64,000 nucleotides of DNA from Pelagimonas phthalicica (GTDB lineage Bacteria > Pseudomonadota > Alphaproteobacteria > Rhodobacterales > Rhodobacteraceae), in contig NZ_SOAP01000001.1 of the NCBI RefSeq assembly GCF_004364805.1, positions 1,612,001 to 1,676,000 on the forward strand. Reading direction: 5' to 3'. The notes under the pieces were generated by a model. It worked only from the letters and a program-made list of their open reading frames with translations, did no database searches and had not been told where the DNA came from. Of this stretch, positions 1 through 64,000 are shown piece by piece (within the stretch, counting starts at the first letter, position 1; every line of letters begins with the position of its first letter). A program made the position numbers and the translations under genes.

Positions 1-237
1 AGCCTTCAACCCGTGGATCTCGGCCAAGGCGTTACGCAATGCCGAATGATCCGAGGAGGGGTAACGATGCAGCTCATGCACGCAACGCTTGACCGCCTCC
101 TGCGCATCCGGGCTGGGCCCGAACGGGTTTTCATTCGAGCTCAGCTTGGTCACGTTTGACACACCTTCAAGCGAGGATTTCCCCCCGACATAAAGGTCAA
201 TTTCCATCACGCTGGCTTTGGCTTCGATCTGAGTCAT
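1..237 (-). CDS. hisC: Histidinol-phosphate aminotransferase, N-terminal part (cut by window edge)
   Basis: The minus-strand frame opens at an ATG at 237 and runs off the left edge, giving 79 residues. It contains [12 protein letters not shown], the N-terminal signature of HisC-type class I/II aminotransferases, followed by a VHELHRYP stretch typical of the family. HisC transfers the amino group between glutamate and imidazole-acetol phosphate in histidine synthesis, using PLP in the cytoplasm. The PLP lysine lies outside the window. Some HisC-like proteins act on aromatic amino acids, so the substrate is inferred. Confidence 0.8.
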
Positions 238-480
238 ATCTGTCTCCTGTCGGGACCGTGTTACCTGCGCGCGCAGGTGGTGAAAAGTGGCAATGACAAA
301 GCCGGTCAATGGTGTCTCAAGCTATGGCAGAAAAACCGCGCTGAATTGACAATTGGCAATCTATCAACTCATTGAATTTACGCATTTAATGGAAGATTAC
401 AGCATCGTTTCTCGCAACGTTCGTTAAGTTAGGATCGTCATAACCAACCTATGCAAGTCACCAATCAAGCCAGATTTATA
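238..480. other. Intergenic region upstream of hisC, no gene seen
   Basis: This stretch between the hisC start and repeat copy A1 has no convincing reading frame on either strand. It is more AT-rich than its surroundings. A TTGAC-AATT-GGCAA sequence at 346-359 could be a -35 element on the plus strand or a degenerate FNR-type site, but nothing else supports either. Confidence 0.5.
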
Positions 481-530
481 CGCCCGAACGCATGGACGGA
501 CGGGCGCGAACCGGATTGCGTTCAATCCGG
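481..530 (+). repeat. Repeat family A, copy A1 (partial core)
   Basis: Two adjacent hairpins: CGCCCG (481-486) pairs with CGGGCG (501-506), and CCGGATTG (511-518) pairs with CAATCCGG (523-530) around a CGTT loop. The linker GCGCGAA between them matches copies A2 to A5. The copy lies just after the pncB stop codon. The second stem carries ATTG/CAAT where A3-A5 carry ATCG/CGAT, which is a compensatory change. Confidence 0.7.
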
Positions 531-547
531 GGCTTTTCGACGGGTTG

Positions 548-1840
548 TCAGACCACAACATCCATCGCCGCTTGATCTCCGACGCCAAACACCCGCTTAT
601 AGCGGGCAATTTCGGCCTCTGGGCCCATGGCTTTGTTCGGGTTGTCCGAAAGCTTGACCGTCGGATTGCCATTGGCGCGCACCGCCTTGCAGACCAGACT
701 GAACGGGGCCAACCCGTTATCCGGGGTCAGACCGCGAAAATCATTGGTCAACAAAGTGCCCCAGCCAAAGGACACCCGCACTCGGCCCGCAAACTGCTGA
801 TAAAGCTCGAGGATCTTGTTTTCATCCAACCCATCCGAGAAAATCACCAGCTTGTTGCGCGGGTCTTCGCCCCGGTCCTGCCACCATTTGATCGCCACTT
901 CGGCCCCGGTGGCCGGATCGCCGCTGTCGATGCGAATGCCAGTCCAGCCCGCGAGATAATCGGGCGCATTGCGCAGGAACCCTTCGGTGCCATAGGTGTC
1001 GGGCAGGATGATACGCAGATTGCCCTCATGCTCTTCGTGCCAATCGGCCAGAACGTCATAGGGGGCCTGCGCCAAAGCCGCGTCATCCTGCGCCAGCGCC
1101 GCATAGACCATGGGCAATTCATGGGCATTGGTGCCAATCGCCTCAAGATCGCGGTTCTTGGCAATAAGACAGTTTGAAGTGCCGACAAAGGCCGGCCCCA
1201 ACCCGTCCAGCATCGCCTGCACACACCAATCCTGCCAGAGGAACGAATGCCGGCGGCGGGTGCCAAAATCGGCAATCCGCAGCTCGGGCACTTCTCGCAG
1301 TTTTTCCACCTTTTCCCATAGCTTGGTCATGGCGCGGGCATACAGCACCTGCAGCTCGAACTTGCCCATCTGGTTCAGCACAGCGCGCCCGCGCAGCTCC
1401 ATCAACACCGCAAGCGCTGGAATTTCCCACAGCATGACCTCGGGCCAGCTGCCCTCGAATGTCAGCTCATACTGATCGCCAACGCGCTCCAAATGGTAAT
1501 CCGGCAGGCGCAGGTTTTCGAACCATTCCATGAAATCAGGGCGGAACATCTGCCGCTTGCCGTAAAACGTGTTGCCGCGCAGCCAGGTGCTTTCGCCACG
1601 GGTCAGCGAAAGGGAACGGATATGATCCAACTGCTCACGCAGCTCGCCCTCATCAATAAGATGGGCCAGGGGCACGGATGTAGAGCGGTTGATCAGGCTA
1701 AAGGTGACCTGCGTGTCGCGCTTGTTGCGGAACACCGATTGGCACATCAACAGCTTGTAGAAATCCGTGTCGATCAGCGAGCGCACAATCGGATCGATCT
1801 TCCATTTGTGGTTCCAGACACGTGTGGCGATATCGGTCAT
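548..1840 (-). CDS. pncB: Nicotinate phosphoribosyltransferase
   Basis: 430 residues, the normal length for bacterial PncB. It joins nicotinate to PRPP, coupled to ATP hydrolysis, to make nicotinate mononucleotide in NAD salvage. The N-terminus contains the family motif SLIDTDFYKLLM near residue 20, and later segments (FGTRRRHSFLWQ near residue 195, GTNAHELPM near 240, RIDSGDP near 308) match the phosphoribosyl- and substrate-binding regions. The start is the ATG at 1840. It is preceded by a family B element and followed by repeat A1. No other NAD gene is adjacent. Confidence 0.95.
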   Translation of the reverse strand: MTDIATRVWNHKWKIDPIVRSLIDTDFYKLLMCQSVFRNKRDTQVTFSLINRSTSVPLAHLIDEGELREQLDHIRSLSLTRGESTWLRGNTFYGKRQMFRPDFMEWFENLRLPDYHLERVGDQYELTFEGSWPEVMLWEIPALAVLMELRGRAVLNQMGKFELQVLYARAMTKLWEKVEKLREVPELRIADFGTRRRHSFLWQDWCVQAMLDGLGPAFVGTSNCLIAKNRDLEAIGTNAHELPMVYAALAQDDAALAQAPYDVLADWHEEHEGNLRIILPDTYGTEGFLRNAPDYLAGWTGIRIDSGDPATGAEVAIKWWQDRGEDPRNKLVIFSDGLDENKILELYQQFAGRVRVSFGWGTLLTNDFRGLTPDNGLAPFSLVCKAVRANGNPTVKLSDNPNKAMGPEAEIARYKRVFGVGDQAAMDVVV

Positions 1841-1920
1841 GGGCCGCTGAACTCCTCCGTTTCACCAAGGGGTTAAAGCAACAGCCCACGGGGAAAACAA
1901 CCCCGCCGCGACACAGCCAT

Positions 1921-1984
1921 GTTTCTTCTTGGTTCAAATATTCCGGGGGGAGTCGCCTCTGGCGACGGGGGGCAGCGCCCCCCG
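1921..1984 (-). terminator. Family B element B1 (two hairpins plus conserved tail) downstream of the Lrp gene
   Basis: On the minus strand this follows the Lrp stop codon: a GGGGGG(C)GCTGCCCCCC-type hairpin, a GTCGCC/GGCGAC hairpin, then a CCCCGGAATATTTGAACCAAG-like tail. The same three-part layout occurs at 11578-11644, 48281-48343 and 58561-58635. Its position after a stop codon suggests transcript-end function, but the tail is not a clean T-run. Confidence 0.55.
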
Positions 1985-2026
1985 CCCCGCCCGCGGCACG
2001 CGCCGATCGTCAGATCGTCCACCCGC

Positions 2027-2497
2027 TCAGACCGGCACCTCGGTCGCATATTTCACCCGGCTCAGGGCAAAGATGGTGTTGGTTGCCGCCACCGCCTCAT
2101 GCTCCAACACACGGCGCATCAGGATGTCTTCGAAATCGGCCATATCGCGCACCAGGAGATGCAGCAGGTAATCCCATTCGCCTGAGATTGAATAGGCGGT
2201 GACGATTGTCGGCTCCAGCTCAACCGCGCGTTTGAACCCGGCGCGCGTCTCGGCGTCCTGGGACTTCATCCGCACCTGGCAGAACACATCCATCTTGCGC
2301 CCGACCTTATGCGGATCAACCAGCCGGATTTGCGGGCCCAGAATGCCCGCCTCTTCCAGCGCGCGAATGCGGCGCCAGCAGGTGGCCGAAGACGAGCCGA
2401 CGCTATCCGCCAGATCCGCCATCGAGGTCGAGGCATCGCGTTGCAGCAATTCCAGAATGCGGCGGTCAAGATCGGTGATTTGGAAAGACTCTGTCAC
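2027..2497 (-). CDS. Lrp/AsnC family transcriptional regulator
   Basis: About 156 residues with the classic Lrp layout: an N-terminal helix-turn-helix (LDRRILELLQRDA, then SSATCWRRIRALEEAGIL) and a C-terminal RAM effector domain. I take the GTG at 2497 (protein begins VTESFQITDL); a TTG at 2518 would add seven residues. It is divergent from the fused indolepyruvate ferredoxin oxidoreductase with about 135 bp between. Lrp-type proteins often sense amino acids and regulate the adjacent catabolic gene, so control of 2632-6854 is a reasonable inference. A family B element follows its stop. Confidence 0.9.
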   Translation of the reverse strand: MTESFQITDLDRRILELLQRDASTSMADLADSVGSSSATCWRRIRALEEAGILGPQIRLVDPHKVGRKMDVFCQVRMKSQDAETRAGFKRAVELEPTIVTAYSISGEWDYLLHLLVRDMADFEDILMRRVLEHEAVAATNTIFALSRVKYATEVPV

Positions 2498-2631
2498 ATC
2501 AGACCCCAGATTGAACAATGCCCATCAAATCTACCCGAAAATCAATGCAATCTGAACAGCTTTTTCCACAAGACCCGCTACCCTATTCCCTCGCGCGGGC
2601 AGATAGCCCTTTGAGTTTTCAGAGGACCACC

Positions 2632-5600
2632 ATGACAGAGCAAACCCCGATCCTGGCCGATTACGAGCTGACAGATCGCTATACCAAAACCAAAGGCCGG
2701 GTGTTTTTGACCGGCACACAGGCGATTGTGCGTATCGCGCTGGATCAGGCGCGGCGGGATCGCGCCAATGGGTTGGATACGCGGGGCTATGTCTCGGGCT
2801 ATCGCGGCTCGCCAGTCGGCGGGATCGATCTGGAAATCGGCAACAATGCCAAGCTTGTGGCCGAGGCCGGGGTCGAATTTCTGCCCGCGGTGAACGAGGA
2901 ATTCGGCGCGACGCAAATGATTGGCACCCAGCAGGTGGAAACCGACCCGGACAAGACCTGCGAGGCCGTGTTTGGCCTTTGGTATGGCAAGGGGCCGGGG
3001 GTGGATCGCGCGGCGGATGCGTTGAAACACGGCAATGCCTATGGGTCGTCACCCAGGGGCGGTGTGCTGGTGGTGGCGGGGGATGATCATGGCTGTGTCA
3101 GCTCGTCCATGCCGCATCAATCCGACGTGGCCTTCATGAACTTTTTCATGCCCACGGTGAACCCAGCCAATGTGGCCGAGTTCCTGCCTTTCGCAGAATG
3201 GGGCTATGCCCTGTCGCGCTTCAGCGGCATGTGGGTTGGGTTCAAGGCGATTTCGGAGACGGTGGAAAGTGGCATGAGCTTTGATCTGCCCGCCGATCGC
3301 GACTTTATCAGTCCGGATTTTGCGATGCCCACCGATGGGCTGCATTACCGCTGGCCTGACCTGCCCGGCCCGCAGATCGAAGAGCGTATGGAGGCCAAGA
3401 AAAACGCCGTGCTGGCCTTTGCCCGCGCCAACCCGATTGACCGGGTGGAATGGGGGCACGCGGATGCGCGCTTTGGCATTGTCACCACAGGCAAATCCCA
3501 TCTGGATGTGCTTGAGGCGCTGCGCCTTCTGGGCATTGATCAGGCGCGCGCCGCTGAGCTGGGGCTGGATATCTACAAGGTTGGCATGGTCTGGCCGCTC
3601 GAAGATGTCGGCGCGCTGCAATTCGCCAGTGGCAAGCAAGAACTGCTGGTGATCGAGGAAAAGCGCGGGATTATCGAAAGCCAGCTCAAGGAATATTTCT
3701 ATGACTTTCCGGGTCAGAAACCGGATCGCATGGTCGGCAAACGTGATGAGCATGGCGAGCGGCTGATCCCCTGGACGCATGAGCTGGGCGCGGTAATGCT
3801 GGCCAAGATCATCGCGGCGCGGCTGGATTTGAACTTTGGTCTGGGCCTGTCGGAACAGGCGCAAGACATCGTGCCAGCGCCCAAGCTGATCAATGTCGAA
3901 GGCGCAGCCCGCACGCCTTATTTCTGTTCCGGCTGCCCGCATAATAGCTCGACCAAGGTGCCCGAAGGCAGTCAGGCCATGGCCGGGATTGGCTGTCATT
4001 TCATGGCGAGCTGGATGAACCGCAACACCACCTCGCTGATCCAGATGGGCGGCGAGGGGGTGAACTGGGTTGCGCGCTCAAAATTCAATGGAAACAAGCA
4101 CGTGTTCCAGAACCTCGGCGAAGGCACCTATTACCATTCCGGATCGCTCGCCGTGCGCCAAGCCATCGCCTCGGGCGCGAATATCACCTATAAGATCCTG
4201 TTCAACGACGCGGTCGCCATGACCGGGGGGCAGACTGTGGACGGCCCGATTGAGGTACATGGCATTGCCAAATCCATGGTGGCTGAGGGGGCAAAGAAAG
4301 TCGTCGTGGTCTCGGATCAGCCCGAGCAATTCCAGCGCAGCGATTTCCCGGTGGGGGTGGAGATTTTGCACCGATCCGAACTGGACCGGGTGCAGCGCGA
4401 GTTGCGCGAGATCCCCGGCACCACGGTGCTGATCTATCAACAGACCTGCGCCACGGAAAAGCGCCGCCTCCGCAAGCGTGGCAAACTGGAAGACCCCAAG
4501 AAATTCGCCGTAATCAACCCGCTGGTCTGCGAAGGCTGCGGCGATTGCAGCGTGGAAAGCAACTGTCTGAGTGTTGAGCCGCTGGAGACCGAGTTTGGCC
4601 GCAAGCGCAAGATCAACCTCAACAGCTGTAACAAGGATTTCACCTGTGTGAACGGCTTTTGCCCATCCTTTGTGACGGTCGAGGGCGGCACGCTGAAAAA
4701 GCCCAGCGCGGAAACGAATAGCGCGGTGCTGAAACGCCTGTCGCTGGAGTTGACCGCGCCCGCCTTGCCCGGGTTGAACAAGCCTTATGACATTCTAGTC
4801 ACCGGGGTTGGCGGCACCGGGGTTGTCACGGTTGGTCAGTTGATCGCCATGGGTGCCAATCTGGAAAAGAAAGGCGCGAGCGTGCTGGATTTCATGGGCT
4901 TTGCGCAGAAATTCGGCCCTGTTCTGAGCTATATCCGCATGGGCGCAACCGAAGGCTCGGTCAATCAGGCCCGCACCGAACCAAGCTCGGCCGATGCGCT
5001 GATTGGCTGTGATTTGGTGGTGAGTTCGTCACCCAAAGCCTCTGCCACCTATCGCAAGGGGCACACAAAGGCGGTTGTTAACACCGCGCTGATGCCGACG
5101 GGCGATTTCACCCGCAACCGCGACGCGGATTTGCGCGCCGCGGATCGCGTGCAGCGCATTGCCGACGGGGTTGGCGAGGGTTTGCAATCACTGGATGCCA
5201 ATGCGCTGAGCGAGGCACTGATGGGCGATACGGTTTATGCCAATGTGCTGATGCTGGGCGCGGCCTGGCAGGCGGGTCTGGTGCCGGTCGGGTTTGAGGC
5301 GCTGATGCGCGCGATTGAGCTGAACGGGGTCAAGCCCGAGCAGAACAAACAGGCCTTTGCCTGGGGGCGCTTGGTTGTCGCCGCGCCCGACAAGGTCGCG
5401 CGCGTCTCCAACCTGCCCGAAGCGCCGGTGCAAAGCCTGGATGAGCTGATCGCGCGGCGGGTGGCGTTTTTGAGCGATTACCAAAACAGCCGCTGGGCGC
5501 AAAGCTATCGTGACGAGGTAAGCCGCGTCATGGAGGCTGAGCGGCGTGTGATGGGTAACGCGGGGCTTTTGTCAGAGGCGGTGGCGCGCGCCTTGTTCAA

Positions 5601-6069
5601 GCTCATGTCCTATAAAGACGAATACGAGGTGGCGCGCCTGCATCTGGAAACCGGTTTCCTTGACGGGTTGAAGGACCGGTTTGAGGGGGATTTCACCGTG
5701 AAGCACCACTTGGCCCCGCCTTTGCTGGGTGGCAAGCTGGATGCGCGCGGACGCCCGGTGAAACGCGCCTTTGGGCCGTGGGTGCGGGTTGGGTTCCGTG
5801 TCTTGGCGCGGATGAAAGGGCTGCGCGGCGGGGCGTTTGATGTCTTTGGCAAAACCGCGGAACGGCGAATGGAGCGCGAACTAATTGCCGAGTATCGCGA
5901 CCTTGTGTTGCGGCTGACAGATGGGCTGAGCGCCGCTAATCATGCAGAGGCAGCCCGGATTGCCGGGCTGGTGATGCAGGTGCGCGGCTTTGGCCCGGTC
6001 AAGGAGGAGGCAGTGGCTAAGGTGCGCGCGCAGATTGCAAAGGCGATGACAGGTTATGAGGGGGCATAA
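2632..6069 (+). CDS. Indolepyruvate ferredoxin oxidoreductase, fused alpha/beta/gamma form
   Basis: 1145 residues. The enzyme oxidatively decarboxylates aryl-pyruvates (transamination products of aromatic, perhaps branched-chain, amino acids) to acyl-CoA with ferredoxin as acceptor. The N-terminal pyrimidine-binding part of the TPP enzyme comes first. The TPP-pyrophosphate domain follows near residues 430-600 (GCPHNSSTKVPEG, MGGEGVNW), then a cysteine-rich Fe-S segment near 630-680 (CEGCGDC, SCNKDFTC, CVNGFC), then a gamma domain from about 724 (GVGGTGVVTVGQL). The start is the ATG at 2632 (MTEQTPIL) with AGAGGA upstream; an in-frame ATG at 2518 is less likely. Its stop overlaps the next start (TAATG), so the two are probably co-translated. 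Confidence 0.92.
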   Translation: MTEQTPILADYELTDRYTKTKGRVFLTGTQAIVRIALDQARRDRANGLDTRGYVSGYRGSPVGGIDLEIGNNAKLVAEAGVEFLPAVNEEFGATQMIGTQQVETDPDKTCEAVFGLWYGKGPGVDRAADALKHGNAYGSSPRGGVLVVAGDDHGCVSSSMPHQSDVAFMNFFMPTVNPANVAEFLPFAEWGYALSRFSGMWVGFKAISETVESGMSFDLPADRDFISPDFAMPTDGLHYRWPDLPGPQIEERMEAKKNAVLAFARANPIDRVEWGHADARFGIVTTGKSHLDVLEALRLLGIDQARAAELGLDIYKVGMVWPLEDVGALQFASGKQELLVIEEKRGIIESQLKEYFYDFPGQKPDRMVGKRDEHGERLIPWTHELGAVMLAKIIAARLDLNFGLGLSEQAQDIVPAPKLINVEGAARTPYFCSGCPHNSSTKVPEGSQAMAGIGCHFMASWMNRNTTSLIQMGGEGVNWVARSKFNGNKHVFQNLGEGTYYHSGSLAVRQAIASGANITYKILFNDAVAMTGGQTVDGPIEVHGIAKSMVAEGAKKVVVVSDQPEQFQRSDFPVGVEILHRSELDRVQRELREIPGTTVLIYQQTCATEKRRLRKRGKLEDPKKFAVINPLVCEGCGDCSVESNCLSVEPLETEFGRKRKINLNSCNKDFTCVNGFCPSFVTVEGGTLKKPSAETNSAVLKRLSLELTAPALPGLNKPYDILVTGVGGTGVVTVGQLIAMGANLEKKGASVLDFMGFAQKFGPVLSYIRMGATEGSVNQARTEPSSADALIGCDLVVSSSPKASATYRKGHTKAVVNTALMPTGDFTRNRDADLRAADRVQRIADGVGEGLQSLDANALSEALMGDTVYANVLMLGAAWQAGLVPVGFEALMRAIELNGVKPEQNKQAFAWGRLVVAAPDKVARVSNLPEAPVQSLDELIARRVAFLSDYQNSRWAQSYRDEVSRVMEAERRVMGNAGLLSEAVARALFKLMSYKDEYEVARLHLETGFLDGLKDRFEGDFTVKHHLAPPLLGGKLDARGRPVKRAFGPWVRVGFRVLARMKGLRGGAFDVFGKTAERRMERELIAEYRDLVLRLTDGLSAANHAEAARIAGLVMQVRGFGPVKEEAVAKVRAQIAKAMTGYEGA

Positions 6070-6854
6070 TGTCGGATACGATCAAGGTTGCGGATCACGG
6101 AGCTTGGGCAGAGATCACCCTGAACCGTCCGGACAAGCTGAATTCGTTTAACGAAGAGATGCATTATGCGTTGCGCGCGGCGTTGGAGGCCGCGCGGGAT
6201 GGCGGCAAGCGGGCGGTTTTGCTGACCGGTGCCGGGCGCGGTTTTTGCGCCGGGCAGGATCTGGGGGACCGTGACCCATCCAAGATGGCGGGCATGCCGG
6301 ATCTGGGCAAAACCGTGCGGGATTTCTATGCGCCGCTGGTGCGCTTGATCCGGTCGCTGGAATTCCCGGTGGTCTGCGCGGTGAATGGCGTGGCGGCGGG
6401 GGCCGGGGCCAATCTGGCGCTGGCGGCGGATATTGTGCTGGCCGGACACAGCGCGAAATTCATCCAGAGTTTCGCCAAGGTCGGGTTGATCCCGGATACT
6501 GGCGGCAGCTGGCATTTGCCGCATCTGGTGGGGGAAGCGCGGGCCAAGGGGCTGGCGCTGACCGGAATGTCTTTGCCCGCTGAAAAAGCCGCTGAATGGG
6601 GATTGATCTGGCAGGCGCTGCCGGATGAGGATCTGATGGCAGAGGCGCGCAAGCTGACCGAAGGGCTGGCACATGGGCCGACTTTGGGGCTGGGCCTGTC
6701 CAAGATGTGCATCCAACAGGCGGCAACGGCAAGCCTGAGCGATCATCTGGAGACCGAAGCCGACGCCATGAAAACCTGCGGCGAAAGCGATGATTACGCC
6801 GAGGGCGTGGCGAGCTTTCTGGAAAAGCGCAAGCCGGTGTTCAAGGGGTCGTGA
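6069..6854 (+). CDS. Enoyl-CoA hydratase/isomerase family protein (PaaG-like)
   Basis: 261 residues of the crotonase fold. The oxyanion-hole segments are visible: GAGRGFCAGQDL near residue 55 and NGVAAGAGANLALAADI near 100. The Asp in GQDL resembles PaaG, the ring-epoxide isomerase of phenylacetyl-CoA catabolism. Translation overlaps the indolepyruvate oxidoreductase by one base, suggesting a shared aromatic amino acid route (aryl-pyruvate to arylacetyl-CoA and onward). No other paa genes are here, so the exact substrate is inferred. The 3' end overlaps the convergent VOC gene by 14 bp. Confidence 0.85.
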   Translation: MSDTIKVADHGAWAEITLNRPDKLNSFNEEMHYALRAALEAARDGGKRAVLLTGAGRGFCAGQDLGDRDPSKMAGMPDLGKTVRDFYAPLVRLIRSLEFPVVCAVNGVAAGAGANLALAADIVLAGHSAKFIQSFAKVGLIPDTGGSWHLPHLVGEARAKGLALTGMSLPAEKAAEWGLIWQALPDEDLMAEARKLTEGLAHGPTLGLGLSKMCIQQAATASLSDHLETEADAMKTCGESDDYAEGVASFLEKRKPVFKGS

Positions 6855-7233
6855 CCTCGTAGAGTTCCAGGGGCAACCCGTCGGGATCGGCGAAAAAGGT
6901 AAAACGCGCATCGGTGTAAGGGTCGATCCGGATCGGTTCGACCTCGACCTGGGCGGCGGTCAGATGGGCTATGACCGCGTCGATATCCTCCACCGCAAAG
7001 GCCAGATGGCGCAGCCCCTGCGCCTCGGGGCGTGTGGGGCGTTTGGGTGCATCGGGAAAGGAAAACAGCTCGATCTGGCTGCCATCTGGCAGGGCGAGAT
7101 CAAGCTTCCAGCTGTCCCGCTCGGCCCGGTGGTTCTCGGCTAGGATCTTGAGTCCGAGCGTTTCGGTATAGAACTGTTTGGAACGCGCGTAATCGGCACA
7201 GATGATGGCAGCGTGATGGAGACGGGGCAGCAT
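6841..7233 (-). CDS. VOC (glyoxalase/bleomycin-resistance) family protein
   Basis: 130 residues, one vicinal-oxygen-chelate unit of two beta-alpha-beta modules. It opens LHHAAIICADYARSKQFY, has GLRHLAFAVEDIDAVI in the middle and ends with the metal-ligand strand DPDGLPLELYEV. It resembles the small GloA2/YaeR group. Known VOC activities range from lactoylglutathione lyase to ring-cleaving dioxygenase, so no substrate is assigned. It overlaps the end of the convergent enoyl-CoA hydratase gene. Confidence 0.85.
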   Translation of the reverse strand: MLPRLHHAAIICADYARSKQFYTETLGLKILAENHRAERDSWKLDLALPDGSQIELFSFPDAPKRPTRPEAQGLRHLAFAVEDIDAVIAHLTAAQVEVEPIRIDPYTDARFTFFADPDGLPLELYEVTTP

Positions 7234-7274
7234 GGGGCGACCCTAACAGGGGGGCAGGAAAGCGCAATGCCGGG

Positions 7275-7354
7275 TTCGCATCCGCCGTATTGCCGAAGGC
7301 AAACCTTTGGTTTTACGGGCGGGTCGGGTGCGAAACGGATTGCGGGCAATCCGG
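7275..7354 (+). repeat. Repeat family A, copy A2 (partial core, long-loop subtype)
   Basis: Outer stem TTCGCATCCG (7275-7284) with CGGGTGCGAA (7325-7334), then the second hairpin CGGATTG (7336-7342) with CAATCCG (7347-7353). The loop of the outer stem holds TTGCCGAAGGCAAACC and ACGGGCGGGTC, shared almost exactly with copy A4 at 36204-36243. It lies immediately beyond the nirN stop codon. GCA/TGC replaces GCG/CGC in the outer stem, so pairing is kept. Confidence 0.75.
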
Positions 7355-7362
7355 GAATTGCC

Positions 7363-8907
7363 TCAGTGACTTGTCCCTTCCTCAAAAGTAATCTTGTTCC
7401 AGACGTTGTATTTGCCCGACGGTTTGCGCATCGGCAGGCGTTTGACGATTTCGAGCGTCTCGGCGTCATAGACCAGCACCTCGCCCTCATCTTCCCACAC
7501 CGAAACCAGCGCGTGACTGCCATCCTTGGTGAATTCCACATGGGCCACAGTGGCACCGGGCACAGGGCGCATGGATTTCACGATCTCAAGCGTCTCTTTG
7601 TCGATGATATGCATCACGTCCTTGTTGGGACCAAAAAACACATCCGCCCAGACATATTTGGAGTTCTTGTGGCTGCGCATAAAGAAACCGGGGCCTTGGG
7701 TCGGGATAGTTTTCACGGTTTCCCAAGTCTGCATATCGATCACCGAGATGGTCGCGTCCTTGAGGTGTGGGGTGGCCATGACCGTTGTATCCCCATGCTG
7801 CCAGGTGATACCGGAGCCCAGATGCGGCATGCCTTTGAGCGCGAGATCAGCCACCTTTTGACCGATAACAAGGTCAATGACCAAGCCATCCTCGCCTTTG
7901 CGCGAGGCCCCCATGACGTGTTCGTAAGCCTGATCAAAGAAGAAATCATCGAGGTAATCCGGCGTCGTGATGCGGCGGATCGGGAATTTGGTGTCTTGGG
8001 GCACGGGGCCTTCGATCTTCCAATCATGGGCGAGGCCACCGCCGAAATAGTTCATATCGGGATATGTCGCGTACGACACCTCCCAGATCTCCGGCACATC
8101 CTTGAGCGCCAGCACGAAACTGTCGCGCGGCGGGGCCTGATAGACGGCAGAAACGCGCGAGGGCGTGCCATCTTTGCCCTTGATCTCATGCACTTCGGCA
8201 ACGGACAGGTCTTCGGTCGACAGGATGGTCAGCGTGTTGGGCAGATAATTGGCCACGGCGAGCCATTTGCCATCGCCGCTCATCGCAATGTTGCGGCTGT
8301 TGAGACCAGCGCGCACGCGACCCACCTGTTGCAACGCCCAGATGTCATATTTCTGCACCCAGCCGTCGCGCGACATGATGAAAACAAAGCGGCCATTGGG
8401 GTCGAATTTCGGCCCACCATGCACGGCAAAGGGCGTGGCGAAACGGTCGAGCACCTCAAAGGTGTCGCCATCCAGCACCGAGACATGATGATCGCCGGTT
8501 TCCACGGCAAGGGTGATGTTCATCGGGTCCGAGGCCCAGATCGGAGCGTCGACGGGCGTGTAATCTTCGTCCAGCACGCGGCTGGCCATGATCTGCTCTT
8601 CACCCCATGGCGGCACGGCCTCAAGCGGGGTTTTGAGATAGGTTGCGAGTTCGGCAATGGCTGCGTCGCTGAGATCTTCGGCAAAGCCGGGCATCTGCGT
8701 GGTGACGCGCCCGTCGCGGATTACCGCCTCGACCTTGGGGCCGCGCATGCGTTTCAGGGTCTGCGGGATCAGCGCCGGGCCGGTGCCGCCAAGGCGGTTG
8801 GCATCATGACAATCGGCGCAGAATTCCAGATAATTGGCGCGCGGGTCGGCTTGGGCGGCCCCCATGGCAAGGGTCGCAGCTATGACAAGCGAGAGAGTTC
8901 GGATCAT
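7363..8907 (-). CDS. nirN: NirN: cytochrome c / d1-type haem protein of haem d1 maturation
   Basis: 514 residues. A signal peptide (MIRTLSLVIAATLAMGAAQA) is followed by a cytochrome c domain with CADCH at residues 30-34 and then a long eight-bladed-propeller domain like that of cytochrome cd1. NirN is a periplasmic NirS paralogue that carries out the last step of haem d1 formation in known denitrifiers. It is distinguished from NirS by its place at the end of the nirECF series and by its sequence. The ATG at 8907 with AAAGGACAG upstream is preferred to a TTG at 8922. The start lies 11 bp past the nirF stop, so it is operonic with nirECF. Confidence 0.88.
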   Translation of the reverse strand: MIRTLSLVIAATLAMGAAQADPRANYLEFCADCHDANRLGGTGPALIPQTLKRMRGPKVEAVIRDGRVTTQMPGFAEDLSDAAIAELATYLKTPLEAVPPWGEEQIMASRVLDEDYTPVDAPIWASDPMNITLAVETGDHHVSVLDGDTFEVLDRFATPFAVHGGPKFDPNGRFVFIMSRDGWVQKYDIWALQQVGRVRAGLNSRNIAMSGDGKWLAVANYLPNTLTILSTEDLSVAEVHEIKGKDGTPSRVSAVYQAPPRDSFVLALKDVPEIWEVSYATYPDMNYFGGGLAHDWKIEGPVPQDTKFPIRRITTPDYLDDFFFDQAYEHVMGASRKGEDGLVIDLVIGQKVADLALKGMPHLGSGITWQHGDTTVMATPHLKDATISVIDMQTWETVKTIPTQGPGFFMRSHKNSKYVWADVFFGPNKDVMHIIDKETLEIVKSMRPVPGATVAHVEFTKDGSHALVSVWEDEGEVLVYDAETLEIVKRLPMRKPSGKYNVWNKITFEEGTSH

Positions 8908-8918
8908 AACCTGTCCTT

Positions 8919-10064
8919 TCAAAGACCAGTGCGATGCGCGCGGGCGGTAAAGAAAATGCCGGATGGGCTTTCGGCCTCAATCTCGCGCAGTTTTTCAAAG
9001 CTTTGCGTGTCGTAGACCGCGACTTTTCCGGCGTCTCGCACGCTGAGCCAGACTTCGTGCCCACGCGGTGTAAACTCCATATGCAGCACCGCCGGGCCGG
9101 GTTTGAATTCATGCACCACCTGTTTGGTCACCGTGTCGATAACCTGAATGGTGTCGTTCTTGGGATGGGCAAAATTCACCCAGACATGGCGTCCATCCGG
9201 GCGCGCCATGGCAAAGACCGGCTGGCCATAGGTCTTGGTGCGCCCGGTTTCCTGCAAGGTGTCGCTATCGATCCAAAGCACCTCGTGATGGCCAACAGCG
9301 GGCAAGACAAATTCGCCGCCGGTATGCGCCCAGCCCTCAAGATGGGGCATTTTATAGACCGGCATTTCTTCTTGCCCACGGCCGTAATTGGGCAGCACGC
9401 GGATCGGTTCAGGCTTGTCAGCCCAAAGGTCAAGCGCGGTCAGCCCGTCCTCGCCGAACAAGCCAGTGATATAGGTGCGGCCATTACCGGTGATCAGCGC
9501 GTCATAGGGGCGGTCGCCCATATTGGCGATCTTGGTGATTTCGGCTTGGCCGCTCGACATGTCGGCAATCCAGGTCTCGCCCGTATCCCACATGGTAAAG
9601 ACAAAGCGCCCGCCGGGCGCATCGACAAGACCGATGGTTTTGCTGTCGGTGGGGATGTCGGCAACCAAATCGAGCGTATCGGCATCAAAGATCCGCACGC
9701 CGCCGGGTTCGTAATTGGAGACGGCAACCAGCGTGCCATCGTCGGAAATCGCTCCGCCGATGGAGTTGCCGGCCTGAACGACGCGTTTGGCGATTTTGCG
9801 GTCAACAATGTCGACCTTGGTCAAGCCGCCATCGCGGCCAAAGACATAGGCGTAACGTTCATCTGACGAGTAGACGAGGGAGGCATGGGAGAGGTCGCCC
9901 AGCCCTGTGATCCGGTCCAGCGCGGCGCGTTCGGATTGATCGACCAACAAGACAGAGCCGGTGGCGCGTTCGATCACCAGGCCAAGGTCGCCGGTGGCGA
10001 TGGTTTCAGCGGATAGCGCGGTGCCAAGCGCGCAGATGGCGCAGAGGGTGGACAGGGTTTTCAT
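8919..10064 (-). CDS. nirF: NirF: haem d1 biosynthesis protein
   Basis: 381 residues with an Sec-type signal peptide (MKTLSTLCAICALGTALSA) and a cytochrome d1-like beta-propeller without a c-type haem motif, the NirF architecture. NirF is required in the periplasm for haem d1 synthesis. Pseudomonas NirF is a lipoprotein, whereas no lipobox cysteine is visible here. The ATG at 10064 overlaps the nirC stop as ATGA, so the two are translationally coupled; a longer frame to 10133 lies inside nirC and is rejected. Confidence 0.9.
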   Translation of the reverse strand: MKTLSTLCAICALGTALSAETIATGDLGLVIERATGSVLLVDQSERAALDRITGLGDLSHASLVYSSDERYAYVFGRDGGLTKVDIVDRKIAKRVVQAGNSIGGAISDDGTLVAVSNYEPGGVRIFDADTLDLVADIPTDSKTIGLVDAPGGRFVFTMWDTGETWIADMSSGQAEITKIANMGDRPYDALITGNGRTYITGLFGEDGLTALDLWADKPEPIRVLPNYGRGQEEMPVYKMPHLEGWAHTGGEFVLPAVGHHEVLWIDSDTLQETGRTKTYGQPVFAMARPDGRHVWVNFAHPKNDTIQVIDTVTKQVVHEFKPGPAVLHMEFTPRGHEVWLSVRDAGKVAVYDTQSFEKLREIEAESPSGIFFTARAHRTGL

Positions 10065-10423
10065 GGGGCTTCTCCTTTGAGGAGGTAATCGGCGATCCAG
10101 GCGGCTTCTGCCTCGCTGAGCAGCGGGCGCCACGGGGGCATGGGCGTGCCGGGAACGCCGTCAAGGATGACGGATTGCAGGACTTCGGGGTCGTAATGTT
10201 CGATGCTTTGCGGGCGGATATCGGGGCCAAGCCCGCCTTTGAGCGTCAGCCCATGGCAAGAGCCGCAATCCTGAATGACAAAGCGTTCGAGCGCTTTGGC
10301 GTCGATCGGGTTGGCCAAGGCGGGGGTGGTCAGGAGGGCGAAGAGCAGGATGAGGCTGGTTAGGACGATGTGCGCGAAACGGTTCGGCTTATCGGTCCGG
10401 ATCGCCTGCGATCCGGTTCGCAC
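10061..10423 (-). CDS. nirC: NirC: small periplasmic cytochrome c; start codon lies in repeat A3
   Basis: A monohaem cytochrome c of about 120 residues. The haem motif is CGSCH (residues 53-57 of this model), with a hydrophobic signal segment IVLTSLILLFALLTTPALA before it and the axial Met region GTPMPPW. NirC is an electron carrier made with NirS. No ATG precedes the signal segment within a sensible distance. The closest usual start is the GTG at 10423, which sits in the first stem of repeat A3, and another GTG is at 10486. The protein therefore gains an unusual n-region (VRTGSQAIRTDKPNRFAH) encoded by the repeat. Its stop overlaps nirF. Confidence 0.78.
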   Translation of the reverse strand: MRTGSQAIRTDKPNRFAHIVLTSLILLFALLTTPALANPIDAKALERFVIQDCGSCHGLTLKGGLGPDIRPQSIEHYDPEVLQSVILDGVPGTPMPPWRPLLSEAEAAWIADYLLKGEAP

Positions 10424-10546
10424 CCGATCCCGCCCCCCAGGGCGGGTGCGAATGATGCAGCCGCGCAATTCCTTTTGCGCGGTCACGTGATCGACGGCTG
10501 GGAAAAGCCGAGGCAGCCCCGCCCTCGGGGCCGGGTGCGAACCTGC
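10397..10546 (-). repeat. Repeat family A, copy A3 (reverse orientation, between nirE and nirC)
   Basis: Read on the minus strand: a 5' module GGTTCGCACCCGGCCCCGAG near 10546-10525, then the outer stem TTCGCACCCG (10452-10443) with CGGGTGCGAA (10426-10417) enclosing a GGGGGGCGGG short loop like that of A5, then CCGGATCG-CAGG-CGATCCGG (10416-10397). The ACATTAACTC tail found in A4 and A5 is missing and nirC coding sequence follows directly, so the copy looks truncated at that end. Confidence 0.75.
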
Positions 10547-10589
10547 GTTGCGCCTAGGGCTCTGAATTCCGAAATTGGGGTCTGGACGG

Positions 10590-11357
10590 CTAAGCATGGG
10601 CCTCTCTCCGATCATCCTCCAGCGGCAGGCCCTGTGCCTCGTAGAGAGAGACGACCTGGCCAATGATGAACAAGGTCGGCGCTTTCAACTCGGCCTCGCG
10701 CGCATCCTGGGCGACCTTGGCGAGGGTGGAAGTCATGCGGCGTTCCTGGCTGGTGGTGGCGCGAGAAATCGCCATGACCGGGGTTGTGCCGGGCAGGCCT
10801 TCGGTCATCAGGCCCACAGCGATCTGGCCGATATTGGCGACGCCCATATAGATCACCAGCGTGGTGTCAGGATTGGCGAGACGTTTCCAATCCAGATCCA
10901 GCTTTTTGTCGGCCTGACGGTGGCCGGTGACATATTGCACCCCGGTGGCCAACCCGCGATGGGTGAGCGGCACGCCCGAGATCGACGAGGCCCCCTGAGC
11001 GGCAGTGATTCCGGGCACATATTCGACGGGAATGCCCTGCGCCCGCAGCACGGCGGCCTCTTCGGAGCCTCGGCCAAAGATCAAAGGATCACCGCCCTTG
11101 AGCCGCGCCACGCGCTGGCCCGCTTGCGCTTCTTCGACCAAAATCTCGTTGATCCGGTCCTGGGTGACGGGATGGCATTGCGGCATCTTGCCGACAAAGA
11201 TCATCTTGGCTTTCGGATTGGCCATGGCGACGATCTCGTCAGACACCAGCCGGTCATAGACGACGCATGTGGCCTCTTGCAAAAGCCGTTCGGCCTTGCG
11301 GGTCAAAAGCTCCGGGTCGCCAGGGCCTGCGCCAATCAGGGATACTTTGCCGGTCAT
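10590..11357 (-). CDS. nirE: Uroporphyrinogen-III C-methyltransferase (SUMT)
   Basis: 255 residues of the CobA/CysG-A/NirE family. It methylates uroporphyrinogen III at C2 and C7 using SAM to give precorrin-2, the branch point to sirohaem, cobalamin and haem d1. Family motifs are present: VSLIGAGPGDPELLTRKA at the N-terminus, then VARLKGGDPLIFGRGSEE and YVPGITAAQGA. Its place upstream of nirCFN makes NirE the likely role, though it could also supply other tetrapyrroles. Two FNR/Nnr-like palindromes lie 156-212 bp upstream. Confidence 0.9.
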   Translation of the reverse strand: MTGKVSLIGAGPGDPELLTRKAERLLQEATCVVYDRLVSDEIVAMANPKAKMIFVGKMPQCHPVTQDRINEILVEEAQAGQRVARLKGGDPLIFGRGSEEAAVLRAQGIPVEYVPGITAAQGASSISGVPLTHRGLATGVQYVTGHRQADKKLDLDWKRLANPDTTLVIYMGVANIGQIAVGLMTEGLPGTTPVMAISRATTSQERRMTSTLAKVAQDAREAELKAPTLFIIGQVVSLYEAQGLPLEDDRREAHA

Positions 11358-11512
11358 ATGTCGTCTCGCTTGTCCAATGGATGGCTATGGCAAACGGTCA
11401 AACCTGCCCTGCTGGCGCGGGATGCGCGCCAGTCAACGATTCGGGTGTCGGCAGCAGGTGAGGCTTGTCCGCTATGGTGCGATAAAAGTGGCGCAGGGGG
11501 GGCAGGTTTTCC

Positions 11513-11526
11513 TTAACTTAAGTCAA
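11513..11526 (-). promoter_or_regulatory. FNR/Nnr-type palindrome upstream of nirE
   Basis: On the minus strand this reads TTGACTTAAGTTAA, one base off the TTGAC-N4-GTCAA palindrome of Crp/Fnr-type NO or oxygen regulators. Its centre is about 160 bp before the nirE start. A weaker relative (TTGCC-CTGC-GTCAA) is at 11556-11569. The distance implies either a long leader or an upstream promoter for nirECFN. Confidence 0.5.
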
Positions 11527-11577
11527 GGCTGGGGATTTGTGACCAATTGCGGGTCTTGCCCTGCGTCAAAGGGGAGA

Positions 11578-11644
11578 AGGGGCGCTGCCCCTCTTGATCC
11601 TGTCGGATCAAATCACCCCGGGATATTTTTGGCCCAAAGAAACC
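11578..11644 (-). terminator. Family B element B2 downstream of the cupredoxin gene
   Basis: The parts are AGGGGCGCTGCCCCT (11578-11592), TTGATCC-TGTC-GGATCAA (11594-11611) and the tail CCCCGGGATATTTTTGGCC (from 11616). Hairpin order relative to the cupredoxin stop at 11682 is reversed compared with B1 and B3: here the tail comes first. It may still end transcription from the right, or act on both strands. Confidence 0.5.
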
Positions 11645-11681
11645 TGGGGGTATTGGCTTTGGGCGTGTCTGGGCGATCGAG

Positions 11682-12095
11682 TTATTCGGTGACTGTGACC
11701 ATGCCGATCATGTCATGGCTTTCCCAATGTGGGCCGCAGATATAGTCTTGGGAGCCGGGGAAGAGGAAGGTGAATTCGATATGTTCCTCAGGGAAGGCGC
11801 GGTCGCTTTCTGGGTCTGTGCCGATTTTGACCGAATGGCTGGTGCGTTTGTCGACATTGACCCAGCGCACAGTGGTGCCGACGGGCACGGTGATCTCGCG
11901 CGGGCAGAATTGGTATTTATACATCGTAACGACGGTGACGCCCTCGGCCTCGGATGAGGGCGCGCCATAGATTTCCTGATATCGGGTTTCAGCCTCGGCG
12001 CAGATTTCTGCCGGGTCTTTCTTGCTCCGCGCTTGGGCCGGGAGGGCCATGGCGAGGGCAGCAAGAGTCAGTAGGGCGGTGGGGAGCCGTTTCAT
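11682..12095 (-). CDS. Cupredoxin-domain (plastocyanin/azurin-like) periplasmic protein
   Basis: 137 residues with a signal peptide (MKRLPTALLTLAALAMALPAQA) and a C-terminal cupredoxin fold. Candidate type 1 copper ligands are His87 (RTSHSV), Cys120, His123 or His127, and Met129 or Met132 within CGPHWESHDMIGM. The C-x2-H-x3-H-x-M spacing is not the C-x2-H-x4-M of pseudoazurin, so the true ligand set is uncertain. It lies between the NirT fusion gene and nirE, suggesting an electron carrier to cytochrome cd1 or a copper protein of the same pathway. An intrinsic terminator separates it from the gene upstream. Confidence 0.82.
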   Translation of the reverse strand: MKRLPTALLTLAALAMALPAQARSKKDPAEICAEAETRYQEIYGAPSSEAEGVTVVTMYKYQFCPREITVPVGTTVRWVNVDKRTSHSVKIGTDPESDRAFPEEHIEFTFLFPGSQDYICGPHWESHDMIGMVTVTE

Positions 12096-12111
12096 GGCAT
12101 TCTCCTTTGCG

Positions 12112-12140
12112 CAAAAACGATGCCCCAGAACTGGGGCATC
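12112..12140 (-). terminator. Intrinsic terminator after the NirT fusion gene
   Basis: Perfect 10-bp stem GATGCCCCAG (12119-12128) with CTGGGGCATC (12131-12140), followed on the minus strand by GTTTTTG. It lies 18 bp past the stop of the 12158-13963 gene and just before the cupredoxin gene, so some read-through or a very short promoter is needed to express the latter. Confidence 0.8.
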
Positions 12141-12157
12141 GCGGTGTTTGATCGGGT

Positions 12158-13963
12158 TTATTGGCCCTGGACGTTGATCATCGCCTCGGCATTATCCAGC
12201 GCGAGGCTGGTGTTCAGCGTCACGTGGTGGAAGCGCGCCGATGCAAAATCATCGTGGATGGCAAAGCCGACCGTGTAAGTCTTGCCCGCCTCAAGCGGAA
12301 TGTCACCGGGCGCATCCGAAGCCAGTTTGCGGGCAAAGGTCACGGTCCACATGCCATCAGCCCCCAGCACGGCAGAGGCCGCCATGTCACCATCATTCTG
12401 CACACGGCGATCCAGCAGATAGCCGTTTTCCGAAGACCCGTCGGCATAGACCCGCATCAGATCCATAAAGGTGCCATCCTTGAGGAACTGTTCGATATTC
12501 TCGGGTGTGGCGAGCTTGTCCCAGCCCCCTTGCGCCTTGCCACGGCGGCCTTTGATTTCGATCTTGGTGCGGGATTCGGGCAGGTATTTGGTGACGGTTG
12601 TGGTCGCGCCCAGTTGGGCGGCCACGTCACCGCTGGCCGCGATGGCATCGGCACCTGGATCAAAGGGCATATAGGTGTTGTCAGCGTGGCAGGTCGCCCA
12701 GCAGCCCACCTGTTCACCCATTTCGATGCCGGTGCCGGCGATCATCATCGCCACTTTGATCTGGTTGTCCGGGTCCATCTTGCCCCCCTCAACAAAGGGC
12801 GCGGGGTTGTGACCGGCCTCTTCCCATTGCAGGCGGAAATAGACGGTGTCGCCGTCATGCGCCGCCTGGATGGTAGCAGGGATCACGCCGCGTTTGCCGG
12901 GAATGGCCGAGGGTTCCAGCTCATCGCTTTTACCACCGCCACCGGCGACAATCTTGTTACCAATCGCATCAAGCTCTTTGGCGTGGCAGGTGGTGCAGGC
13001 ATCGCCGCCCTTGGTCAGCGGACGGGCACCGCCGTGGGTTTTGCCGTTCTGTACCCATTCAAAGGAGGCCTGGCCGGGGTAGAAAAGGGTCAGATCTGTT
13101 ACGGCAATCGCGCCCCAGTCGATTGTGTCACCCACATTCGCCCCAGCTGCGGCGGCATCATCTGCCTGGCCTGCCAGTTCAGCCTCGACCTTGGCGCGTT
13201 CATCGGCGCGCGCTGCGTCAACTGCGGCGAGCAATTTGGCGCGATCTGCGTCTTTGGCGGCCTTGGCGGCGGCGGCTTCTTCGGCCTCTTTGGCTTCGAC
13301 GCGGGCGAGACTATCAAGATAGGCCTGCGGGATTTCGCGGATGAATTTCGGATTCGGGGCCTCGAGCGTGGCGAGATAGTCCTCATCCGCGCGGTCACGC
13401 AGATCGAGGTGCGCGATGCCCTTGTGGCAGTCGATGCAGGTCTGACCGGTTTTCATCGCGTTCAAGTGCTGCTGCCGGGCACGCGGTTTCTGGAATTCCG
13501 GCATCATCGACTGGAAGTCATGGCAGTTGCGGCATTCGATGGAATCGGTGCGCTTCATCCGTTCCCATTCATTCATCGCCAGATGCAGACGCTTGGCATC
13601 AAATTTCTCGGGCGTTGAGATGGATCCGGTGATCTTGCCCCACACCTCGCGCGAGGCTTTGATCTTGCGGATCAGCTTGTGGGTCCAGTCCTTGGGCACG
13701 TGGCAGTCAGAGCAGACAGCCCCAACGCCGGAGCGGTTCACATCGTGAATCGTGCCCTCATATTCGGAATAAACATAATCGCCCATCTCGTGACAGGACA
13801 CGCAGAAGGGCATGGTGTTCGTGGCTTCCATGGCGGTGTTGAACCCGCCCCAAAAGATGATCCCGGCGGCAAAGGCACCGGCTACCCCGGCGATGGGCAT
13901 TCCAAAGAGGAAATACCGCCGCCAGATCGGCTTTTTGGTTTCAGAACCGTTGCTGTCGGTCAT
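12158..13963 (-). CDS. NapC/NirT tetrahaem cytochrome fused to an ethylbenzene-dehydrogenase-type haem domain
   Basis: 601 residues. A short cytoplasmic N-terminus and one membrane helix (about 15-40) are followed by a NapC/NirT domain with four CxxCH motifs at 54-58 (CVSCH), 84-88 (CSDCH), 144-148 (CRNCH) and 176-180 (CIDCH). An Ala/Glu/Lys-rich coiled-coil linker spans about 215-275. The C-terminal part (about 290-601) resembles the cytochrome c-552/DMSO-reductase-like haem-binding domain; it adds CTTCH at 323-327 and a C-x3-CH motif (CWATCH, 421-426). NapC/NirT proteins oxidise quinol and pass electrons to periplasmic reductases, so quinol-to-NirS electron delivery is inferred from its place just downstream of nirS. 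The C-terminal assignment rests on weak motif memory. Confidence 0.82.
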   Translation of the reverse strand: MTDSNGSETKKPIWRRYFLFGMPIAGVAGAFAAGIIFWGGFNTAMEATNTMPFCVSCHEMGDYVYSEYEGTIHDVNRSGVGAVCSDCHVPKDWTHKLIRKIKASREVWGKITGSISTPEKFDAKRLHLAMNEWERMKRTDSIECRNCHDFQSMMPEFQKPRARQQHLNAMKTGQTCIDCHKGIAHLDLRDRADEDYLATLEAPNPKFIREIPQAYLDSLARVEAKEAEEAAAAKAAKDADRAKLLAAVDAARADERAKVEAELAGQADDAAAAGANVGDTIDWGAIAVTDLTLFYPGQASFEWVQNGKTHGGARPLTKGGDACTTCHAKELDAIGNKIVAGGGGKSDELEPSAIPGKRGVIPATIQAAHDGDTVYFRLQWEEAGHNPAPFVEGGKMDPDNQIKVAMMIAGTGIEMGEQVGCWATCHADNTYMPFDPGADAIAASGDVAAQLGATTTVTKYLPESRTKIEIKGRRGKAQGGWDKLATPENIEQFLKDGTFMDLMRVYADGSSENGYLLDRRVQNDGDMAASAVLGADGMWTVTFARKLASDAPGDIPLEAGKTYTVGFAIHDDFASARFHHVTLNTSLALDNAEAMINVQGQ

Positions 13964-14024
13964 GGTCTGACTCCGTTGAATTGGCTGAATGTCGGCGGGT
14001 GCCCGACGGGTGGGGAGAAAGAGT

Positions 14025-14048
14025 GAGGGCGGGCGCGTGGCCCGCCCT
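14025..14048 (-). terminator. Strong hairpin between nirS and the NirT fusion gene
   Basis: Nine-bp GC stem AGGGCGGGC (14026-14034) with GCCCGCCCT (14040-14048), loop GCGTG. On the minus strand it lies 25 bp past the nirS stop and is followed by ACTCTTTCTCC rather than a true T-run. It could be a partial terminator or a 3'-end stabiliser that raises nirS mRNA over downstream message. Confidence 0.6.
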
Positions 14049-14072
14049 CTTGGGTGTCGTCAGACAGTCACG

Positions 14073-15749
14073 TTATGTGACGTGGTTCGACCGGTTGTAG
14101 ACGTTGAACTTGCCGGTCGGTGCATAGAGACCTTTGACGCGACCAATCTCTTCGAGGGTCTTGGCGTCGTAGATGACCATTTCACCATTTGGCTCTTTCG
14201 AGGTCGCACGGTTCCATTTGGAGACCCAAACCTCGGTGCCGTCTTTGTTGAATTCGAAGTGTACGGCAACGTTGCCGTCGCCTTCGGTCACCTGGATGGT
14301 TTTCACGATCTCACCGGTCTCTTTCGAGATAACCTGAACAGATTGCTGCACTTCCAATTCAGGGTGCTTGGTCTGGTCAGCCCAGATGTAATCAGAGTTC
14401 GGGTGCGTCCGGATGAACAGGCCCGCGCCATCGGTTTCAACCTCGTAGCAAGTCTTCCATGCCGAATCTGGATGACCTTCCGGGTCGTTGCCCCAGACAG
14501 TCACAGTGCCTTCGCCCAAGTGGGTTGTCCCGGCAACCGGACCACAATTCGGGTCGTTCCAGTTCGCACCAGGGCCAGGGTGTGGCAGCGGCGCGGTGTC
14601 GATCATCGCTTCGAGCTTGTGATCTTTGGTGTCGACAACAACCATTTTGTTCGATGCGTTTGCAGCGATCTGGAAATAGCGACCTGTCGGATCAAAGAAG
14701 CCGTCATGCAGGAACTTGGCCGAGTTGATCTTGTCGATGCGCAGGTTGTCGAGGTCGGAATAGTCGACCTGCCACAGCTGACCCAGCTCTTTCACCGCAA
14801 CAATCCAGGTTGGTTCGTTTGGTGTGGTGTAGATGGCAGCAACGCGGCTTTCTTCAACATAATCGCCGTCAACGTTCACACCGCGGGTCGAGACAACTTT
14901 GAGCGGCTCCATGGTGTGGGCATCAACAATGGCAAAGTGTGGAGGCCAGTAGGCACCGCCGATGACATATTTACCGTCGCCGGACACAGCAACGTCGCGG
15001 GCGTCATAGCCGATGGACACTTCGGACACCAACATCTTGTCTGGGGTCTGCCAGAGGTCGATTTTGGTCATCTTGCCGTCGCGGCCCATAGTGTACCAGA
15101 AACGGCCTGGATTTTCTGGCTCTTCCAGTTTGTGGTGCTCGGACGCTTTCAACACGTGCACCGCGTAACCGGTTGGAATGTGGGCCAGAACTTCTTTGGT
15201 ATCGCCGTCGATTACGGCCACTTTGCCCACGTCACGTTCGATAACGACAAAGAAGTTTTCCCAGTTGCGACCATGCAGAGGCTCGGTTGGGTAGTCTGCT
15301 TCTTCGACATAGACCTTGCGGGTCTGGCGCATCTGCTCAAGCGACATTTCTGGCGGCTTGGGCGGATCCATCATGATGTAGGTCGCCATGTCCTTGATTT
15401 CCTGCTCGGTCATGATGTCCGAGAAGTTGTTCATACCACCTTCGGTCCCCCAGGAGATGATTTTCTCGAGGCGTTCCTGACCAAGCTTCAGCGTGCCGGA
15501 TTCGGTGATGGTCCCGTCGGCATTCTTTTTCTTGACGATGGGTTCCAGGCTTTTGCCGGTCGCACCTTTGCGCAGCACACCGTGGCACCCGGCGCAGCGT
15601 TCAAAATAGAGCTGCTTGGAGGCTTCAAAGGCTTCCTCGCTCAGGGTGGGGCCTTCGGCGAATGCGGGCATAGCGACGCTGCTTAGGATCATGGCAAAAC
15701 CTGCCCCTAGCGCGCCGCGGACTTTCTTATGGGTGATTCCAAGTGACAT
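14073..15749 (-). CDS. nirS: Cytochrome cd1 nitrite reductase
   Basis: 558 residues. Signal peptide (ending SSVAMPAFA), an N-terminal cytochrome c domain with CAGCH at 52-56, then the eight-bladed d1 haem propeller. NirS reduces nitrite to nitric oxide in the periplasm, the defining step of denitrification. The C-terminus NVYNRSNHVT and segments such as DTKEVLAHIPTGYAVH and ARDVAVSGDGKYV are typical of NirS. The ATG at 15749 with GGAGAG upstream is chosen; an in-frame ATG at 15824 overlaps the regulatory palindrome and would displace the signal peptide. Compared with Paracoccus, nirI, nirX, nirD, nirL, nirG, nirH and nirJ are absent from this window. Confidence 0.96.
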   Translation of the reverse strand: MSLGITHKKVRGALGAGFAMILSSVAMPAFAEGPTLSEEAFEASKQLYFERCAGCHGVLRKGATGKSLEPIVKKKNADGTITESGTLKLGQERLEKIISWGTEGGMNNFSDIMTEQEIKDMATYIMMDPPKPPEMSLEQMRQTRKVYVEEADYPTEPLHGRNWENFFVVIERDVGKVAVIDGDTKEVLAHIPTGYAVHVLKASEHHKLEEPENPGRFWYTMGRDGKMTKIDLWQTPDKMLVSEVSIGYDARDVAVSGDGKYVIGGAYWPPHFAIVDAHTMEPLKVVSTRGVNVDGDYVEESRVAAIYTTPNEPTWIVAVKELGQLWQVDYSDLDNLRIDKINSAKFLHDGFFDPTGRYFQIAANASNKMVVVDTKDHKLEAMIDTAPLPHPGPGANWNDPNCGPVAGTTHLGEGTVTVWGNDPEGHPDSAWKTCYEVETDGAGLFIRTHPNSDYIWADQTKHPELEVQQSVQVISKETGEIVKTIQVTEGDGNVAVHFEFNKDGTEVWVSKWNRATSKEPNGEMVIYDAKTLEEIGRVKGLYAPTGKFNVYNRSNHVT

Positions 15750-15810
15750 AATCACTCTCCGTTTGCTTGGTGAGGCAAGCGGAAGATGCGCCTGTCGGCT
15801 GAGTCCCGAC

Positions 15811-15824
15811 TTGACAATAGTCAA
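15811..15824. promoter_or_regulatory. FNR/Nnr box upstream of nirS
   Basis: TTGACAATAGTCAA is a perfect match to the TTGAC-N4-GTCAA palindrome bound by Nnr/Dnr/FnrL-type Crp/Fnr regulators. It is 62-75 bp before the nirS start codon, a normal distance for activation. No gene for such a regulator lies in the window, so the activator is encoded elsewhere. The palindrome faces the 3' end of the LysR gene at 15896, so nirS is its obvious target. Confidence 0.82.
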
Positions 15825-15895
15825 TGGGATGCCCGAAAAAGTTGCCTTTGCGATACTCTATGCCGTTATTTTAAAAAGGTATTTTTGAGGTTGGT

Positions 15896-16762
15896 TTAAA
15901 TCTGGCTCAAAAACCAGGCCCGGAGAGAGGCAACAATTTTGGGCTGTCTTGGGCGGCGCGGGGCAACAAAATAGAAGGCGTCCTGGGTGACAGTTTTGTG
16001 CTCAAACGGTTGAATCAAACGGCCGTTTTCCAGATCATTCGCCACAAAAGCCCGGTTGGTCAGCGCCACCCCCTGCCCGGCCAAAGCTGCATCAATCGTC
16101 AGGGATGTCTGGCTGAAACGGGTCATTTTGATCGACGGAACGTGATCGCCAAAGACCGAAGATAAAAACAGTGGCCATTGGCCATGAGCGTCCTGTAACA
16201 AGGTATGCGCCTGCAAATCCTGCGGTTGAGACAGCGGGGCGTCCTTGTTTGGCAGGTCGGGATGACAGACCGCGATCAGCTCGGCCCCAAAGAGCAGATC
16301 ATGATCAAGCCCGACAAAGGGCGGCCTGCCCTGCCGAATGGCAATATCGACCCCGTCGGTCTGGAAATTCGCCAAACTGTTTGAGGCATCAAGACGGACC
16401 TGAAGATCAGGGAGGTCTGCGGTCAACGCACCAAGTCGCGGCACCAACCAGCGGGTCGCAAAGGAAGGCGTCGCGCTGATGGTGGCGGTCTGATTGCCCG
16501 GAACCAGATCCTGACTGGCCTCAGCGATCAGGTCAAAGGCCTGGGTGAGCGACGGCAAGAACCGTCGCCCCTCATCGGTCAAAGTCAGCCCGCGCGCGTG
16601 GCGATCAAAGAGCTGCACCTTGAGGCGCGATTCCAATGTGCGCACCTGCTGGGCCACCGCGCCCTGCGTCACCCCAAGCTCTTCGGCGGCCATGCGAAAG
16701 TTCAGATGACGCCCGGAGGCTTCAAAAGCTTTGAGAGCGTTGAGGGGTGGAAGATTGCGCAT
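15896..16762 (-). CDS. LysR-family regulator (GcvA-like)
   Basis: About 288 residues. An N-terminal winged helix-turn-helix (LNALKAFEASGRHLNFRMAAEELGVTQGAVAQQVRTLE) is followed by the periplasmic-binding-like effector domain, with VDIAIRQGRPPF typical of the GcvA subgroup. The start MRNLPPLNAL at 16762 is preferred over an ATG four codons upstream. It is divergent from the SDR gene at 16877 with about 115 bp between, so it probably controls that gene rather than nirS, which lies downstream of it. The effector is unknown. Confidence 0.9.
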   Translation of the reverse strand: MRNLPPLNALKAFEASGRHLNFRMAAEELGVTQGAVAQQVRTLESRLKVQLFDRHARGLTLTDEGRRFLPSLTQAFDLIAEASQDLVPGNQTATISATPSFATRWLVPRLGALTADLPDLQVRLDASNSLANFQTDGVDIAIRQGRPPFVGLDHDLLFGAELIAVCHPDLPNKDAPLSQPQDLQAHTLLQDAHGQWPLFLSSVFGDHVPSIKMTRFSQTSLTIDAALAGQGVALTNRAFVANDLENGRLIQPFEHKTVTQDAFYFVAPRRPRQPKIVASLRAWFLSQI

Positions 16763-16876
16763 ATACGGGCCCAAGTGCGATAGAATTTCTACTGGGTAAT
16801 GGCAGGAGATTTGATTGGTTGGCTGATGAATTCAAGGAAATAATGCAGCGAAACATCAGAGATACGGATCAAGATC

Positions 16877-17584
16877 ATGGCAGACATCAAAACAGCTATT
16901 GTCACAGCAGGCGGCAGCGGCATGGGGGCGGACAGCGCAAGGCGGCTTGCGGCGGAGGGATTTCAGGTGGCGATCCTGTCCTCATCCGGCAAAGGCGAGG
17001 CACTGGCCCAAGAGTTGGGCGGGATTGGCGTGACCGGGTCCAACCAATCCGTTGAGGATCTGAGCAAACTGGTGGATGCCACAATGGAGCGATGGGGGCG
17101 GATTGACGTGTTGGTCAACTCAGCCGGGCATGGTCCGCGCGCGCCGATCCTTGAGATCAGCGATGAGGATTGGCATCATGCGATGGAGGTCTATTTCCTC
17201 AACGCGGTGCGCGCCACGCGGCTGGTCACGCCACACATGATTGCGCAAAAGTCAGGCGCGATCATCAATATCTCAACCTTTGCCGCCTTTGAGCCCAGCC
17301 CGGTCTTTCCGACCTCGGCGGTTATGCGGGCGGGTCTCGCGAGCTATACAAAACTGTTCGCTGATACCCATGCCGCCGACAATGTGCGCATGAACAATGT
17401 CCTGCCCGGATTTATCGACAGCCTGCCCGAGAAAGAGGAGTTCCGCAGCCAGATCCCCTTGGGGCGTTATGGCCGGTCTTACGAAGAAATCGCCGCAACC
17501 GTGGCCTTTCTCGCCTCAGAGGGCGGGGCCTATATCACCGGGCAAAACATCCGCGTGGATGGCGGGATCACACGGTCGGTGTGA
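16877..17584 (+). CDS. SDR-family protein without a recognisable Tyr-x3-Lys catalytic pair
   Basis: 235 residues with a Rossmann fold. The dinucleotide-binding TAGGSGMG is near residue 10, NSAGHG near 80 and the C-terminal ITGQNIRVDGGIT is typical of classical SDRs. In the active-site region after NIST the sequence runs FEPSPVFPTSAVMRAGLASY; no Tyr-x-x-x-Lys is present where the family has it, and the nearest Tyr is in ASYTK. It may be catalytically altered or belong to a divergent subgroup. It is divergent from, and probably regulated by, the LysR gene at 15896. Confidence 0.88.
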   Translation: MADIKTAIVTAGGSGMGADSARRLAAEGFQVAILSSSGKGEALAQELGGIGVTGSNQSVEDLSKLVDATMERWGRIDVLVNSAGHGPRAPILEISDEDWHHAMEVYFLNAVRATRLVTPHMIAQKSGAIINISTFAAFEPSPVFPTSAVMRAGLASYTKLFADTHAADNVRMNNVLPGFIDSLPEKEEFRSQIPLGRYGRSYEEIAATVAFLASEGGAYITGQNIRVDGGITRSV

Positions 17585-17600
17585 CCCTAGCTTTCTGATC

Positions 17601-18884
17601 CTAAACGCGATCCTTGACCAAGTGGGTCAGGGTCGCGCCGGTCTCGTAATAGACTTGGCGCAGGCCGGGGAAGGTGATGTTGTGGTCAGCCGATGGCGCG
17701 CGGGGCAGCACGGTCACATCTTGAGTGATCAACGCCTCGGCCATGGCCTTGCCAAACACCGTGCCCGGCCCAATGCCGCGACCGGAATAGCCAAAGCAGA
17801 TCAACGCCGATGGATCGGGTTGCAGGATTTTTGGCATATATTCCTCGGTCATGGCGATGCGCCCGAACCAGGTATGGGTCAGCGGTTTCTCGGCCAACGC
17901 CGGGAAAAGCTTGGCCAGTTTGCGGCGCAGCCAGGCCAGATGCACACCAGCGCCGGGATGATCCAGTTGCCCCATCGCGCCGATGATCAAACGACCCGCC
18001 GCGTCCATCCGCCAGGATGACATGACCAGCGCCGTGTCCCAGCACCCTTCGCGACCCGGCAGGATCTGGGCCTGCTCTGTGGCTGAAAGGGGCGCGGTTG
18101 CGGCCTGGAAATAATGCACCGGGATGGTTTTGGGTGATGGCAGGCCAGAGATCGGCAAGGTATAGGCGTTGGTGGCCACAATCATGTGTTGCGCGGTAAC
18201 CTCGCCCTGCGCGGTTTTCACCTGCCAGCCAGCGCCAGTTTTCGCGATGCTGAGCGCCGCGCTGTTCTCGTGCAAAACCGCTCCGCCCGCCTGCGCTGCA
18301 AGGGCCAGACCGCGTGCATAGGCCAGCGGTTGGATCGTGCCTGCGCGCGGATCAAACAGCCCGCCAAAAACCGTGTCAGAGCCGACCCTCGCCCGGGTTT
18401 CCTCGGCCCCCAAAAGCTGAACCGGCGCATTGCGGGCGCTGGCCTGAGCATACCTGTTCTCCAGGTCCGCCATGCCCGAGGGCGCATGGGCGCAATGCAG
18501 GGTGCCATTGCGCACCGGTTCGCAGGCCATGTCATGTCTGTCGATCACGCCAAAGACCAGATCCGGGGCCTGCCCCAGCAGCTTGATCAGCTTCTCACCC
18601 GGTTCCTTGCCCAGTTTTGCGGTGATCTTGTCCGGGGGCAGCCAGAGCCCGGCATTGACCAGACCAACATTGCGCCCTGAACCGCCACCGCCAATCACTC
18701 CGGCCTCAAGCAGGCGGACCGATAGCCCGGCCTCAGCGGCGTGCAAAGCCGCCGAAAGACCGGTATACCCACCGCCAATCACCACAAGATCCGCCGCAAC
18801 CTGCCCCGCCAAAGCGGGCGCTGTGATGGATTGCGTGGCGGTCTCGTGCCACAGGCTTTCAGCGATGTCTTTGGTCATGGTCAC
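17601..18884 (-). CDS. FAD-dependent amine/amino acid oxidase (DAO fold, OrdL/PuuB-like)
   Basis: 427 residues. The FAD-binding DLVVIGGGYTGLSAALHAAE begins near residue 30 and RLLEAGVIGGGGSGRN follows. C-terminal FGYSGRGIGPGTVFGKAMAE is typical of the gamma-glutamylputrescine oxidase/OrdL branch. These enzymes oxidise secondary or primary amines to imines with hydrogen peroxide release. No puu genes are adjacent, so the substrate is not assigned. It ends 17 bp from the convergent SDR gene. Confidence 0.88.
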   Translation of the reverse strand: MTMTKDIAESLWHETATQSITAPALAGQVAADLVVIGGGYTGLSAALHAAEAGLSVRLLEAGVIGGGGSGRNVGLVNAGLWLPPDKITAKLGKEPGEKLIKLLGQAPDLVFGVIDRHDMACEPVRNGTLHCAHAPSGMADLENRYAQASARNAPVQLLGAEETRARVGSDTVFGGLFDPRAGTIQPLAYARGLALAAQAGGAVLHENSAALSIAKTGAGWQVKTAQGEVTAQHMIVATNAYTLPISGLPSPKTIPVHYFQAATAPLSATEQAQILPGREGCWDTALVMSSWRMDAAGRLIIGAMGQLDHPGAGVHLAWLRRKLAKLFPALAEKPLTHTWFGRIAMTEEYMPKILQPDPSALICFGYSGRGIGPGTVFGKAMAEALITQDVTVLPRAPSADHNITFPGLRQVYYETGATLTHLVKDRV

Positions 18885-19010
18885 CCCTCATTTTTGCGCA
18901 GCTTGGACCCGCGCAATGCCCGTGGCAAGAGGGAGTTTTCGAGCGTGTCACCGCCCGGGCAAGCAAGTTGACAAGGTGCGGGAATTGACTGATACACCCA
19001 TGGCTAGAGC

Positions 19011-19088
19011 GGGCCGTTAGCTCAGCTGGATTAGAGCAGGGAACTTCTAATTCTCAGGTCGGGGGTTCGAGTCCTCCACGGCTCGCCA
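19011..19088 (+). tRNA. tRNA-Arg (anticodon TCT)
   Basis: 78 nt including an encoded CCA. Acceptor GGGCCGT pairs with ACGGCTC with one G-U pair. The D-arm GCTC/GAGC, anticodon stem GGGAA/TTCTC with loop CTTCTAA (anticodon TCT reading AGA), and T-arm GGGGG/CCTCC with TTCGAGT loop all fold. The gene stands alone and is followed by gene-poor DNA and the 19605-23575 block, a common arrangement for tRNA-linked insertions, but I found no repeated copy of its 3' end to the right. Confidence 0.95.
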
Positions 19089-19604
19089 ATTCATGAAATT
19101 TTCGGAAGTAGTTTCAAAAACGCACCGGTCGAACAACTTAGGTCAGAAGCCTCTCTTGCTATTCAAGCGCACCTGAGCCTGAAAAGCGCATTTCAGAGGA
19201 CCGCTATACCGCGCGCTCGTGCATTGTAGCTGATGACACTTACCACCAGCGGGTTGCGGCCGGGGCTGCAGCTTCTTGGTGAGTCAAAGCAAAAATCACC
19301 GATAATAGTATTTCCAAAGTCACCAAACATGTGGCCGAAGGTTTCGCTGACGACTACGCTCTGTCAGTTTTTGCCAACAGCTGGCATATGAAGAACACCT
19401 AGCTGATGCAGCATTCGTTTGCTTCAGCGCCAGGTCTGTTTTTTTTGCGACGCGGTGCAAGTCGTCAAACCGGTCGTTCAAGGTTGTTTTTTTCCCGAGC
19501 GGAAACCGTGCCTTCGCTGCTCATGAAACAAACGAAAAAGACACGGAACGGAGCTGCCTTTCGATGCGTTCGCGCGATTGCCCGCTGTCAGAGTGGAGTA
19601 TTGA
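19089..19604. other. Gene-poor stretch downstream of tRNA-Arg
   Basis: 516 bp without a convincing gene. Short open segments exist (for instance one ending at the TAG near 19401, encoding VFANSWHMKNT at its end) but lack starts and are interrupted by stops, as in decayed coding sequence. Base composition looks more AT-rich and less ordered than neighbouring genes. It may be the remains of an element integrated at the tRNA. Confidence 0.45.
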
Positions 19605-20081
19605 TCATCGCTCCGCCACGCGAACTGGTAGTTTGCTCGAGGCTTTCATCTCTTTGAGTGACAGGTTTGAGCGTATGCTGGTGACACCCGGCAGACGCCG
19701 TAAGGTGGTGTCGACAAAGGCGCTGTAGTCGTCCAGATCGCGCGCGACCACGATCAGCAGGAAATCATCTTCGCCCGTCGTGTTGTGGCAGGCGAGGATA
19801 TTGGGGGTGACCTCGATAATACGCTGGAATTCAGCGGTCGCGGCCTGATCGTGCTCTGAGCAACTCAGTTGAACAAAGGCCATGACACCAAGTCCCAGCT
19901 TTCGGCGATTGAGGTGGGCTTGGTACCCCTCAATGATGCCGGTCTCTTCCAGTTTTTTCAGTCGCCGCCAACAAGGTGTTTCACTCATATTCAGGTTCTC
20001 AGCCAGTTTGGCGTTGGTCATGCGCCCGTCGCTTTGAAGCAGTTCGAGAATCTGTGCGTTGACTGTGTCGATGCCTGACAA
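19605..20081 (-). CDS. Lrp/AsnC family transcriptional regulator
   Basis: About 158 residues from the TTG at 20081, which has GAGGAC nine bases upstream. A longer frame to an ATG at 20189 would add an atypical 36-residue extension. The HTH (VNAQILELLQSDGRMTNAKLAENLNMSETPCWRRLKKLEE) is followed by a RAM domain with CHNTTGEDDFLLIV. It is divergent from the alcohol dehydrogenase gene and probably controls the 20222-23575 block. This is the second Lrp-type gene in the window; the two are only distantly alike. Confidence 0.88.
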   Translation of the reverse strand: MSGIDTVNAQILELLQSDGRMTNAKLAENLNMSETPCWRRLKKLEETGIIEGYQAHLNRRKLGLGVMAFVQLSCSEHDQAATAEFQRIIEVTPNILACHNTTGEDDFLLIVVARDLDDYSAFVDTTLRRLPGVTSIRSNLSLKEMKASSKLPVRVAER

Positions 20082-20221
20082 GGGAAGACTGTCCTCAAAA
20101 ATAACCAATGGAGAGGGGTTTATACTCAAAATATTTACATATGAGGGCAGAATAGCAAGGCTATTTCGCCAACTATTGGTAGTTTTCACTCAATCCGTCT
20201 CTGCAACCGAAAGACTCTGCC

Positions 20222-21256
20222 ATGAAAGCCGTCCTGTTTGAGAAATTCCAAGAAGCCCCCAAGGTGGTGAGCGTCGCAGACCCGACCCCAGAGCCACATG
20301 GGGTTGTTCTAAAGGTCGAAGCCACCGGTGTGTGCCGCAGCGATTGGCATGGTTGGATGGGGCATGACAGTGACATTGACCTGCCACATATCCCGGGGCA
20401 CGAGTTGGCAGGTGTGATTGAGGCGGTTGGCAAGGATGTGAAGAACTGGAAAGTCGGTGACCGGGTCACCGTGCCGTTCATCTGCGGTTGTGGGTCCTGC
20501 AGCGAATGCCATGCGGGTCATCAGCAAGTGTGTCTGCATCAGGAACAGCCGGGCTTTACCCATTGGGGCAGCTTTGCGGAATATGTGCCGATCCATCAGG
20601 CTGACCTGAACGTGGTCGCGTTACCCGAGACAATGGACTTCGCCACCGCTGCCAGCCTGGGCTGCCGGTTTGCCACATCGTTTCGGGCGGTGATCGACCA
20701 AGGTAAAGTCAGCGCTGGCCAATGGGTCGCCGTGCATGGCTGCGGTGGCGTGGGCCTCTCGGCGGTGATGATCGCCAGCGCGGCGGGGGCGAATGTGATT
20801 GGTGTTGATCTGGACCCCGCCAAGCTTGCGCTGGCCAAAGAGCTTGGCGCGGTTGCGGCCATTGATGGCAAGGGTGACGTGGTCGAGGCGATCAAAGGGA
20901 TCACCAAAGGCGGTGCGCATGTGTCCTTGGACGCTCTGGGCCATCCGGCGACCATGACCAACTCGATCATGTGCCTGCGCCCACGCGGCAAGCACATTCA
21001 GGTCGGCCTGATGCTGGGCGATCACGCCGCCCCTGCGGTGCCGATGCCCAAGATCGTCGGGCAAGAGATCGAACTTCTTGGCTCCCACGGGATGCAGGCG
21101 CATCGCTATGGCGCAATGCTCGATATGGTCGAGAGCGGCAAGCTGGACCCGGCCCGGCTGGTCGGCGACAAGATCAGCATCGACGACGCCCCCGAGGCCC
21201 TGATGAACATGGACAAATTCCAGTCCATCGGCGCAACCGTCATCACGAGCTTCTGA
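20222..21256 (+). CDS. Zinc-dependent alcohol dehydrogenase (MDR superfamily)
   Basis: 344 residues. Catalytic zinc ligands appear in [10 protein letters not shown] (Cys near 37) and GHELAG (His-Glu near 60); the structural zinc cluster is [17 protein letters not shown] near 90-106; the NAD(P) site is [12 protein letters not shown] near 170. The enzyme interconverts an alcohol and an aldehyde or ketone. It is the first gene of a plus-strand set with a proC-like gene, a small protein and an aminotransferase, so its substrate may be an amino-acid-derived carbonyl. Confidence 0.9.
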
Positions 21257-21259
21257 GCC

Positions 21260-22054
21260 ATGGACAAGATAGCCTTCATAGGTGGCGGCAACATGGCGTC
21301 GGCCATCATTGGTGGCATGATCGCCAGCGGTTGGGCACCCTCCCGGATCACGGTGGTTGATCCGAACGCGGATCAGCGGGACCGGCTGGCAGAACAGCAC
21401 GGTGTCCACACAACTGACGACGTGGCCAAAGCCGCTGCTGCCGACATCATCGTGCTGGCCGTCAAACCTCAGGTCATTGCTGCTGTGGCCAAACAGATGG
21501 ATGCGGACCTGTCTGGCAAGCTGATCCTCAGCATTGCCGCCGGGGTTACGATTGCATCGCTGGAAGGTCTCTTTGGACCGGTGGCCATCGCCCGCACCAT
21601 GCCCAACACACCAGCCCTACTTGGCCTGGGGGCGACGGGGCTTTACGTCAACCAACACACGACCGAAGCCCGATGCGCAACGGCCAAAGCGATCATCGAA
21701 GCCTTCGGCATTTGCGTCACCGTCGAGCGCGAAGACCTTCTGGATGCTGTCACGGCCGTGTCGGGCAGCGGCCCGGCCTACTATTTCCTGATGATCGAAG
21801 AAATGATCCGGGCAGGCACAGCTCTTGGGCTAACCCCAGAGGATGCCAAGGCGCTGACACTGCAAACCGCGCTTGGCGCGGCGACCATGGCCACCAAGGG
21901 CGATGAACCACAAGACCTCCGCGCCCGTGTCACATCTCCCAACGGGACAACCCATGCGGCCATTGTTGCGATGCAGGAAAACGGCTTTGGGGATGTGATC
22001 GCCAAGGCAATGACCGCCTGCCGCGACCGGGCCGTCGAATTGGGAAAGGCATAG
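21260..22054 (+). CDS. proC: Pyrroline-5-carboxylate reductase family protein
   Basis: 264 residues, standard ProC length. N-terminal NAD(P)-binding IAFIGGGNMASAIIGGM, central VKPQV and MPNTPALLGLGATGL, and the C-terminal dimer domain with VSGSGPAYYFLMIEEM, ending in TSPNGTTHAAI. ProC reduces pyrroline-5-carboxylate to proline. It starts three bases after the alcohol dehydrogenase stop, so it is co-transcribed. Because it sits in a catabolic-looking block and not with proA or proB, it may reduce a related cyclic imine instead of serving housekeeping proline synthesis. Confidence 0.88.
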   Translation: MDKIAFIGGGNMASAIIGGMIASGWAPSRITVVDPNADQRDRLAEQHGVHTTDDVAKAAAADIIVLAVKPQVIAAVAKQMDADLSGKLILSIAAGVTIASLEGLFGPVAIARTMPNTPALLGLGATGLYVNQHTTEARCATAKAIIEAFGICVTVEREDLLDAVTAVSGSGPAYYFLMIEEMIRAGTALGLTPEDAKALTLQTALGAATMATKGDEPQDLRARVTSPNGTTHAAIVAMQENGFGDVIAKAMTACRDRAVELGKA

Positions 22055-22057
22055 CTT

Positions 22058-22384
22058 ATGATCATTCGATGGTGGCGGGCCGTTGCAGGGTCTGAAGAGG
22101 TGCTTCAACAATATGCGGACCATTTGGAACGCACGACCTTCAAAGAGATGGCTGAACTGCCCGGTCATCTTGGCGCGTCTCTTGCCGTCAAAGTGAATGG
22201 AACCGATTACGAGCTGGTCGTGACCAGCCTGTGGTCTGACCTTGCCTCGGCGGGGCATTTTGAACAGGGGGCATTCGACGATGCCGTGGTCAAGCCGAGC
22301 ACCCAGAAGCTGCTGAAATCCTTTGACCTGAAGGTCGAGTATTTCGAGACGCTGGTCACAACAGGTATCTTGGAGAGAGGCTGA
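22058..22384 (+). CDS. Small alpha/beta-barrel (ABM-like) hypothetical protein
   Basis: 108 residues starting MIIRWWRAVAGSEEVLQQYADHLE. The pattern of a short strand, an amphipathic helix, then strands with YELVVTSLWSD is reminiscent of dimeric ferredoxin-like alpha/beta-barrel proteins such as antibiotic-biosynthesis monooxygenases. No catalytic residue can be named. It is packed between the proC-like and aminotransferase genes (3 and 6 bp gaps), so it very likely works in the same pathway. Confidence 0.72.
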   Translation: MIIRWWRAVAGSEEVLQQYADHLERTTFKEMAELPGHLGASLAVKVNGTDYELVVTSLWSDLASAGHFEQGAFDDAVVKPSTQKLLKSFDLKVEYFETLVTTGILERG

Positions 22385-22390
22385 CGCAGG

Positions 22391-23575
22391 ATGTTTGAAC
22401 AGGTTGAGGAATACCCCGTCGACCCCATCATGATCGGGGCCGACTATTTCGCGGCTGATCCCCGCAAGGACAAACTCAACCTGACCGTGGGTATCTATCA
22501 GGACGAACATGGCCAAACGCCTGTCCTGAAAGCCGTCAAGCTGGCCGAACAACGCTTGGTCGATACCCAAACCAGCAAATCCTACCTCGCCCTGACCGGC
22601 GATGCTGAGTATTGCCGAGTGCTGGGGCATGAGATCATGGATCATGCCTATGATGACGGATGGGTGTCTGCGCAGACCTCGGGCGGAGCCGTCGCTTTGC
22701 GGGTGATGGCGGACCTGTTGGCTCAGATGCCAAAACCGCCCACCGTCTGGCTGCAAACCCCGACCTATGGCAATTACATTCCGATCCTTACGGCAGCGGG
22801 CGCGCGTTATGCGCAGGTGCCTTACTACGACCGGTTCCAAGCTCAGATCACCTTTGACCAAATGCTCGCTGGCCTAAGTGCCGCCAAGGTCGGCGATGTT
22901 TTTCTCATGCAGGGCGTCTGCCACAACCCGACCGGCGCGGACATGACCGCCGAGCAATTCGACGCGTTGCTCGACCTTCTGGAGGCGCGCGGGATCGTAC
23001 CCTGGATCGACCTTGCCTATCTGGGCTTCGCCCAAAGTTGGGACGCCGATTGCGCCATGGCGCGCAAGATCGCTGCGCGGTTCCCTGAGTGTATTGTCTG
23101 TATCACCCTATCCAAATCTTTCGGCATCTACCGAGACCGGGCGGGGGCGTTGTTTGTAAAAACACGGGCGAGCGACCGAGACCGAATGCACCGGGCCGTC
23201 TCCGCGATCGTCCGCTCTGGTGCCTCCCACGCGCCGGATCATGGGCCGTCGGTTGTGCGAACGATCTTGCAGGACGAAACCCTCAAAACGCTCTGGCTTG
23301 GCGAGCTTGATCAGATGCGTGCAAGGGTCTCTGAGGTGCGCCAACAGATTGCGGACACCGAACGCGCCGAGCTTGGCACGGACCAGCTTGCCTATTTTGC
23401 AAAGCAAACCGGCATGTTTTCTCTCCTCCCGCTGACCGAAGCTCAGGAAACCGCCCTGACACGCGATCACGGCATCCACGTCGTAAAAGGCGGACGCGTG
23501 AACGTTGCCCGATTGGGCGAGAAGGACATCAAGACTTTGATCAGAGCGATCTGGGAAGTAACGTCTACGACATAG
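22391..23575 (+). CDS. Class I aminotransferase (aspartate/aromatic type)
   Basis: 394 residues. It matches the AspC/TyrB branch: N-terminal DPIMIGADYFAADPRKDKLNLTVG, CHNPTGADMT near residue 177 and the PLP-lysine segment ITLSKSFGIYRDRAGALF near 235-252. The usual Arg near the C-terminus can be placed in the segment GGRVNVARLG. It transfers an amino group between an acidic or aromatic amino acid and 2-oxoglutarate. It ends the Lrp-linked block, so the block may degrade or modify an amino acid. Confidence 0.9.
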   Translation: MFEQVEEYPVDPIMIGADYFAADPRKDKLNLTVGIYQDEHGQTPVLKAVKLAEQRLVDTQTSKSYLALTGDAEYCRVLGHEIMDHAYDDGWVSAQTSGGAVALRVMADLLAQMPKPPTVWLQTPTYGNYIPILTAAGARYAQVPYYDRFQAQITFDQMLAGLSAAKVGDVFLMQGVCHNPTGADMTAEQFDALLDLLEARGIVPWIDLAYLGFAQSWDADCAMARKIAARFPECIVCITLSKSFGIYRDRAGALFVKTRASDRDRMHRAVSAIVRSGASHAPDHGPSVVRTILQDETLKTLWLGELDQMRARVSEVRQQIADTERAELGTDQLAYFAKQTGMFSLLPLTEAQETALTRDHGIHVVKGGRVNVARLGEKDIKTLIRAIWEVTSTT

Positions 23576-24134
23576 CGTTGGCATGCTGCATTGCATTTCA
23601 GGCGGTTGAAAAATCTTCCTGTAAACTTAATGGCAGTCATTCATTCGCGCTGCAGCATTAACGACTTAGGGATCGTAGTTAGGTTTAGCTACCACCGTCG
23701 CGATTATCAGCTCATAGACAACAAATAGCTACGGACGTCCTGAGCCACCTGGCCGGAAAGCGCCTGTTCTGGCTAACGGCGCAGACTAAATGCGCCTCTA
23801 TAACTGCTGTTATTAAGTCAGGCCGTCACAAAAACCGGGTGTTTGCACAAGCTTGTTTCAACTCGCGCATATCTCCAGCGACGCTGACACGGAAAAGGCG
23901 AAGGTCATCCTGATTGATGACTTAGAAAACGCTCTTTGAGCTTGGTGCATGAGCACAGCGCAGATTTCGTCTTGGTGCGCGGTTTGCATCCGCAATGTAC
24001 GTCAATGAACGGGACAGGCCGTTGCGCAGCTCTGTTCGTGATGATTGCGGTCGTTTTGCGCTTTCTGCACGGGGCTGCCCGGCCTAAGGCCGGGCCTGGG
24101 TACACTAACTGTACTCCAAAATCACTAAAATCAA
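23576..24134. other. Gene-poor stretch with a possible gene remnant
   Basis: 559 bp without a complete gene. An open plus-strand segment of about 37 codons near 23827-23939 ends LIDDLENAL and looks coding-like but has an in-frame stop just upstream and no start, so it may be the tail of a lost gene. A GCCCGGCC-TAA-GGCCGGGC hairpin (24077-24095) lies 40 bp beyond the stop of the minus-strand DUF1467 gene and may mark its transcript end. Confidence 0.4.
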
Positions 24135-24413
24135 TCACTCAGCGCTGGTTTCAAAGCTGGTCCATTTGGCGATGTCGTCGACCGTGATGGTTTCCGTCAG
24201 GATGATCGCCGCGAGGATCCCCCAAACCACCAAAGCAACCCCCGTGGTGATCCAGGCCTTGCGTTTGAGGTTGTGAACCGCCGGGCTGCCCGCATGGGTT
24301 CCGGGCACGACCTCGCCCACATCCCCTTGGGTTTTCAAGCGGATCGGGATCACGACCAGAAAGGTCAAAAACCAGATCACCGCATAGAGAACAAGACCCG
24401 AGACAATGCCCAT
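24135..24413 (-). CDS. DUF1467 family membrane protein
   Basis: 92 residues with two membrane helices (about 5-25 and 53-73). The conserved PIRLKTQGDVGEVVPGTHAGSP between the helices identifies the DUF1467 family, common in alphaproteobacteria and of unknown function. Its ATG overlaps the stop of the methylmalonyl-CoA epimerase gene by one base (TGATG), so expression is coupled. That gene pairing appears typical of the group, but gives no clear clue to the job. Confidence 0.88.
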   Translation of the reverse strand: MGIVSGLVLYAVIWFLTFLVVIPIRLKTQGDVGEVVPGTHAGSPAVHNLKRKAWITTGVALVVWGILAAIILTETITVDDIAKWTSFETSAE

Positions 24414-24817
24414 CAGACTTGCTCCAGCTCCACGAGGCAGCCGTTAAAGTCTTTGGGATGCAGGAAGAGCACGGGCTTGCCATGGGCGCCGATCTTTGGC
24501 TCTCCGGTGCCCAAAACGCGCGCGCCGGTTTCTTTCAGGTGATCGCGGGCCGCGATGATATCATCGACCTCATAGCAGACATGGTGAATGCCGCCCGATG
24601 GGTTCTTGTCCAGAAACCCCTGGATCGGAGAGTTTTCGCCCAGCGGGTAGAGCAATTCGATCTTGGTGTTGGGCAATTCGATAAAGATCACGGTCACGCC
24701 GTGATCGGGTTCGTCCTGAGGTGCGCCGACCTTGGCCCCCAAAGCGTTGCGATATTGGTCAGCCGCGGCCTCCAGATCCGGCACGGCGATGGCGACGTGA
24801 TTCAAACGTCCGATCAT
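24413..24817 (-). CDS. mce: Methylmalonyl-CoA epimerase
   Basis: 134 residues, a VOC-fold enzyme. It opens IGRLNHVAIAVPDLEAAADQY, has GGIHHVCYEVDDI in the middle and ends FLHPKDFNGCLVELEQ, which carry the metal-binding His, Gln/His and Glu residues of the epimerase. It converts (S)- to (R)-methylmalonyl-CoA in propionyl-CoA use, ahead of the B12-dependent mutase. The mutase and propionyl-CoA carboxylase are not in this window. Confidence 0.92.
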   Translation of the reverse strand: MIGRLNHVAIAVPDLEAAADQYRNALGAKVGAPQDEPDHGVTVIFIELPNTKIELLYPLGENSPIQGFLDKNPSGGIHHVCYEVDDIIAARDHLKETGARVLGTGEPKIGAHGKPVLFLHPKDFNGCLVELEQV

Positions 24818-24965
24818 GATCTTCCTCCTGTCCTGTCGTCATCGCGGGTTATGGCCCGGCTGCCACAAGAGGGGCAAGCGCGTGGGTGAAACCTGCGGCC
24901 TTTAACCGCTTGTTCACCACCCTGAGGGAATCCTGTGTAACGACTCGCTAACCTTGGAGGGGATC

Positions 24966-25682
24966 ATGGATGACGATGACCTAATGAGTACACATTTACG
25001 GCCAACCGCCACGCGGCCATTGCTGGGGCTGACCATTCTGGTGGTGGAAGACAGCCGTTTTGCCTGTGATGCCATGCGCTTGCTCTGTTTGCGATCCGGG
25101 GCGCGTATTCGCCGGGCCGATTGCCTGAAATCCGCACGCCGTCATTTGCAGGTCTATCGCCCCAGCGTGGTGATCATAGATCTGGGTCTGCCGGATGGGT
25201 CCGGGGCTGAGCTGATCTCGGAGCTTTCGGTGACAACACCACGCGTTGATGTGATTCTTGGCACCAGTGGCGACAGTTTTTCCGAAGAGGTGGCGCTGGC
25301 GGCCGGGGCAGATGGATTTTTGGCCAAGCCGATTTCGTCAGTGGTGGCCTTTCAGAATGCGATTATCTCTGCGCTGCCGGTGGAACGTCAGCCCAATGGC
25401 CCGCGTTTGGTCAGTGATGATCCGATCCTGCCTGATCCGCTGGCCTATAAGGATGATATGGCCCATGCGGCGGATGTGCTGGATGACCGCGAGGATGATC
25501 GCTCGCTCGCCTATGTGACGCAGTTCCTGACAGGTGTGGCGCGCAGCGCGGGCGATGGTGTCTTGCAAAAGGCGGCCGAGGATCTGGCAGAGGCGCGCCA
25601 AACCGGCAAACCGCTGCAATCCGATCTGGCCAAGGTCGCGGCCCTGGTTCAGGATCGCATGGCCAATCAGATCGCGATTTAG
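24966..25682 (+). CDS. Response regulator with one receiver domain and an uncharacterised C-terminal part
   Basis: 238 residues from the ATG at 24966 (TTGGAGGGG just upstream). The receiver domain spans about 20-135: acidic pair ED at 28-29, phospho-acceptor Asp72 in VVIIDLGLPDGSG, Thr/Ser in LGTSGDS near 100, and Lys121 in LAKPIS. The C-terminal 100 residues are helical and show no DNA-binding or enzymatic signature. No histidine kinase is adjacent. The output may be protein-protein contact, as for single-domain CheY-like proteins. Confidence 0.85.
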   Translation: MDDDDLMSTHLRPTATRPLLGLTILVVEDSRFACDAMRLLCLRSGARIRRADCLKSARRHLQVYRPSVVIIDLGLPDGSGAELISELSVTTPRVDVILGTSGDSFSEEVALAAGADGFLAKPISSVVAFQNAIISALPVERQPNGPRLVSDDPILPDPLAYKDDMAHAADVLDDREDDRSLAYVTQFLTGVARSAGDGVLQKAAEDLAEARQTGKPLQSDLAKVAALVQDRMANQIAI

Positions 25683-25686
25683 AGAG

Positions 25687-26907
25687 TTACAATAGCAATT
25701 GCGGGTCTGCTCCAAGCTCCAGCTGCGGAAAGATATCCTGTTGGACCGCAGCTGAAGACAGGCCAAACAACCCCCTCAGCAGCCAGCCCGAATAGGCCCT
25801 GAGGTCGCGCGTTGGCATCAGGTCACGGCGTTGAAACAGAGCGTCTTCGCTCAGGCCCGGCCAATCGGCCCAGACCTGACCACCCCGTATCGCCCCCCCG
25901 GCCAGGATCATCGCCCCGCCGGTTCCGTGATCGGTGCCCTTGGTGCCGTTGAACCGCGCCGTGCGGCCAAATTCCGTCATCGCGACAATCGCGGTGCGCT
26001 GCCAGGCCGGGCCTTTCAGCTCTTCTTTCAGGGTCAGGATGACATCAGACAGGGTCGCCAAAGAGCGGTCGAGCAAGCGGGTCTGTTGCGCGTGCGTGTC
26101 CCATCCGTTCAAGGAAAAACTCGCAATGCGGACGTCTTTGCGCAGGCGTTGCGCGGCAAATTTGGCCAGCCGCACTTCGTAACGCGAACTGCGCCGCGCG
26201 GTCATGTTGTCCTGCAGCATCGCCATCATGTCATCCACAGTGCCCTGCACCGCAACGCCATCACCATCAGAGCCCGCCAATTGGAACGCATCCGCCAGCG
26301 CAGCGGACATGGCAGGGTCTTTTTCCATCACCAATTGCGCCAAGCGGATGGCTTGTGGACTAAGGGCCAGGTCAACATCCGGGGACCAGCGGGTCACGGG
26401 CATGTCTCCGTCCAGAATCGCCATGGCATCGCTGCCAATGGCATAGGCAAGATCGGCGCTTTGTCCCGGCATATGGCCCATAGCGCGGTTCAGCCAGCCA
26501 TCCCGCGCCACGCCGGATTTGAGATCAGCGCCCCCGGCCTCGAGCAGGTCCTGACCATCAAAATGGCTGCGCTTGTCGCGATAGGGGGTCGAGACCGCAT
26601 GGACAAAGCCAAGCTGCCCGTTCTGCCAAAGCGGGGCCAGGGGGCGGAGCGCGCCATGCATGGCAAAAAACCCATCCAGATCGACAAATCCCTCGGCACC
26701 CAAATCCGGCGCGCCGCGCAGCGCGCTATAAGCTGGGTCGCCATAAGGGGCCAAAACGCCCAGCCCATCCATGCCCCCGCGCAGAACAATGACGATCAGG
26801 CGGTTATCGCCGGGGGCGGAGGCAAAGCTGACCGGGGTCAGCAGCGGGCTGGCGGCCAGCGAACAGCCAAGGGCGGCGGACCGGGTCAGAAAGCTGCGAC
26901 GATCCAT
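25687..26907 (-). CDS. DUF1501 family protein (Tat-exported)
   Basis: 406 residues. N-terminal MDRRSFLTRSAALGCSLAAS is a twin-arginine signal (RRSFL), and the body has the sulfatase/alkaline-phosphatase-like pattern of DUF1501: VIVLRGGMDGLGVLAPYGDP near 37 and VAMTEFGRTARFNGTKGTDHGTGG near 305-328. The His/Asp-rich segment suggests a metal site. Function is unknown. It starts 3 bp after the DUF1800 gene, with which it is paired in many bacteria, so the two are probably one exported complex. Confidence 0.9.
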   Translation of the reverse strand: MDRRSFLTRSAALGCSLAASPLLTPVSFASAPGDNRLIVIVLRGGMDGLGVLAPYGDPAYSALRGAPDLGAEGFVDLDGFFAMHGALRPLAPLWQNGQLGFVHAVSTPYRDKRSHFDGQDLLEAGGADLKSGVARDGWLNRAMGHMPGQSADLAYAIGSDAMAILDGDMPVTRWSPDVDLALSPQAIRLAQLVMEKDPAMSAALADAFQLAGSDGDGVAVQGTVDDMMAMLQDNMTARRSSRYEVRLAKFAAQRLRKDVRIASFSLNGWDTHAQQTRLLDRSLATLSDVILTLKEELKGPAWQRTAIVAMTEFGRTARFNGTKGTDHGTGGAMILAGGAIRGGQVWADWPGLSEDALFQRRDLMPTRDLRAYSGWLLRGLFGLSSAAVQQDIFPQLELGADPQLLL

Positions 26908-26910
26908 GGC

Positions 26911-28296
26911 TTATCTCCTTTGAAAGGCGGGCGAAATCAGCACGAGGCCGACACCTTCGGCGCGGCTTTCGGCGGCGGCGGCGGCAAAGCGGATGGTCTC
27001 ATCCGCGCGCGGGCCCAGGGCGGTATCGACAAAATCTCGCGGGTCAGGCAGTTGCCCCACCAAGAGCCGCGGCACGATCACCGCCCATTGCAGCCGCACG
27101 GCCATGCCTTGCGGAGTGATCCAGGCATTGTCCTCTTCGGCCAGCCCATCGGGGCCTGAGGGTTTTTGCCAGATATGCCCCATCAGCGCCAAAGGTTCGA
27201 ACAGCCGCTGACGGGCATGTTTTTCGGACAGGTTGCCAATGGCGCGCGGGTGAACCGCCAAAGCGCGCGCGGCGGAGCAGATGAAATCAAAGGGCTGTTT
27301 GAAATTGCTCACCGACGGGTCCCAAGCGGCCGGGTGGGACAGCAAGGCGCGATAAACCTCGCTGAGATCCCCGTCGCTGTCGCGCCATGCGGTTTCAACC
27401 GCACCGATCAGATCCGGGTCGGGCTGATCCGACACGAAATGCACCGCCAGTTTGGTCGCCAGATGGCGGGCGGTGGCGGGATGGCGGGCAAGGTCACGCA
27501 ATACCGCCTCGATGTCGCGGATATGCGGCTGGCCGCCACCATAGGATTTGCCCAGCACCGTTTCAGCGCCCGGCTCGGCCAAGGCTTTCTGAAAATGGCG
27601 GCCCTGATTGATCTTGAAGGTCAGCCCGGTCAGCAGCTCGGCCAATTCGCGCACATCGTTTTGGGTGTAAGGCCCGCCAACCCCCAGCGTGTGCAGCTCA
27701 AGGATTTCGCGGGCGAGGTTTTCGTTCAGCCCGTATTTGCCCGGCTTTTTCTGCGCCCGGATCGAATTCGGCCCGGCAGAGCGTTCCTGATCGAGGTAAT
27801 GCACCATCAACGGATGGGTCACGGCGGCAATCAGCATGTCCTCGAACTTGCCACTCATATGCGGGCGAATGGTGGTTTCGACATAGGGAGACACCCCGCG
27901 CCGCGCGATCCCGGCCTTGCCCGCCGTGGTGAAATGATCGGCCCAGAACCCCTGCAGACGTTCGCGAAACGGCGTTTGGGAATGGGTGGCGCGCAGGATC
28001 TGCGCCGTCATCCAAAGGTAATGATCCTGCCGCGCGTCCTTTTTCAGCAGTTTGATCTGCTTTTGCAGGGCTTTGCCTTCATCGGTGCCGCGCACTTTCT
28101 TGAACTGCTTTTGCAGGCTTTCGCGTTGCACCATGCGCTGGCGAAAGACTGGAAAGGGCTCAATCTCGAACCGTTCAGCCATATCATCGGTATCTGTCAG
28201 ACCGCGCAGCATTTCACCCACGCTTTGTGGGGGCGCAATGTCGGGCGATAACCCGTGGCCAAAGCGGAATTCGGCGAGATGTGGATCAAAGGACAT
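26911..28296 (-). CDS. DUF1800 family protein
   Basis: 461 residues from the ATG at 28296 (MSFDPHLAEFRFGHGLSP), preferred over a start 13 codons upstream. Family hallmarks include FRERLQGFWADHFT, LNENLAREILELHTLGV and TQNDVRELAELLTG. No signal peptide is evident. Members are unnamed but consistently occur next to DUF1501. It is followed directly by the DUF1501 gene. Confidence 0.9.
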   Translation of the reverse strand: MSFDPHLAEFRFGHGLSPDIAPPQSVGEMLRGLTDTDDMAERFEIEPFPVFRQRMVQRESLQKQFKKVRGTDEGKALQKQIKLLKKDARQDHYLWMTAQILRATHSQTPFRERLQGFWADHFTTAGKAGIARRGVSPYVETTIRPHMSGKFEDMLIAAVTHPLMVHYLDQERSAGPNSIRAQKKPGKYGLNENLAREILELHTLGVGGPYTQNDVRELAELLTGLTFKINQGRHFQKALAEPGAETVLGKSYGGGQPHIRDIEAVLRDLARHPATARHLATKLAVHFVSDQPDPDLIGAVETAWRDSDGDLSEVYRALLSHPAAWDPSVSNFKQPFDFICSAARALAVHPRAIGNLSEKHARQRLFEPLALMGHIWQKPSGPDGLAEEDNAWITPQGMAVRLQWAVIVPRLLVGQLPDPRDFVDTALGPRADETIRFAAAAAESRAEGVGLVLISPAFQRR

Positions 28297-28333
28297 GGTT
28301 TGCCTGCAAATGCTCTTTTGCGGCCAGCATAGC

Positions 28334-28363
28334 AAAAAGGCCGGCGCATATGCACCGGCCTTT
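28334..28363 (-). terminator. Intrinsic terminator of aspS
   Basis: AAAGGCCGG (28336-28344) pairs with CCGGCCTTT (28355-28363) around a 10-nt loop. On the minus strand it is followed by a TTTTT run. It lies between the aspS stop (28400) and the DUF1800 start, so aspS and the DUF1800/DUF1501 pair are separate units. Confidence 0.85.
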
Positions 28364-28399
28364 GTTTTGTCAGCAAGAGTTTGCTCTTAGGGACAGGAA

Positions 28400-30259
28400 T
28401 TATTGGTCCTGCGGAATGACGCGCAGGCCCAATTCCATCAGCTGTTCGGGCTGAGGATCGCTGGGCGCGTTCATCATCAGGTCTTCGGCGCGCTGGTTCA
28501 TCGGGAACATCATGACTTCGCGGATGTTTTGCTGGTCGGCCAGCAGCATCACGATGCGGTCGATGCCTGCGGCACAGCCACCGTGGGGCGGGGCACCGTA
28601 TTGGAAGGCGTTGACCAAAGCACCAAAGCGCTTTTCGACCTCGTCCTTGCCATAACCAGCGATTTCAAAGGCCTTGAACATGATTTCCGGCTTGTGGTTC
28701 CGGATCGCGCCCGAGACCAGTTCGTAGCCGTTACAGGCCAGATCGTACTGGTAACCCAGCACGTCGAGCGGGTTGCCGTTCAGCGCCTCTTCTCCGCCTT
28801 GCGGCATCGAGAACGGGTTGTGTTCGAAATCAATCGCACCGCTTTCTTCGTCTTGTTCGTAGATCGGGAAATCCACGATCCAGGCAAAGGCAAAGCGGTC
28901 TTTGTCGATCAGGTTCAGCTCGGTGCCGATGACATCACGGGCCTTGCCGGCGATTTTCTCAAACGACTTTGGCTTGCCCCCCAGGAAGAAGGCCGCGTCG
29001 CCGACACCAAGGCCAAGCTGCTGGCGGATGGCTTCGGTGCGCTCGGGGCCGATGTTTTTGGCCAGCGGACCGGCGGCTTCCATACCACCTTCGACCTCGC
29101 CTGCCTTCATCTTGGCCTGCGCTTCTTTGACAGAGATGCCCAGCTCTTGCGCGACGCTGTCGACGGTCTTGTCCCGCCAGAAGATGTACCCCATGCCCGG
29201 CAGACCTTCGCCCTGGGCGAATTTGTTCATGCGGTCACAGAATTTGCGGCCACCACCGGTGGGCGCTGGGATGGCGCGGACTTCGGTGCCTTCCTGTTCC
29301 AGCAGCTTGGCAAAGATGGCAAAGCCGGAGCCACGGAAATGTTCGGAACAATCCTGCATCTTGATCGGGTTGCGCAGATCGGGCTTGTCGCTGCCATACC
29401 ATTTGGCGGCGTCACGATAGGAAATCTGCGGCCAGTCCTGCGGGGCGTCAACCTTGCGACCACCGCCGAATTCTTCGAACACACCGGCCAGAACGGGGGC
29501 GATGGTGTCAAAGATATCCTGCTGGGTGACAAAGGACATTTCCATGTCGAGCTGGTAGAAATCGGTGGGCGAACGGTCAGCGCGCGGATCTTCGTCGCGG
29601 AAACAGGGCGCGATCTGGAAGTATTTGTCAAAGCCCGAGACCATGATCAGCTGTTTGAACTGCTGCGGGGCCTGTGGCAGGGCATAGAACTTGCCCGGAT
29701 GCAGGCGCGAGGGCACCAGGAAGTCGCGCGCGCCTTCGGGCGAGGATGCTGTGATGATCGGGGTCTGGAATTCGCGGAAGTTCAGATCCCACATGCGTTT
29801 GCGCATGGAGGCGACAACGTCGGAACGCAGGGTCATGGATTTCTGCATGACGTCGCGACGCAGGTCGAGATAGCGATATTTCAGGCGGGTTTCCTCGGGG
29901 TATTCCTGATCGCCGAACACCATCAACGGCAGCTCATTGGCGGCACCCAGCACTTCGAGGTCGCGCACAAAGACTTCGATCTCGCCGGTGGGCAGATTCG
30001 GGTTCACAAGGCTTTCGTCACGTGCCAACACATTGCCGTCGATGCGGATACACCATTCAGAGCGCACCTTTTCCAGCTCGGCAAAAACCGGGCTGTCGCC
30101 ATCGGCGATGACCTGGGTGATGCCATAAGTGTCGCGCAAATCGATAAAGAGAACGCCGCCGTGATCCCGGATCCGGTGCACCCAGCCGGAAAGGCGGACG
30201 GTGTCACCGACATTGGCTTTGGTCAGGTCGGCGCAGGTATGGCTGCGATAGGCGTGCAT
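28400..30259 (-). CDS. aspS: Aspartyl-tRNA synthetase
   Basis: 619 residues, class II. N-terminal OB-fold anticodon-binding domain (1 to about 105, [26 protein letters not shown]), class II core with motif 2 [19 protein letters not shown], the bacterial GAD insertion (about 300-420), and motif 3 [19 protein letters not shown] near residue 560. It charges tRNA-Asp; many alphaproteobacteria use a non-discriminating form that also charges tRNA-Asn, which cannot be decided by eye. Divergent from moaB. Confidence 0.97.
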
Positions 30260-30415
30260 CTGTTTGATTCCTTCGGGCGGATGTCGTTTGATCGTGCGGC
30301 GTCTGTATGGACGGCCATGTTTTCAAGTCTTGGCCGATACACCGCTTGTGGGCGCTAAAGTCAAGGGATGGTGGGGCCTGTCGCTCGAATTGACGGGTTT
30401 TCGCTGCGCCCTATC

Positions 30416-30460
30416 GGGGCAATCTGTACAAAACTGCGTGTGTTTCGGGGGGATTGCCCC
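30416..30460 (+). other. Inverted repeat in the moaB leader
   Basis: GGGGCAATC (30416-30424) pairs with GATTGCCCC (30452-30460), leaving a 27-nt loop. It lies 70 bp before the moaB start in the 270-bp aspS/moaB divergent region. It could be an operator or a leader hairpin. No known riboswitch motif is recognised. Confidence 0.4.
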
Positions 30461-30529
30461 ATCGGTCGCATTGCAATCCGGCGCGGCCAGGGTGAGGGTT
30501 GACCAAGACATCCGCCAAACGAGGGTCCC

Positions 30530-31072
30530 ATGTCGCGTATCGACGAAAGCAAAGAGTTTATCCCCGTGCGTATCGCCGTTTTGACGGTCAGCGACACGCG
30601 TCAATTGTCCGAGGATCGCTCGGGCGACACCTTGGTGGCACGGATCACTGAGGCCGGGCATCATCTGGCGGATCGCAAGATTGTGCAGGACGAACGGGAT
30701 ATGATCTCGGCGCAGCTGCGCGATTGGATCGCGGATAACGAGATTGATGTGATCATCTCGACCGGCGGCACCGGGCTGACCGGGCGTGATGTGACGGTTG
30801 AGGCGCATCGCGACGTCTATGAAAAAGAGATTGAGGCCTTTGCCACCGTCTTTACCATTGTGTCGATGAACAAGATCGGCACCTCGGCCGTTCAAAGCCG
30901 CGCCACGGGTGGTGTTGCGGGTGGCACCTATCTGTTTGCCCTGCCCGGCAGCCCCGGCGCCTGCAAGGATGCATGGGACGAAATTCTGAAGTGGCAGTTG
31001 GATTACCGCCACCGTCCTTGCAATTTTGTAGAAATTTTCCCCCGACTCGACGAACATTTGCGACGGAAGTAG
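30530..31072 (+). CDS. moaB: Molybdenum cofactor biosynthesis protein B
   Basis: 180 residues of the MogA/MoaB molybdopterin-binding fold. The characteristic VIISTGGTGLTGRDVTVEA is near residue 74 and FALPGSPGACKDAWDE near 142. MoaB/MogA-type proteins adenylylate molybdopterin before metal insertion by MoeA. The window also encodes mobA, mobB/moeA and fdhD at 44909-48271, so cofactor maturation genes are split into two loci. Starts at the ATG at 30530. Confidence 0.93.
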   Translation: MSRIDESKEFIPVRIAVLTVSDTRQLSEDRSGDTLVARITEAGHHLADRKIVQDERDMISAQLRDWIADNEIDVIISTGGTGLTGRDVTVEAHRDVYEKEIEAFATVFTIVSMNKIGTSAVQSRATGGVAGGTYLFALPGSPGACKDAWDEILKWQLDYRHRPCNFVEIFPRLDEHLRRK

Positions 31073-31159
31073 CGGTGCGCCACGTATAAGCCCCATCGCC
31101 GCTTGGTTTTTCATGGCCAGCCGCTACATTTAAGACGTTCATTCGCAGAAAGGGAAGCC

Positions 31160-32620
31160 ATGCGGTTTCTGCGCAAAAGCCTGACGGGCCTGTTTCTGAT
31201 GTCGCTCGCCTTGGGCCTTTTGGCCTATGCGGGGATATTGGTGCGCGACGCTGTGCAGGCCCGCATGAATGAAGAGCAACGGTCGCGCCCGGCACGTGAA
31301 CGGGTCTTTGCGGTGAATGTCATTCCGGCGCAGTTTGGCCCGGTGACGCCGCAATTGTCGGCCTTTGGCGAAATTCTCAGCCTCCGATCCCTGGAATTGC
31401 GTGCCGCGACCGGCGGGGCGCTGGTTTCGCTTGATCCCGGCTTTGTCGAGGGTGGGCGCGTGCAGGCGGGCCAGCTTTTGGCGCAAGTGGACCCGGCCAA
31501 TGCGCAATCAGCCTTTGATCGCACCGAAAGCGACCGTTTGGATGCGGAAGCGGAAGAGCGCGAAGCCATTCGCGCGTTGGGGCTGGCGCAGGATGAGCTG
31601 GAAGCGGCGCGCGAACAGGTGGGATTGCGCGAACAGGCGTTGAAGCGTCAACAGGATCTGCGTGACCGCAATGTCGGGACGGCGGCGGCGGTGGAAACCG
31701 CCGAGCTGGCGCTGTCCTCGGCAAAACAAGCGGTTTTGACCCATCGCCGCGCTGTCGCCGTGGCTGAGGCGCGCATTGATCAGGCGGCCACCAGCCTGCG
31801 CCGCATTGAGATCGCTCAGGACGAGGCCCAGCGCCTGCTGGATGACACCGAAATTCGCGCCGAGTTTTCTGGCACCTTGTCTGAGGTGACGGTTGTCGCC
31901 GGGCGCCTGGTGTCGGCCAATGAAAAGCTGGCGCAACTGGTGGACCCGGACCTGCTTGAGGTCGCCTTTCGCGTCTCGACCCAACAATATGCCCGGCTGC
32001 TGAACGAGTCCGGGCAAATCAAGGAAACCCCGGTCACCGTTACGCTGGATGTGTTTGGCACCAATATCACCACCAAGGGCAAGCTGAGCCGCGAAGGCGC
32101 GGCAGTCGGTGAAGGGCAGACCGGGCGGTTGCTGTTTGCTGAGCTGGAAACGCCGCGCGGGTTCAAACCGGGTGATTTTGTCACCGTTCAACTGGATGAA
32201 CCGGAATTGCGCCGCGTGGCGCGCCTGCCTGCGGCGGCGTTGAATGCGGCCTCTGAGGTTTTGGTCATTGGCGAAGAGGATCGTTTGGAAGTTGTTCAGA
32301 CCGAGCTGCTGCGCCGTCAGGGCGATGAGGTTTTGATCCGCGCACGCGGGCTGGATGGGCGCGAGGTAGTGGCCGAACGCACGCCGCTCTTGGGGGCCGG
32401 GATCAAGGTGAAACCGCTGCGCCGGTCGGGTGATGCAGTGGCCAGCGAAGAACCGGAAATGCTGGAACTGTCCGAGGAACGCCGCGCCAAGATCCGCGCC
32501 TTTGTCGAGGCCAATAATCGTATGCCGCAAGAGGCCAAGGCGCGCATTCTGGGGCAGCTCGACAAACCCCAAGTACCGGCACGCATGGTGGAACGGATCG
32601 AATCCCGGATGGGGGGCTAA
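31160..32620 (+). CDS. RND efflux periplasmic adaptor subunit (membrane fusion protein)
   Basis: 486 residues from the ATG at 31160 (MRFLRKSLTGLFLMSL). An N-terminal membrane anchor (about 5-30) precedes a biotinyl-lipoyl-like half (RAATGGALVSLDPGFVEGGRVQAGQLLAQVDP). A long coiled-coil hairpin rich in Ala, Glu and Arg follows (about 115-230), then the second lipoyl half with GTLSEVTVVAGRLVSANEKL and a beta-barrel. It links an inner-membrane RND pump to an outer-membrane channel. The pump gene starts 3 bp later. No TolC-like or regulator gene adjoins. Confidence 0.92.
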   Translation: MRFLRKSLTGLFLMSLALGLLAYAGILVRDAVQARMNEEQRSRPARERVFAVNVIPAQFGPVTPQLSAFGEILSLRSLELRAATGGALVSLDPGFVEGGRVQAGQLLAQVDPANAQSAFDRTESDRLDAEAEEREAIRALGLAQDELEAAREQVGLREQALKRQQDLRDRNVGTAAAVETAELALSSAKQAVLTHRRAVAVAEARIDQAATSLRRIEIAQDEAQRLLDDTEIRAEFSGTLSEVTVVAGRLVSANEKLAQLVDPDLLEVAFRVSTQQYARLLNESGQIKETPVTVTLDVFGTNITTKGKLSREGAAVGEGQTGRLLFAELETPRGFKPGDFVTVQLDEPELRRVARLPAAALNAASEVLVIGEEDRLEVVQTELLRRQGDEVLIRARGLDGREVVAERTPLLGAGIKVKPLRRSGDAVASEEPEMLELSEERRAKIRAFVEANNRMPQEAKARILGQLDKPQVPARMVERIESRMGG

Positions 32621-32623
32621 GCC

Positions 32624-35600
32624 ATGGCGCGCGGCGTTCCCAAGGCAGCGGGCGGTATTCTGAGCTATTTCACCCGCCACCCGACATTGGCCAATTTGGT
32701 TCTGGTGATCCTGATCGCCGCTGGCCTCTTGGCCACACCGAATATGCGGGCGCAGTTTTTCCCCGATGTCGTCTTGGACAATGTCACGGTGCGCGTCACA
32801 TGGGATGGCGCGGGGGCCGAAGATGTTGATGCGGCCATTGTTCAGGTGTTGGAACCGGCCCTGCTGGCGGTTGAAGGCATCGAAACCTCGGGCGCGTCAT
32901 CCAGCGAAGGGCGCGCGGTTATCGCCTTGGAGTTCGAGCCCGGCTGGGACATGGCGCGCGCCGCCGAAGACGTGCAATCGGCGGTGGATGCGGTCACAAC
33001 CCTGCCCGAAGATGCCGAGGAACCGACGGTCAAACGCGGGGCCTGGCGGGATCGCGTCACCGATGTGGTGATCACCGGGCCGGTGGGCGTGGATCAATTG
33101 GCGCGGTTTTCCGATGAATTTGTGGTCAGGCTGTTCGCCGAAGGGGTGACGCGTACCACGATCCGGGGGCTGGCCGCGCCCCAGACCCTGATCGAAGTGC
33201 CGTCGGCCAATTTGATCGCCTTTGACGTCACCATGGCGGAAATTGCTCAGGCCATCGCCGCCGAGGTCGACACCGATCCGGCGGGCGATGTGGGCAGCGC
33301 AGGCGCGCGGGTGCGCACCGGTGTTGAAAAGCGCAAACCCGAGGATATCGCCGCGATTGTTCTGCGCTCAAACCCGGATGGTTCCAAGCTGACAGTTGGC
33401 GATGTTGGCCAGATCCGGGTCGAAGGGATTGACCGCGAACGCAGCTATTTTGTTGGCGAAAACCCGGCGATTTCCATTCGGGTGGACCGCACGCAGCAAG
33501 GCGATGCGATTGGCATTCAGCACACGGTTCAGGAGGTGGCGGATGAGTTCCAGACCTCCTTGCCTGGTGGCGTCAAGGTTGACCTGATCCGCACGCGGGC
33601 CGAGGCGATCTCGGGGCGGTTGAACATTCTGCTGGATAATGGGCTGACAGGGCTGGGGCTGGTGGTGCTGCTGCTTTTCCTGTTCCTCAATGCGCGCACA
33701 GCGTTTTGGGTGGCGGCGGGCATTCCCACCGCGATGCTGGCGGCCATCGCGCTGATGTATCTGTCGGGGCTGACCATCAACATGATCTCGCTCTTTGCGC
33801 TGATCATCACGCTGGGGATCGTGGTGGATGATGCGATCGTGGTGGGCGAACATTCCGACCATCTCTATCGCAAGGGGCTGGGCCCCTATGAGGCGGCGGA
33901 AACCGCGGCGCGGCGCATGGCTTTGCCGGTGTTTTCCGCCACGCTGACCACGGTGATTGCCTTTTTTGGTCTGACGGCGATTGGCGGGCGGTTTGGCGAT
34001 TTGATTGGCGATATCCCCTTTACGGTGATCGTGGTTCTGATCGCTTCGCTGGTGGAGTGTTTCCTGATCCTGCCCAACCACATGGCCCATGCGATGAAGC
34101 ATTCGGCCAAGCAGCATTGGTATGACCTGCCATCGCGCATTGTGGATCGCGGGTTTCGTTTTGTGCGCGACCGGATGTTCAGGCCCTTTATGCGCTTGAT
34201 CGTGACCGCGCGCTATGTGGTGATCGCTGGGGCGGTTCTGGCGCTGGCCAGTCAGGTGGTGTTGCTGGTCAGTGGCGATGTGCAATGGCGGTTCTTTAAC
34301 GCGCCGGAGCGGTCGTCGGTCACCGGGAATTTCGCCATGGCCCCCGGTGCCACACGCGAGGATTCGCTGGCGCAGATGAAACTGTTTCAGCAGGCCACCA
34401 ATGAACTGGCGGCAGAATACGAAGAGCGCTATGGCCGCAACCCGCTGGATTACGTTGTGGCCGAAGTGGGCGGCAATGCCGGGCGCGGTTTGCGCGGGGC
34501 GGATACCAAGGACAATGACCAATTGGGCGGCATTTCCATCGAGCTGATCGATGCCGACCTGCGCCCCTATTCCAGCTTTGCCTTTGTTGGAGAGCTGCAG
34601 GACCGCGTGACGCGCCATCCTTTGGTCGAGACCCTGACCTTTCGCGGCTGGCGTTCGGGGCCCGGGGGGGATGCGCTGGATGTCGAATTCTACGGGGCCT
34701 CGGCAGAGATCCTGAAAGCAGCGTCAGAAGACCTGCAAACCGCCGTGGCGCAGTTTGGTGAGATTTCGGCGGTCGAGGATAACCTGTCTTATGACAAAGA
34801 AGAGCTGATCCTGGAGCTGACTGCGCAGGGGCAGGCCTTGGGCTTTGATATTGATGGGCTGGGGCGTGTGTTGCGCAATCGGCTGGGCGGGATTGAGGCC
34901 GCGACCTATCCGGATGGGCCGCGCAGCGCGGCGATCCGGGTGGAGCTGCCTGCAGGCGAGCTGACCGCGGATTTCCTGGAACGCAGTCAGATGCGCACGC
35001 CGGATGGGGCCTATGTGCCGCTGGCCGATATTGTCAGCGTCAAACGCCGCACCGGGTTTTCCACGGTTCGACGCGAAAACGGCATTCGTACCATTTCGGT
35101 CACCGGCGACCTGTCGCAAGACGATCCGGCGCGGGCGACCGAGATCATGACCGCACTTGAGGAAAAGATCCTGCCGGAAATCGCCGAGACGCGGCAGGTG
35201 GAATACCGCCTGTCAGGGCTGAGCGAGCAAGAGGATGACTTCCTCAACGATGCGCGCACCGGGTTGGTTCTGGTGCTGCTGGGCATTTATCTGGTGCTGA
35301 GCTGGGTCTTTGCCAGCTGGTCACGGCCATTGGTTGTCATGGCCATCATCCCCTTTGGGCTGGTCGGGACGATCTATGGTCACGCCTATTGGGATGTGCC
35401 ACTGAGCATGTTCACGGTGGTTGGTTTATTGGGGATGACGGGGATTATCATCAACGATTCCATCGTGTTGGTGACTCAGATTGACGAATACGCGGCTGAG
35501 CGCGGTTTGGTGCCCTCGATCATCGACGGGGCGGCGGACCGGCTGCGCCCGGTGTTTTTGACCACCGCAACGACTGTGCTGGGCCTTGCGCCGCTGCTGA

Positions 35601-36013
35601 CCGAGCGCTCGGCGCAGGCGCAGTTCCTCAAGCCGACGGTGATCACGCTGGTGTATGGCTTGGGCTTTGGCATGGTGTTGGTCTTGCTGGTTGTTCCGGC
35701 CTTGATCGCCATCCAGCATGATGTGGCGCGCTATGTGACGGCGCTGAAACGCGGTTTGCGGTTCCGCAATCTGGCGACGCGTCTTTGGGTGATGCTGGGC
35801 GGGTTGGGCGTGCTGGCCTGGCTGGGGGCGACACTGGGCTATGCCGCCATTTACGAACGCCTGCCCGACGTACTGGCATTGGGCCCATTGGCCGAGATGT
35901 CGCCGCATTTTGCCGGGCTGGGCCTGTTCATCGTCGGGGCAGCGGCGCTGTGCCTGCTGCTTTATGTTCTTGGTGGGCTGGGTCTGGGTGTGAAGCGCGC
36001 GATGCGTGGCTAG
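32624..36013 (+). CDS. RND efflux permease with an extra C-terminal membrane pair
   Basis: 1129 residues. The RND core is clear: TM1 (LANLVLVILIAAGLLATP) is followed by a first periplasmic loop. TM4 has GIVVDDAIVVGEHSDHLYR, with the paired Asp of proton relay. The second half is led by FLNDARTGLVLVLLGIYLVLS, and MTGIIINDSIVLVTQIDEYA is the second relay segment. After TM12 (near 1010-1030) there are about 85 further residues with two more hydrophobic helices (WVMLGGLGVLAWLGATLGYA and LGLFIVGAAALCLLLYVLGG). Substrate unknown; the protein groups with multidrug or heavy-metal-type pumps. Confidence 0.93.
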   Translation: MARGVPKAAGGILSYFTRHPTLANLVLVILIAAGLLATPNMRAQFFPDVVLDNVTVRVTWDGAGAEDVDAAIVQVLEPALLAVEGIETSGASSSEGRAVIALEFEPGWDMARAAEDVQSAVDAVTTLPEDAEEPTVKRGAWRDRVTDVVITGPVGVDQLARFSDEFVVRLFAEGVTRTTIRGLAAPQTLIEVPSANLIAFDVTMAEIAQAIAAEVDTDPAGDVGSAGARVRTGVEKRKPEDIAAIVLRSNPDGSKLTVGDVGQIRVEGIDRERSYFVGENPAISIRVDRTQQGDAIGIQHTVQEVADEFQTSLPGGVKVDLIRTRAEAISGRLNILLDNGLTGLGLVVLLLFLFLNARTAFWVAAGIPTAMLAAIALMYLSGLTINMISLFALIITLGIVVDDAIVVGEHSDHLYRKGLGPYEAAETAARRMALPVFSATLTTVIAFFGLTAIGGRFGDLIGDIPFTVIVVLIASLVECFLILPNHMAHAMKHSAKQHWYDLPSRIVDRGFRFVRDRMFRPFMRLIVTARYVVIAGAVLALASQVVLLVSGDVQWRFFNAPERSSVTGNFAMAPGATREDSLAQMKLFQQATNELAAEYEERYGRNPLDYVVAEVGGNAGRGLRGADTKDNDQLGGISIELIDADLRPYSSFAFVGELQDRVTRHPLVETLTFRGWRSGPGGDALDVEFYGASAEILKAASEDLQTAVAQFGEISAVEDNLSYDKEELILELTAQGQALGFDIDGLGRVLRNRLGGIEAATYPDGPRSAAIRVELPAGELTADFLERSQMRTPDGAYVPLADIVSVKRRTGFSTVRRENGIRTISVTGDLSQDDPARATEIMTALEEKILPEIAETRQVEYRLSGLSEQEDDFLNDARTGLVLVLLGIYLVLSWVFASWSRPLVVMAIIPFGLVGTIYGHAYWDVPLSMFTVVGLLGMTGIIINDSIVLVTQIDEYAAERGLVPSIIDGAADRLRPVFLTTATTVLGLAPLLTERSAQAQFLKPTVITLVYGLGFGMVLVLLVVPALIAIQHDVARYVTALKRGLRFRNLATRLWVMLGGLGVLAWLGATLGYAAIYERLPDVLALGPLAEMSPHFAGLGLFIVGAAALCLLLYVLGGLGLGVKRAMRG

Positions 36014-36050
36014 CTGCTACGTTGAGGATGCGTTGCTGTGACATAGCCTC

Positions 36051-36337
36051 GTCACCGGGACATGAATTCCGCGACATAAAAAAATGGCAACCACGCAGGT
36101 TCGCGCCCGGCACCGAGGGTGGGCGCATAGAAACTTGGTAGCTGGGTGGTGGCATCAGGAAACTGCGTATCTTGTTGAAACGTTGAGACGAATTCGCGCC
36201 CGCCGCTTTGCCGTAGGCAAACCTTTGGTTAGACGGGCGGGGTCATGCTGGAAGCATGCCTCTGGCATGAGCGCGAACCGGATCGTAGGCGATCCGGATA
36301 CATTAACTCTATGATGAGGACTTCAGTCCCGAGTGAC
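36051..36337 (+). mobile_element. Repeat family A, copy A4: MITE-like element with terminal inverted repeats
   Basis: 287 bp with no gene. The left end GTCACCGGGACATGAATTCC and the inverted right end GTCACTCGGGACTGAAGTCC match closely. Inside are the shared 5' module (GGTTCGCGCCCGGC, from 36098), the TGTTGAAACGTTGAG segment, the TTCGCGC/GCGCGAA stem with the long loop of copy A2, and CCGGATCG-TAGG-CGATCCGG (36278-36297), then ACATTAACTC. It fills the gap between the RND pump and the DsbD-like gene. No clear target-site duplication. Confidence 0.75.
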
Positions 36338-36342
36338 TAAGA

Positions 36343-37146
36343 TCAGCCGCTGCAGCCGTGGATATCCACCGGCATGTGCCCACCCAGTACCGTGATCCGA
36401 AGGCGCGAGCGATCAACCGCAAAGGCAGAGCCGGCCATATGTGCCATCTGCGCCTCGGCCATCAAATGGCCGCCTTCCCACCAGGTGCGCGGCTCGCCGA
36501 CCCAGATTTCGGGATTGGCGGCTTCGATCACCGTATGTTCGCGCCCGGTGCCTTTGGGCATGTCGATTTGCGCGCGCAGCATCATGCCATTGGGGGCCGG
36601 AGCCACCCGGCAAGACACGCTGGACACACCGGCATCTTCGGCGCTGTAAGGCTCATCCGCCAACGCGGCGGCGATGCTGGGGTCAGGTTTGGTTTTGGTG
36701 GCGGGCAATACAGCCTCGACCCGGACGCGGTGAGGCAGGCAGACATCCTTGCAGATGCCAATGTCGATGACCCCTTTCAGGCGGGCATCTTTGGTAGAGT
36801 TGCGCAGGCTGACCCGCAAGGGCAGCGTGACACTGCCGGAATAACCAACCGAACGCATGCCGGATTGATGAAACACTTGGGGCGCGGGCCAATGGACCTG
36901 AACGGCACTGCCACTGCCCTTCCAACGGAATTGCGGCGGAATGCCCGCATCGCCCGGCGCGCGCCAATAGGTCTTCCAACCTGGGGCCAGTTCCAGATGC
37001 AAGGCGGCCATATGCGAGCCATCCGGCAAGCGCCAGCCTGGGCGCAGCTCGGCGCGGATGACATTTTCATAGCTTTCAGCCTGTGCCGCCCCTGAGGAAA
37101 TCAGTGGCAAAAACAGGCAGGCGATGGCCAGAACAAAGTTTTTCAT
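36343..37146 (-). CDS. DsbD N-terminal-domain-like periplasmic protein
   Basis: 267 residues from MKNFVLAIACLFLPLI, with a signal peptide ending GAAQA. The body resembles the N-terminal thiol-exchange domain of DsbD: LAPGWKTYWRAPGDAGIPPQF and a Cys pair in DIGICKDVCLPH near residue 135-143, the redox-active pair of nDsbD. The membrane and thioredoxin parts of DsbD are absent. It may take reducing power from a separate CcdA/DsbD-like protein for periplasmic thiol or cytochrome maturation. An ATG four codons earlier (37158) is possible. Confidence 0.85.
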   Translation of the reverse strand: MKNFVLAIACLFLPLISSGAAQAESYENVIRAELRPGWRLPDGSHMAALHLELAPGWKTYWRAPGDAGIPPQFRWKGSGSAVQVHWPAPQVFHQSGMRSVGYSGSVTLPLRVSLRNSTKDARLKGVIDIGICKDVCLPHRVRVEAVLPATKTKPDPSIAAALADEPYSAEDAGVSSVSCRVAPAPNGMMLRAQIDMPKGTGREHTVIEAANPEIWVGEPRTWWEGGHLMAEAQMAHMAGSAFAVDRSRLRITVLGGHMPVDIHGCSG

Positions 37147-37321
37147 ATCCTCAGACATGGGCGCTTTTGCCCGGAAATAAAAGTCACATTCCGGCGATGG
37201 ATTTTGTGATGCTCCCTAAGGTTGCGTCATGCGGCGGCACATCCCCCGAAAAGCGCGCCTTTCCCTTGCGTTGTGCGGCGGGGCGGGCCATGCTGAGGGG
37301 CACGAATTCGAAAGGTTCCAC

Positions 37322-37903
37322 ATGGTGCTCAAGGACGCGACGACCCCCACCAACCTGACAGGGCATATGCTGATCGCAATGCCGGGCATGGGCGACCCGC
37401 GATTTGAACATAGCGTGGTGTTTTTATGTGATCATTCCGATGAAGGGGCCATGGGCCTGATCATCAACAAAGCCAGTGATGATCTGGACATGCCCACCCT
37501 GCTGACGCAGCTGTCCATCGATCTCAAGGTCGATCTGAAAGATCATCATGTGCATTTTGGCGGCCCGGTTGAGGTGGGGCGCGGCTTTGTTCTGCACAGC
37601 CCGGATTACAAGTCGCTGGTGACAACGCTGGAGGTGCGCGAAGACGTGCATATGACCGCAACCCAGGACATTCTTGAGGATCTGGGCAAGGGCGAAGGCC
37701 CGGCGAAATGGATGATGGCCTTGGGCTATGCCGGTTGGGGGCCGGGTCAGCTGGAAGGGGAAATCGCCCAAAACGGCTGGTTGGTGTGCGAGTGTGATAC
37801 CCGAATCATTTTTGACCTTGAGGATATGGAAAAGTGGCAGGCCGCGCTGGAAAGCATCGGCGTCGCCGCGCTCGCCCTGTCTGCCGAAGGGGGGCGGGCC
37901 TAG
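37322..37903 (+). CDS. YqgE/AlgH family protein
   Basis: 193 residues from the ATG at 37322 (MVLKDATTPTNLTGHMLIAMPGM). Family hallmarks: MGDPRFEHSVVFLCDHSDEGAMGLIINK, HFGGPVEVGRGFVLHS and ALGYAGWGPGQLEGEIAQNGWL. The family is widely conserved and of unclear function; AlgH was first linked to alginate regulation. A small uncharacterised gene follows 38 bp downstream. Confidence 0.93.
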   Translation: MVLKDATTPTNLTGHMLIAMPGMGDPRFEHSVVFLCDHSDEGAMGLIINKASDDLDMPTLLTQLSIDLKVDLKDHHVHFGGPVEVGRGFVLHSPDYKSLVTTLEVREDVHMTATQDILEDLGKGEGPAKWMMALGYAGWGPGQLEGEIAQNGWLVCECDTRIIFDLEDMEKWQAALESIGVAALALSAEGGRA

Positions 37904-37941
37904 CAGTTGCATTGGCAGAACGCCAAGGAAGAGCTTTTGAC

Positions 37942-38286
37942 ATGACATTACCGCACATCTGGTCTTCGATCCGCATCGCCTGGGAGGAGGGCAACGCCCC
38001 GACAGAGGCGGCGATAAGAAACGCCACAACCCTGTTACAGGTGCTGGGCAAGCCCCTGCCCGATTGGGCCGGGCGCGGCGATTGGCCGACGGTCTGCCTG
38101 CATTGGAGCGAAGCCAAGGTTGAGGTGGAGGTCTATGACGACGTGTTTCAACTCTGCCAGTTCAATCCCGACACCCATGTTTCTGTGGATGTGCTGGATT
38201 TTGACACCACGCCAGAGGGGGTGCAGGCCTTGATCAAAGCGATGGAATTCAGCGATCAGCTGCAGCCCGGCCAAGCCGGTCATTGA
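37942..38286 (+). CDS. Conserved hypothetical protein
   Basis: 114 residues beginning MTLPHIWSSIRIAWEEGNAP. Composition is acidic and soluble, with alternating helix and strand; the segment WSEAKVEVEVYDDVFQLCQF looks like a beta meander. No family is recognised and no signal peptide or membrane segment is present. The coding frame has codon use like its neighbours. The last 38 bp overlap the end of the convergent Sua5 gene, which is unusual but leaves both frames intact. Confidence 0.7.
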   Translation: MTLPHIWSSIRIAWEEGNAPTEAAIRNATTLLQVLGKPLPDWAGRGDWPTVCLHWSEAKVEVEVYDDVFQLCQFNPDTHVSVDVLDFDTTPEGVQALIKAMEFSDQLQPGQAGH

Positions 38287-39196
38287 TGGCGATGCCCATC
38301 CCGTGATCGGGAATGGGGGAAACGGCGATGGTGCCCGCGCCCAGCGCATCCAATTGGTGTAGATATTCAAACAGATTGGCGGCGGCTTCGGTCAGGTCGG
38401 CGGAGGGTGAGAGGTTGCGGTCGCAGTCAACCGGGCCAAAGCCCAGCCGTGCCTCACCCGGTTGCCAGGTGCTGGCGTTCAGGCGCACGCGGGCGCGCGG
38501 GGCGTAATGCGATGTGATCTGACCGGGGGCCGAAATCGCGTCGCCCTCTTCGCGCAGCGCGACCGGCAATCCCAAACTGGCGCTGATCGCATCGCGGGTG
38601 ACGCCGCCGGGGCGCAAAAGCGTGGGGGTGCCAGCCAGCCCCAGAATGGTGGATTCCAACCCGACCGAGCAGGCCCCGCCGTCCAACACCGCATCAATGC
38701 GGCCAGACAGATCATCCAGCACATGCTGCGCTCGGGTCGGGCTGATCTGACCGGAGTTATTGGCCGAAGGGGCAGCCACCGGGCCGTCAAACGCCTGCAA
38801 CAGCGCTTGCGCCGCCGGGTTTGCGGGCATGCGAATGGCCAGGGTCGACAGGCCTGCCGTCACCAATTTGGAGATCCCGGCATCGGGCTTGATCGGCAGG
38901 ACGAGGGTCAAAGGGCCGGGCCAAAAGGCATCTGCCAGCTTTTGCGCCTGCTCGCTCCATTCCACCAATTCCTGAGCCGCCGCAATCGAGGCGACATGCA
39001 CAATCAGCGGGTTGAAACTGGGGCGGCCCTTGGCCTCGTAAATTGACGCAACGGCGCGATCATTGCGCGCATCTGCACCAAGGCCATAGACGGTCTCGGT
39101 CGCAAAGGCGACCAGCCCGCCATCGCGCCAGATGGCAGCCGCCCTGGCGCGCCCTGCCTCCGTGTTGTCCAGTTTTTCCGTGACGCGCTCTGCCAT
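38249..39196 (-). CDS. L-threonylcarbamoyladenylate synthase (Sua5/YrdC type)
   Basis: 315 residues from MAERVTEKLDN; an ATG four codons earlier (39208) is possible. The YrdC domain fills about 15-200: GGLVAFATETVYGLGADA, KGRPSFNPLIVH, IRMPANPAAQALLQAF and APSANNSGQISPT. A C-terminal Sua5 domain (about 225-315) follows, so this is the long Sua5 form. It makes threonylcarbamoyl-AMP for the t6A37 modification of ANN-decoding tRNAs with TsaB, TsaD and TsaE. Confidence 0.93.
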   Translation of the reverse strand: MAERVTEKLDNTEAGRARAAAIWRDGGLVAFATETVYGLGADARNDRAVASIYEAKGRPSFNPLIVHVASIAAAQELVEWSEQAQKLADAFWPGPLTLVLPIKPDAGISKLVTAGLSTLAIRMPANPAAQALLQAFDGPVAAPSANNSGQISPTRAQHVLDDLSGRIDAVLDGGACSVGLESTILGLAGTPTLLRPGGVTRDAISASLGLPVALREEGDAISAPGQITSHYAPRARVRLNASTWQPGEARLGFGPVDCDRNLSPSADLTEAAANLFEYLHQLDALGAGTIAVSPIPDHGMGIAINDRLGRAAADR

Positions 39197-39320
39197 TGCG
39201 GCCCTCATATTCCGTGACGCCGCGTTTCGGTTGAAGGCAAGTCAGCTGCCATTCATTTTGATCCGCGACACCTTTAGCTACAAGAGCGCTTGGCCGAATC
39301 CAAGCCATAGGGGAGCCCCC

Positions 39321-41021
39321 ATGACCTATCGCGCGCCGCTGGACGATTTTCGCCTGCTTCTCAACCATATTGTCGGGTTCGACTCGGTTTCCAAAACCGC
39401 GCGTTTCGAAGACGCTACGACCGAAACCGTCGAGGCGATCCTCTCTGAGGCGGCCAAGATGTGTGAAGAGGTGCTGACCCCGTTGAACCGCAATGGCGAT
39501 CTGGACCCGGCGGTGTTGGAAAACGGCAAGGTGCGCAGCTCGAACGGGTTCGCGGACGGGTATAAGGCAATTGCCGATGGCGGCTGGGTTGCTGTCTCTG
39601 CCGATCCGGAATTTGGCGGCATGGGCCTGCCCCTGACGGTGACAACGGCGGTCAATGACATGATGGTGTCGTCAAACATGGCGCTGCACCTGAACCCGCT
39701 GATGACCCAAGGCCAGATCGAGGCGTTGGAACATCATGCCTGCGATGAGCTTAAGGCACTGTATCTGCCCAAGCTGGTCACCGGCGAATGGGCTGGCACG
39801 ATGAACCTGACCGAACCGCAGGCCGGATCGGATGTGGGCGCGCTGAGCAGCAAGGCCGAGCCGAATGGCGACGGGACCTATGCGATCACCGGGCAAAAGA
39901 TCTTTATCAGCTGGGGGGATAACGATTTTACCGAGAATGTCTGTCACCTGGTACTGGCACGTCTGCCCGATGGGGTGGCGGGGACCAAGGGGATCAGCCT
40001 GTTTCTGGTGCCGCGCAACATCCCCGATGCGGATGGCAAACCGGGTGAGGCCAACAGTCTCAAGGTGGTCAGTGTCGAACATAAGATGGGCATTCATGGC
40101 AGCCCGACCTGCGTGATGTCCTTTGAAGGCGCGCGCGGTTGGCTGGTGGGCAGCGAACATGACGGGATGCGCGCCATGTTCACCATGATGAACAATGCCC
40201 GCCTTGGTGTGGCGGTGCAGGGCGTTGGCATTGCCGAACGCGCCTATCAACAGGCGCTGGCCTATGCCAATGAGCGCAAACAGGGCCGCACCGCCGAAGG
40301 CAGCATTATCGGCCATGCCGATGTGCGCCGGATGCTGGCCAGCATGAAGGCCGACACCTTTGCCGCGCGCGCGATTGCGCTGTCGGTGGCGGTGGCCTTG
40401 GACATGGCGAATGCCACGGGTGATGCGGAATGGCAGGCGCGCGCGGCGTTTCTGACTCCCATTGCCAAGGCCTTTGGTACCGATACCGGGATCGAAGTCG
40501 CCAATACCGGGCTGCAAGTGCATGGCGGCATGGGATTCATCGAGGAAACCGGCGCAGCGCAATATGTGCGCGATGTGCGGGTGACGGCAATCTATGAGGG
40601 CACCAATGGCATTCAGGCGATGGACCTTGTGGGTCGCAAGCTGATGGATGGTGGCGAGGCAGCTTATAAGCTGTTGGACGAGATCGAAGCCTTTGCCGAA
40701 GGGGCACGCGCCATCATGCCCGATCTGGCGGAACCGGTCTGGCAGGCCTCGGAAAACCTGCGCGAAACCACCGAGGCGCTGGTGGCGCGCGAGGTGTCTG
40801 ATCGGTTTGCCGTGGCGGTGCCGTTCTTGCGCGGCTTTGCCCGCGTTCTGGGCGGCTATTTCCACCTGGCAGCGGCCATGGCGAAACCGGACGGGGCCGA
40901 GGCCAAGCTGGCGGCGTTTTACATCAAACGCCTGCTGCCCGAGCATCTGGGGCTGCTGGCCCATGCGCGCGAAGGGGCGGATGATCTGATGGGGATTTCG
41001 CCCGACGATCTGGCGGTGTAA
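39321..41021 (+). CDS. Acyl-CoA dehydrogenase, long form with C-terminal domain (DmdC-like)
   Basis: 566 residues from MTYRAPLDDFRLLLNHIVGF. FAD-binding segment WAGTMNLTEPQAGSDVG near 155-170; catalytic base in IYEGTNGIQAMDLVGRKL near 425-440; then an extra C-terminal domain of about 120 residues. This layout is shared by 3-methylmercaptopropionyl-CoA dehydrogenase (DmdC) of DMSP demethylation and by related general acyl-CoA dehydrogenases. DmdC is common in roseobacters, but without dmdB or dmdD nearby the substrate is not fixed. An MBL hydrolase gene follows 9 bp later. Confidence 0.88.
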   Translation: MTYRAPLDDFRLLLNHIVGFDSVSKTARFEDATTETVEAILSEAAKMCEEVLTPLNRNGDLDPAVLENGKVRSSNGFADGYKAIADGGWVAVSADPEFGGMGLPLTVTTAVNDMMVSSNMALHLNPLMTQGQIEALEHHACDELKALYLPKLVTGEWAGTMNLTEPQAGSDVGALSSKAEPNGDGTYAITGQKIFISWGDNDFTENVCHLVLARLPDGVAGTKGISLFLVPRNIPDADGKPGEANSLKVVSVEHKMGIHGSPTCVMSFEGARGWLVGSEHDGMRAMFTMMNNARLGVAVQGVGIAERAYQQALAYANERKQGRTAEGSIIGHADVRRMLASMKADTFAARAIALSVAVALDMANATGDAEWQARAAFLTPIAKAFGTDTGIEVANTGLQVHGGMGFIEETGAAQYVRDVRVTAIYEGTNGIQAMDLVGRKLMDGGEAAYKLLDEIEAFAEGARAIMPDLAEPVWQASENLRETTEALVAREVSDRFAVAVPFLRGFARVLGGYFHLAAAMAKPDGAEAKLAAFYIKRLLPEHLGLLAHAREGADDLMGISPDDLAV

Positions 41022-41030
41022 ACGGCCCTT

Positions 41031-42062
41031 ATGACTGATGTGATCCGATACCCGTTCGAAACCCCGCCCGCCTCGGGTGAGGCCTTGGAAATCGCTGAGG
41101 GCGTGCTGTGGCTGCGCCAGCCGCTGCCGATGAAACTGGATCACGTCAACATTTATGCGCTGGATGATGGCGATGGCTGGACCATTGTCGATACCGGCTT
41201 TTCCACCAAGAAATCGCGCGCGATTTGGGAAACCCTGATGGCGGGCCCGTTGAAGGGCAAGCCGGTGCGCCGGGTGATCGGCACCCATCACCACCCGGAC
41301 CATATCGGGCTGGCCGGGTGGTTTCAGACGCAACACGGGGCCGAATTGGTCATGACTCGCACCGCCTGGCTGATGGCGCGGATGCTGCAACTGGATGTGC
41401 AAGAGCTGCCCAACCCCGAAACCGTCGCCTATTGGAAAAGCTGCGGCATGGACCCGGATGAGCTGGTTGAACGTCAGGCCGGGCGTCCGTTCAACTTTGC
41501 CGATTGCGTCCATGACATGCCGCTGGGCTTTACCCGCATTCGGCAAGGCGGCGTGATCCGCGCCGGTGGGCGCGAGTGGGATATCCATATCGGCAATGGG
41601 CACGCGCCGGAACACGCGACCTTTTGGTCGCGCGATTGCGATTTGATCCTGGCTGGGGACCAGATCCTGCCCTCGATCAGCTCGAACCTGGGTGTCTATG
41701 CCACCCAGCCCGAGGCGGACCCGGTGGGCGAATGGCTGGAAAGCTGCGAGCGTCTGGCCAAACTGGCGCGGCCTGAACATATGTGTCTGGGCGGGCATAA
41801 ACTGCCCTTTACCGGGGTGCCGCAGCGGATGCGTCAGTTGATCGACAACCATCACGGAGCCCTGGATCGGCTGGCCGCCCATCTGGACACGCCCAAAACT
41901 GCCGGTGACTGCTTTATGCCGCTGTTCAAGCGCCCCATTCGCGGTGGGGAATATGGCCTGGCGCTGGTCGAAGCCATGGCCCATTGCCTGCACCTTTGGC
42001 ATGACGGGCGTGCCACCCGTGAGCGGCGCGATGATGGGGCCTGGCTGTTTCAGGCCATCTAG
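41031..42062 (+). CDS. MBL-fold metallo-hydrolase
   Basis: 343 residues. The metal-binding GTHHHPDHIGLAGW is near residue 84, with later ligands in IGNGHAPEHATFW and LAGDQILP. These match the lactamase-like hydrolases with a C-terminal winged-helix extension (glyoxalase II/LACTB2-like). It is co-transcribed with the acyl-CoA dehydrogenase and could act as a thioesterase in the same catabolic route, which is inference. Its stop codon overlaps the left end of repeat A5. Confidence 0.88.
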   Translation: MTDVIRYPFETPPASGEALEIAEGVLWLRQPLPMKLDHVNIYALDDGDGWTIVDTGFSTKKSRAIWETLMAGPLKGKPVRRVIGTHHHPDHIGLAGWFQTQHGAELVMTRTAWLMARMLQLDVQELPNPETVAYWKSCGMDPDELVERQAGRPFNFADCVHDMPLGFTRIRQGGVIRAGGREWDIHIGNGHAPEHATFWSRDCDLILAGDQILPSISSNLGVYATQPEADPVGEWLESCERLAKLARPEHMCLGGHKLPFTGVPQRMRQLIDNHHGALDRLAAHLDTPKTAGDCFMPLFKRPIRGGEYGLALVEAMAHCLHLWHDGRATRERRDDGAWLFQAI

Positions 42063-42299
42063 TCACCCGGAATTGAAATCCGCTACAAAGATTATCAGTA
42101 ACCACAAAGGTTCGCGCCCGGCGCCGAGGGTGGGCGCGTCTAACCTTGGCAGTCGGCTGGTGGTGTCAGACAACGGTGCATCTTGTTGAAACGCTGAGAA
42201 GAATTCGCGCCCGCCCTGGGGGGCGGGGTCGGGCGCGAACCGGATCGCAGGCGATCCGGTAACATTAACTCGAGGAAAAGAATTTCGGTTCCGGGTGAC
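42062..42299 (+). mobile_element. Repeat family A, copy A5: MITE-like element with terminal inverted repeats
   Basis: 238 bp, no gene. The left end GTCACCCGGAATTGAAATCC and the inverted right end GTCACCCGGAACCGAAATTC match at most positions. Contents in order: the 5' module GGTTCGCGCCCGGC (from 42109), TGTTGAAACGCTGAG, outer stem TTCGCGCCCG (42204-42213) with CGGGCGCGAA (42230-42239) around a short GC loop as in A3, CCGGATCG-CAGG-CGATCCGG (42240-42259) and ACATTAACTC. The left end begins on the last base of the MBL stop codon. The remaining 150 bp up to 42449 hold no gene. Confidence 0.8.
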
Positions 42300-42449
42300 G
42301 AGGAGCTGTGGACAATCCCCAAAGATCTTCAGCACCGCCCCTTTTCCCCCCAACAAAAAGTTGATCGCCGCTGGTCAATTGCATGATTTTTTGTCACCCC
42401 TGCCTGTGCAACAGTGACAACCGCGGGTGAACACCGCTGGGAGGAAACC

Positions 42450-42908
42450 ATGTCTGACACCATCGCCACCGCCGCCGAGGCGTTTGAGGCCGAGGCCATT
42501 CCACGCCGCATTGATGTGCACACCGAAGGCGTCTCAGTCGAAACCGAAGACCTGCCCGAAGCGGTGACCAAAAAGCCGGTCAAACAGAAAAGCCCTGCGG
42601 AATGGGCCTATGAGCGGCTGATTCTCTATATCCAGAACTTTGAAAAGCAGTTGGACAACAAACACGAGGTCGCCATGGGCTTTGCCGGGGGTGATGCCGG
42701 GGTGCTGCGGATCGAGGGCCTGGGCTTTTTCGACCCGGATATCGTGACCTTTTACGGGACCGATCCAACCGGGGCGCGCACACAACTTATCCAGCATGTC
42801 AGCCAGTTGAGCGTTATTTTGCGCGCCCTGCCCAAAGAGGCCAAGGAAGATGACGCGCCGCCGCGCCGCATCGGGTTTCAATTGGCCAGCGAGCTGGGGG
42901 CGAAATAA
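42450..42908 (+). CDS. DUF6173-like conserved hypothetical protein
   Basis: 152 residues from the ATG at 42450, with GAGGAAAC just upstream. The N-terminal 45 residues are acidic and probably flexible; a compact domain follows with SPAEWAYERLILYIQNFEKQLDN and DPDIVTFYGTDPTGARTQLIQHVSQL. I recall this as a Rhodobacteraceae-conserved family (DUF6173) without known function. No signal peptide or membrane segment. Transcribed alone between repeat A5 and the oxidase subunit gene. Confidence 0.78.
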   Translation: MSDTIATAAEAFEAEAIPRRIDVHTEGVSVETEDLPEAVTKKPVKQKSPAEWAYERLILYIQNFEKQLDNKHEVAMGFAGGDAGVLRIEGLGFFDPDIVTFYGTDPTGARTQLIQHVSQLSVILRALPKEAKEDDAPPRRIGFQLASELGAK

Positions 42909-43015
42909 GCCGCACCGCGACAACTGTGCATTTTTGCCCGCGTGACAGAGGGGCGAAAATGCGCTAATTCCAGCTGGAAACGCACTGAAATACTGACAAG
43001 AACAGGACCAATCTC

Positions 43016-43150
43016 ATGGCCGAACACAAGCATGGTAGCATGGACATTTCCGTTCAGGAGAAAACCTTTGACGGGTTCATCACCTTTACGATCCGCTCCC
43101 TGATCGTCATTTTCGCGCTTTGCGTCTTTCTGGCGGTCTTTGCGTCCTAA
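43016..43150 (+). CDS. aa3-type cytochrome c oxidase subunit IV
   Basis: 44 residues: hydrophilic MAEHKHGSMDISVQEKTFDG followed by one membrane helix (FTIRSLIVIFALCVFLAVFA). This matches the small subunit IV of alphaproteobacterial aa3 oxidase, a single-helix subunit of the inner-membrane complex seen in Paracoccus and Rhodobacter structures. The catalytic subunit genes are not in this window, which is usual for this gene. Confidence 0.88.
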   Translation: MAEHKHGSMDISVQEKTFDGFITFTIRSLIVIFALCVFLAVFAS

Positions 43151-43189
43151 AAACGCGCTGCTGCGTTGAACATCATCTGGAGAGTGCCG

Positions 43190-43822
43190 ATGAAATTGCG
43201 GTCCCTGGCTTTGGTCGTTTCTGCAGGGCTGGCCCTTGCAGGTTGTGCTGTGAACACGGCAGGGCCGGATTCCTCACCAGAGGAAGCTGCGGCCGCCGCC
43301 TATCAGCATAACGGCCCGACGGCGCTGACCTTGTATACCATGGTCAATAACCGCACCGGCGCCGGGGCACATACCAGCCTGATGATCAACGCACCAAGCC
43401 AGCGGGTTGTGTTCGACCCAGCCGGTTCTGTCCGGTTGAGAGCGGTGCCTGAGGTCAATGATGTGCTCTATGGCATCACCCCTCGGGTCAAACGCTTTTA
43501 CGAAGGCGCGCATGCCCGCAAAACCTATCACGTGCGCATCCAGCGCATCGAAGTGCCGCCCGAAGTCGCTGAGCGCGCCCTGCGTATGGCACAACAAGAG
43601 GGGCCTGTCGCCTCAGCGCGTTGTGCGGCGTCGACCTCGCATATCCTGTCGCAATTGCCCGGTTTCGAAAACATCAGCGGCACCTGGTATCCTTTGAAAC
43701 TGTCGGAACAGTTTTCCAAACTTCCCGGCGTGGAACAAAGCGTTTTGCGCGAGAATGATGACGACGACAAAGCCATCGCCATCCGGGAATTTGAGCAGGA
43801 ACTGGCACAGGGCGGGCAGTAA
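43190..43822 (+). CDS. Predicted lipoprotein, hypothetical
   Basis: 210 residues from the ATG at 43190. Signal peptide with lipobox LALAGC (Cys near residue 19) predicts an outer- or inner-membrane lipoprotein. The body has GAHTSLMINAPSQRVVFDPAGS and a Cys in SARCAASTSHILSQLPGF, resembling an NlpC/LRAT-like or permuted papain-fold pattern (His in AGAHTSL, Cys in SARCAAS), but this is weak. It follows the oxidase subunit gene by 39 bp. Confidence 0.75.
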   Translation: MKLRSLALVVSAGLALAGCAVNTAGPDSSPEEAAAAAYQHNGPTALTLYTMVNNRTGAGAHTSLMINAPSQRVVFDPAGSVRLRAVPEVNDVLYGITPRVKRFYEGAHARKTYHVRIQRIEVPPEVAERALRMAQQEGPVASARCAASTSHILSQLPGFENISGTWYPLKLSEQFSKLPGVEQSVLRENDDDDKAIAIREFEQELAQGGQ

Positions 43823-43837
43823 CCCCACCCTGCCCTT

Positions 43838-44164
43838 TCATCCGGGCCAATAGGCCGCTGCGACCATGACAGCGGCCCCGGCAACCAACGCTCCGTAAAT
43901 GTTCTTGCTGACATAACCGGTGACGACCGCAACGGCGGCCGCCATCAGGCGCGCGGGGTCGGTTTCGCCGCCCGTGGCAGCGGGCCAAACCACCAGGGGC
44001 GTGACCAGAGCCGCCAATACCGCAACGCCGGTATAGCGCAGATGACGCAGCGCCCAATCGGGCAAGGCCCGGTCGCCGACCAGTCCCAGAAACAAAAAGC
44101 GCAAGCCAAACGACCCAACGCCCAGCGCGGCAATGGTGATCCAGAGATCAAGCTTGTCGATCAT
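43838..44164 (-). CDS. azlD: Branched-chain amino acid export subunit AzlD
   Basis: 108 residues, hydrophobic with four predicted membrane helices (starting IDKLDLWITIAALGVGSFGLR). AzlD is the small partner of AzlC in export of branched-chain amino acids or analogues. Its ATG at 44164 overlaps the azlC stop as ATGA, so the pair is translationally coupled. It ends 15 bp from the convergent lipoprotein gene. Confidence 0.88.
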   Translation of the reverse strand: MIDKLDLWITIAALGVGSFGLRFLFLGLVGDRALPDWALRHLRYTGVAVLAALVTPLVVWPAATGGETDPARLMAAAVAVVTGYVSKNIYGALVAGAAVMVAAAYWPG

Positions 44165-44862
44165 GCCCAACCCCTGCGTTCCAATTCAGCGCCCACAGCC
44201 ATCCCGGCCAGCGCTGCGGTGATCAGGCCCAGATTGAAGGGCATCCAATACAGGCAAAGCGCCAGAAGCGCCGCCGAGATGGCCGCCCCCATATGGGCCG
44301 TTGTGCGCAGGGTCGGGGCCACCATGGCGATAAAGGCAATGGGCAGCGCAAAATCCAGCCCTCCTCCGGATGGAATCGCCTCACCCACAAGCGCGCCGAT
44401 CAGGGTGAAGAGATACCAGAGCGGACAAACCGGCGTCGCGACTCCCATAAAATAGGCAAACTTCTGCGCCACGCTTTCCTGCGGGCGTTTGTCGTAATCC
44501 TGAACGGAGGCGGCATAGGTGATGTCGACGAGGAAATAGGCCGCTGTTATGCGCTTCCAAAGCGGCAAAGGCCCGAGATAGGGCGTGAGGGACGCAGAGT
44601 ACATCGACATGCGCAAATTGACCGTCAAAGCGGACAAAATGACCACAAGCAGAGGGGCGTTGTCATTGAGCAATTGCAGAGCGGCAAATTGCGCCGATCC
44701 GGCGATGACGACCACAGAAAACGCCACGGTTTCAAAGACCGAAAGCCCTGATTCCATGGACAAAACGCCGAACAGCGTGGCAAAGGGGGCAACGACTGCA
44801 ATAAAGGGCAATCCGTCGCGAAATCCCCTCCAATAGCTTGACATCACTTCGCTCTGCGCCAT
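44161..44862 (-). CDS. azlC: AzlC family transporter
   Basis: 233 residues with about five to six membrane helices. Family motifs: FRDGLPFIAVVAPFATLFGVLS near 12-33, SAQFAALQLL near 56 and RMSMYSASLTPYLG near 83. With AzlD it forms a branched-chain amino acid exporter. Its start codon abuts the divergent fdhD frame. No Lrp-type regulator is adjacent, unlike azl loci in Bacillus. Confidence 0.9.
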   Translation of the reverse strand: MAQSEVMSSYWRGFRDGLPFIAVVAPFATLFGVLSMESGLSVFETVAFSVVVIAGSAQFAALQLLNDNAPLLVVILSALTVNLRMSMYSASLTPYLGPLPLWKRITAAYFLVDITYAASVQDYDKRPQESVAQKFAYFMGVATPVCPLWYLFTLIGALVGEAIPSGGGLDFALPIAFIAMVAPTLRTTAHMGAAISAALLALCLYWMPFNLGLITAALAGMAVGAELERRGWA

Positions 44863-44908
44863 GACTTATCCCACCCCGAGCCCAAGGCGTAACGAAGGCC
44901 CCGACAAG

Positions 44909-45784
44909 ATGCAATTGCCCGACACCGACTATCTCATCGCCCCCGATCCCAAAGCGGCGCGGCTGACCCGTGCGGTCAGCGGCACTGATCACACCGGGGC
45001 CGAGGTGAGTGTCTCGGTGGTTGAAGAGCGCCCGCTGACGATCTTTCTGAACCGCCAAGAGATCGTGACCGCGATGACCATCGGCGACTATCCGGAATAC
45101 CTGGCGCTGGGGTTTCTGCGCAATCAGGGCATGTTGGGTGACGATGAAGAGATCACGGGCGTGGATTACGACGAAGAGCTTGAAGTCGTCGTGGTGCGCA
45201 CCGCGTCACAGACCACCTATGAAGAGAAGGTGCAGAAAAAGACCCGCACCAGCGGCTGCGCTGTCGGAACGGTGTTTGGCGATATGATGGAGGGGTTGGA
45301 TCAGGTGGACCTGCCCAAGGGGGAACTGCGCACAAGCTGGCTCTATGCGCTGGCACATCGGATCAACACAACCCCGTCGCTCTACCTGGAGGCCGGAGCT
45401 ATTCATGGCACGGTGCTCTGCCAACAGGATCGCCCGCTGGTCTATATGGAGGATGTGGGCCGTCATAACGCGGTGGACAAGATCGCGGGCTGGATGCTGT
45501 CCGAGGGCGTCTCGGGCAGCGACAAGATGCTTTATACCACCGGGCGGTTGACCTCTGAGATGGTGATCAAAACAGCCCTGATGGGCATCCCGGTTCTGGC
45601 ATCCCGGTCAGGGTTCACCGCCTGGGGGGTCGAGATCGCCCGGCAGGTCGGCCTGACCTGCATCGGACGGATGCGCGGCAAACGCTTTGTCTGTCTCAGC
45701 GGAGAAGAACGTCTGGTGCGCGACATGGACCCGGAGAGCGTGCCCGAGGAGGGTAGGAAATCCGGTCGGAAGGGGGCGCAATGA
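44909..45784 (+). CDS. fdhD: Formate dehydrogenase accessory sulfurtransferase FdhD
   Basis: 291 residues from the ATG at 44909 (MQLPDTDYLIAPD); an ATG at 44861 would add 16 residues and overlap azlC. Family segments: VVEERPLTIFLNRQEIVTAMTIG, TSGCAVGTVFGD near 110, CQQDRPLVYMEDVGRHNAVDK and LTSEMVIKTALMGIPVLASRSGFT. FdhD passes sulfur from IscS to the molybdenum cofactor of formate dehydrogenase. E. coli has a CxxC pair at the first motif; here only one Cys is present (SGCAVG). Followed by mobA and mobB/moeA. Confidence 0.93.
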   Translation: MQLPDTDYLIAPDPKAARLTRAVSGTDHTGAEVSVSVVEERPLTIFLNRQEIVTAMTIGDYPEYLALGFLRNQGMLGDDEEITGVDYDEELEVVVVRTASQTTYEEKVQKKTRTSGCAVGTVFGDMMEGLDQVDLPKGELRTSWLYALAHRINTTPSLYLEAGAIHGTVLCQQDRPLVYMEDVGRHNAVDKIAGWMLSEGVSGSDKMLYTTGRLTSEMVIKTALMGIPVLASRSGFTAWGVEIARQVGLTCIGRMRGKRFVCLSGEERLVRDMDPESVPEEGRKSGRKGAQ

Positions 45785-45799
45785 GGCAGGCATGCGCTG

Positions 45800-45842
45800 A
45801 AAAATCGTCCACGATTTTTGCAAAAATTTTCGAAAATTTTTG
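45800..45842 (+). promoter_or_regulatory. AT-rich palindromes between fdhD and mobA
   Basis: A hairpin AAAAATCG (45800-45807) with CGATTTTT (45812-45819) is followed at 45821-45842 by a perfect 22-bp palindrome whose half is CAAAAATTTTC. In this GC-rich genome the block stands out. It may terminate the fdhD transcript and act as an operator or promoter for mobA. Confidence 0.5.
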
Positions 45843-45866
45843 GGACATCCAGCCGCGAGGTCAGTC

Positions 45867-46505
45867 ATGAAACAACCCGTTGCAGTGATCCTTGCCGGGG
45901 GGCAGGCGACCCGGATGGGGGGCGGAGACAAGGGCTTGTTGCCGCTGGGCGGGCGCTGTTTGCTGGATCATGTGATCGAGCGGATCGAGCCTCAGGTCGC
46001 TGGTTTGGTGCTGAACGCCAATGGCGAGGCGCAGCGCTTTGACCGTTTTAAACTGCCCGTTGTGGCCGACAGCCTCGCGGAGTTTCCCGGCCCGTTGGCC
46101 GGTGTTCTGGCCGGGATGGATTGGGCGGCTGAACAGGGTGCCGATACGGTTGTCAGCGTCGCGGCTGACACGCCGTTTTTTCCCTGTGATCTGGTTCCGC
46201 AGCTTTTGATGGCAGCCGAGGGGCAAGACCATCCGCTGGTGCTGGCCACAACACCGCGTGGCAACGGTGAGCCGCTAAAGTCGGGCGGCAAAGGCCGCGT
46301 GAACCGTCACCCGACCTTTGGGCTTTGGCCCGTGGCCCTGCGCGATGACCTCAGGGCTGCGCTTGAGGGTGGATTGCGCAAAGTGGTTTTGTGGACCGAT
46401 CAACATGGCGGGCGCGAAGCGCTGTTTCCGGCCCATGGGTTCGATCCCTTCTTTAACGTCAACACGCCAGAAGATCTGGTGATTGCCGAGGGTTTTCTGA
46501 AATGA
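45867..46505 (+). CDS. mobA: Molybdenum cofactor guanylyltransferase
   Basis: 212 residues. N-terminal nucleotide-binding ILAGGQATRMGGGDKGLLPLGG near residue 7 and metal-site VVSVAADTPFFPCDLV near 91 identify MobA, which adds GMP to molybdopterin to make the bis-MGD cofactor of DMSO-reductase-family enzymes, formate dehydrogenase included. The ATG at 45867 is chosen. The stop overlaps the next ATG (ATGA), so it is coupled to the mobB/moeA fusion. Confidence 0.94.
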   Translation: MKQPVAVILAGGQATRMGGGDKGLLPLGGRCLLDHVIERIEPQVAGLVLNANGEAQRFDRFKLPVVADSLAEFPGPLAGVLAGMDWAAEQGADTVVSVAADTPFFPCDLVPQLLMAAEGQDHPLVLATTPRGNGEPLKSGGKGRVNRHPTFGLWPVALRDDLRAALEGGLRKVVLWTDQHGGREALFPAHGFDPFFNVNTPEDLVIAEGFLK

Positions 46506-48271
46506 ATGTGTTTGGCGTGACCGGATGGAAGAATGCGGGCAAGACCGGGCTGATGGAACGCTTGGTTGCCGAGATCACGGCGCGCGGATTTACCGTCAGC
46601 ACGGTTAAACATGCTCATCATGCCTTTGACGTCGACCAAAAGGGGCGCGACAGCTATCGCCATCGCGCGGCCGGGGCGCATGAGGTGATGCTGGCCTCGG
46701 GCAAACGCGTCGCCCAGATGACCGAGCTGCGCGAAACACCCGAGCCCAAGCTGGCCGAGCTGTTGGCGCGGCTCAGCCCGGTCGATCTGGTGCTGATCGA
46801 AGGCTATAAACGCGAGGCCCATCCCAAGATCGAGGCCTTTCGCCAGGAGGCTGGACATGCGCTGATCGCGCCGGGTGATCCAAGCATCCGCGCGGTGGCC
46901 GCAGATGTGTCTTTGGATCTGGACCGACCGGTGTTTGATCTGGACGACACTGTGGCGATTGCGGATTTCATCCTGCGCGAGGTTGGGTTGTTGGCCACGC
47001 ACGCGCCCGAGGCGACGGGGTTGCGCCCTCCGCCGCTCAAGAATGACTGTTTTGCTCTGCCACCCGGCGTGAATTGGACACCGGTGGATGAGGCCCTGGC
47101 CGAGTTGAAAGAGCGGCTGCGAGTGGTCGTGGGTCAGGAAGAGGTTCCCTTGGCCGATGCGGCGGGCCGTGTTTTGGCCGAGGATCTGGTCGCCAAGCGG
47201 TCAAACCCTCCCCTGCCCAATACGGCCGTGGATGGCTATGGTTTTTCTGGTGGGGTTCCAGAGGGAGAGGCGCAGTTTCCCTTGATCGATGGGCGTGCGG
47301 CGGCGGGCATCCCCTATCAGGGGCGGGTGCCAGAGGGGGCCGCCATTCGCGTGCTGACCGGCGCAGCCCTGCCCGACGGGGTTGATACGGTGGTGCTGGA
47401 GGAAGATTGCGCCATTGGCGCCGATCAGATCGCCTTTCACGGGCCAATCAAACAAGGCGCGAATACCCGCAAGGCGGGTGAGGATGTGGCCGAGGGCGAG
47501 GTTGCCCTGCCCAAAGGGCGGGTGCTGACCCCGGCGGATCTGGCGCTGGCCTCGGCTATTGGGTTTGGTGTGCTGAACGTATTTCAACCCTTGCGTGTTG
47601 GCGTCTTGTCGACGGGGGATGAGCTGGTGGAACCCGGGGAAAGCGCCGGGCCGGGCCAGATCTTTGACGCCAACCGGCCCATGTTGCTGAGCGCCATTGC
47701 ACGATTTGGCTATGAGGCCGTGGATCTTGGACGGGTCAAGGATGATCGCGACGGGTTGAGGGCGCAACTGGATGCGGCGGCAGAGCGGGTTGATGTGATC
47801 CTGACCTCGGGCGGGGCCTCGGCCGGGGATGAGGATCACGTTTCGGCGCTGTTGCGCGAAAGCGGCGCTTTGGCAGAGTGGCGGATTGCGTTGAAACCGG
47901 GGCGGCCTTTGGCCTTGGGCGTGTGGAACGGCGTGCCGGTCTTTGGCCTGCCGGGTAATCCGGTGGCGGCCTTTGTCTGCACCCTGATTTTTGCCCGCCC
48001 GTCTTTGTCGAAAATGGCCGGATCAGGGTGGGTTGAGCCGCTAGGATTTGATCTGCCCGCCGCGTTCAGCAAGCGTAAGAAGCCCGGGCGGCGGGAATTC
48101 CTACGCGCGCGGATGCGCAATGGTCGCGCCGAGGTGTTCAAATCTGAAGGGTCTGGACGGGTGTCGGGGCTAAGCTGGGCCGAAGGCCTGGTCGAGCTGG
48201 GGGATGAGGGGCACGAGATCGTCGAGGGCGATCTAGTGCGCTTTTATCCCTATGGCAGCTTTGGGTTGTGA
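46502..48271 (+). CDS. MobB-MoeA fusion: molybdopterin nucleotide adaptor and molybdotransferase
   Basis: 589 residues. The MobB part (1 to about 165) has the P-loop GWKNAGKTGLMERL at residue 6-19 and LVLIEGYKREAHPKIE. After a linker (about 165-190) the MoeA part runs to the end: NTAVDGYGFSG, RVLTGAALPDGVDTVVLEED, VGVLSTGDELVEPGE and LTSGGASAGDEDHV, with domain IV at the C-terminus. MoeA inserts molybdate into adenylylated molybdopterin and MobB helps nucleotide attachment. The fusion probably channels cofactor between steps. Known in related bacteria, so not novel by itself. Family B element B3 follows. Confidence 0.93.
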   Translation: MNVFGVTGWKNAGKTGLMERLVAEITARGFTVSTVKHAHHAFDVDQKGRDSYRHRAAGAHEVMLASGKRVAQMTELRETPEPKLAELLARLSPVDLVLIEGYKREAHPKIEAFRQEAGHALIAPGDPSIRAVAADVSLDLDRPVFDLDDTVAIADFILREVGLLATHAPEATGLRPPPLKNDCFALPPGVNWTPVDEALAELKERLRVVVGQEEVPLADAAGRVLAEDLVAKRSNPPLPNTAVDGYGFSGGVPEGEAQFPLIDGRAAAGIPYQGRVPEGAAIRVLTGAALPDGVDTVVLEEDCAIGADQIAFHGPIKQGANTRKAGEDVAEGEVALPKGRVLTPADLALASAIGFGVLNVFQPLRVGVLSTGDELVEPGESAGPGQIFDANRPMLLSAIARFGYEAVDLGRVKDDRDGLRAQLDAAAERVDVILTSGGASAGDEDHVSALLRESGALAEWRIALKPGRPLALGVWNGVPVFGLPGNPVAAFVCTLIFARPSLSKMAGSGWVEPLGFDLPAAFSKRKKPGRREFLRARMRNGRAEVFKSEGSGRVSGLSWAEGLVELGDEGHEIVEGDLVRFYPYGSFGL

Positions 48272-48280
48272 GGTCAGGAT

Positions 48281-48343
48281 GGGGCGCTGCCCCGTCTTGA
48301 GCAAGCTCAAGACTCCCCGGGATATTTTTGGCCCAAAGAAACC
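48281..48343 (+). terminator. Family B element B3 downstream of mobB/moeA
   Basis: The parts are GGGGCGCTGCCCC (48281-48293), GTCTTGAG-CA-AGCTCAAGAC (48294-48313, near-perfect) and the tail CCCCGGGATATTTTTGGCC (from 48315). It starts ten bases past the mobB/moeA stop, the same hairpin-first orientation as B1. The nearest match is B2. Confidence 0.6.
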
Positions 48344-48551
48344 TGGGGGGTTAGGGCCTGTGGCCACTCACCATAGATCATCAACGCAAGATCCATTTTG
48401 GCCTTGATGAGGCGATTTTCCCGCGGCGATCTGGGTGATCGGCAGGGCATTTCGGTACGAAATGTCCCGAAAGGGAATTCCTGCGGCCAAGTTCGGAGAG
48501 CTAAGCAGTTTTGGACTGAAACCGATGGTGGCTGGGGTTTGTCAACAGAGC
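48344..48551 (-). pseudogene. Possible gene remnant between mobB/moeA and the membrane protein gene
   Basis: On the minus strand an open stretch (about 48420-48350) translates as ENRLIKAKMDLALMIYGEW, which looks coding-like, but there is no complete frame and it runs into element B3. A GGGCATTTCG/CGAAATGTCC hairpin is at 48445-48467. This may be the end of a lost gene; I do not recognise the family. Confidence 0.25.
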
Positions 48552-49574
48552 CTAGTCAAAGGTGCCCGCGACGCGGCCCAACAGCATGAAAGCTCGTGAG
48601 GTGCGGGTGCCGGCGAGGTCCTGAAGGTCGGCATCGGTTGCGGATTTTTCGAATAGGGCGATGCTTTGGTCAAAGCGGCGCAGGAAATGATGCGCAGCGT
48701 CGCGAAAGATCGGATCCTGCTTCATGCGACCGGCTGTGAGGGCCAGTGAGGAGCGGTCGCGCACCCCGCCAAGAGCGGCGATTTCGCGGCCACGTTTGCC
48801 CTGGGCAAAGGCGCGCCAGACCTCGGGGCGGGCGAGATCGGGGCGCAGATCGTCCATATAGATGCCATCCTGAGACATCAGGGTCAGCACATCCTGCGCG
48901 GCCTGGATCAGCTGCGCTGATTGGCGATCTTTGAGCGCGCGGCGCAGGGCGGCAAAACCTTCGGTGTCATCGGCGGTTTCGGGGAAATGCAAGGCGCGGA
49001 TGAAATCTTCGTTCGAAAGCGGCGGGCGATGGGCCTCGGCCGGGGTGCCGAGCGACAGGGCTGGCTGGTCCTCTTCGACCGGAGCCTCCTGAGGGGCGGG
49101 TGGCACGGCATTGGGATCGGCTTGGCGCATGCCCACCAGCATGGCCAAGGTGGTTTCCTGGTTCTTTTGCGTGCTGGCGATTTCATCGAGCCGCTTGAGA
49201 ACAGCCGGGTGCGGGGCCTCGTTGCGGCCCGATTGCGCCTGATTGACATAGGCCTGACGAATGGCGTCGATGGCCGCCGCCAAGCGCGCGCTTTCTTCGC
49301 GCATGATACGGGTGGAGCGCATGGTCATCGCCGCCACCCAGATCAGCGCCACCGGCATCATGATCACCATGGCCGTCAGCAGGAAGCCCATGCCTTGGGA
49401 TTGGCCCTGCGTCTGGCTGGGACTCGCCCCGCCGGTCATGAAATAGCTGCCTGAGATCAGCAGCCATGCCAAGGTCGCCGCCAAGGCCGCCCATTCAATC
49501 GATGTGATCCCGTTGACCGCCTGTCGTTCGTAGAGACCGGGAGGTGTCGGGCGGGCTTCTTTACGGTCGGCCAT
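48552..49574 (-). CDS. Membrane protein with two helices and a large soluble domain, hypothetical
   Basis: 340 residues. Two predicted membrane helices (about 25-48 and 63-85) are followed by a coiled-coil region (STRIMREESARLAAAIDAI), a proline-rich linker (about 155-185) and a helical C-terminal domain. No enzyme motif is seen. It starts 10 bp after the greA stop, so it could be co-transcribed with greA. Function unknown. Confidence 0.78.
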   Translation of the reverse strand: MADRKEARPTPPGLYERQAVNGITSIEWAALAATLAWLLISGSYFMTGGASPSQTQGQSQGMGFLLTAMVIMMPVALIWVAAMTMRSTRIMREESARLAAAIDAIRQAYVNQAQSGRNEAPHPAVLKRLDEIASTQKNQETTLAMLVGMRQADPNAVPPAPQEAPVEEDQPALSLGTPAEAHRPPLSNEDFIRALHFPETADDTEGFAALRRALKDRQSAQLIQAAQDVLTLMSQDGIYMDDLRPDLARPEVWRAFAQGKRGREIAALGGVRDRSSLALTAGRMKQDPIFRDAAHHFLRRFDQSIALFEKSATDADLQDLAGTRTSRAFMLLGRVAGTFD

Positions 49575-49583
49575 GGCTGTCGC

Positions 49584-50054
49584 TTACTTGAAGATAACTT
49601 CGAGGACTTCGTAGGATTTCACCCCACCGGGGGTGCGGACCTCGACGCTGTCGCCTTCTTCCTTGCCGATCAAGCCGCGGGCAATCGGGGATTTCACGTT
49701 GAGAAGGCCCGCTTCGATATTGGCTTCGTGTTCGCCAACGATCTGCCAGGTCTTTTCTTCGTCGGTGTCTTCGTCGACCAAGGTCACGGTGGCACCAAAT
49801 TTGATCGCGCCGGACAGGGTCGAGGGGTCAATCACCTCGGCCAGGGAAATCACGCCCTCAAGCTCTTTGATGCGGCCTTCGATAAAGCCCTGCTTTTCGC
49901 GGGCGGAGTGGTATTCGGCGTTTTCCTTGAGGTCGCCCAATTCGCGCGCTTCGGCGATGGCCTGGATGATGGCGGGGCGCTCTTCGGATTTGAGCTGCTT
50001 CAATTCTGTTTCCAGCGCGTCGAAACCGCCGCGTGTCATCGGGATCTTGTCCAT
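49584..50054 (-). CDS. greA: Transcription elongation factor GreA
   Basis: 156 residues. An N-terminal coiled coil ([39 protein letters not shown]) has the catalytic acidic tip D-x-x-E region, followed by the FKBP-like C-terminal domain with [10 protein letters not shown] and [18 protein letters not shown]. It stimulates RNA cleavage in backtracked RNA polymerase. The usual length and all signatures are present. Confidence 0.97.
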
Positions 50055-50202
50055 CTGGTGTGTCCGTTCTTCTTATTACTCTCGCGGGGCGGGCGGTCCC
50101 TTGGGCCCGATCCCGTATCAGCTCACAATGTGCGTATGCAGGGCTGCATTGCAACAGGGCAATGGCAATGTCCAGCAAAAGGCGGCGGAAAGCAGCGTTA
50201 GA

Positions 50203-50382
50203 TTATAATTCGGGGCAGCCCGTTCCGCCAAATCCGTCGCCATCCTGGTCGCAGGGATCGCTGGTTTTCAAGGCTGCGGGTTCGATCACCGCTTCGGTCT
50301 CCGGGCTGGGGGCGGAGAATTCAGGCTCGGTGCAGGCGGTCACGCTGAGGGCAATCAGGATCAGCAGAAGTGGTTTGCTCAT
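50203..50382 (-). CDS. Small lipoprotein with a Cys-framed DxDxDG motif
   Basis: 59 residues: signal peptide MSKPLLLILIALSVTAC with a lipobox Cys at 17, an acidic/proline linker, and a C-terminal CDQDGDGFGGTGC (44-56). The DxDxDG pattern between two Cys resembles excalibur or thrombospondin-type calcium-binding loops; calcium binding is inference. The ATG at 50382 overlaps the DUF6502 stop (ATGA), so the two genes are coupled. Codon use matches the neighbours. Confidence 0.75.
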   Translation of the reverse strand: MSKPLLLILIALSVTACTEPEFSAPSPETEAVIEPAALKTSDPCDQDGDGFGGTGCPEL

Positions 50383-51143
50383 GTGTCGCCCTCATCCTTG
50401 GAATAGAAATATGCCCCTGCCCGAAAACGGAAACGGCCTGGCCCGGTGCCTGAGCTTGAGCCTGTGGTTTTCATCGCACTTGCGCGGGTGTTCAAACCGT
50501 TGAGCAGATCCATTTGACCTTTGCGAAACTGGGCGTCAAGCTCTGCGATCTGTTCCGGTGTCAGGCCGGTATAATGCACCGCCCTTTCGAAATGCGGCGG
50601 CGCGTCTGAGTGGATGTTTTCCACGGCTGCCATGAGATGATCACCGGTGTTTTCCGACAGATAAGCCAGTTGTTCGTCACTGCCGCTTTGAGGGATGTAG
50701 GCGGTTTCGACCAAAGTGATGGTGTCGCCCACCTCAACCGTTCCGGCGGCCTGCAAGCTGTCCAGCATGGTGCGCGGATGAATGTCCTGACGAATTTCGC
50801 GCGCCAGTGTTTCAAAAGAGGGCGCGGGGCCGTTTCGTGGTAAAGCCCTCGGTAACCCGTTTTCGCTATAATCTGGATGAGACTGCCAGAGGGATACCAG
50901 CCGACTTAGCGGATTTGGGCGCGGCTCTTTACGCTGGAACGCGCGCAGGCGGGCGATGTCGCGCCGCTGCAATCCGGTCAGCACAGAAAGACGACTATCG
51001 GTAATTTTTCCCCCGGCTTGCTGGCGCGCGGCCTCTTGCGCGGCCTGCAGATAATGCCCTTTTAGTCTTTCTGACAGCTCGGAAAAGGGTACGGCGCGTG
51101 CTACCATAAGGCGTGCCAAAGCGGCGAGGATTGAGTCGAACAT
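50379..51143 (-). CDS. DUF6502-like protein with an N-terminal helix-turn-helix
   Basis: 254 residues from the ATG at 51143 (MFDSILAALARLMVARAVPF); an ATG at 51152 is possible. Residues about 46-66 (KITDSRLSVLTGLQRRDIARL) fit a helix-turn-helix, followed by a linker with SRLVSLWQSHPDY and a C-terminal part with FERAVHYTGLTPEQIAELDAQFRKGQMDLLNGLN. I recall DUF6502 as an uncharacterised proteobacterial family. The gene is divergent from the vWA lipoprotein, and two 19-bp palindromes lie just before its start, so I infer a self- and neighbour-regulating DNA-binding protein. Confidence 0.8.
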   Translation of the reverse strand: MFDSILAALARLMVARAVPFSELSERLKGHYLQAAQEAARQQAGGKITDSRLSVLTGLQRRDIARLRAFQRKEPRPNPLSRLVSLWQSHPDYSENGLPRALPRNGPAPSFETLAREIRQDIHPRTMLDSLQAAGTVEVGDTITLVETAYIPQSGSDEQLAYLSENTGDHLMAAVENIHSDAPPHFERAVHYTGLTPEQIAELDAQFRKGQMDLLNGLNTRASAMKTTGSSSGTGPGRFRFRAGAYFYSKDEGDT

Positions 51144-51152
51144 GGCTGGCAT

Positions 51153-51171
51153 AATGTGCAGATTGCACATT
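51153..51171. promoter_or_regulatory. 19-bp palindrome O1 (DUF6502/vWA intergenic region)
   Basis: AATGTGCAGATTGCACATT is a perfect inverted repeat (8-bp arms, 3-bp centre). It ends ten bases before the DUF6502 start codon on the minus strand, where a bound protein would block RNA polymerase or the ribosome site. Confidence 0.8.
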
Positions 51172-51199
51172 TGCATTGCCAAGCGCAAGATTTTTGCCT

Positions 51200-51218
51200 A
51201 ATGTGCAATTAGCACATT
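51200..51218. promoter_or_regulatory. 19-bp palindrome O2 (DUF6502/vWA intergenic region)
   Basis: AATGTGCAATTAGCACATT has the same arms as O1 with one mismatch. The centre is 47 bp from that of O1. It ends three bases before the GGAGG ribosome site of the vWA gene. Two such sites in one 90-bp divergent promoter suggest one regulator for both transcripts. Confidence 0.8.
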
Positions 51219-51232
51219 TTGGAGGTGTGGAT

Positions 51233-52540
51233 TTGGAAGGCACGTTGAACAGGGGAACACACGGGCGGTTTATCGCTTGGGTCATGAGCTGCGCCTTGCT
51301 TGCGGGCTGCGCTGATCCTGAGCTGCTGCCAGATTTCACGCCCGGCGATACAAGCGAACGAGACGTCATGGTCGAACCGGCGGTGGACATGGCTGAACCG
51401 GCTGTCTCGCCGATGATCGCCTTTGAGCCTCCGGTGGCCGGGCGGGTAAAATCGGCGCGCCGTGGGGTTGTGACCGCCGGGGATATTGACGACACGCTGA
51501 ATCTAGCCGCGTTCAAACGCTATCAGAACCGGACCGCAAAAGAGCTGGATCTGCCGCGCGCCAACCTGCTGACCCCGATTCAGGTACAAATGCTGGATGC
51601 GGCGGGCAAACCTGCGCCGGGTGTGTCCTATAACCTGCGCAAACCCGGTGCCGCTGATCCGTTCCACACGGGGTATTCCGGCGTTGATGGGCGAGTCACG
51701 GTTTTCCCGGCCTCTCTGGGCGCGGGGCGCCAGAACAAGGTCGAACTGCGCGCCTTTGAAGAGGGTGAAGAGATCTTGCGCCAGACCATCGATGCCGGTG
51801 GTTGGAACGAGGTAACCGTGCCCGCGACCAAGGGGTGGGAGCCGCGCTTTCTCGACCTGGTCTTTGTATTTGATACGACCGGCAGCATGGGCGATGAGCT
51901 GGACTGGCTCACCAAGGAGTTTTCCGGGATCGTGCGCCAGGCCCGCCGGGCCGCGCCGGGGGTCGACATCCGCTATGGTCTGGTGGCCTATCGCGACGAA
52001 GGTGATGCCTATGAGGTGCAGAATTTCGGCTTTACTGGTCAGAAGAGCCTGATGCAAAGCTGGCTGCGCAAGCTGGATGCGGATGGTGGCGGCGACTATC
52101 CCGAAGCAGCCGATCGCGCGATGCAGGCGGCGGTCAACCTTGACTGGCGGCGTGGCAAGGGGGAGCGGATCATCTTTCACATCGCCGATGCCCCGCCGCA
52201 TAAACGCGATTCACTCGCCTATATCCGCGCGGCCCAGATTGCCGCCGGGCAAGGGGTGCAGATCTTTGGCCTGGGGGCCAGTGGCGTTGGGCCGGAATCG
52301 GAATATCTGATGCGTCAGGCCTCGGTCCTGTCCAATGGCCGCTATATGTTCCTGACTGATGATTCAGGTGTGGGCAACAGCCACGCGGAACCCAACATCG
52401 CTTGCTATCAGGTGTCCAAGCTCAAGGATCTGCTCGTACGGGTGCTGCAATCGGAACTTAGCGGGTATCGCAAGGAAGTGCCCGACAGCGCCGTGATCCG
52501 CGAAGTGGGCAATTACAAAAATGGGCAGTGCGTTCAGTGA
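51233..52540 (+). CDS. von Willebrand factor A-domain lipoprotein
   Basis: 435 residues if translation begins at the TTG at 51233, seven bases after GGAGG; no ATG fits. The short leader ends in a lipobox ALLAGC. A beta-rich domain with carboxypeptidase-like/Ig-like features (QVQMLDAAGKPAPGVSYNLRKPG, about 115-200) is followed by the vWA domain. Its MIDAS motif is FDTTGSMGDEL near 213, with YRDEGDAYEVQNF and HIADAPPHKRDS. It is a surface or periplasmic protein likely to bind a partner through a divalent metal. The partner is unknown; the locus context points to the propeller protein downstream. Confidence 0.85.
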   Translation: MEGTLNRGTHGRFIAWVMSCALLAGCADPELLPDFTPGDTSERDVMVEPAVDMAEPAVSPMIAFEPPVAGRVKSARRGVVTAGDIDDTLNLAAFKRYQNRTAKELDLPRANLLTPIQVQMLDAAGKPAPGVSYNLRKPGAADPFHTGYSGVDGRVTVFPASLGAGRQNKVELRAFEEGEEILRQTIDAGGWNEVTVPATKGWEPRFLDLVFVFDTTGSMGDELDWLTKEFSGIVRQARRAAPGVDIRYGLVAYRDEGDAYEVQNFGFTGQKSLMQSWLRKLDADGGGDYPEAADRAMQAAVNLDWRRGKGERIIFHIADAPPHKRDSLAYIRAAQIAAGQGVQIFGLGASGVGPESEYLMRQASVLSNGRYMFLTDDSGVGNSHAEPNIACYQVSKLKDLLVRVLQSELSGYRKEVPDSAVIREVGNYKNGQCVQ

Positions 52541-52578
52541 GTTAACGCGTCGCCTGTCAATACTGACATTTGACTTGT

Positions 52579-52604
52579 GCCCGCCAGAATCTACGCTGGC
52601 GGGC
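52579..52604 (+). terminator. Hairpin after the vWA gene
   Basis: GCCCGCCAG (52579-52587) pairs perfectly with CTGGCGGGC (52596-52604), 8-nt loop, followed by AATATTATCC. It lies 38 bp after the vWA stop and 27 bp before the next gene. The weak T content suggests attenuation or partial termination between the two. Confidence 0.6.
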
Positions 52605-52630
52605 AATATTATCCAGATGTGAGAATTGCC

Positions 52631-53659
52631 ATGACCTATTTGAAACCTGCCCTTGCGGGGCTTTTGCTATTTGCAGCCGGTGCTCAGGCGCAAAGCATCG
52701 AAGGCCTCAGCGTGTCCCCGGATGGCAAAACCGTTTTGATGAGCGGCACCAATCGCGTGGTTTATTCCGTGTCTACCGAAACGATGGAAGTCACCGACCG
52801 CCGCTATGTGCCGCAAATGGTGCGTCAGATCATCCATAGCGATGATGGATCGATGGTCTATCTGCGCGACAATGACAAACGTCTGATCGCCTATAACACC
52901 GCCGATATGTCCGAAGCCTGGCGCACCGAGGATGCGGATGAGGTGGTTTACGCCCCGGAACAGGGCACTTTGGCCATTCTGGATGAGCATTGGAAAGATG
53001 ATTCCATCCGCTTGATGGCTGCAGATAGCGGCAGTCAGACCGCCCGCATTGCCCTGGGCAAGATGAAGACCGACATGTTTGCGCTTGGCCCGGATGGGCG
53101 CTCGGCTCTGATCCTGACCCAATCGTCGAAAAGCGATGCTGAGGTCAAAAAGGACGAGCCGGCGGATATGACCAAGCTGCAAAAGGCGGATTTCAAGCAG
53201 CGCACCGATGGCTATGTCTCGCAAGTTATCGCGGTCGATTTTGATTTGGGCGAGTTCACCCAGGCCGAAAGCCATTATCGCGTGTCCTTTCCCCATGATG
53301 TGAACATGGTCGATGGCAAATTGCTGATCCTGCGCAGCAATCTCGACAGTGCCATTGTTGGCTCGGACGGGTCTGCCGAATTGATTGATCTGGGCAAGGA
53401 TCACTTCAACTCCGCCATGTTGGACAAGGCGGGCACGACCTACATCCTGACCCGCGGTACTGATTTGCGCTTTGTGCCCGTGGGCGGTGGCGCTGCCGAA
53501 GGGTTGCTGAGCGTTCAGCGCCTGCAGGGTGGTCCGGCGGAATGGGTGACAGCGATCACCGAGGGTAAGGATGGCACCCTGTACTTTGCGACAAACGCCT
53601 ATCGCCTGATCAAGGTTCCGGCGGATCGCGGGTCAGCGCAGGTTGTCAGCGTCTATTAA
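52631..53659 (+). CDS. Secreted beta-propeller-like protein, hypothetical
   Basis: 342 residues with a signal peptide (MTYLKPALAGLLLFAAGAQA). Repeats such as SVSPDGKTVLMSGTNRVVYSVS, HSDDGSMVYLRDNDKRLIAYN and LGPDGRSALILTQS are four-strand blade-like units of about 40 residues, typical of WD40/YVTN-type propellers. No enzyme motif or haem site is visible. Its place 90 bp after the vWA lipoprotein gene suggests they work together in the periplasm. Confidence 0.78.
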   Translation: MTYLKPALAGLLLFAAGAQAQSIEGLSVSPDGKTVLMSGTNRVVYSVSTETMEVTDRRYVPQMVRQIIHSDDGSMVYLRDNDKRLIAYNTADMSEAWRTEDADEVVYAPEQGTLAILDEHWKDDSIRLMAADSGSQTARIALGKMKTDMFALGPDGRSALILTQSSKSDAEVKKDEPADMTKLQKADFKQRTDGYVSQVIAVDFDLGEFTQAESHYRVSFPHDVNMVDGKLLILRSNLDSAIVGSDGSAELIDLGKDHFNSAMLDKAGTTYILTRGTDLRFVPVGGGAAEGLLSVQRLQGGPAEWVTAITEGKDGTLYFATNAYRLIKVPADRGSAQVVSVY

Positions 53660-53679
53660 GGCCCTAAACCCAGGCAAAA

Positions 53680-53708
53680 CGCGCGCCGTTTCAATGCTGC
53701 GGCGCGCG
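53680..53708 (+). terminator. GC hairpin after the propeller gene
   Basis: CGCGCGCCG (53680-53688) with CGGCGCGCG (53700-53708), 11-nt loop, starting 20 bp past the stop codon. No T-run follows. It probably marks the transcript end. The rest of the gap up to 53918 shows no gene. Confidence 0.5.
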
Positions 53709-53918
53709 AATCCCTCTACACCTACCGGCGTGAATTTGATTCGCCATCCGTTTCGCAGACTGAAACACCGGGCAACGAAATTTCACAAAATGCGCTTATT
53801 TGGCTAACTTTCTGTCGCAATCATGAAAACGGACGCCGTGTTCCGATTGACCAATGCTGCGCCGCCGCGCTAGGCATGCCTCTGACAAATGAGAGCCAAT
53901 ACCCGGGAGGACACCGGC

Positions 53919-55568
53919 ATGAGCGACGTACAGCGCGAGTCGATGGAATATGATGTGGTGATCGTAGGGGGCGGACCTGCGGGTCTGTCTGCTGCCATTC
54001 GCCTGAAACAGCTGGATGAAAACCTGGAGGTTGTCCTGCTGGAAAAAGGGTCAGAAGTTGGCGCGCATATCCTGTCCGGTGCCGTGCTTGACCCCTGTGG
54101 CCTTGATGCGCTGATCCCGGATTGGAAAGAAAAAGGCGCGCCGCTGAACACCCCGGTAAAAGAAGACAACTTTTACATGATGGGTGAGGCCGGTCAGGTT
54201 CGCATTCCGAACTTCCCCATGCCGCCGCTGATGAACAATCACGGCAATTATATCGTGTCGATGGCCAATGTCTGCCGCTGGATGGCGGAACAAGCCGAAG
54301 CGCTGGGTGTGGAAATCTTCCCCGGTATGGCCTGTTCCGAAGTGATCTATGGCGAAAACGGTGAAGTGCGCGGCGTTGTCGCTGGGGAATTCGGCAAAGA
54401 GGCCGATGGCAGCCAAGGTCCGGGTTACGAGCCTGGCATGGAACTGCTGGGCAAATATGTCTTCCTCGCCGAAGGTGTGCGCGGTTCGCTTTCGAAAGAA
54501 GTGATCGCCAAATACGACCTGCAGGCTGGCAAAGAGCCGCAGAAATTCGGCATTGGCATGAAAGAGATCTGGGAAATCGATCCCGCCAAGCACAAAGAAG
54601 GCACTGTAACCCATACGATGGGCTGGCCTTTGAACAGCAATGCTGGTGGCGGGTCTTTCATCTACCACATTGAGAACAATCAGGTCTATGTCGGCTTTGT
54701 GGTTCACCTGAACTATCAGAACCCGCACCTGTACCCCTACATGGAGTTCCAGCGCTTTAAGCATCATCCGATGGTGGCCAAGCTGCTCGAGGGCGGCAAA
54801 CGCGTGGCTTACGGTGCGCGCGCCATTTCCGAGGGCGGCTATCAGTCCATGTGCAAAATGGTGGCTCCGGGTGTGGCGCTGCTGGGCTGTTCCGTTGGCA
54901 TGGTCAACGTGCCGCGCATCAAGGGCAACCATAACGCCATGCTGTCGGGCAAAGCCGCCGCCGAAGCCGCCTTTGAGGCGATCAAGGCCGAGCGTCAGGG
55001 TGATGAGCTGTCCGATTACGAGACCGAAGTGCGTACCGGCGCCATTGGTCAGGACCTAAAGAAGGTGCGCAACGTCAAACCGATGTGGTCCAAATGGGGC
55101 CTGACCGCCTCGCTGGCGATGGGCGGTTTGGACATGTGGACCAACACGCTGGGCTTTTCGCTGTTTGGCACCATGAGCCACGGCAAGAACGACGCACAAA
55201 GCACCGGCTCCGCAGCCGCGCATAAGCCGATTGATTATCCGAAACCGGATGGCAAGCTCAGCTTTGATCGCCTGACCAACGTGTCCTTCTCGTTTACCAA
55301 CCACGAAGAAAGCCAGCCCGCGCATCTGAAACTGAGCGACGAGAATATCCCGATCTCGGTCAACCTGCGCCAGTTTGACGAACCCGCCCAGCGTTATTGC
55401 CCGGCTGGTGTGTACGAAGTTGTGAGCGAAGAGGGCAAAGAGCCGAAATTCGTGATCAACTTCCAGAACTGCGTGCATTGCAAGACCTGCGATATCAAGG
55501 ATCCAAGCCAGAATATCACCTGGACGGTTCCGCAGGGCGGCGACGGGCCAAACTACCCCAATATGTAA
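53919..55568 (+). CDS. Electron-transfer flavoprotein-ubiquinone oxidoreductase
   Basis: 549 residues from the ATG at 53919 (MSDVQRESMEYD). The FAD-binding VVIVGGGPAGLSAAIRLKQ is near residue 10; a ubiquinone-binding and membrane-facing region follows. The C-terminal 4Fe-4S domain has Cys ligands in RYCPAGVYEV and NCVHCKTCDIKDPSQNI. It passes electrons from ETF, reduced by acyl-CoA and other dehydrogenases such as the one at 39321, to ubiquinone. A textbook length and layout. Confidence 0.96.
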   Translation: MSDVQRESMEYDVVIVGGGPAGLSAAIRLKQLDENLEVVLLEKGSEVGAHILSGAVLDPCGLDALIPDWKEKGAPLNTPVKEDNFYMMGEAGQVRIPNFPMPPLMNNHGNYIVSMANVCRWMAEQAEALGVEIFPGMACSEVIYGENGEVRGVVAGEFGKEADGSQGPGYEPGMELLGKYVFLAEGVRGSLSKEVIAKYDLQAGKEPQKFGIGMKEIWEIDPAKHKEGTVTHTMGWPLNSNAGGGSFIYHIENNQVYVGFVVHLNYQNPHLYPYMEFQRFKHHPMVAKLLEGGKRVAYGARAISEGGYQSMCKMVAPGVALLGCSVGMVNVPRIKGNHNAMLSGKAAAEAAFEAIKAERQGDELSDYETEVRTGAIGQDLKKVRNVKPMWSKWGLTASLAMGGLDMWTNTLGFSLFGTMSHGKNDAQSTGSAAAHKPIDYPKPDGKLSFDRLTNVSFSFTNHEESQPAHLKLSDENIPISVNLRQFDEPAQRYCPAGVYEVVSEEGKEPKFVINFQNCVHCKTCDIKDPSQNITWTVPQGGDGPNYPNM

Positions 55569-55631
55569 AACTTAAGCTTGCCTTCATCCTTTTTTGCCAC
55601 CCTTCCCCAAAGGGAAGCGAACAGGCACCGG

Positions 55632-55919
55632 ATGAAGGCACGCGACACACGTTGGCCCAGCTCTTGGGCGTTCGAGCTTCGCACACGCGAGGCTCGTTTT
55701 CTTGCGCGGGTCACAAATGTCAGCCTGTCCGGCCTACATTTTGAGGGCCGGGTCAAAGCACGACCTGGTCAAATCGTCAAATTCAAAATCCTCAACGACA
55801 TCGTGACCGGGCGTGTGGTGCGCGTCAGCATGACCGAAGGGGCGATAAGTTTTCGGCGCAAATTGACGGATTTCCAGCTTTCCATCATGCGGCAGCTGCG
55901 GGATTTTCATGAATTGTAG
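55632..55919 (+). CDS. PilZ domain protein
   Basis: 95 residues from MKARDTRWPSSWAFEL; an ATG 18 codons upstream is possible. The c-di-GMP-binding pair is present in outline: an Arg-rich segment (RTREARFLAR) and NVSLSG at 29-34, the (D/N)xSxxG motif. A one-domain protein probably binds c-di-GMP and acts on a partner. The gene lies between etf-QO and a TPR gene. Confidence 0.82.
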   Translation: MKARDTRWPSSWAFELRTREARFLARVTNVSLSGLHFEGRVKARPGQIVKFKILNDIVTGRVVRVSMTEGAISFRRKLTDFQLSIMRQLRDFHEL

Positions 55920-56024
55920 GCCTCTTAGGTCAGGAATGACGCCCTTGTCATACCTGCCTGATTGCGTAGCATCACATCTGGGCATAGGCTCTGCTTGACC
56001 GGTCTTACGAAAGAGAGGCGCATA

Positions 56025-57740
56025 GTGGCATTCTGGGCAAACACAATTCGGGCGGCATTGATCACGGCGGGGATCTCCTTGCCTCACGGTGCCGTGGCCA
56101 ATGGCATTTCAGGCGATTACCTCGCCGCCCGGCAAGCCAGCTTTCTCGGAGATTTCAAAGCCGCGGCACATTATTACGACCGTGCTCTCAAATTCGACCC
56201 GGACCGCCCTGAGCTGCTGGAACGTGGCGTTTTGTCCAACCTCGCCCTTGGCGAAGTGGAGGTCGCTGCAGGCCTGGCCCGGCACATGGCAGAGCTTGGA
56301 CTGACCAGCCAAATCGCCCATATGGCCATCGTCGCGCGTGACGCCAAAGACGAAAACTATGCCGCCGTGATTCAGGCGATCAACGAAAAACGCGGGCTTG
56401 GCCCCCTGGCCGATGGGCTAGTGCTGGCATGGTCAAAGCTGGGTCAAGGCGACATGAGCGAGGCTTTGGTTGGCTTTGACGATGTCAAAAAGGTTCAGGG
56501 CCTGGGCAGTTTCGCGATCTACCACAAGGCATTGGCCCTTGCCTCGGTCGGTGATTTTGAAAATGCCGAATTGCTTTTGTCCTCGGACGAAGGTGTTGCG
56601 CTAGCCATGACCCGTCGCGGTGTCATGGCGCATTGCGAAATGCTGAGCCAGTTGGACCGCAACCAGGATGCGCTGGACCTGCTGTCACGCTCTTTTGGGC
56701 GCGATCTGGACCCAGAGTTGGACGCTATGCGCACCGCGCTTGAGGTCGGCGAAAAGCTGACATTCACCCATGTGCGCTCCCCCCGCGACGGTATTTCCGA
56801 GGTTTTCTTTACGCTTGGCGGAGCCCTGGCGAATGAAAACAATGACGAGTTGACGCTGATCTACACCCAGCTGGCCGAATATCTGCGCCCCGACCACGTG
56901 GATGCAATCCTGCTCACCGGTGAGGTGCTGGATGCGATGCAGCGCTATGAGCTGGCCGTCACCACCTATGGCCGCGTTCCCGCTGATGATGTGTCTCACC
57001 ACGCCGCCGAATTGGGGCGCGCCGCGGCCTTGCGTGCGCAGGACAAGAATGATGAGGCGATTGAGGTTCTCAAAGCCCTGGCGCAAAGCCATGGGGAATT
57101 GCCAGTGGTGCATTCCACCCTGGGCGACATGCTGCGCGCCGAAGAGCAATATTCCGAGGCCACCGCCGCCTATTCCAAGGCGCTTGGCCTTTACGAAGAG
57201 GTCACAGATCGCCAGTGGTTCCTCTTTTACACCCGTGGCATTGCCAATGAACGCCAAGGCGATTGGGAGGCCGCCGAAGCCGATTTCCGCAAGGCGCTTG
57301 AGCTGAACCCGGATCAGCCGCAGGTGTTGAACTATCTCGGCTATTCGTTGGTTGAAAAGCAATTGAAGCTTGACGAGGCGCTCGACATGATCGAGCGCGC
57401 TGTCGCCAAGCAACCCAATGCTGGCTATATCGTCGACTCGCTGGGCTGGGTTCTCTACCGCCTTGGCCGCTACGAGGAAGCGGTGCCGCATATGGAACGC
57501 GCCGCCGAGCTGATGCCGATCGACCCGATCGTGAATGACCATTTGGGCGATGTTTACTGGGCCGTCGGGCGCACCCGCGAGGCGGAATTCATGTGGAAAC
57601 GCGCGCTCAGCTTTGCCGATTGGGAAGGCGCGGCAGAAGAAACCGATGTCGACCGCATCCGCCGCAAGCTTGAGGTCGGGCTGGATCAGGTCCTGTCGGA
57701 AGAGGGCGCAGAACCGCTCAAGGTGGCCAATGGCGATTGA
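56025..57740 (+). CDS. Exported tetratricopeptide-repeat protein
   Basis: 571 residues from the GTG at 56025, with AGAGAGG upstream. An N-terminal signal-like segment (FWANTIRAALITAGISLPHGAVA) is followed by TPR units across the rest, for example AAHYYDRALKFDPDRPELLERG, EADFRKALELNPDQPQVLNYLGYSLVE and AVPHMERAAELMPIDPIVNDHLGDVYW. TPRs are protein-binding scaffolds. The gene ends inside the ispE start (11-bp overlap), an arrangement typical of this group. Its partner is unknown. Confidence 0.88.
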   Translation: MAFWANTIRAALITAGISLPHGAVANGISGDYLAARQASFLGDFKAAAHYYDRALKFDPDRPELLERGVLSNLALGEVEVAAGLARHMAELGLTSQIAHMAIVARDAKDENYAAVIQAINEKRGLGPLADGLVLAWSKLGQGDMSEALVGFDDVKKVQGLGSFAIYHKALALASVGDFENAELLLSSDEGVALAMTRRGVMAHCEMLSQLDRNQDALDLLSRSFGRDLDPELDAMRTALEVGEKLTFTHVRSPRDGISEVFFTLGGALANENNDELTLIYTQLAEYLRPDHVDAILLTGEVLDAMQRYELAVTTYGRVPADDVSHHAAELGRAAALRAQDKNDEAIEVLKALAQSHGELPVVHSTLGDMLRAEEQYSEATAAYSKALGLYEEVTDRQWFLFYTRGIANERQGDWEAAEADFRKALELNPDQPQVLNYLGYSLVEKQLKLDEALDMIERAVAKQPNAGYIVDSLGWVLYRLGRYEEAVPHMERAAELMPIDPIVNDHLGDVYWAVGRTREAEFMWKRALSFADWEGAAEETDVDRIRRKLEVGLDQVLSEEGAEPLKVANGD

Positions 57741-58545
57741 GGTCTTTGCACCCGCCAAGATCAATCTGACGCTACATGTGACCGGACAACGACCAGATGG
57801 CTACCACCTGCTGGAGTCGCTGGTGGTGTTCGCTGATATTGGCGATCAGCTGCGTGTTTCCAAATCTGACGAGATGCAGATCACCGTGGATGGCCCCTTT
57901 GCCCAAGGGGTGCCCACCGACCAGCGCAACCTGTGCTGGCGCGCGGCGGAGCTTTTTGGCGAAACGGTGTCGATTCACCTGACCAAGAACCTGCCACATG
58001 CTGCCGGGATTGGCGGAGGTTCCTCTGATGCGGCCGCGGTGCTGAACGCCATGGAACAGCTTTTTGAGTGGCCTTGTTCGGCCAGCGCTCTGTCGCTGGG
58101 CGCGGATGTTCCGGTTTGCCAGCGCGGCCGCGCCACACTCATGTCGGGGATCGGTGAAACACTCTCCGAAACGGACATACGCCCGCTAGACGCCGTTCTG
58201 GTCAACCCGCGCGTAGACGTGCCGACACCGCAGGTCTTCAAAGGACTGACCACCAAGAATAACCCCGCGATGACCCCAATGCCCGCCCCAGACCAAAACC
58301 ATGCGCTCTGGCACTGGCTCGCAGATCAGCGCAACGACCTACAAGCCCCTGCAGTTGCAGCCCAGCCCATCATCGCCGAGGTTTTGGCCACACTGGCATC
58401 CCTGAATCCCCAGATCGCGCGCATGTCCGGCTCTGGCGCAACCTGCTTTGCCCTCTTCGAGACTCGCACCCAAAGAGACGCGGCCGCTCAAACCCTCAAA
58501 CAGCGCAACCCAGAATGGTGGGTCGAACCCACAACCCTGACCTAA
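57730..58545 (+). CDS. ispE: 4-diphosphocytidyl-2-C-methyl-D-erythritol kinase
   Basis: 271 residues from the ATG at 57730 (MAIEVFAPAKINLTLHVTG), overlapping the TPR gene. It belongs to the GHMP kinases: N-terminal PAKINL, ATP-binding PHAAGIGGGSSDAAAVLN near 90-107 and RMSGSGATCFALFE near 233. It phosphorylates CDP-methylerythritol in the MEP isoprenoid route. The polyprenyl synthase gene that follows on the other strand uses the products. Confidence 0.95.
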   Translation: MAIEVFAPAKINLTLHVTGQRPDGYHLLESLVVFADIGDQLRVSKSDEMQITVDGPFAQGVPTDQRNLCWRAAELFGETVSIHLTKNLPHAAGIGGGSSDAAAVLNAMEQLFEWPCSASALSLGADVPVCQRGRATLMSGIGETLSETDIRPLDAVLVNPRVDVPTPQVFKGLTTKNNPAMTPMPAPDQNHALWHWLADQRNDLQAPAVAAQPIIAEVLATLASLNPQIARMSGSGATCFALFETRTQRDAAAQTLKQRNPEWWVEPTTLT

Positions 58546-58560
58546 GTTTCAAATCGAAAC

Positions 58561-58635
58561 ACCTGGCTTTCTTTGGGCCCAAAATATCCTGGGGGTGAAT
58601 GGCGCCTTCAGGCTCCAGAGGGGGCTAGCCCCCTC
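58561..58635 (-). terminator. Family B element B4 between ispE and the polyprenyl synthase gene
   Basis: Read on the minus strand: GGGGGCTAGCCCCC hairpin (58634-58619), a weaker GGAGCC/GGCGCC-type hairpin, then the CCCCCAGGATATTTTGGGCC tail. It lies in the gap between two convergent genes, both ending here, so it can serve as a bidirectional end. Same layout as B1 and B3 relative to the minus-strand gene. Confidence 0.5.
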
Positions 58636-58773
58636 CACCCGCCCGCCGCAGGCGCAATGCCATCACGGTTGATAAACGTTGTCGATCAAACCAGACACAC
58701 TTAACGCTGCCTGAAATCAAAGATTTCAACGCGTTAAATGAGGCTTGATGTTTCGGGTTAAAATCGAAACGCT

Positions 58774-59772
58774 TTAACTAACCCGCGACACCACAAAGTC
58801 ATTCAGCTCGATCAACAAATCTCGCAGCTCGGATTGTGGCAAGACCAGCATCGCTGTCTTGGCGCGCTCGGCCCAGGCCAGGGCTTCTTGTCGGGTGTCT
58901 TCCAGCGCATCGTGCTTGTTGAGCAAGGCAATGGCGTGTTCCAGATCACCGTCACGCTGATCACCTTTTTCGATAACCCGCTTCCAGAAGGCGCGCTCTT
59001 CATCGTCGCCCTTGGCCACGGCTTTGATCAGAGGCAGGGTCAGTTTGCGCTCGCGGAAATCATCACCAACATTCTTACCGGTCGCGTCCGATCCCCAGTA
59101 ATCCAGCAGGTCATCGACAATCTGGAACGCAATTCCCAGCGCATCACCATAGTCGTATAGCGCCTTCACTTCATTTTCGGGACGTCCGGCAATCACTCCG
59201 CCCACCTCGGTCGCGGCCGAGAAAAGTGCCGCGGTCTTGCCGCGCACCACCTGCAAATAGGTCGCCTCGGTCGTGCGCAGATCCTGCGCGGCGGTCAGCT
59301 GCAACACTTCACCTTCGGCAATGGTGGCGGCGGCATTGGACAGAATGCGCAGCACGTCGATATTGCCGGTTTCGGTCATCAACTGGAACGAACGGGCAAA
59401 GAGGTAGTCCCCTACCAGAACGCTTGATTTATTGTCCCAAAGCAGGTTCGCGGTGGGGCGGCCCCGGCGCTTTTCGCTTTCATCCACCACATCATCATGC
59501 AGCAGGGTCGCGGTGTGAATGAATTCAACCGTGGCGGCCAGGTGCACGTGATACGGCCCGTCATAGCCACACATCCGCGCCGCCGCCAGGGTCAGCAACG
59601 GGCGTAGGCGTTTGCCGCCTGCCTCAACCAGATGCGCCGTCACCTCGGGGATACGCGGCGCATGTTCCGACGCCATACGGGTCCGGATCAGCGCATTCAC
59701 AGCGCTCATGTCACCGTCCAGCAGCGTTGCCAGACGTTCATGCGGCTTTAATGGTGTTTGCTCCACGCTCAT
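58774..59772 (-). CDS. Polyprenyl diphosphate synthase (octa-/decaprenyl type)
   Basis: 332 residues from MSVEQTPLKPHERL; a start five codons upstream (59787) is possible. Aspartate-rich first motif LLHDDVVDESEKRRG near 85-100 and second motif FQIVDDLLDYWG near 213-224 identify a trans-isoprenyl chain synthase. It makes the side chain of ubiquinone. Chain length cannot be told by eye. Convergent with ispE. Confidence 0.92.
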   Translation of the reverse strand: MSVEQTPLKPHERLATLLDGDMSAVNALIRTRMASEHAPRIPEVTAHLVEAGGKRLRPLLTLAAARMCGYDGPYHVHLAATVEFIHTATLLHDDVVDESEKRRGRPTANLLWDNKSSVLVGDYLFARSFQLMTETGNIDVLRILSNAAATIAEGEVLQLTAAQDLRTTEATYLQVVRGKTAALFSAATEVGGVIAGRPENEVKALYDYGDALGIAFQIVDDLLDYWGSDATGKNVGDDFRERKLTLPLIKAVAKGDDEERAFWKRVIEKGDQRDGDLEHAIALLNKHDALEDTRQEALAWAERAKTAMLVLPQSELRDLLIELNDFVVSRVS

Positions 59773-59826
59773 CACACTCCCGTGCAAGGGTCGACATTTG
59801 TCGCGCCTTGTCCTTATCTCTCTTCC

Positions 59827-60042
59827 ATGGAAGAGCTTCTACGAACCACCGACATAACACTGATCCCGCTGGCGAAAACCCTTCTGGACGAGATGGGTAT
59901 AGACAGCTTTGAATTGGACGTAAATATGAGCGTCCTCGAAGGCAGCATAGGCATACTGCCGCGCCGGCTCATGGTGCGCCGCGATGAGCTCGATCAGGCC
60001 CGCCGTGTTTTGCACGAAAATGGGGTGCGATTTGAGGATTGA
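59827..60042 (+). CDS. DUF2007 family protein
   Basis: 71 residues from the ATG at 59827 (MEELLRTTDITLIPLAKTLLD). A short alpha/beta domain with VLEGSIGILPRRLMVRRDELDQARRVL, the signal-transducing DUF2007 pattern. Function unknown. The next gene (TrmN-like) starts inside it. Divergent from the polyprenyl synthase with 54 bp between. Confidence 0.85.
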   Translation: MEELLRTTDITLIPLAKTLLDEMGIDSFELDVNMSVLEGSIGILPRRLMVRRDELDQARRVLHENGVRFED

Positions 60043-60805
60043 TCCCTTTTTAACAGAGGATTTGACATGCGACGCCTTTCTGGGCGGCAAGGTCATGTTG
60101 CGCCAACCCCGCGACGGGTATCGTGCAGGTGTTGACCCCGTTTTTCTGGCGGCTACGGTGCAAGCCAAGCCGGGCCAATCGGTTCTGGAGCTGGGTTGCG
60201 GCGCGGCCCCTGCCCTGTGTTGCTTGGGCAAACGTCTGCCGGGGCTGGATTTATACGGGCTGGAGTTGCAGCCCGCCTATGCCGAACTCGGTCGGCAAAA
60301 CCTGTCAGAAAACGGGTTAACGGGCACGATCTGGCAAGGGGATCTGTCAACTCCACCAGCCGAGATGAAGGCGCTCAGCTTTCATCACGTGATCGCCAAC
60401 CCACCCTATTTCGAATCTGACAAACGCATCAAGGCCGATGATGGCGGGCGCGAAATAGCCCTGGCCGGAGAGACCGCTTTGGCGACCTGGGTCGAGACCG
60501 CGACAAAACGCCTAAGGCCGCGCGGCTATGCAACCTTCATCCAACGGGCCGAACGTCTGCCCGAATTGCTGAGTGCCATGCAACAGCATTTGGGCGCTTT
60601 GGAATTGTTACCGCTTTTGCCGCGCAAAAACCGGCCGCCGCGCTTGATCTTGCTGCGCGGACGCAAAGACGGCCGCGCGCCGTTCCAGTTTCACGCACCG
60701 CAGATTATTCACGAGGGCCCGGTACATACCGAGCCCGGAAACGCCTATTCCCCCCGCTTTGACGCGGTATTGAGCCAAGGCGCAGAGCTGCCATTTTCAT
60801 CTTAA
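60032..60805 (+). CDS. tRNA1(Val) adenine-N6-methyltransferase-like (TrmN6 family)
   Basis: About 257 residues. The start is uncertain: a TTG at 60032 or an ATG at 60020, both overlapping the DUF2007 gene. SAM-binding VLELGCGAAPALCCLGK near 50 is followed by the NPPYFES catalytic motif typical of adenine-N6 amino methyltransferases (TrmN6/YfiC). YfiC methylates A37 in tRNA1-Val in E. coli; other targets are possible. Coupled with DUF2007. Confidence 0.85.
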   Translation: MRIDPFLTEDLTCDAFLGGKVMLRQPRDGYRAGVDPVFLAATVQAKPGQSVLELGCGAAPALCCLGKRLPGLDLYGLELQPAYAELGRQNLSENGLTGTIWQGDLSTPPAEMKALSFHHVIANPPYFESDKRIKADDGGREIALAGETALATWVETATKRLRPRGYATFIQRAERLPELLSAMQQHLGALELLPLLPRKNRPPRLILLRGRKDGRAPFQFHAPQIIHEGPVHTEPGNAYSPRFDAVLSQGAELPFSS

Positions 60806-60986
60806 GGTGATTCGCTTTGACGAATATTGCTGAAGTTTGAAATTACCATAGGTTGCGTCGCGTGATTTGAGGCGCCAACAGTTAAAATTTTCGCAAAATG
60901 CCCTGGATCAAGGCAAAACCCCGCCACTTGTCACAAATTCGTTGCATAACCGTGCACCTGCAGCGTGACAACGGCTTGTGATTGTG

Positions 60987-60997
60987 CTGCACTGCAG
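60987..60997. promoter_or_regulatory. CTGC-N3-GCAG palindrome upstream of the YdcH gene
   Basis: CTGCACTGCAG is a perfect palindrome 28 bp before the YdcH start, in a 219-bp non-coding stretch. In Rhodobacter and Paracoccus, PhaR, the granule-regulator, is reported to bind this pattern. The phaAB genes lie 1.5 kb away, but no phasin is adjacent, so the link is weak. Confidence 0.35.
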
Positions 60998-61024
60998 GTG
61001 TTACCCATCCAAAAGGAGAAAACT

Positions 61025-61198
61025 ATGAGCTTAAGTTCGCACCTGCAGGAACTGAAGAAAAAGCATCAGTCGCTCTCTGACGCCGTTGAGCAAGCACAAC
61101 GTGCGCCCGGCGTGGATGACCTGCATATCGTGGACATGAAACGGCAAAAGCTGCGGATCAAGGAAGAAATTGAAAGGCTCTCCACCGCGCACGCATAG
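61025..61198 (+). CDS. YdcH/DUF465 family small protein
   Basis: 57 residues from the ATG at 61025 (MSLSSHLQELKKKHQSLSDAVEQ), with AAGGAG upstream. Nearly all is coiled coil, with the typical segment DLHIVDMKRQKLRIKEEIERL. The family is abundant in proteobacteria and its function is unknown. Convergent with the LysR gene that follows. Confidence 0.88.
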   Translation: MSLSSHLQELKKKHQSLSDAVEQAQRAPGVDDLHIVDMKRQKLRIKEEIERLSTAHA

Positions 61199-61237
61199 TA
61201 GGCATTACATCGTCGGACGACCACCAGAGCAAGCAGT

Positions 61238-62167
61238 TCAAACCTGAACCAGTTTCTTTCCCAAATCGGGGCTCGGCAGCGTACCGACATCAGAAAAAAG
61301 CCATTTCTCAAAGGCCGCAATCTGCGGCCTTTTTTCATTCCCGGCAACACAAAGAAACCGAAACCGGGTTGGCACGCTGAGCGCAATATCGAACGGCGCG
61401 ACCAGCTGGCCGCTGGCGAGATAGCGCAGAGCAACGGCCGAGCGCCCAAGCACAACGCCATCTCCCGCCAAGGTCGCATCCAATGCGTGATCCGGCTGCG
61501 AGAAAACCGCGCTGATATGGGGTTTGTGGTCAATGCCATTGGCGTCGAACCAATGTTCCCAATGGGCGCGCTGGTTCATGATCGGTAGCGGGTCACCATG
61601 GATCAAGGGGGCCGAGACCAGGCTTTCCGGGGTGGGGTATTGCTCCGCCAAATCTGGGCGCATCATCGGCATCACCGCGTCATTCAGCAAGGTTCGGCTA
61701 TAAAGCCCCTTATCCGCCCCATCGCCATAGCGCACCGCGACATCTATTTCGTCTCGGTCAAAATCCATCGTCCGCAGACTGGCGGCAAAGCGCAGCTCGA
61801 TCTCGGGATGAGCGCGGGCGAAATCATAAAGACGCGGCGCGAGGATCTTGGCGGTAAAGGCTGGGCCAGCGGTGACGGACAAAACCGAATTGTCCTGCAA
61901 GCGTCTGGTGGCCCGCCAGGCGGCCTCTAACCGGGAAAACCCTTCGCTGGTTCCGGGGGCCAGGGCGCGCCCGGCCTCGGTCAGGTCTACTGCCCGGTTC
62001 AGCCGGTGAAACAGCGGCTCTCCCAGATGATCCTCAAGGTTTTTGATCTGAAAGGACAGGGCCGCCGGGGTGACATGCAGCTCATCCGCGGCCTTTGCAA
62101 ATGACATATGACGGGCTGCTGCCTCAAAGGCGCGCAGGGCTTTCAGCGGCGGAAGGCGATCTGACAT
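61238..62167 (-). CDS. LysR-family regulator (GcvA-like)
   Basis: 309 residues. HTH: LKALRAFEAAARHMSFAKAADELHVTPAALSFQIKNLED; effector domain with DFDRDEIDVAVRYGDGADKG, as in GcvA. It is divergent from the small gene at 62277 with about 110 bp between, so that is its likely target besides itself. The other LysR at 15896 is a relative with the same first-motif style. Effector unknown. Confidence 0.92.
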   Translation of the reverse strand: MSDRLPPLKALRAFEAAARHMSFAKAADELHVTPAALSFQIKNLEDHLGEPLFHRLNRAVDLTEAGRALAPGTSEGFSRLEAAWRATRRLQDNSVLSVTAGPAFTAKILAPRLYDFARAHPEIELRFAASLRTMDFDRDEIDVAVRYGDGADKGLYSRTLLNDAVMPMMRPDLAEQYPTPESLVSAPLIHGDPLPIMNQRAHWEHWFDANGIDHKPHISAVFSQPDHALDATLAGDGVVLGRSAVALRYLASGQLVAPFDIALSVPTRFRFLCVAGNEKRPQIAAFEKWLFSDVGTLPSPDLGKKLVQV

Positions 62168-62276
62168 AGATTAGTTTTTCTTAACTGAATGGCGAAATAG
62201 TCTCGTTTGTCAGTTGGCAACGTGACGGTTAGGTATGAAGCAGTCAAGAGATACTAACCCCAAACAGGAGACCGAG

Positions 62277-62438
62277 ATGATTGAGATTGCCCATACATCC
62301 GAAATGGAACGCGCCATCAAGGTCGCCCATGCAGAACGCAGCGCGGCCTTTGTCGGGATCTGGCGCAGCCTGTTTTCGATCCTGCCCAAGCCCAGCTTTG
62401 CGCCCAAACCGCAGGCCATGCCCGTCGGTCACGCCTAA
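62277..62438 (+). CDS. Small hypothetical protein
   Basis: 53 residues from the ATG at 62277 with AGGAG upstream: MIEIAHTSEMERAIKVAHAERSAAFVG, then a hydrophobic amphipathic stretch IWRSLFSILPKPSF. It may associate with the membrane surface. No family recognised. A strong terminator follows 18 bp later and a LysR gene lies divergent upstream, so this is an independent unit that is probably real. Confidence 0.7.
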   Translation: MIEIAHTSEMERAIKVAHAERSAAFVGIWRSLFSILPKPSFAPKPQAMPVGHA

Positions 62439-62455
62439 GCTTTAGGACCGAAAAG

Positions 62456-62490
62456 AAACGCCCCCGAACCGTATGGCTCCGGGGGCGTTT
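62456..62490 (+). terminator. Bidirectional intrinsic terminator
   Basis: AAACGCCCCCG (62456-62466) pairs with CGGGGGCGTTT (62480-62490), then TGTTTTG. On the minus strand the A-run gives a T-run as well, so it serves both the small gene and convergent phaB. Confidence 0.88.
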
Positions 62491-62525
62491 TGTTTTGTGA
62501 GCGCGGCCAGCGCCGCACACAACGC

Positions 62526-63248
62526 TTAGACGAAGAACTGAGCGCCGTTCGCAGAGATGGTCGAGCCGTTGATAAAGCCCGCATCGTCGGAGGCCAGGAA
62601 GGACACGCAGCGCGCGATTTCTTCTGGCTCACCCAGACGGCCTGCAGGGATCTGGCCGATGATGGATTCGCGCACTTTCTCAGGCACAGCCATCACCATT
62701 TCAGTGGCGATATAGCCCGGGCAGATGGCGTTGGCGGTGATGCCCGCACGCGCGCCTTCTTGCGCCAGGGATTTCACGATGCCGAGGTCACCGGCTTTGG
62801 TCGCGGCATAGTTCACCTGGGCGAACTGACCTTTTTGACCATTGATCGAGCTGATGACGATGACACGGCCAAACTTGCGCTCGCGCATGCCAGGCCAAAC
62901 CGGGTGGACGGTGTTGAAAACGCCGGTCAGGTTGGTGTCGATGACGTCTTTCCACTGCTCGGGAGTCATCTTGTGGAAAGGCGCGTCACGGGTGATGCCC
63001 GCATTGGCGACCACAACGTCGATCGGGCCCAGATCTGCCTCGACCTGTTCGATGCCCGCTTTGGAGGCGTCGTAATCCGCAACGTTCCATTTGTAGGTTT
63101 TGATGCCGGTGGCCTCGGTAAAGGCAGCGGCCTTTTCGTCATTGCCGGCATAGGTGGCAGCGACGGTGAAACCATCCGCCAAAAGCTTCTTTGAAATCGC
63201 TTCACCAATACCACGGCTACCGCCGGTGACGAGTGCAACTCTTGCCAT
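62526..63248 (-). CDS. phaB: Acetoacetyl-CoA reductase
   Basis: 240 residues from MARVALVTGGSRGIGEAISK. SDR with TGGSRGIG at the N-terminus, NAGITRD near 85, catalytic Ser-Tyr-Lys in VISSINGQKGQFAQVNYAATKAG and PGYIATEMV. It reduces acetoacetyl-CoA to (R)-3-hydroxybutyryl-CoA with NADPH for polyhydroxybutyrate storage. The phaA gene lies upstream on the same strand; a terminator between them implies a separate phaB promoter in the 63249-63352 gap. Confidence 0.94.
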   Translation of the reverse strand: MARVALVTGGSRGIGEAISKKLLADGFTVAATYAGNDEKAAAFTEATGIKTYKWNVADYDASKAGIEQVEADLGPIDVVVANAGITRDAPFHKMTPEQWKDVIDTNLTGVFNTVHPVWPGMRERKFGRVIVISSINGQKGQFAQVNYAATKAGDLGIVKSLAQEGARAGITANAICPGYIATEMVMAVPEKVRESIIGQIPAGRLGEPEEIARCVSFLASDDAGFINGSTISANGAQFFV

Positions 63249-63352
63249 TGTCTTCTCCAAAATTAGGCTACCCTTTAAGTAAGGTTGTTATCGAGTTTCC
63301 CTGCTGAGCGCAACATTATTGCGTCAAAAATTCCGCACTGCGGCATTTTTTC

Positions 63353-63379
63353 AAAAAAAGAGGCGCTCAAAAGCGCCTC
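63353..63379 (-). terminator. Intrinsic terminator of phaA
   Basis: GAGGCGCT (63360-63367) pairs with AGCGCCTC (63372-63379) around CAAA. On the minus strand it is followed by a seven-T run (63359-63353). It lies 22 bp after the phaA stop. Confidence 0.92.
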
Positions 63380-63401
63380 TCTTGTTCGGTTTGGGCCGCG
63401 C

Positions 63402-64000
63402 TTATGGGCGCTCCACACAAAGAGCGACGCCCATGCCGCCACCGATGCAGAGGGTGGCGAGGCCTTTTTTGGCATCACGGCGCTTCATTTCGAAGAGCAG
63501 CGTGTTCAGAACACGGCAGCCCGAAGCACCGATGGGGTGACCGATGGCGATTGCGCCGCCGTTCACGTTCACGATGGCCGGGTCCCAACCCATGTCTTTG
63601 TTCACCGCGCAAGCCTGCGCAGCAAAGGCTTCGTTGGCTTCGACCAGATCCAGATCGTCAACCGACCAGCCTGCCTTGTCCAGCGCCTTGCGCGAGGCAT
63701 AGATCGGGCCGACGCCCATCACAGATGGGTCCAGACCGGCAGTGGCATAAGAGGCGATACGGGCCAGAGGCTCGATCCCGCGCTTCTCGGCTTCATCCGC
63801 GCTCATCAGCAGGGCACCAGCGGCACCGTCATTGATGCCCGAGGCGTTCGCCGCAGTCACAGAGCCATCTTTGGCAAAGGCAGGGCGCAGTTTCTGCATG
63901 GCCTCGATGGTTGCGCCGTGACGGATGTATTCGTCTTTGTCGACGATGATGTCGCCCTTGCGGGTCTTGACGGTGAACGGGATCACCTCGTCGTCAAATT
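63402..64000 (-). CDS. phaA: Acetyl-CoA acetyltransferase, C-terminal part (cut by window edge)
   Basis: About 200 C-terminal residues of a thiolase; the frame continues past 64000. Visible hallmarks: [19 protein letters not shown], the catalytic His region [22 protein letters not shown], and the second Cys region [17 protein letters not shown]. It condenses two acetyl-CoA to acetoacetyl-CoA, the first step of polyhydroxybutyrate synthesis, feeding phaB next door. The nucleophilic Cys near the N-terminus is outside the window. Confidence 0.93.

Follow-up and report, generated by a model that had tools for sequence, protein, structure and literature searches.

The locus examined here raises the question of whether DUF6502 (PF20112), a family for which Pfam describes no function, controls its own gene and that of a divergent neighbor through two near-identical palindromes positioned between them, as the initial annotation of this DNA proposed. 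The window, by which we mean the whole 64,000-nucleotide stretch of Pelagimonas phthalicica DNA that was analyzed, encodes a DUF6502 protein on the minus strand (50379-51152), which matches PF20112 with 66.6 bits against a Pfam cut-off of 27. The protein has 257 residues from the ATG at 51152, the start suggested by the promoter geometry of its clade (clade A, below), or 254 residues from the ATG at 51143. The DUF6502 stop codon shares four nucleotides (ATGA) with the start of the gene for its GxGGTG partner, a 59-residue lipoprotein on the same strand (50203-50382), for which the lipobox was identified by eye and which ends in DGDGFGGTGCPEL. On the plus strand, the divergent partner is a vWA-domain lipoprotein gene (51233-52540) with a likely TTG start at 51233, a GTG at 51227 also being possible. 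The gene after vWA (window positions 52631-53659) appears to code for a secreted beta-propeller protein, with Pfam matches below the cut-offs, and may be part of the vWA transcript.

No NCBIfam model matches DUF6502 at E 0.01, a literature search found no paper naming DUF6502 or PF20112, and a broader literature search on the topic gave nothing relevant among the matches listed. Relatives of solved structure, sought by sequence, have a best E of just 0.4, and no relative was found when the window protein was used as a query against the contig collection.

Two palindromes between divergent genes

The sequence at 51153-51171, AATGTGCAGATTGCACATT, has perfect AATGTGCA-N3-TGCACATT arms, and that at 51200-51218, AATGTGCAATTAGCACATT, departs from this pattern by a single mismatch. 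Their centers, at 51162 and 51209, are 47 bp apart and lie between the DUF6502 gene and the vWA lipoprotein gene, confirming the twin arrangement that had been reported. We refer to these as the putative proximal operator (AATGTGCA-GAT-TGCACATT, with the core TGTG-N7-CACA) and the putative distal operator (AATGTGCA-ATT-AGCACATT, with the one mismatch), neither being assigned to a strand. The distal site was described as standing directly before the vWA ribosome site, and a GGAGG identified by eye at 51221-51225 does start 2 bases after it. The proximal site was said to lie ten bases before the DUF6502 start; its position is correct, but the start at 51143 on which that distance depends is probably not, as the likelier ATG at 51152 adjoins the palindrome, an arrangement conserved in clade A. 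When up to three mismatches are permitted, the window contains just these two sites (shuffled sequences have a mean of 0.34, and 4 of 100 shuffles reach two). They are also the only sites with zero or one mismatch in the genome (4,886,351 bases), which has one further site with two mismatches and eight with three, giving a total of 11 compared with 3 for a reversed control pattern.

The geometry of the region was compared in 22 clade-A promoters having sites with no more than two mismatches in TGTG..CACA, with L085 dropped and also L122, which nearly duplicates L096. The center-to-center distance is 46-49 bp in 21 of these and 52 bp in one. In 17 of the 22, a TTG is found 25-26 bp away from the proximal center, and a TTG on the opposite strand is positioned 32-33 bp from the distal center, again in 17 of 22. 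An ATG is located 1-2 bases past the proximal CACA arm in 20 of the 22 promoters, and it is for this reason that ATG 51152 is the probable start of DUF6502. A generic promoter scan of 51050-51330 found no promoter. The TTG offsets, taken together with a 17-bp spacer, would nonetheless place both -10 hexamers on or over a palindrome edge and have DUF6502 transcription begin close to the ATG. In the window, the predicted DUF6502 promoter (51160-51188, minus strand) would have a -35 element TTGCGC (51188-51183), a 17-bp spacer, and a -10 element CAATCT (51165-51160) on the center of the proximal palindrome, with a weak consensus. The predicted vWA promoter (51176-51204, plus strand), likewise weak, would have a -35 element TTGCCA (51176-51181), a 17-bp spacer, and a -10 element TAATGT (51199-51204) overlapping the distal palindrome. 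We infer from the sequence that the DUF6502 mRNA is leaderless.

Protein bound over a -10 element or a start codon normally blocks transcription. Because both predicted -10 elements are covered and the DUF6502 start codon adjoins the palindrome, the arrangement suggests autorepression together with co-repression of the neighboring unit. Two DUF6502 subunits would bind each palindrome, a dimer being suggested by its twofold symmetry, with the letters of the half-site specific to each clade. Occupancy of the proximal operator, on the predicted -10 element and start codon of the DUF6502 operon, would repress DUF6502 and the GGTG lipoprotein, and occupancy of the distal operator, on the predicted -10 element of the divergent vWA gene, would co-repress the vWA unit. 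Repression would be released by an inducing signal, which in the boldest version of the model would be made from the GGTG protein.

Conservation of the palindrome at DUF6502 loci

Among genomes sampled from the window's family, 43 of 394 have PF20112, as do 66 of 399 from another proteobacterial order and 21 of 398 in a phylum sample. A first set of 69 DUF6502 loci was assembled, a tree was built and the upstream DNA was read; the rows comprise clade A, to which the window belongs (24 rows), clade B (9), clade C (14), and 22 others. The tree clades agree with the half-site classes. Clade A sites resemble ATGTGYA-N3-TRCACAT, with the half-site TGTGYA and usually two sites per locus, and clade B has a single AATGGGAA-type site (9 rows) with the half-site TGGGAA. 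Sites in the 14 clade C rows are of TGGAA and TGTG types (TGGAA/TGTGA), and the 22 remaining rows have mostly TGGGA types where a site is visible. A shared core, TGKR-N7-YMCA, is located within 200 bp upstream at 58 of the 69 loci (23/24 in clade A, 8/9 in B, 13/14 in C, and 14/22 in the others). When palindromicity is scored without regard to the letters, it greatly exceeds that of shuffled sequences for clades A and B, with a smaller excess for clade C and the rest.

Because the core had been defined on these 69 loci themselves, 80 further loci were used as a held-out test, some of them akin to first-set loci; L265, with 2 bp of upstream DNA, was dropped to give 79, and the DUF6502 places in G977 (2), G1084 (2), G835:C14, G1121:C137 and G1355 (2) were left out of this set. 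The core is present upstream at 50 of the 79 held-out loci, compared with 3.2 +/- 1.7 in shuffles (the largest being 7), and control stretches contain it in 5/79 and 1/79 cases inside the gene and in 2/76 further upstream. The core is absent from 11 of 69 loci in the first set and from 29 of 79 held out, and three of those 11 (L104-L106) have by eye a version with a spacer of 8. Spacers of 6 and 8 occur at 1 and 5 of the 69 loci and at 2 and 6 of the 79. Spacers of 9 and 11 are raised both in the held-out set (31/79 and 15/79) and in the first set (19/69 and 11/69), where spacers of 5 and 13 are raised too (22/69 and 10/69); we think that this is because the GTG/CAC repeats in the arms overlap. 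The initial annotation had looked to the presence or absence of the palindrome beside DUF6502 orthologs as the check on its proposal, and the palindrome is conserved there.

The divergent gene differs from clade to clade. In clade A it encodes a relative of the vWA lipoprotein at 13 of 24 loci and another lipoprotein, judged by eye, at the remaining 11. The divergent frame has an AMP-binding signature at 7 of 9 clade B loci and a fasciclin signature at 9 of 14 clade C loci, with one protein of each type confirmed by Pfam. The palindrome therefore travels with DUF6502 and not with any one partner.

The modeled DUF6502 structure includes a helix-turn-helix (HTH) motif. In an AlphaFold2 model built from a 66-row alignment (pLDDT 90.7, pTM 0.76), the predicted HTH consists of helices 49-56 and 60-68 (numbered from 51143; block pLDDT 91-97), which agrees with the segment, residues 46-66, that had been guessed from the sequence, and S50, G57 and R60 within it are invariant in the 66 rows. 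The model also has a second winged-helix-like unit at 110-144 and long C-terminal helices, and HTH chains make up much of the list of fold matches. Residue 61, in the recognition helix, is Arg with T, and Lys with G, at base 3 of the half-site in 90 of 98 proteins, with 8 exceptions; these 98 are what is left of 166 distinct proteins after removal of 57 without a core of at least 5/7 pairs, 9 in which base 3 was tied, and 2 where residue 61 is some other amino acid. On a tree constructed without the HTH columns, there are just 4 supported independent pairs, averaging 3.2 in agreement with the association and 0.0 against it (median p 0.25). The pairing of residue 61 with half-site base 3 is, with so few independent switches, suggestive and short of proof.

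Since a like palindrome precedes most of the DUF6502 genes examined across the Proteobacteria, the family is very probably one of DNA-binding regulators of their own operon and the neighboring gene. There is a strong case, drawn from these comparisons, that they are HTH transcription factors that bind as dimers to the TGKR-N7-YMCA palindrome and most likely repress both units. A different reading is that DUF6502 binds but mainly activates, or activates one unit and represses the other. This is favored by the clade B site, which is far upstream (about 100-150 bp) at 8 of the 9 loci, and by HetR, the whole-length fold match discussed below, which the available part of PMC4649674 describes as an autoregulated activator of its target genes. 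Clade-A sites, however, cover both predicted -10 regions and adjoin the start codon, and we regard a mainly activating role as rather unlikely, repression of both units being the reading that we prefer.

Occurrence of the site away from DUF6502

Exact sites (ATGTGYA-N3-TRCACAT) were sought in 24 clade-A genomes, the window's included. There are 0-2 per genome, except for G222 with 51; the other 23 genomes have 22 exact sites, every one of them, from a comparison of positions by eye, at the DUF6502 locus, and six clade-A genomes have none. No exact sites were found in 24 relatives without a DUF6502 match. In G132, a single case with a vWA relative and no DUF6502 match, there is no core in the 1305 bases before the vWA gene.

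Genome G222 is that of Pseudaestuariivita rosea H15, and many of its 51 exact copies lie away from DUF6502. In 20 regions of this genome (L131-L150) the copies are often paired or tripled 41 bp apart in dispersed intergenic repeats, which fall into two or more types, often near the 3' ends of genes as judged by eye, and one such repeat has 26 matches in that genome and none in 22 relatives. These copies could belong to a large regulon, act as a titrating repeat, or mark a mobile element with an acquired operator. They also bear on whether the palindromes in general are RNA hairpins or dispersed repeats and not operators, as the P. rosea copies looked at are mostly within dispersed repeats. In the window's genome, however, there are two copies only, and over many genera the palindromes keep almost the same place relative to both genes, as reflected in the 46-49 bp spacing; we consider the hairpin or repeat explanation extremely improbable, and continue to treat the palindromes as putative operators.

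When the contig collection was scanned for pairs of such sites separated by 22-50 bp, 112 stretches were obtained. The 80 of these that were classified include 21 with DUF6502, 11 further places in P. rosea, 47 others, and one (L167) that was set aside, its sequence ending just beside the sites. A MarR relative is located within 300 bp in 46 of the 47 others (among the best 80 of 112), three such proteins having been checked against Pfam, and it is therefore plausible that a MarR protein reads nearly the same sequence. L154 has the double site and lacks a MarR match. Records of MarR double operators come from Rhizobium, Bradyrhizobium, Duganella, Pseudomonas, Shimwellia and Salmonella diarizonae (L158-L162, L211, L214, L225 and others), and the MarR partners in the loci read, named by eye, are FAD monooxygenase-like or oxidoreductase-like. 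The MarR loci looked at (for example L162 and L225) are similar to DUF6502 loci in having a near-identical double operator with centers 46-56 bp apart in a divergent promoter. DUF6502 differs from these MarR proteins in being longer (254 versus about 160 residues) and in having other partner genes; the window protein has no Pfam match to the MarR families PF01047 and PF12802, and for 66 DUF6502 members no MarR families are among the matches listed (best 25 of 29 families). Operators of this type are thus apparently used also by an unrelated MarR group, of which the window's genome has remote relatives only.

The window palindromes could accordingly be bound by a MarR-type regulator encoded elsewhere, with DUF6502 merely a target, and the 46 of 47 double-site loci outside DUF6502 and P. 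rosea are the evidence for this. Against it, the window's genome offers no closer relative of that MarR than one with 28.6 bits and 30% identity, there is no further site with zero or one mismatch in that genome, the half-site shifts with the DUF6502 clade, and the palindrome stays with DUF6502 as partners change. With a best relative this distant, MarR was set aside as unlikely to be the true binder in the window's genome, and the chance that DUF6502 is only a bystander target is in our estimation small; DUF6502 itself is the binder that we favor.

The downstream protein and comparison with HetR

A DUF5666-like or short GGTG protein is encoded downstream of DUF6502 at 22/24 loci in clade A, 9/9 in B, 14/14 in C, and 20/22 in the others. 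Since 15 of the 69 loci supplied the DUF5666-like profile, their own matches are guaranteed; no held-out locus contributed to it, and 65 of the 79 have a DUF5666-like downstream protein. In the four papers found to name DUF5666, the titles and the opening parts of abstracts contain no mention of the regulator. At 23 of 24 clade A loci there is a downstream GGTG lipoprotein of 41-104 residues (the search required a lipobox and GTG), in which little is conserved by eye beyond the lipobox and the GGTG motif. Strict GxGGTG motifs are found in the downstream frame at 116 of 148 loci with at least one and at 46 with at least two, with up to seven within the available stretch. In L107, L115, L269, L271, L272, L276, L287, L293 and L307, four to seven strict GxGGTG motifs are positioned close behind a signal peptide.

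HetR, the cyanobacterial heterocyst regulator, is the only whole-length match to the DUF6502 fold, albeit a weak one, and is found with two models, the second (pLDDT 84.4) being of a member 28% identical to the window protein, with alignment rows partly common to both. Using VIA-align, HetR occupies ranks 1-4 with the first model (Z 7.7-8.0 over 202-217 residues) and also with the second (Z 7.3-7.9 over 204-212 residues), in both cases with an rmsd of 9-11 A; shorter matches tie with it, a difference of up to 1 in Z counting as a tie. The other rows are shorter, at about 50-90 residues (some sigma-factor chains reach about 100), with Z up to 7.0-7.5, and fold families beyond those on the match list may also fit. 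Values of Z below 8 are frequent by chance. Using Foldseek, HetR is at ranks 1-4 with the first model, with a best E of 0.01, and at rank 2 with the second (E 0.16), and neither model gives an E below 0.01. Searches for sequence homology to HetR gave an hhalign probability of 0.2%, or 0.1% with a larger profile, and no match with hmmsearch. An alignment made by eye between the hood of HetR and the C-terminal part of DUF6502 was discarded, 227 of 3000 shuffles scoring equally well.

DUF6502 could be a distant proteobacterial relative of HetR, with a HetR-like dimer architecture and manner of reading DNA. In favor of this are the top four ranks over nearly the whole length in models of two members 28% identical to each other, and the arms of the targets: HetR contacts GGG-N5-CCC through Arg62, Glu71 and Lys73 among others (PMC4649674, in the part available; the target is also given in the available part of PMC4192349), and HRK-type DUF6502 half-sites are mostly TGGG. 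Weighing against it are the failure of the hhalign searches to detect homology, the large rmsd with Z values tied with those of other chains and in a range common by chance, the lack of a Foldseek E below 0.01 and second place for the second model, the alignment rows shared between the models, and a spacer of N7 in DUF6502 where HetR has N5. We view the relationship as possible but doubtful. The fold of HetR is of the DBD-flap-hood type, and its flap and hood are described as novel folds (available part of PMC4649674). If a HetR-like fold and the GGTG partner both hold, a cyanobacterial type of regulator would be linked to a common proteobacterial gene pair.

The likeness extends to the company that the two regulators keep, as each would combine an HTH acting on a short palindrome, with GGG/CCC arms, with a small secreted G[ST]G-type protein alongside. 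PatX, a small secreted protein with HRGTGR, a G[ST]G-type motif, accompanies and inhibits HetR (PMC12756182, in the part available). By analogy with this inhibitory peptide, the secreted GxGGTG protein might be the precursor of a peptide signal sensed by DUF6502, the two forming a regulator-peptide pair, a speculation that we think improbable as it stands. On this view the partner has been reduced, in the window's clade, to the lipoprotein of 41-104 residues. In other lineages, tandem GxGGTG motifs directly behind the signal peptide, numbering up to at least seven, resemble multi-copy pheromone precursors; if the speculation is true, the twin-operator promoter would report the state of a peptide circuit found widely among Proteobacteria. 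The differences from HetR are also clear: the DUF6502 core is TGKR-N7-YMCA and not the HetR target GGG-N5-CCC, the motif seen next to DUF6502 is GxGGTG and not the RG[ST]GR of the HetR inhibitor, and the motif-bearing protein is, unlike for HetR, usually the product of the next gene.

These comparisons give DUF6502 a probable function, that of a transcription factor binding local operators, together with an operator consensus that can be searched for, and the clade-specific half-sites with the residue-61 association offer a testable specificity code. As a kind of regulator, the local HTH autoregulator is well known; what is new is a family that has a putative operator code of its own, together with a GGTG partner and possibly a fold like that of HetR.
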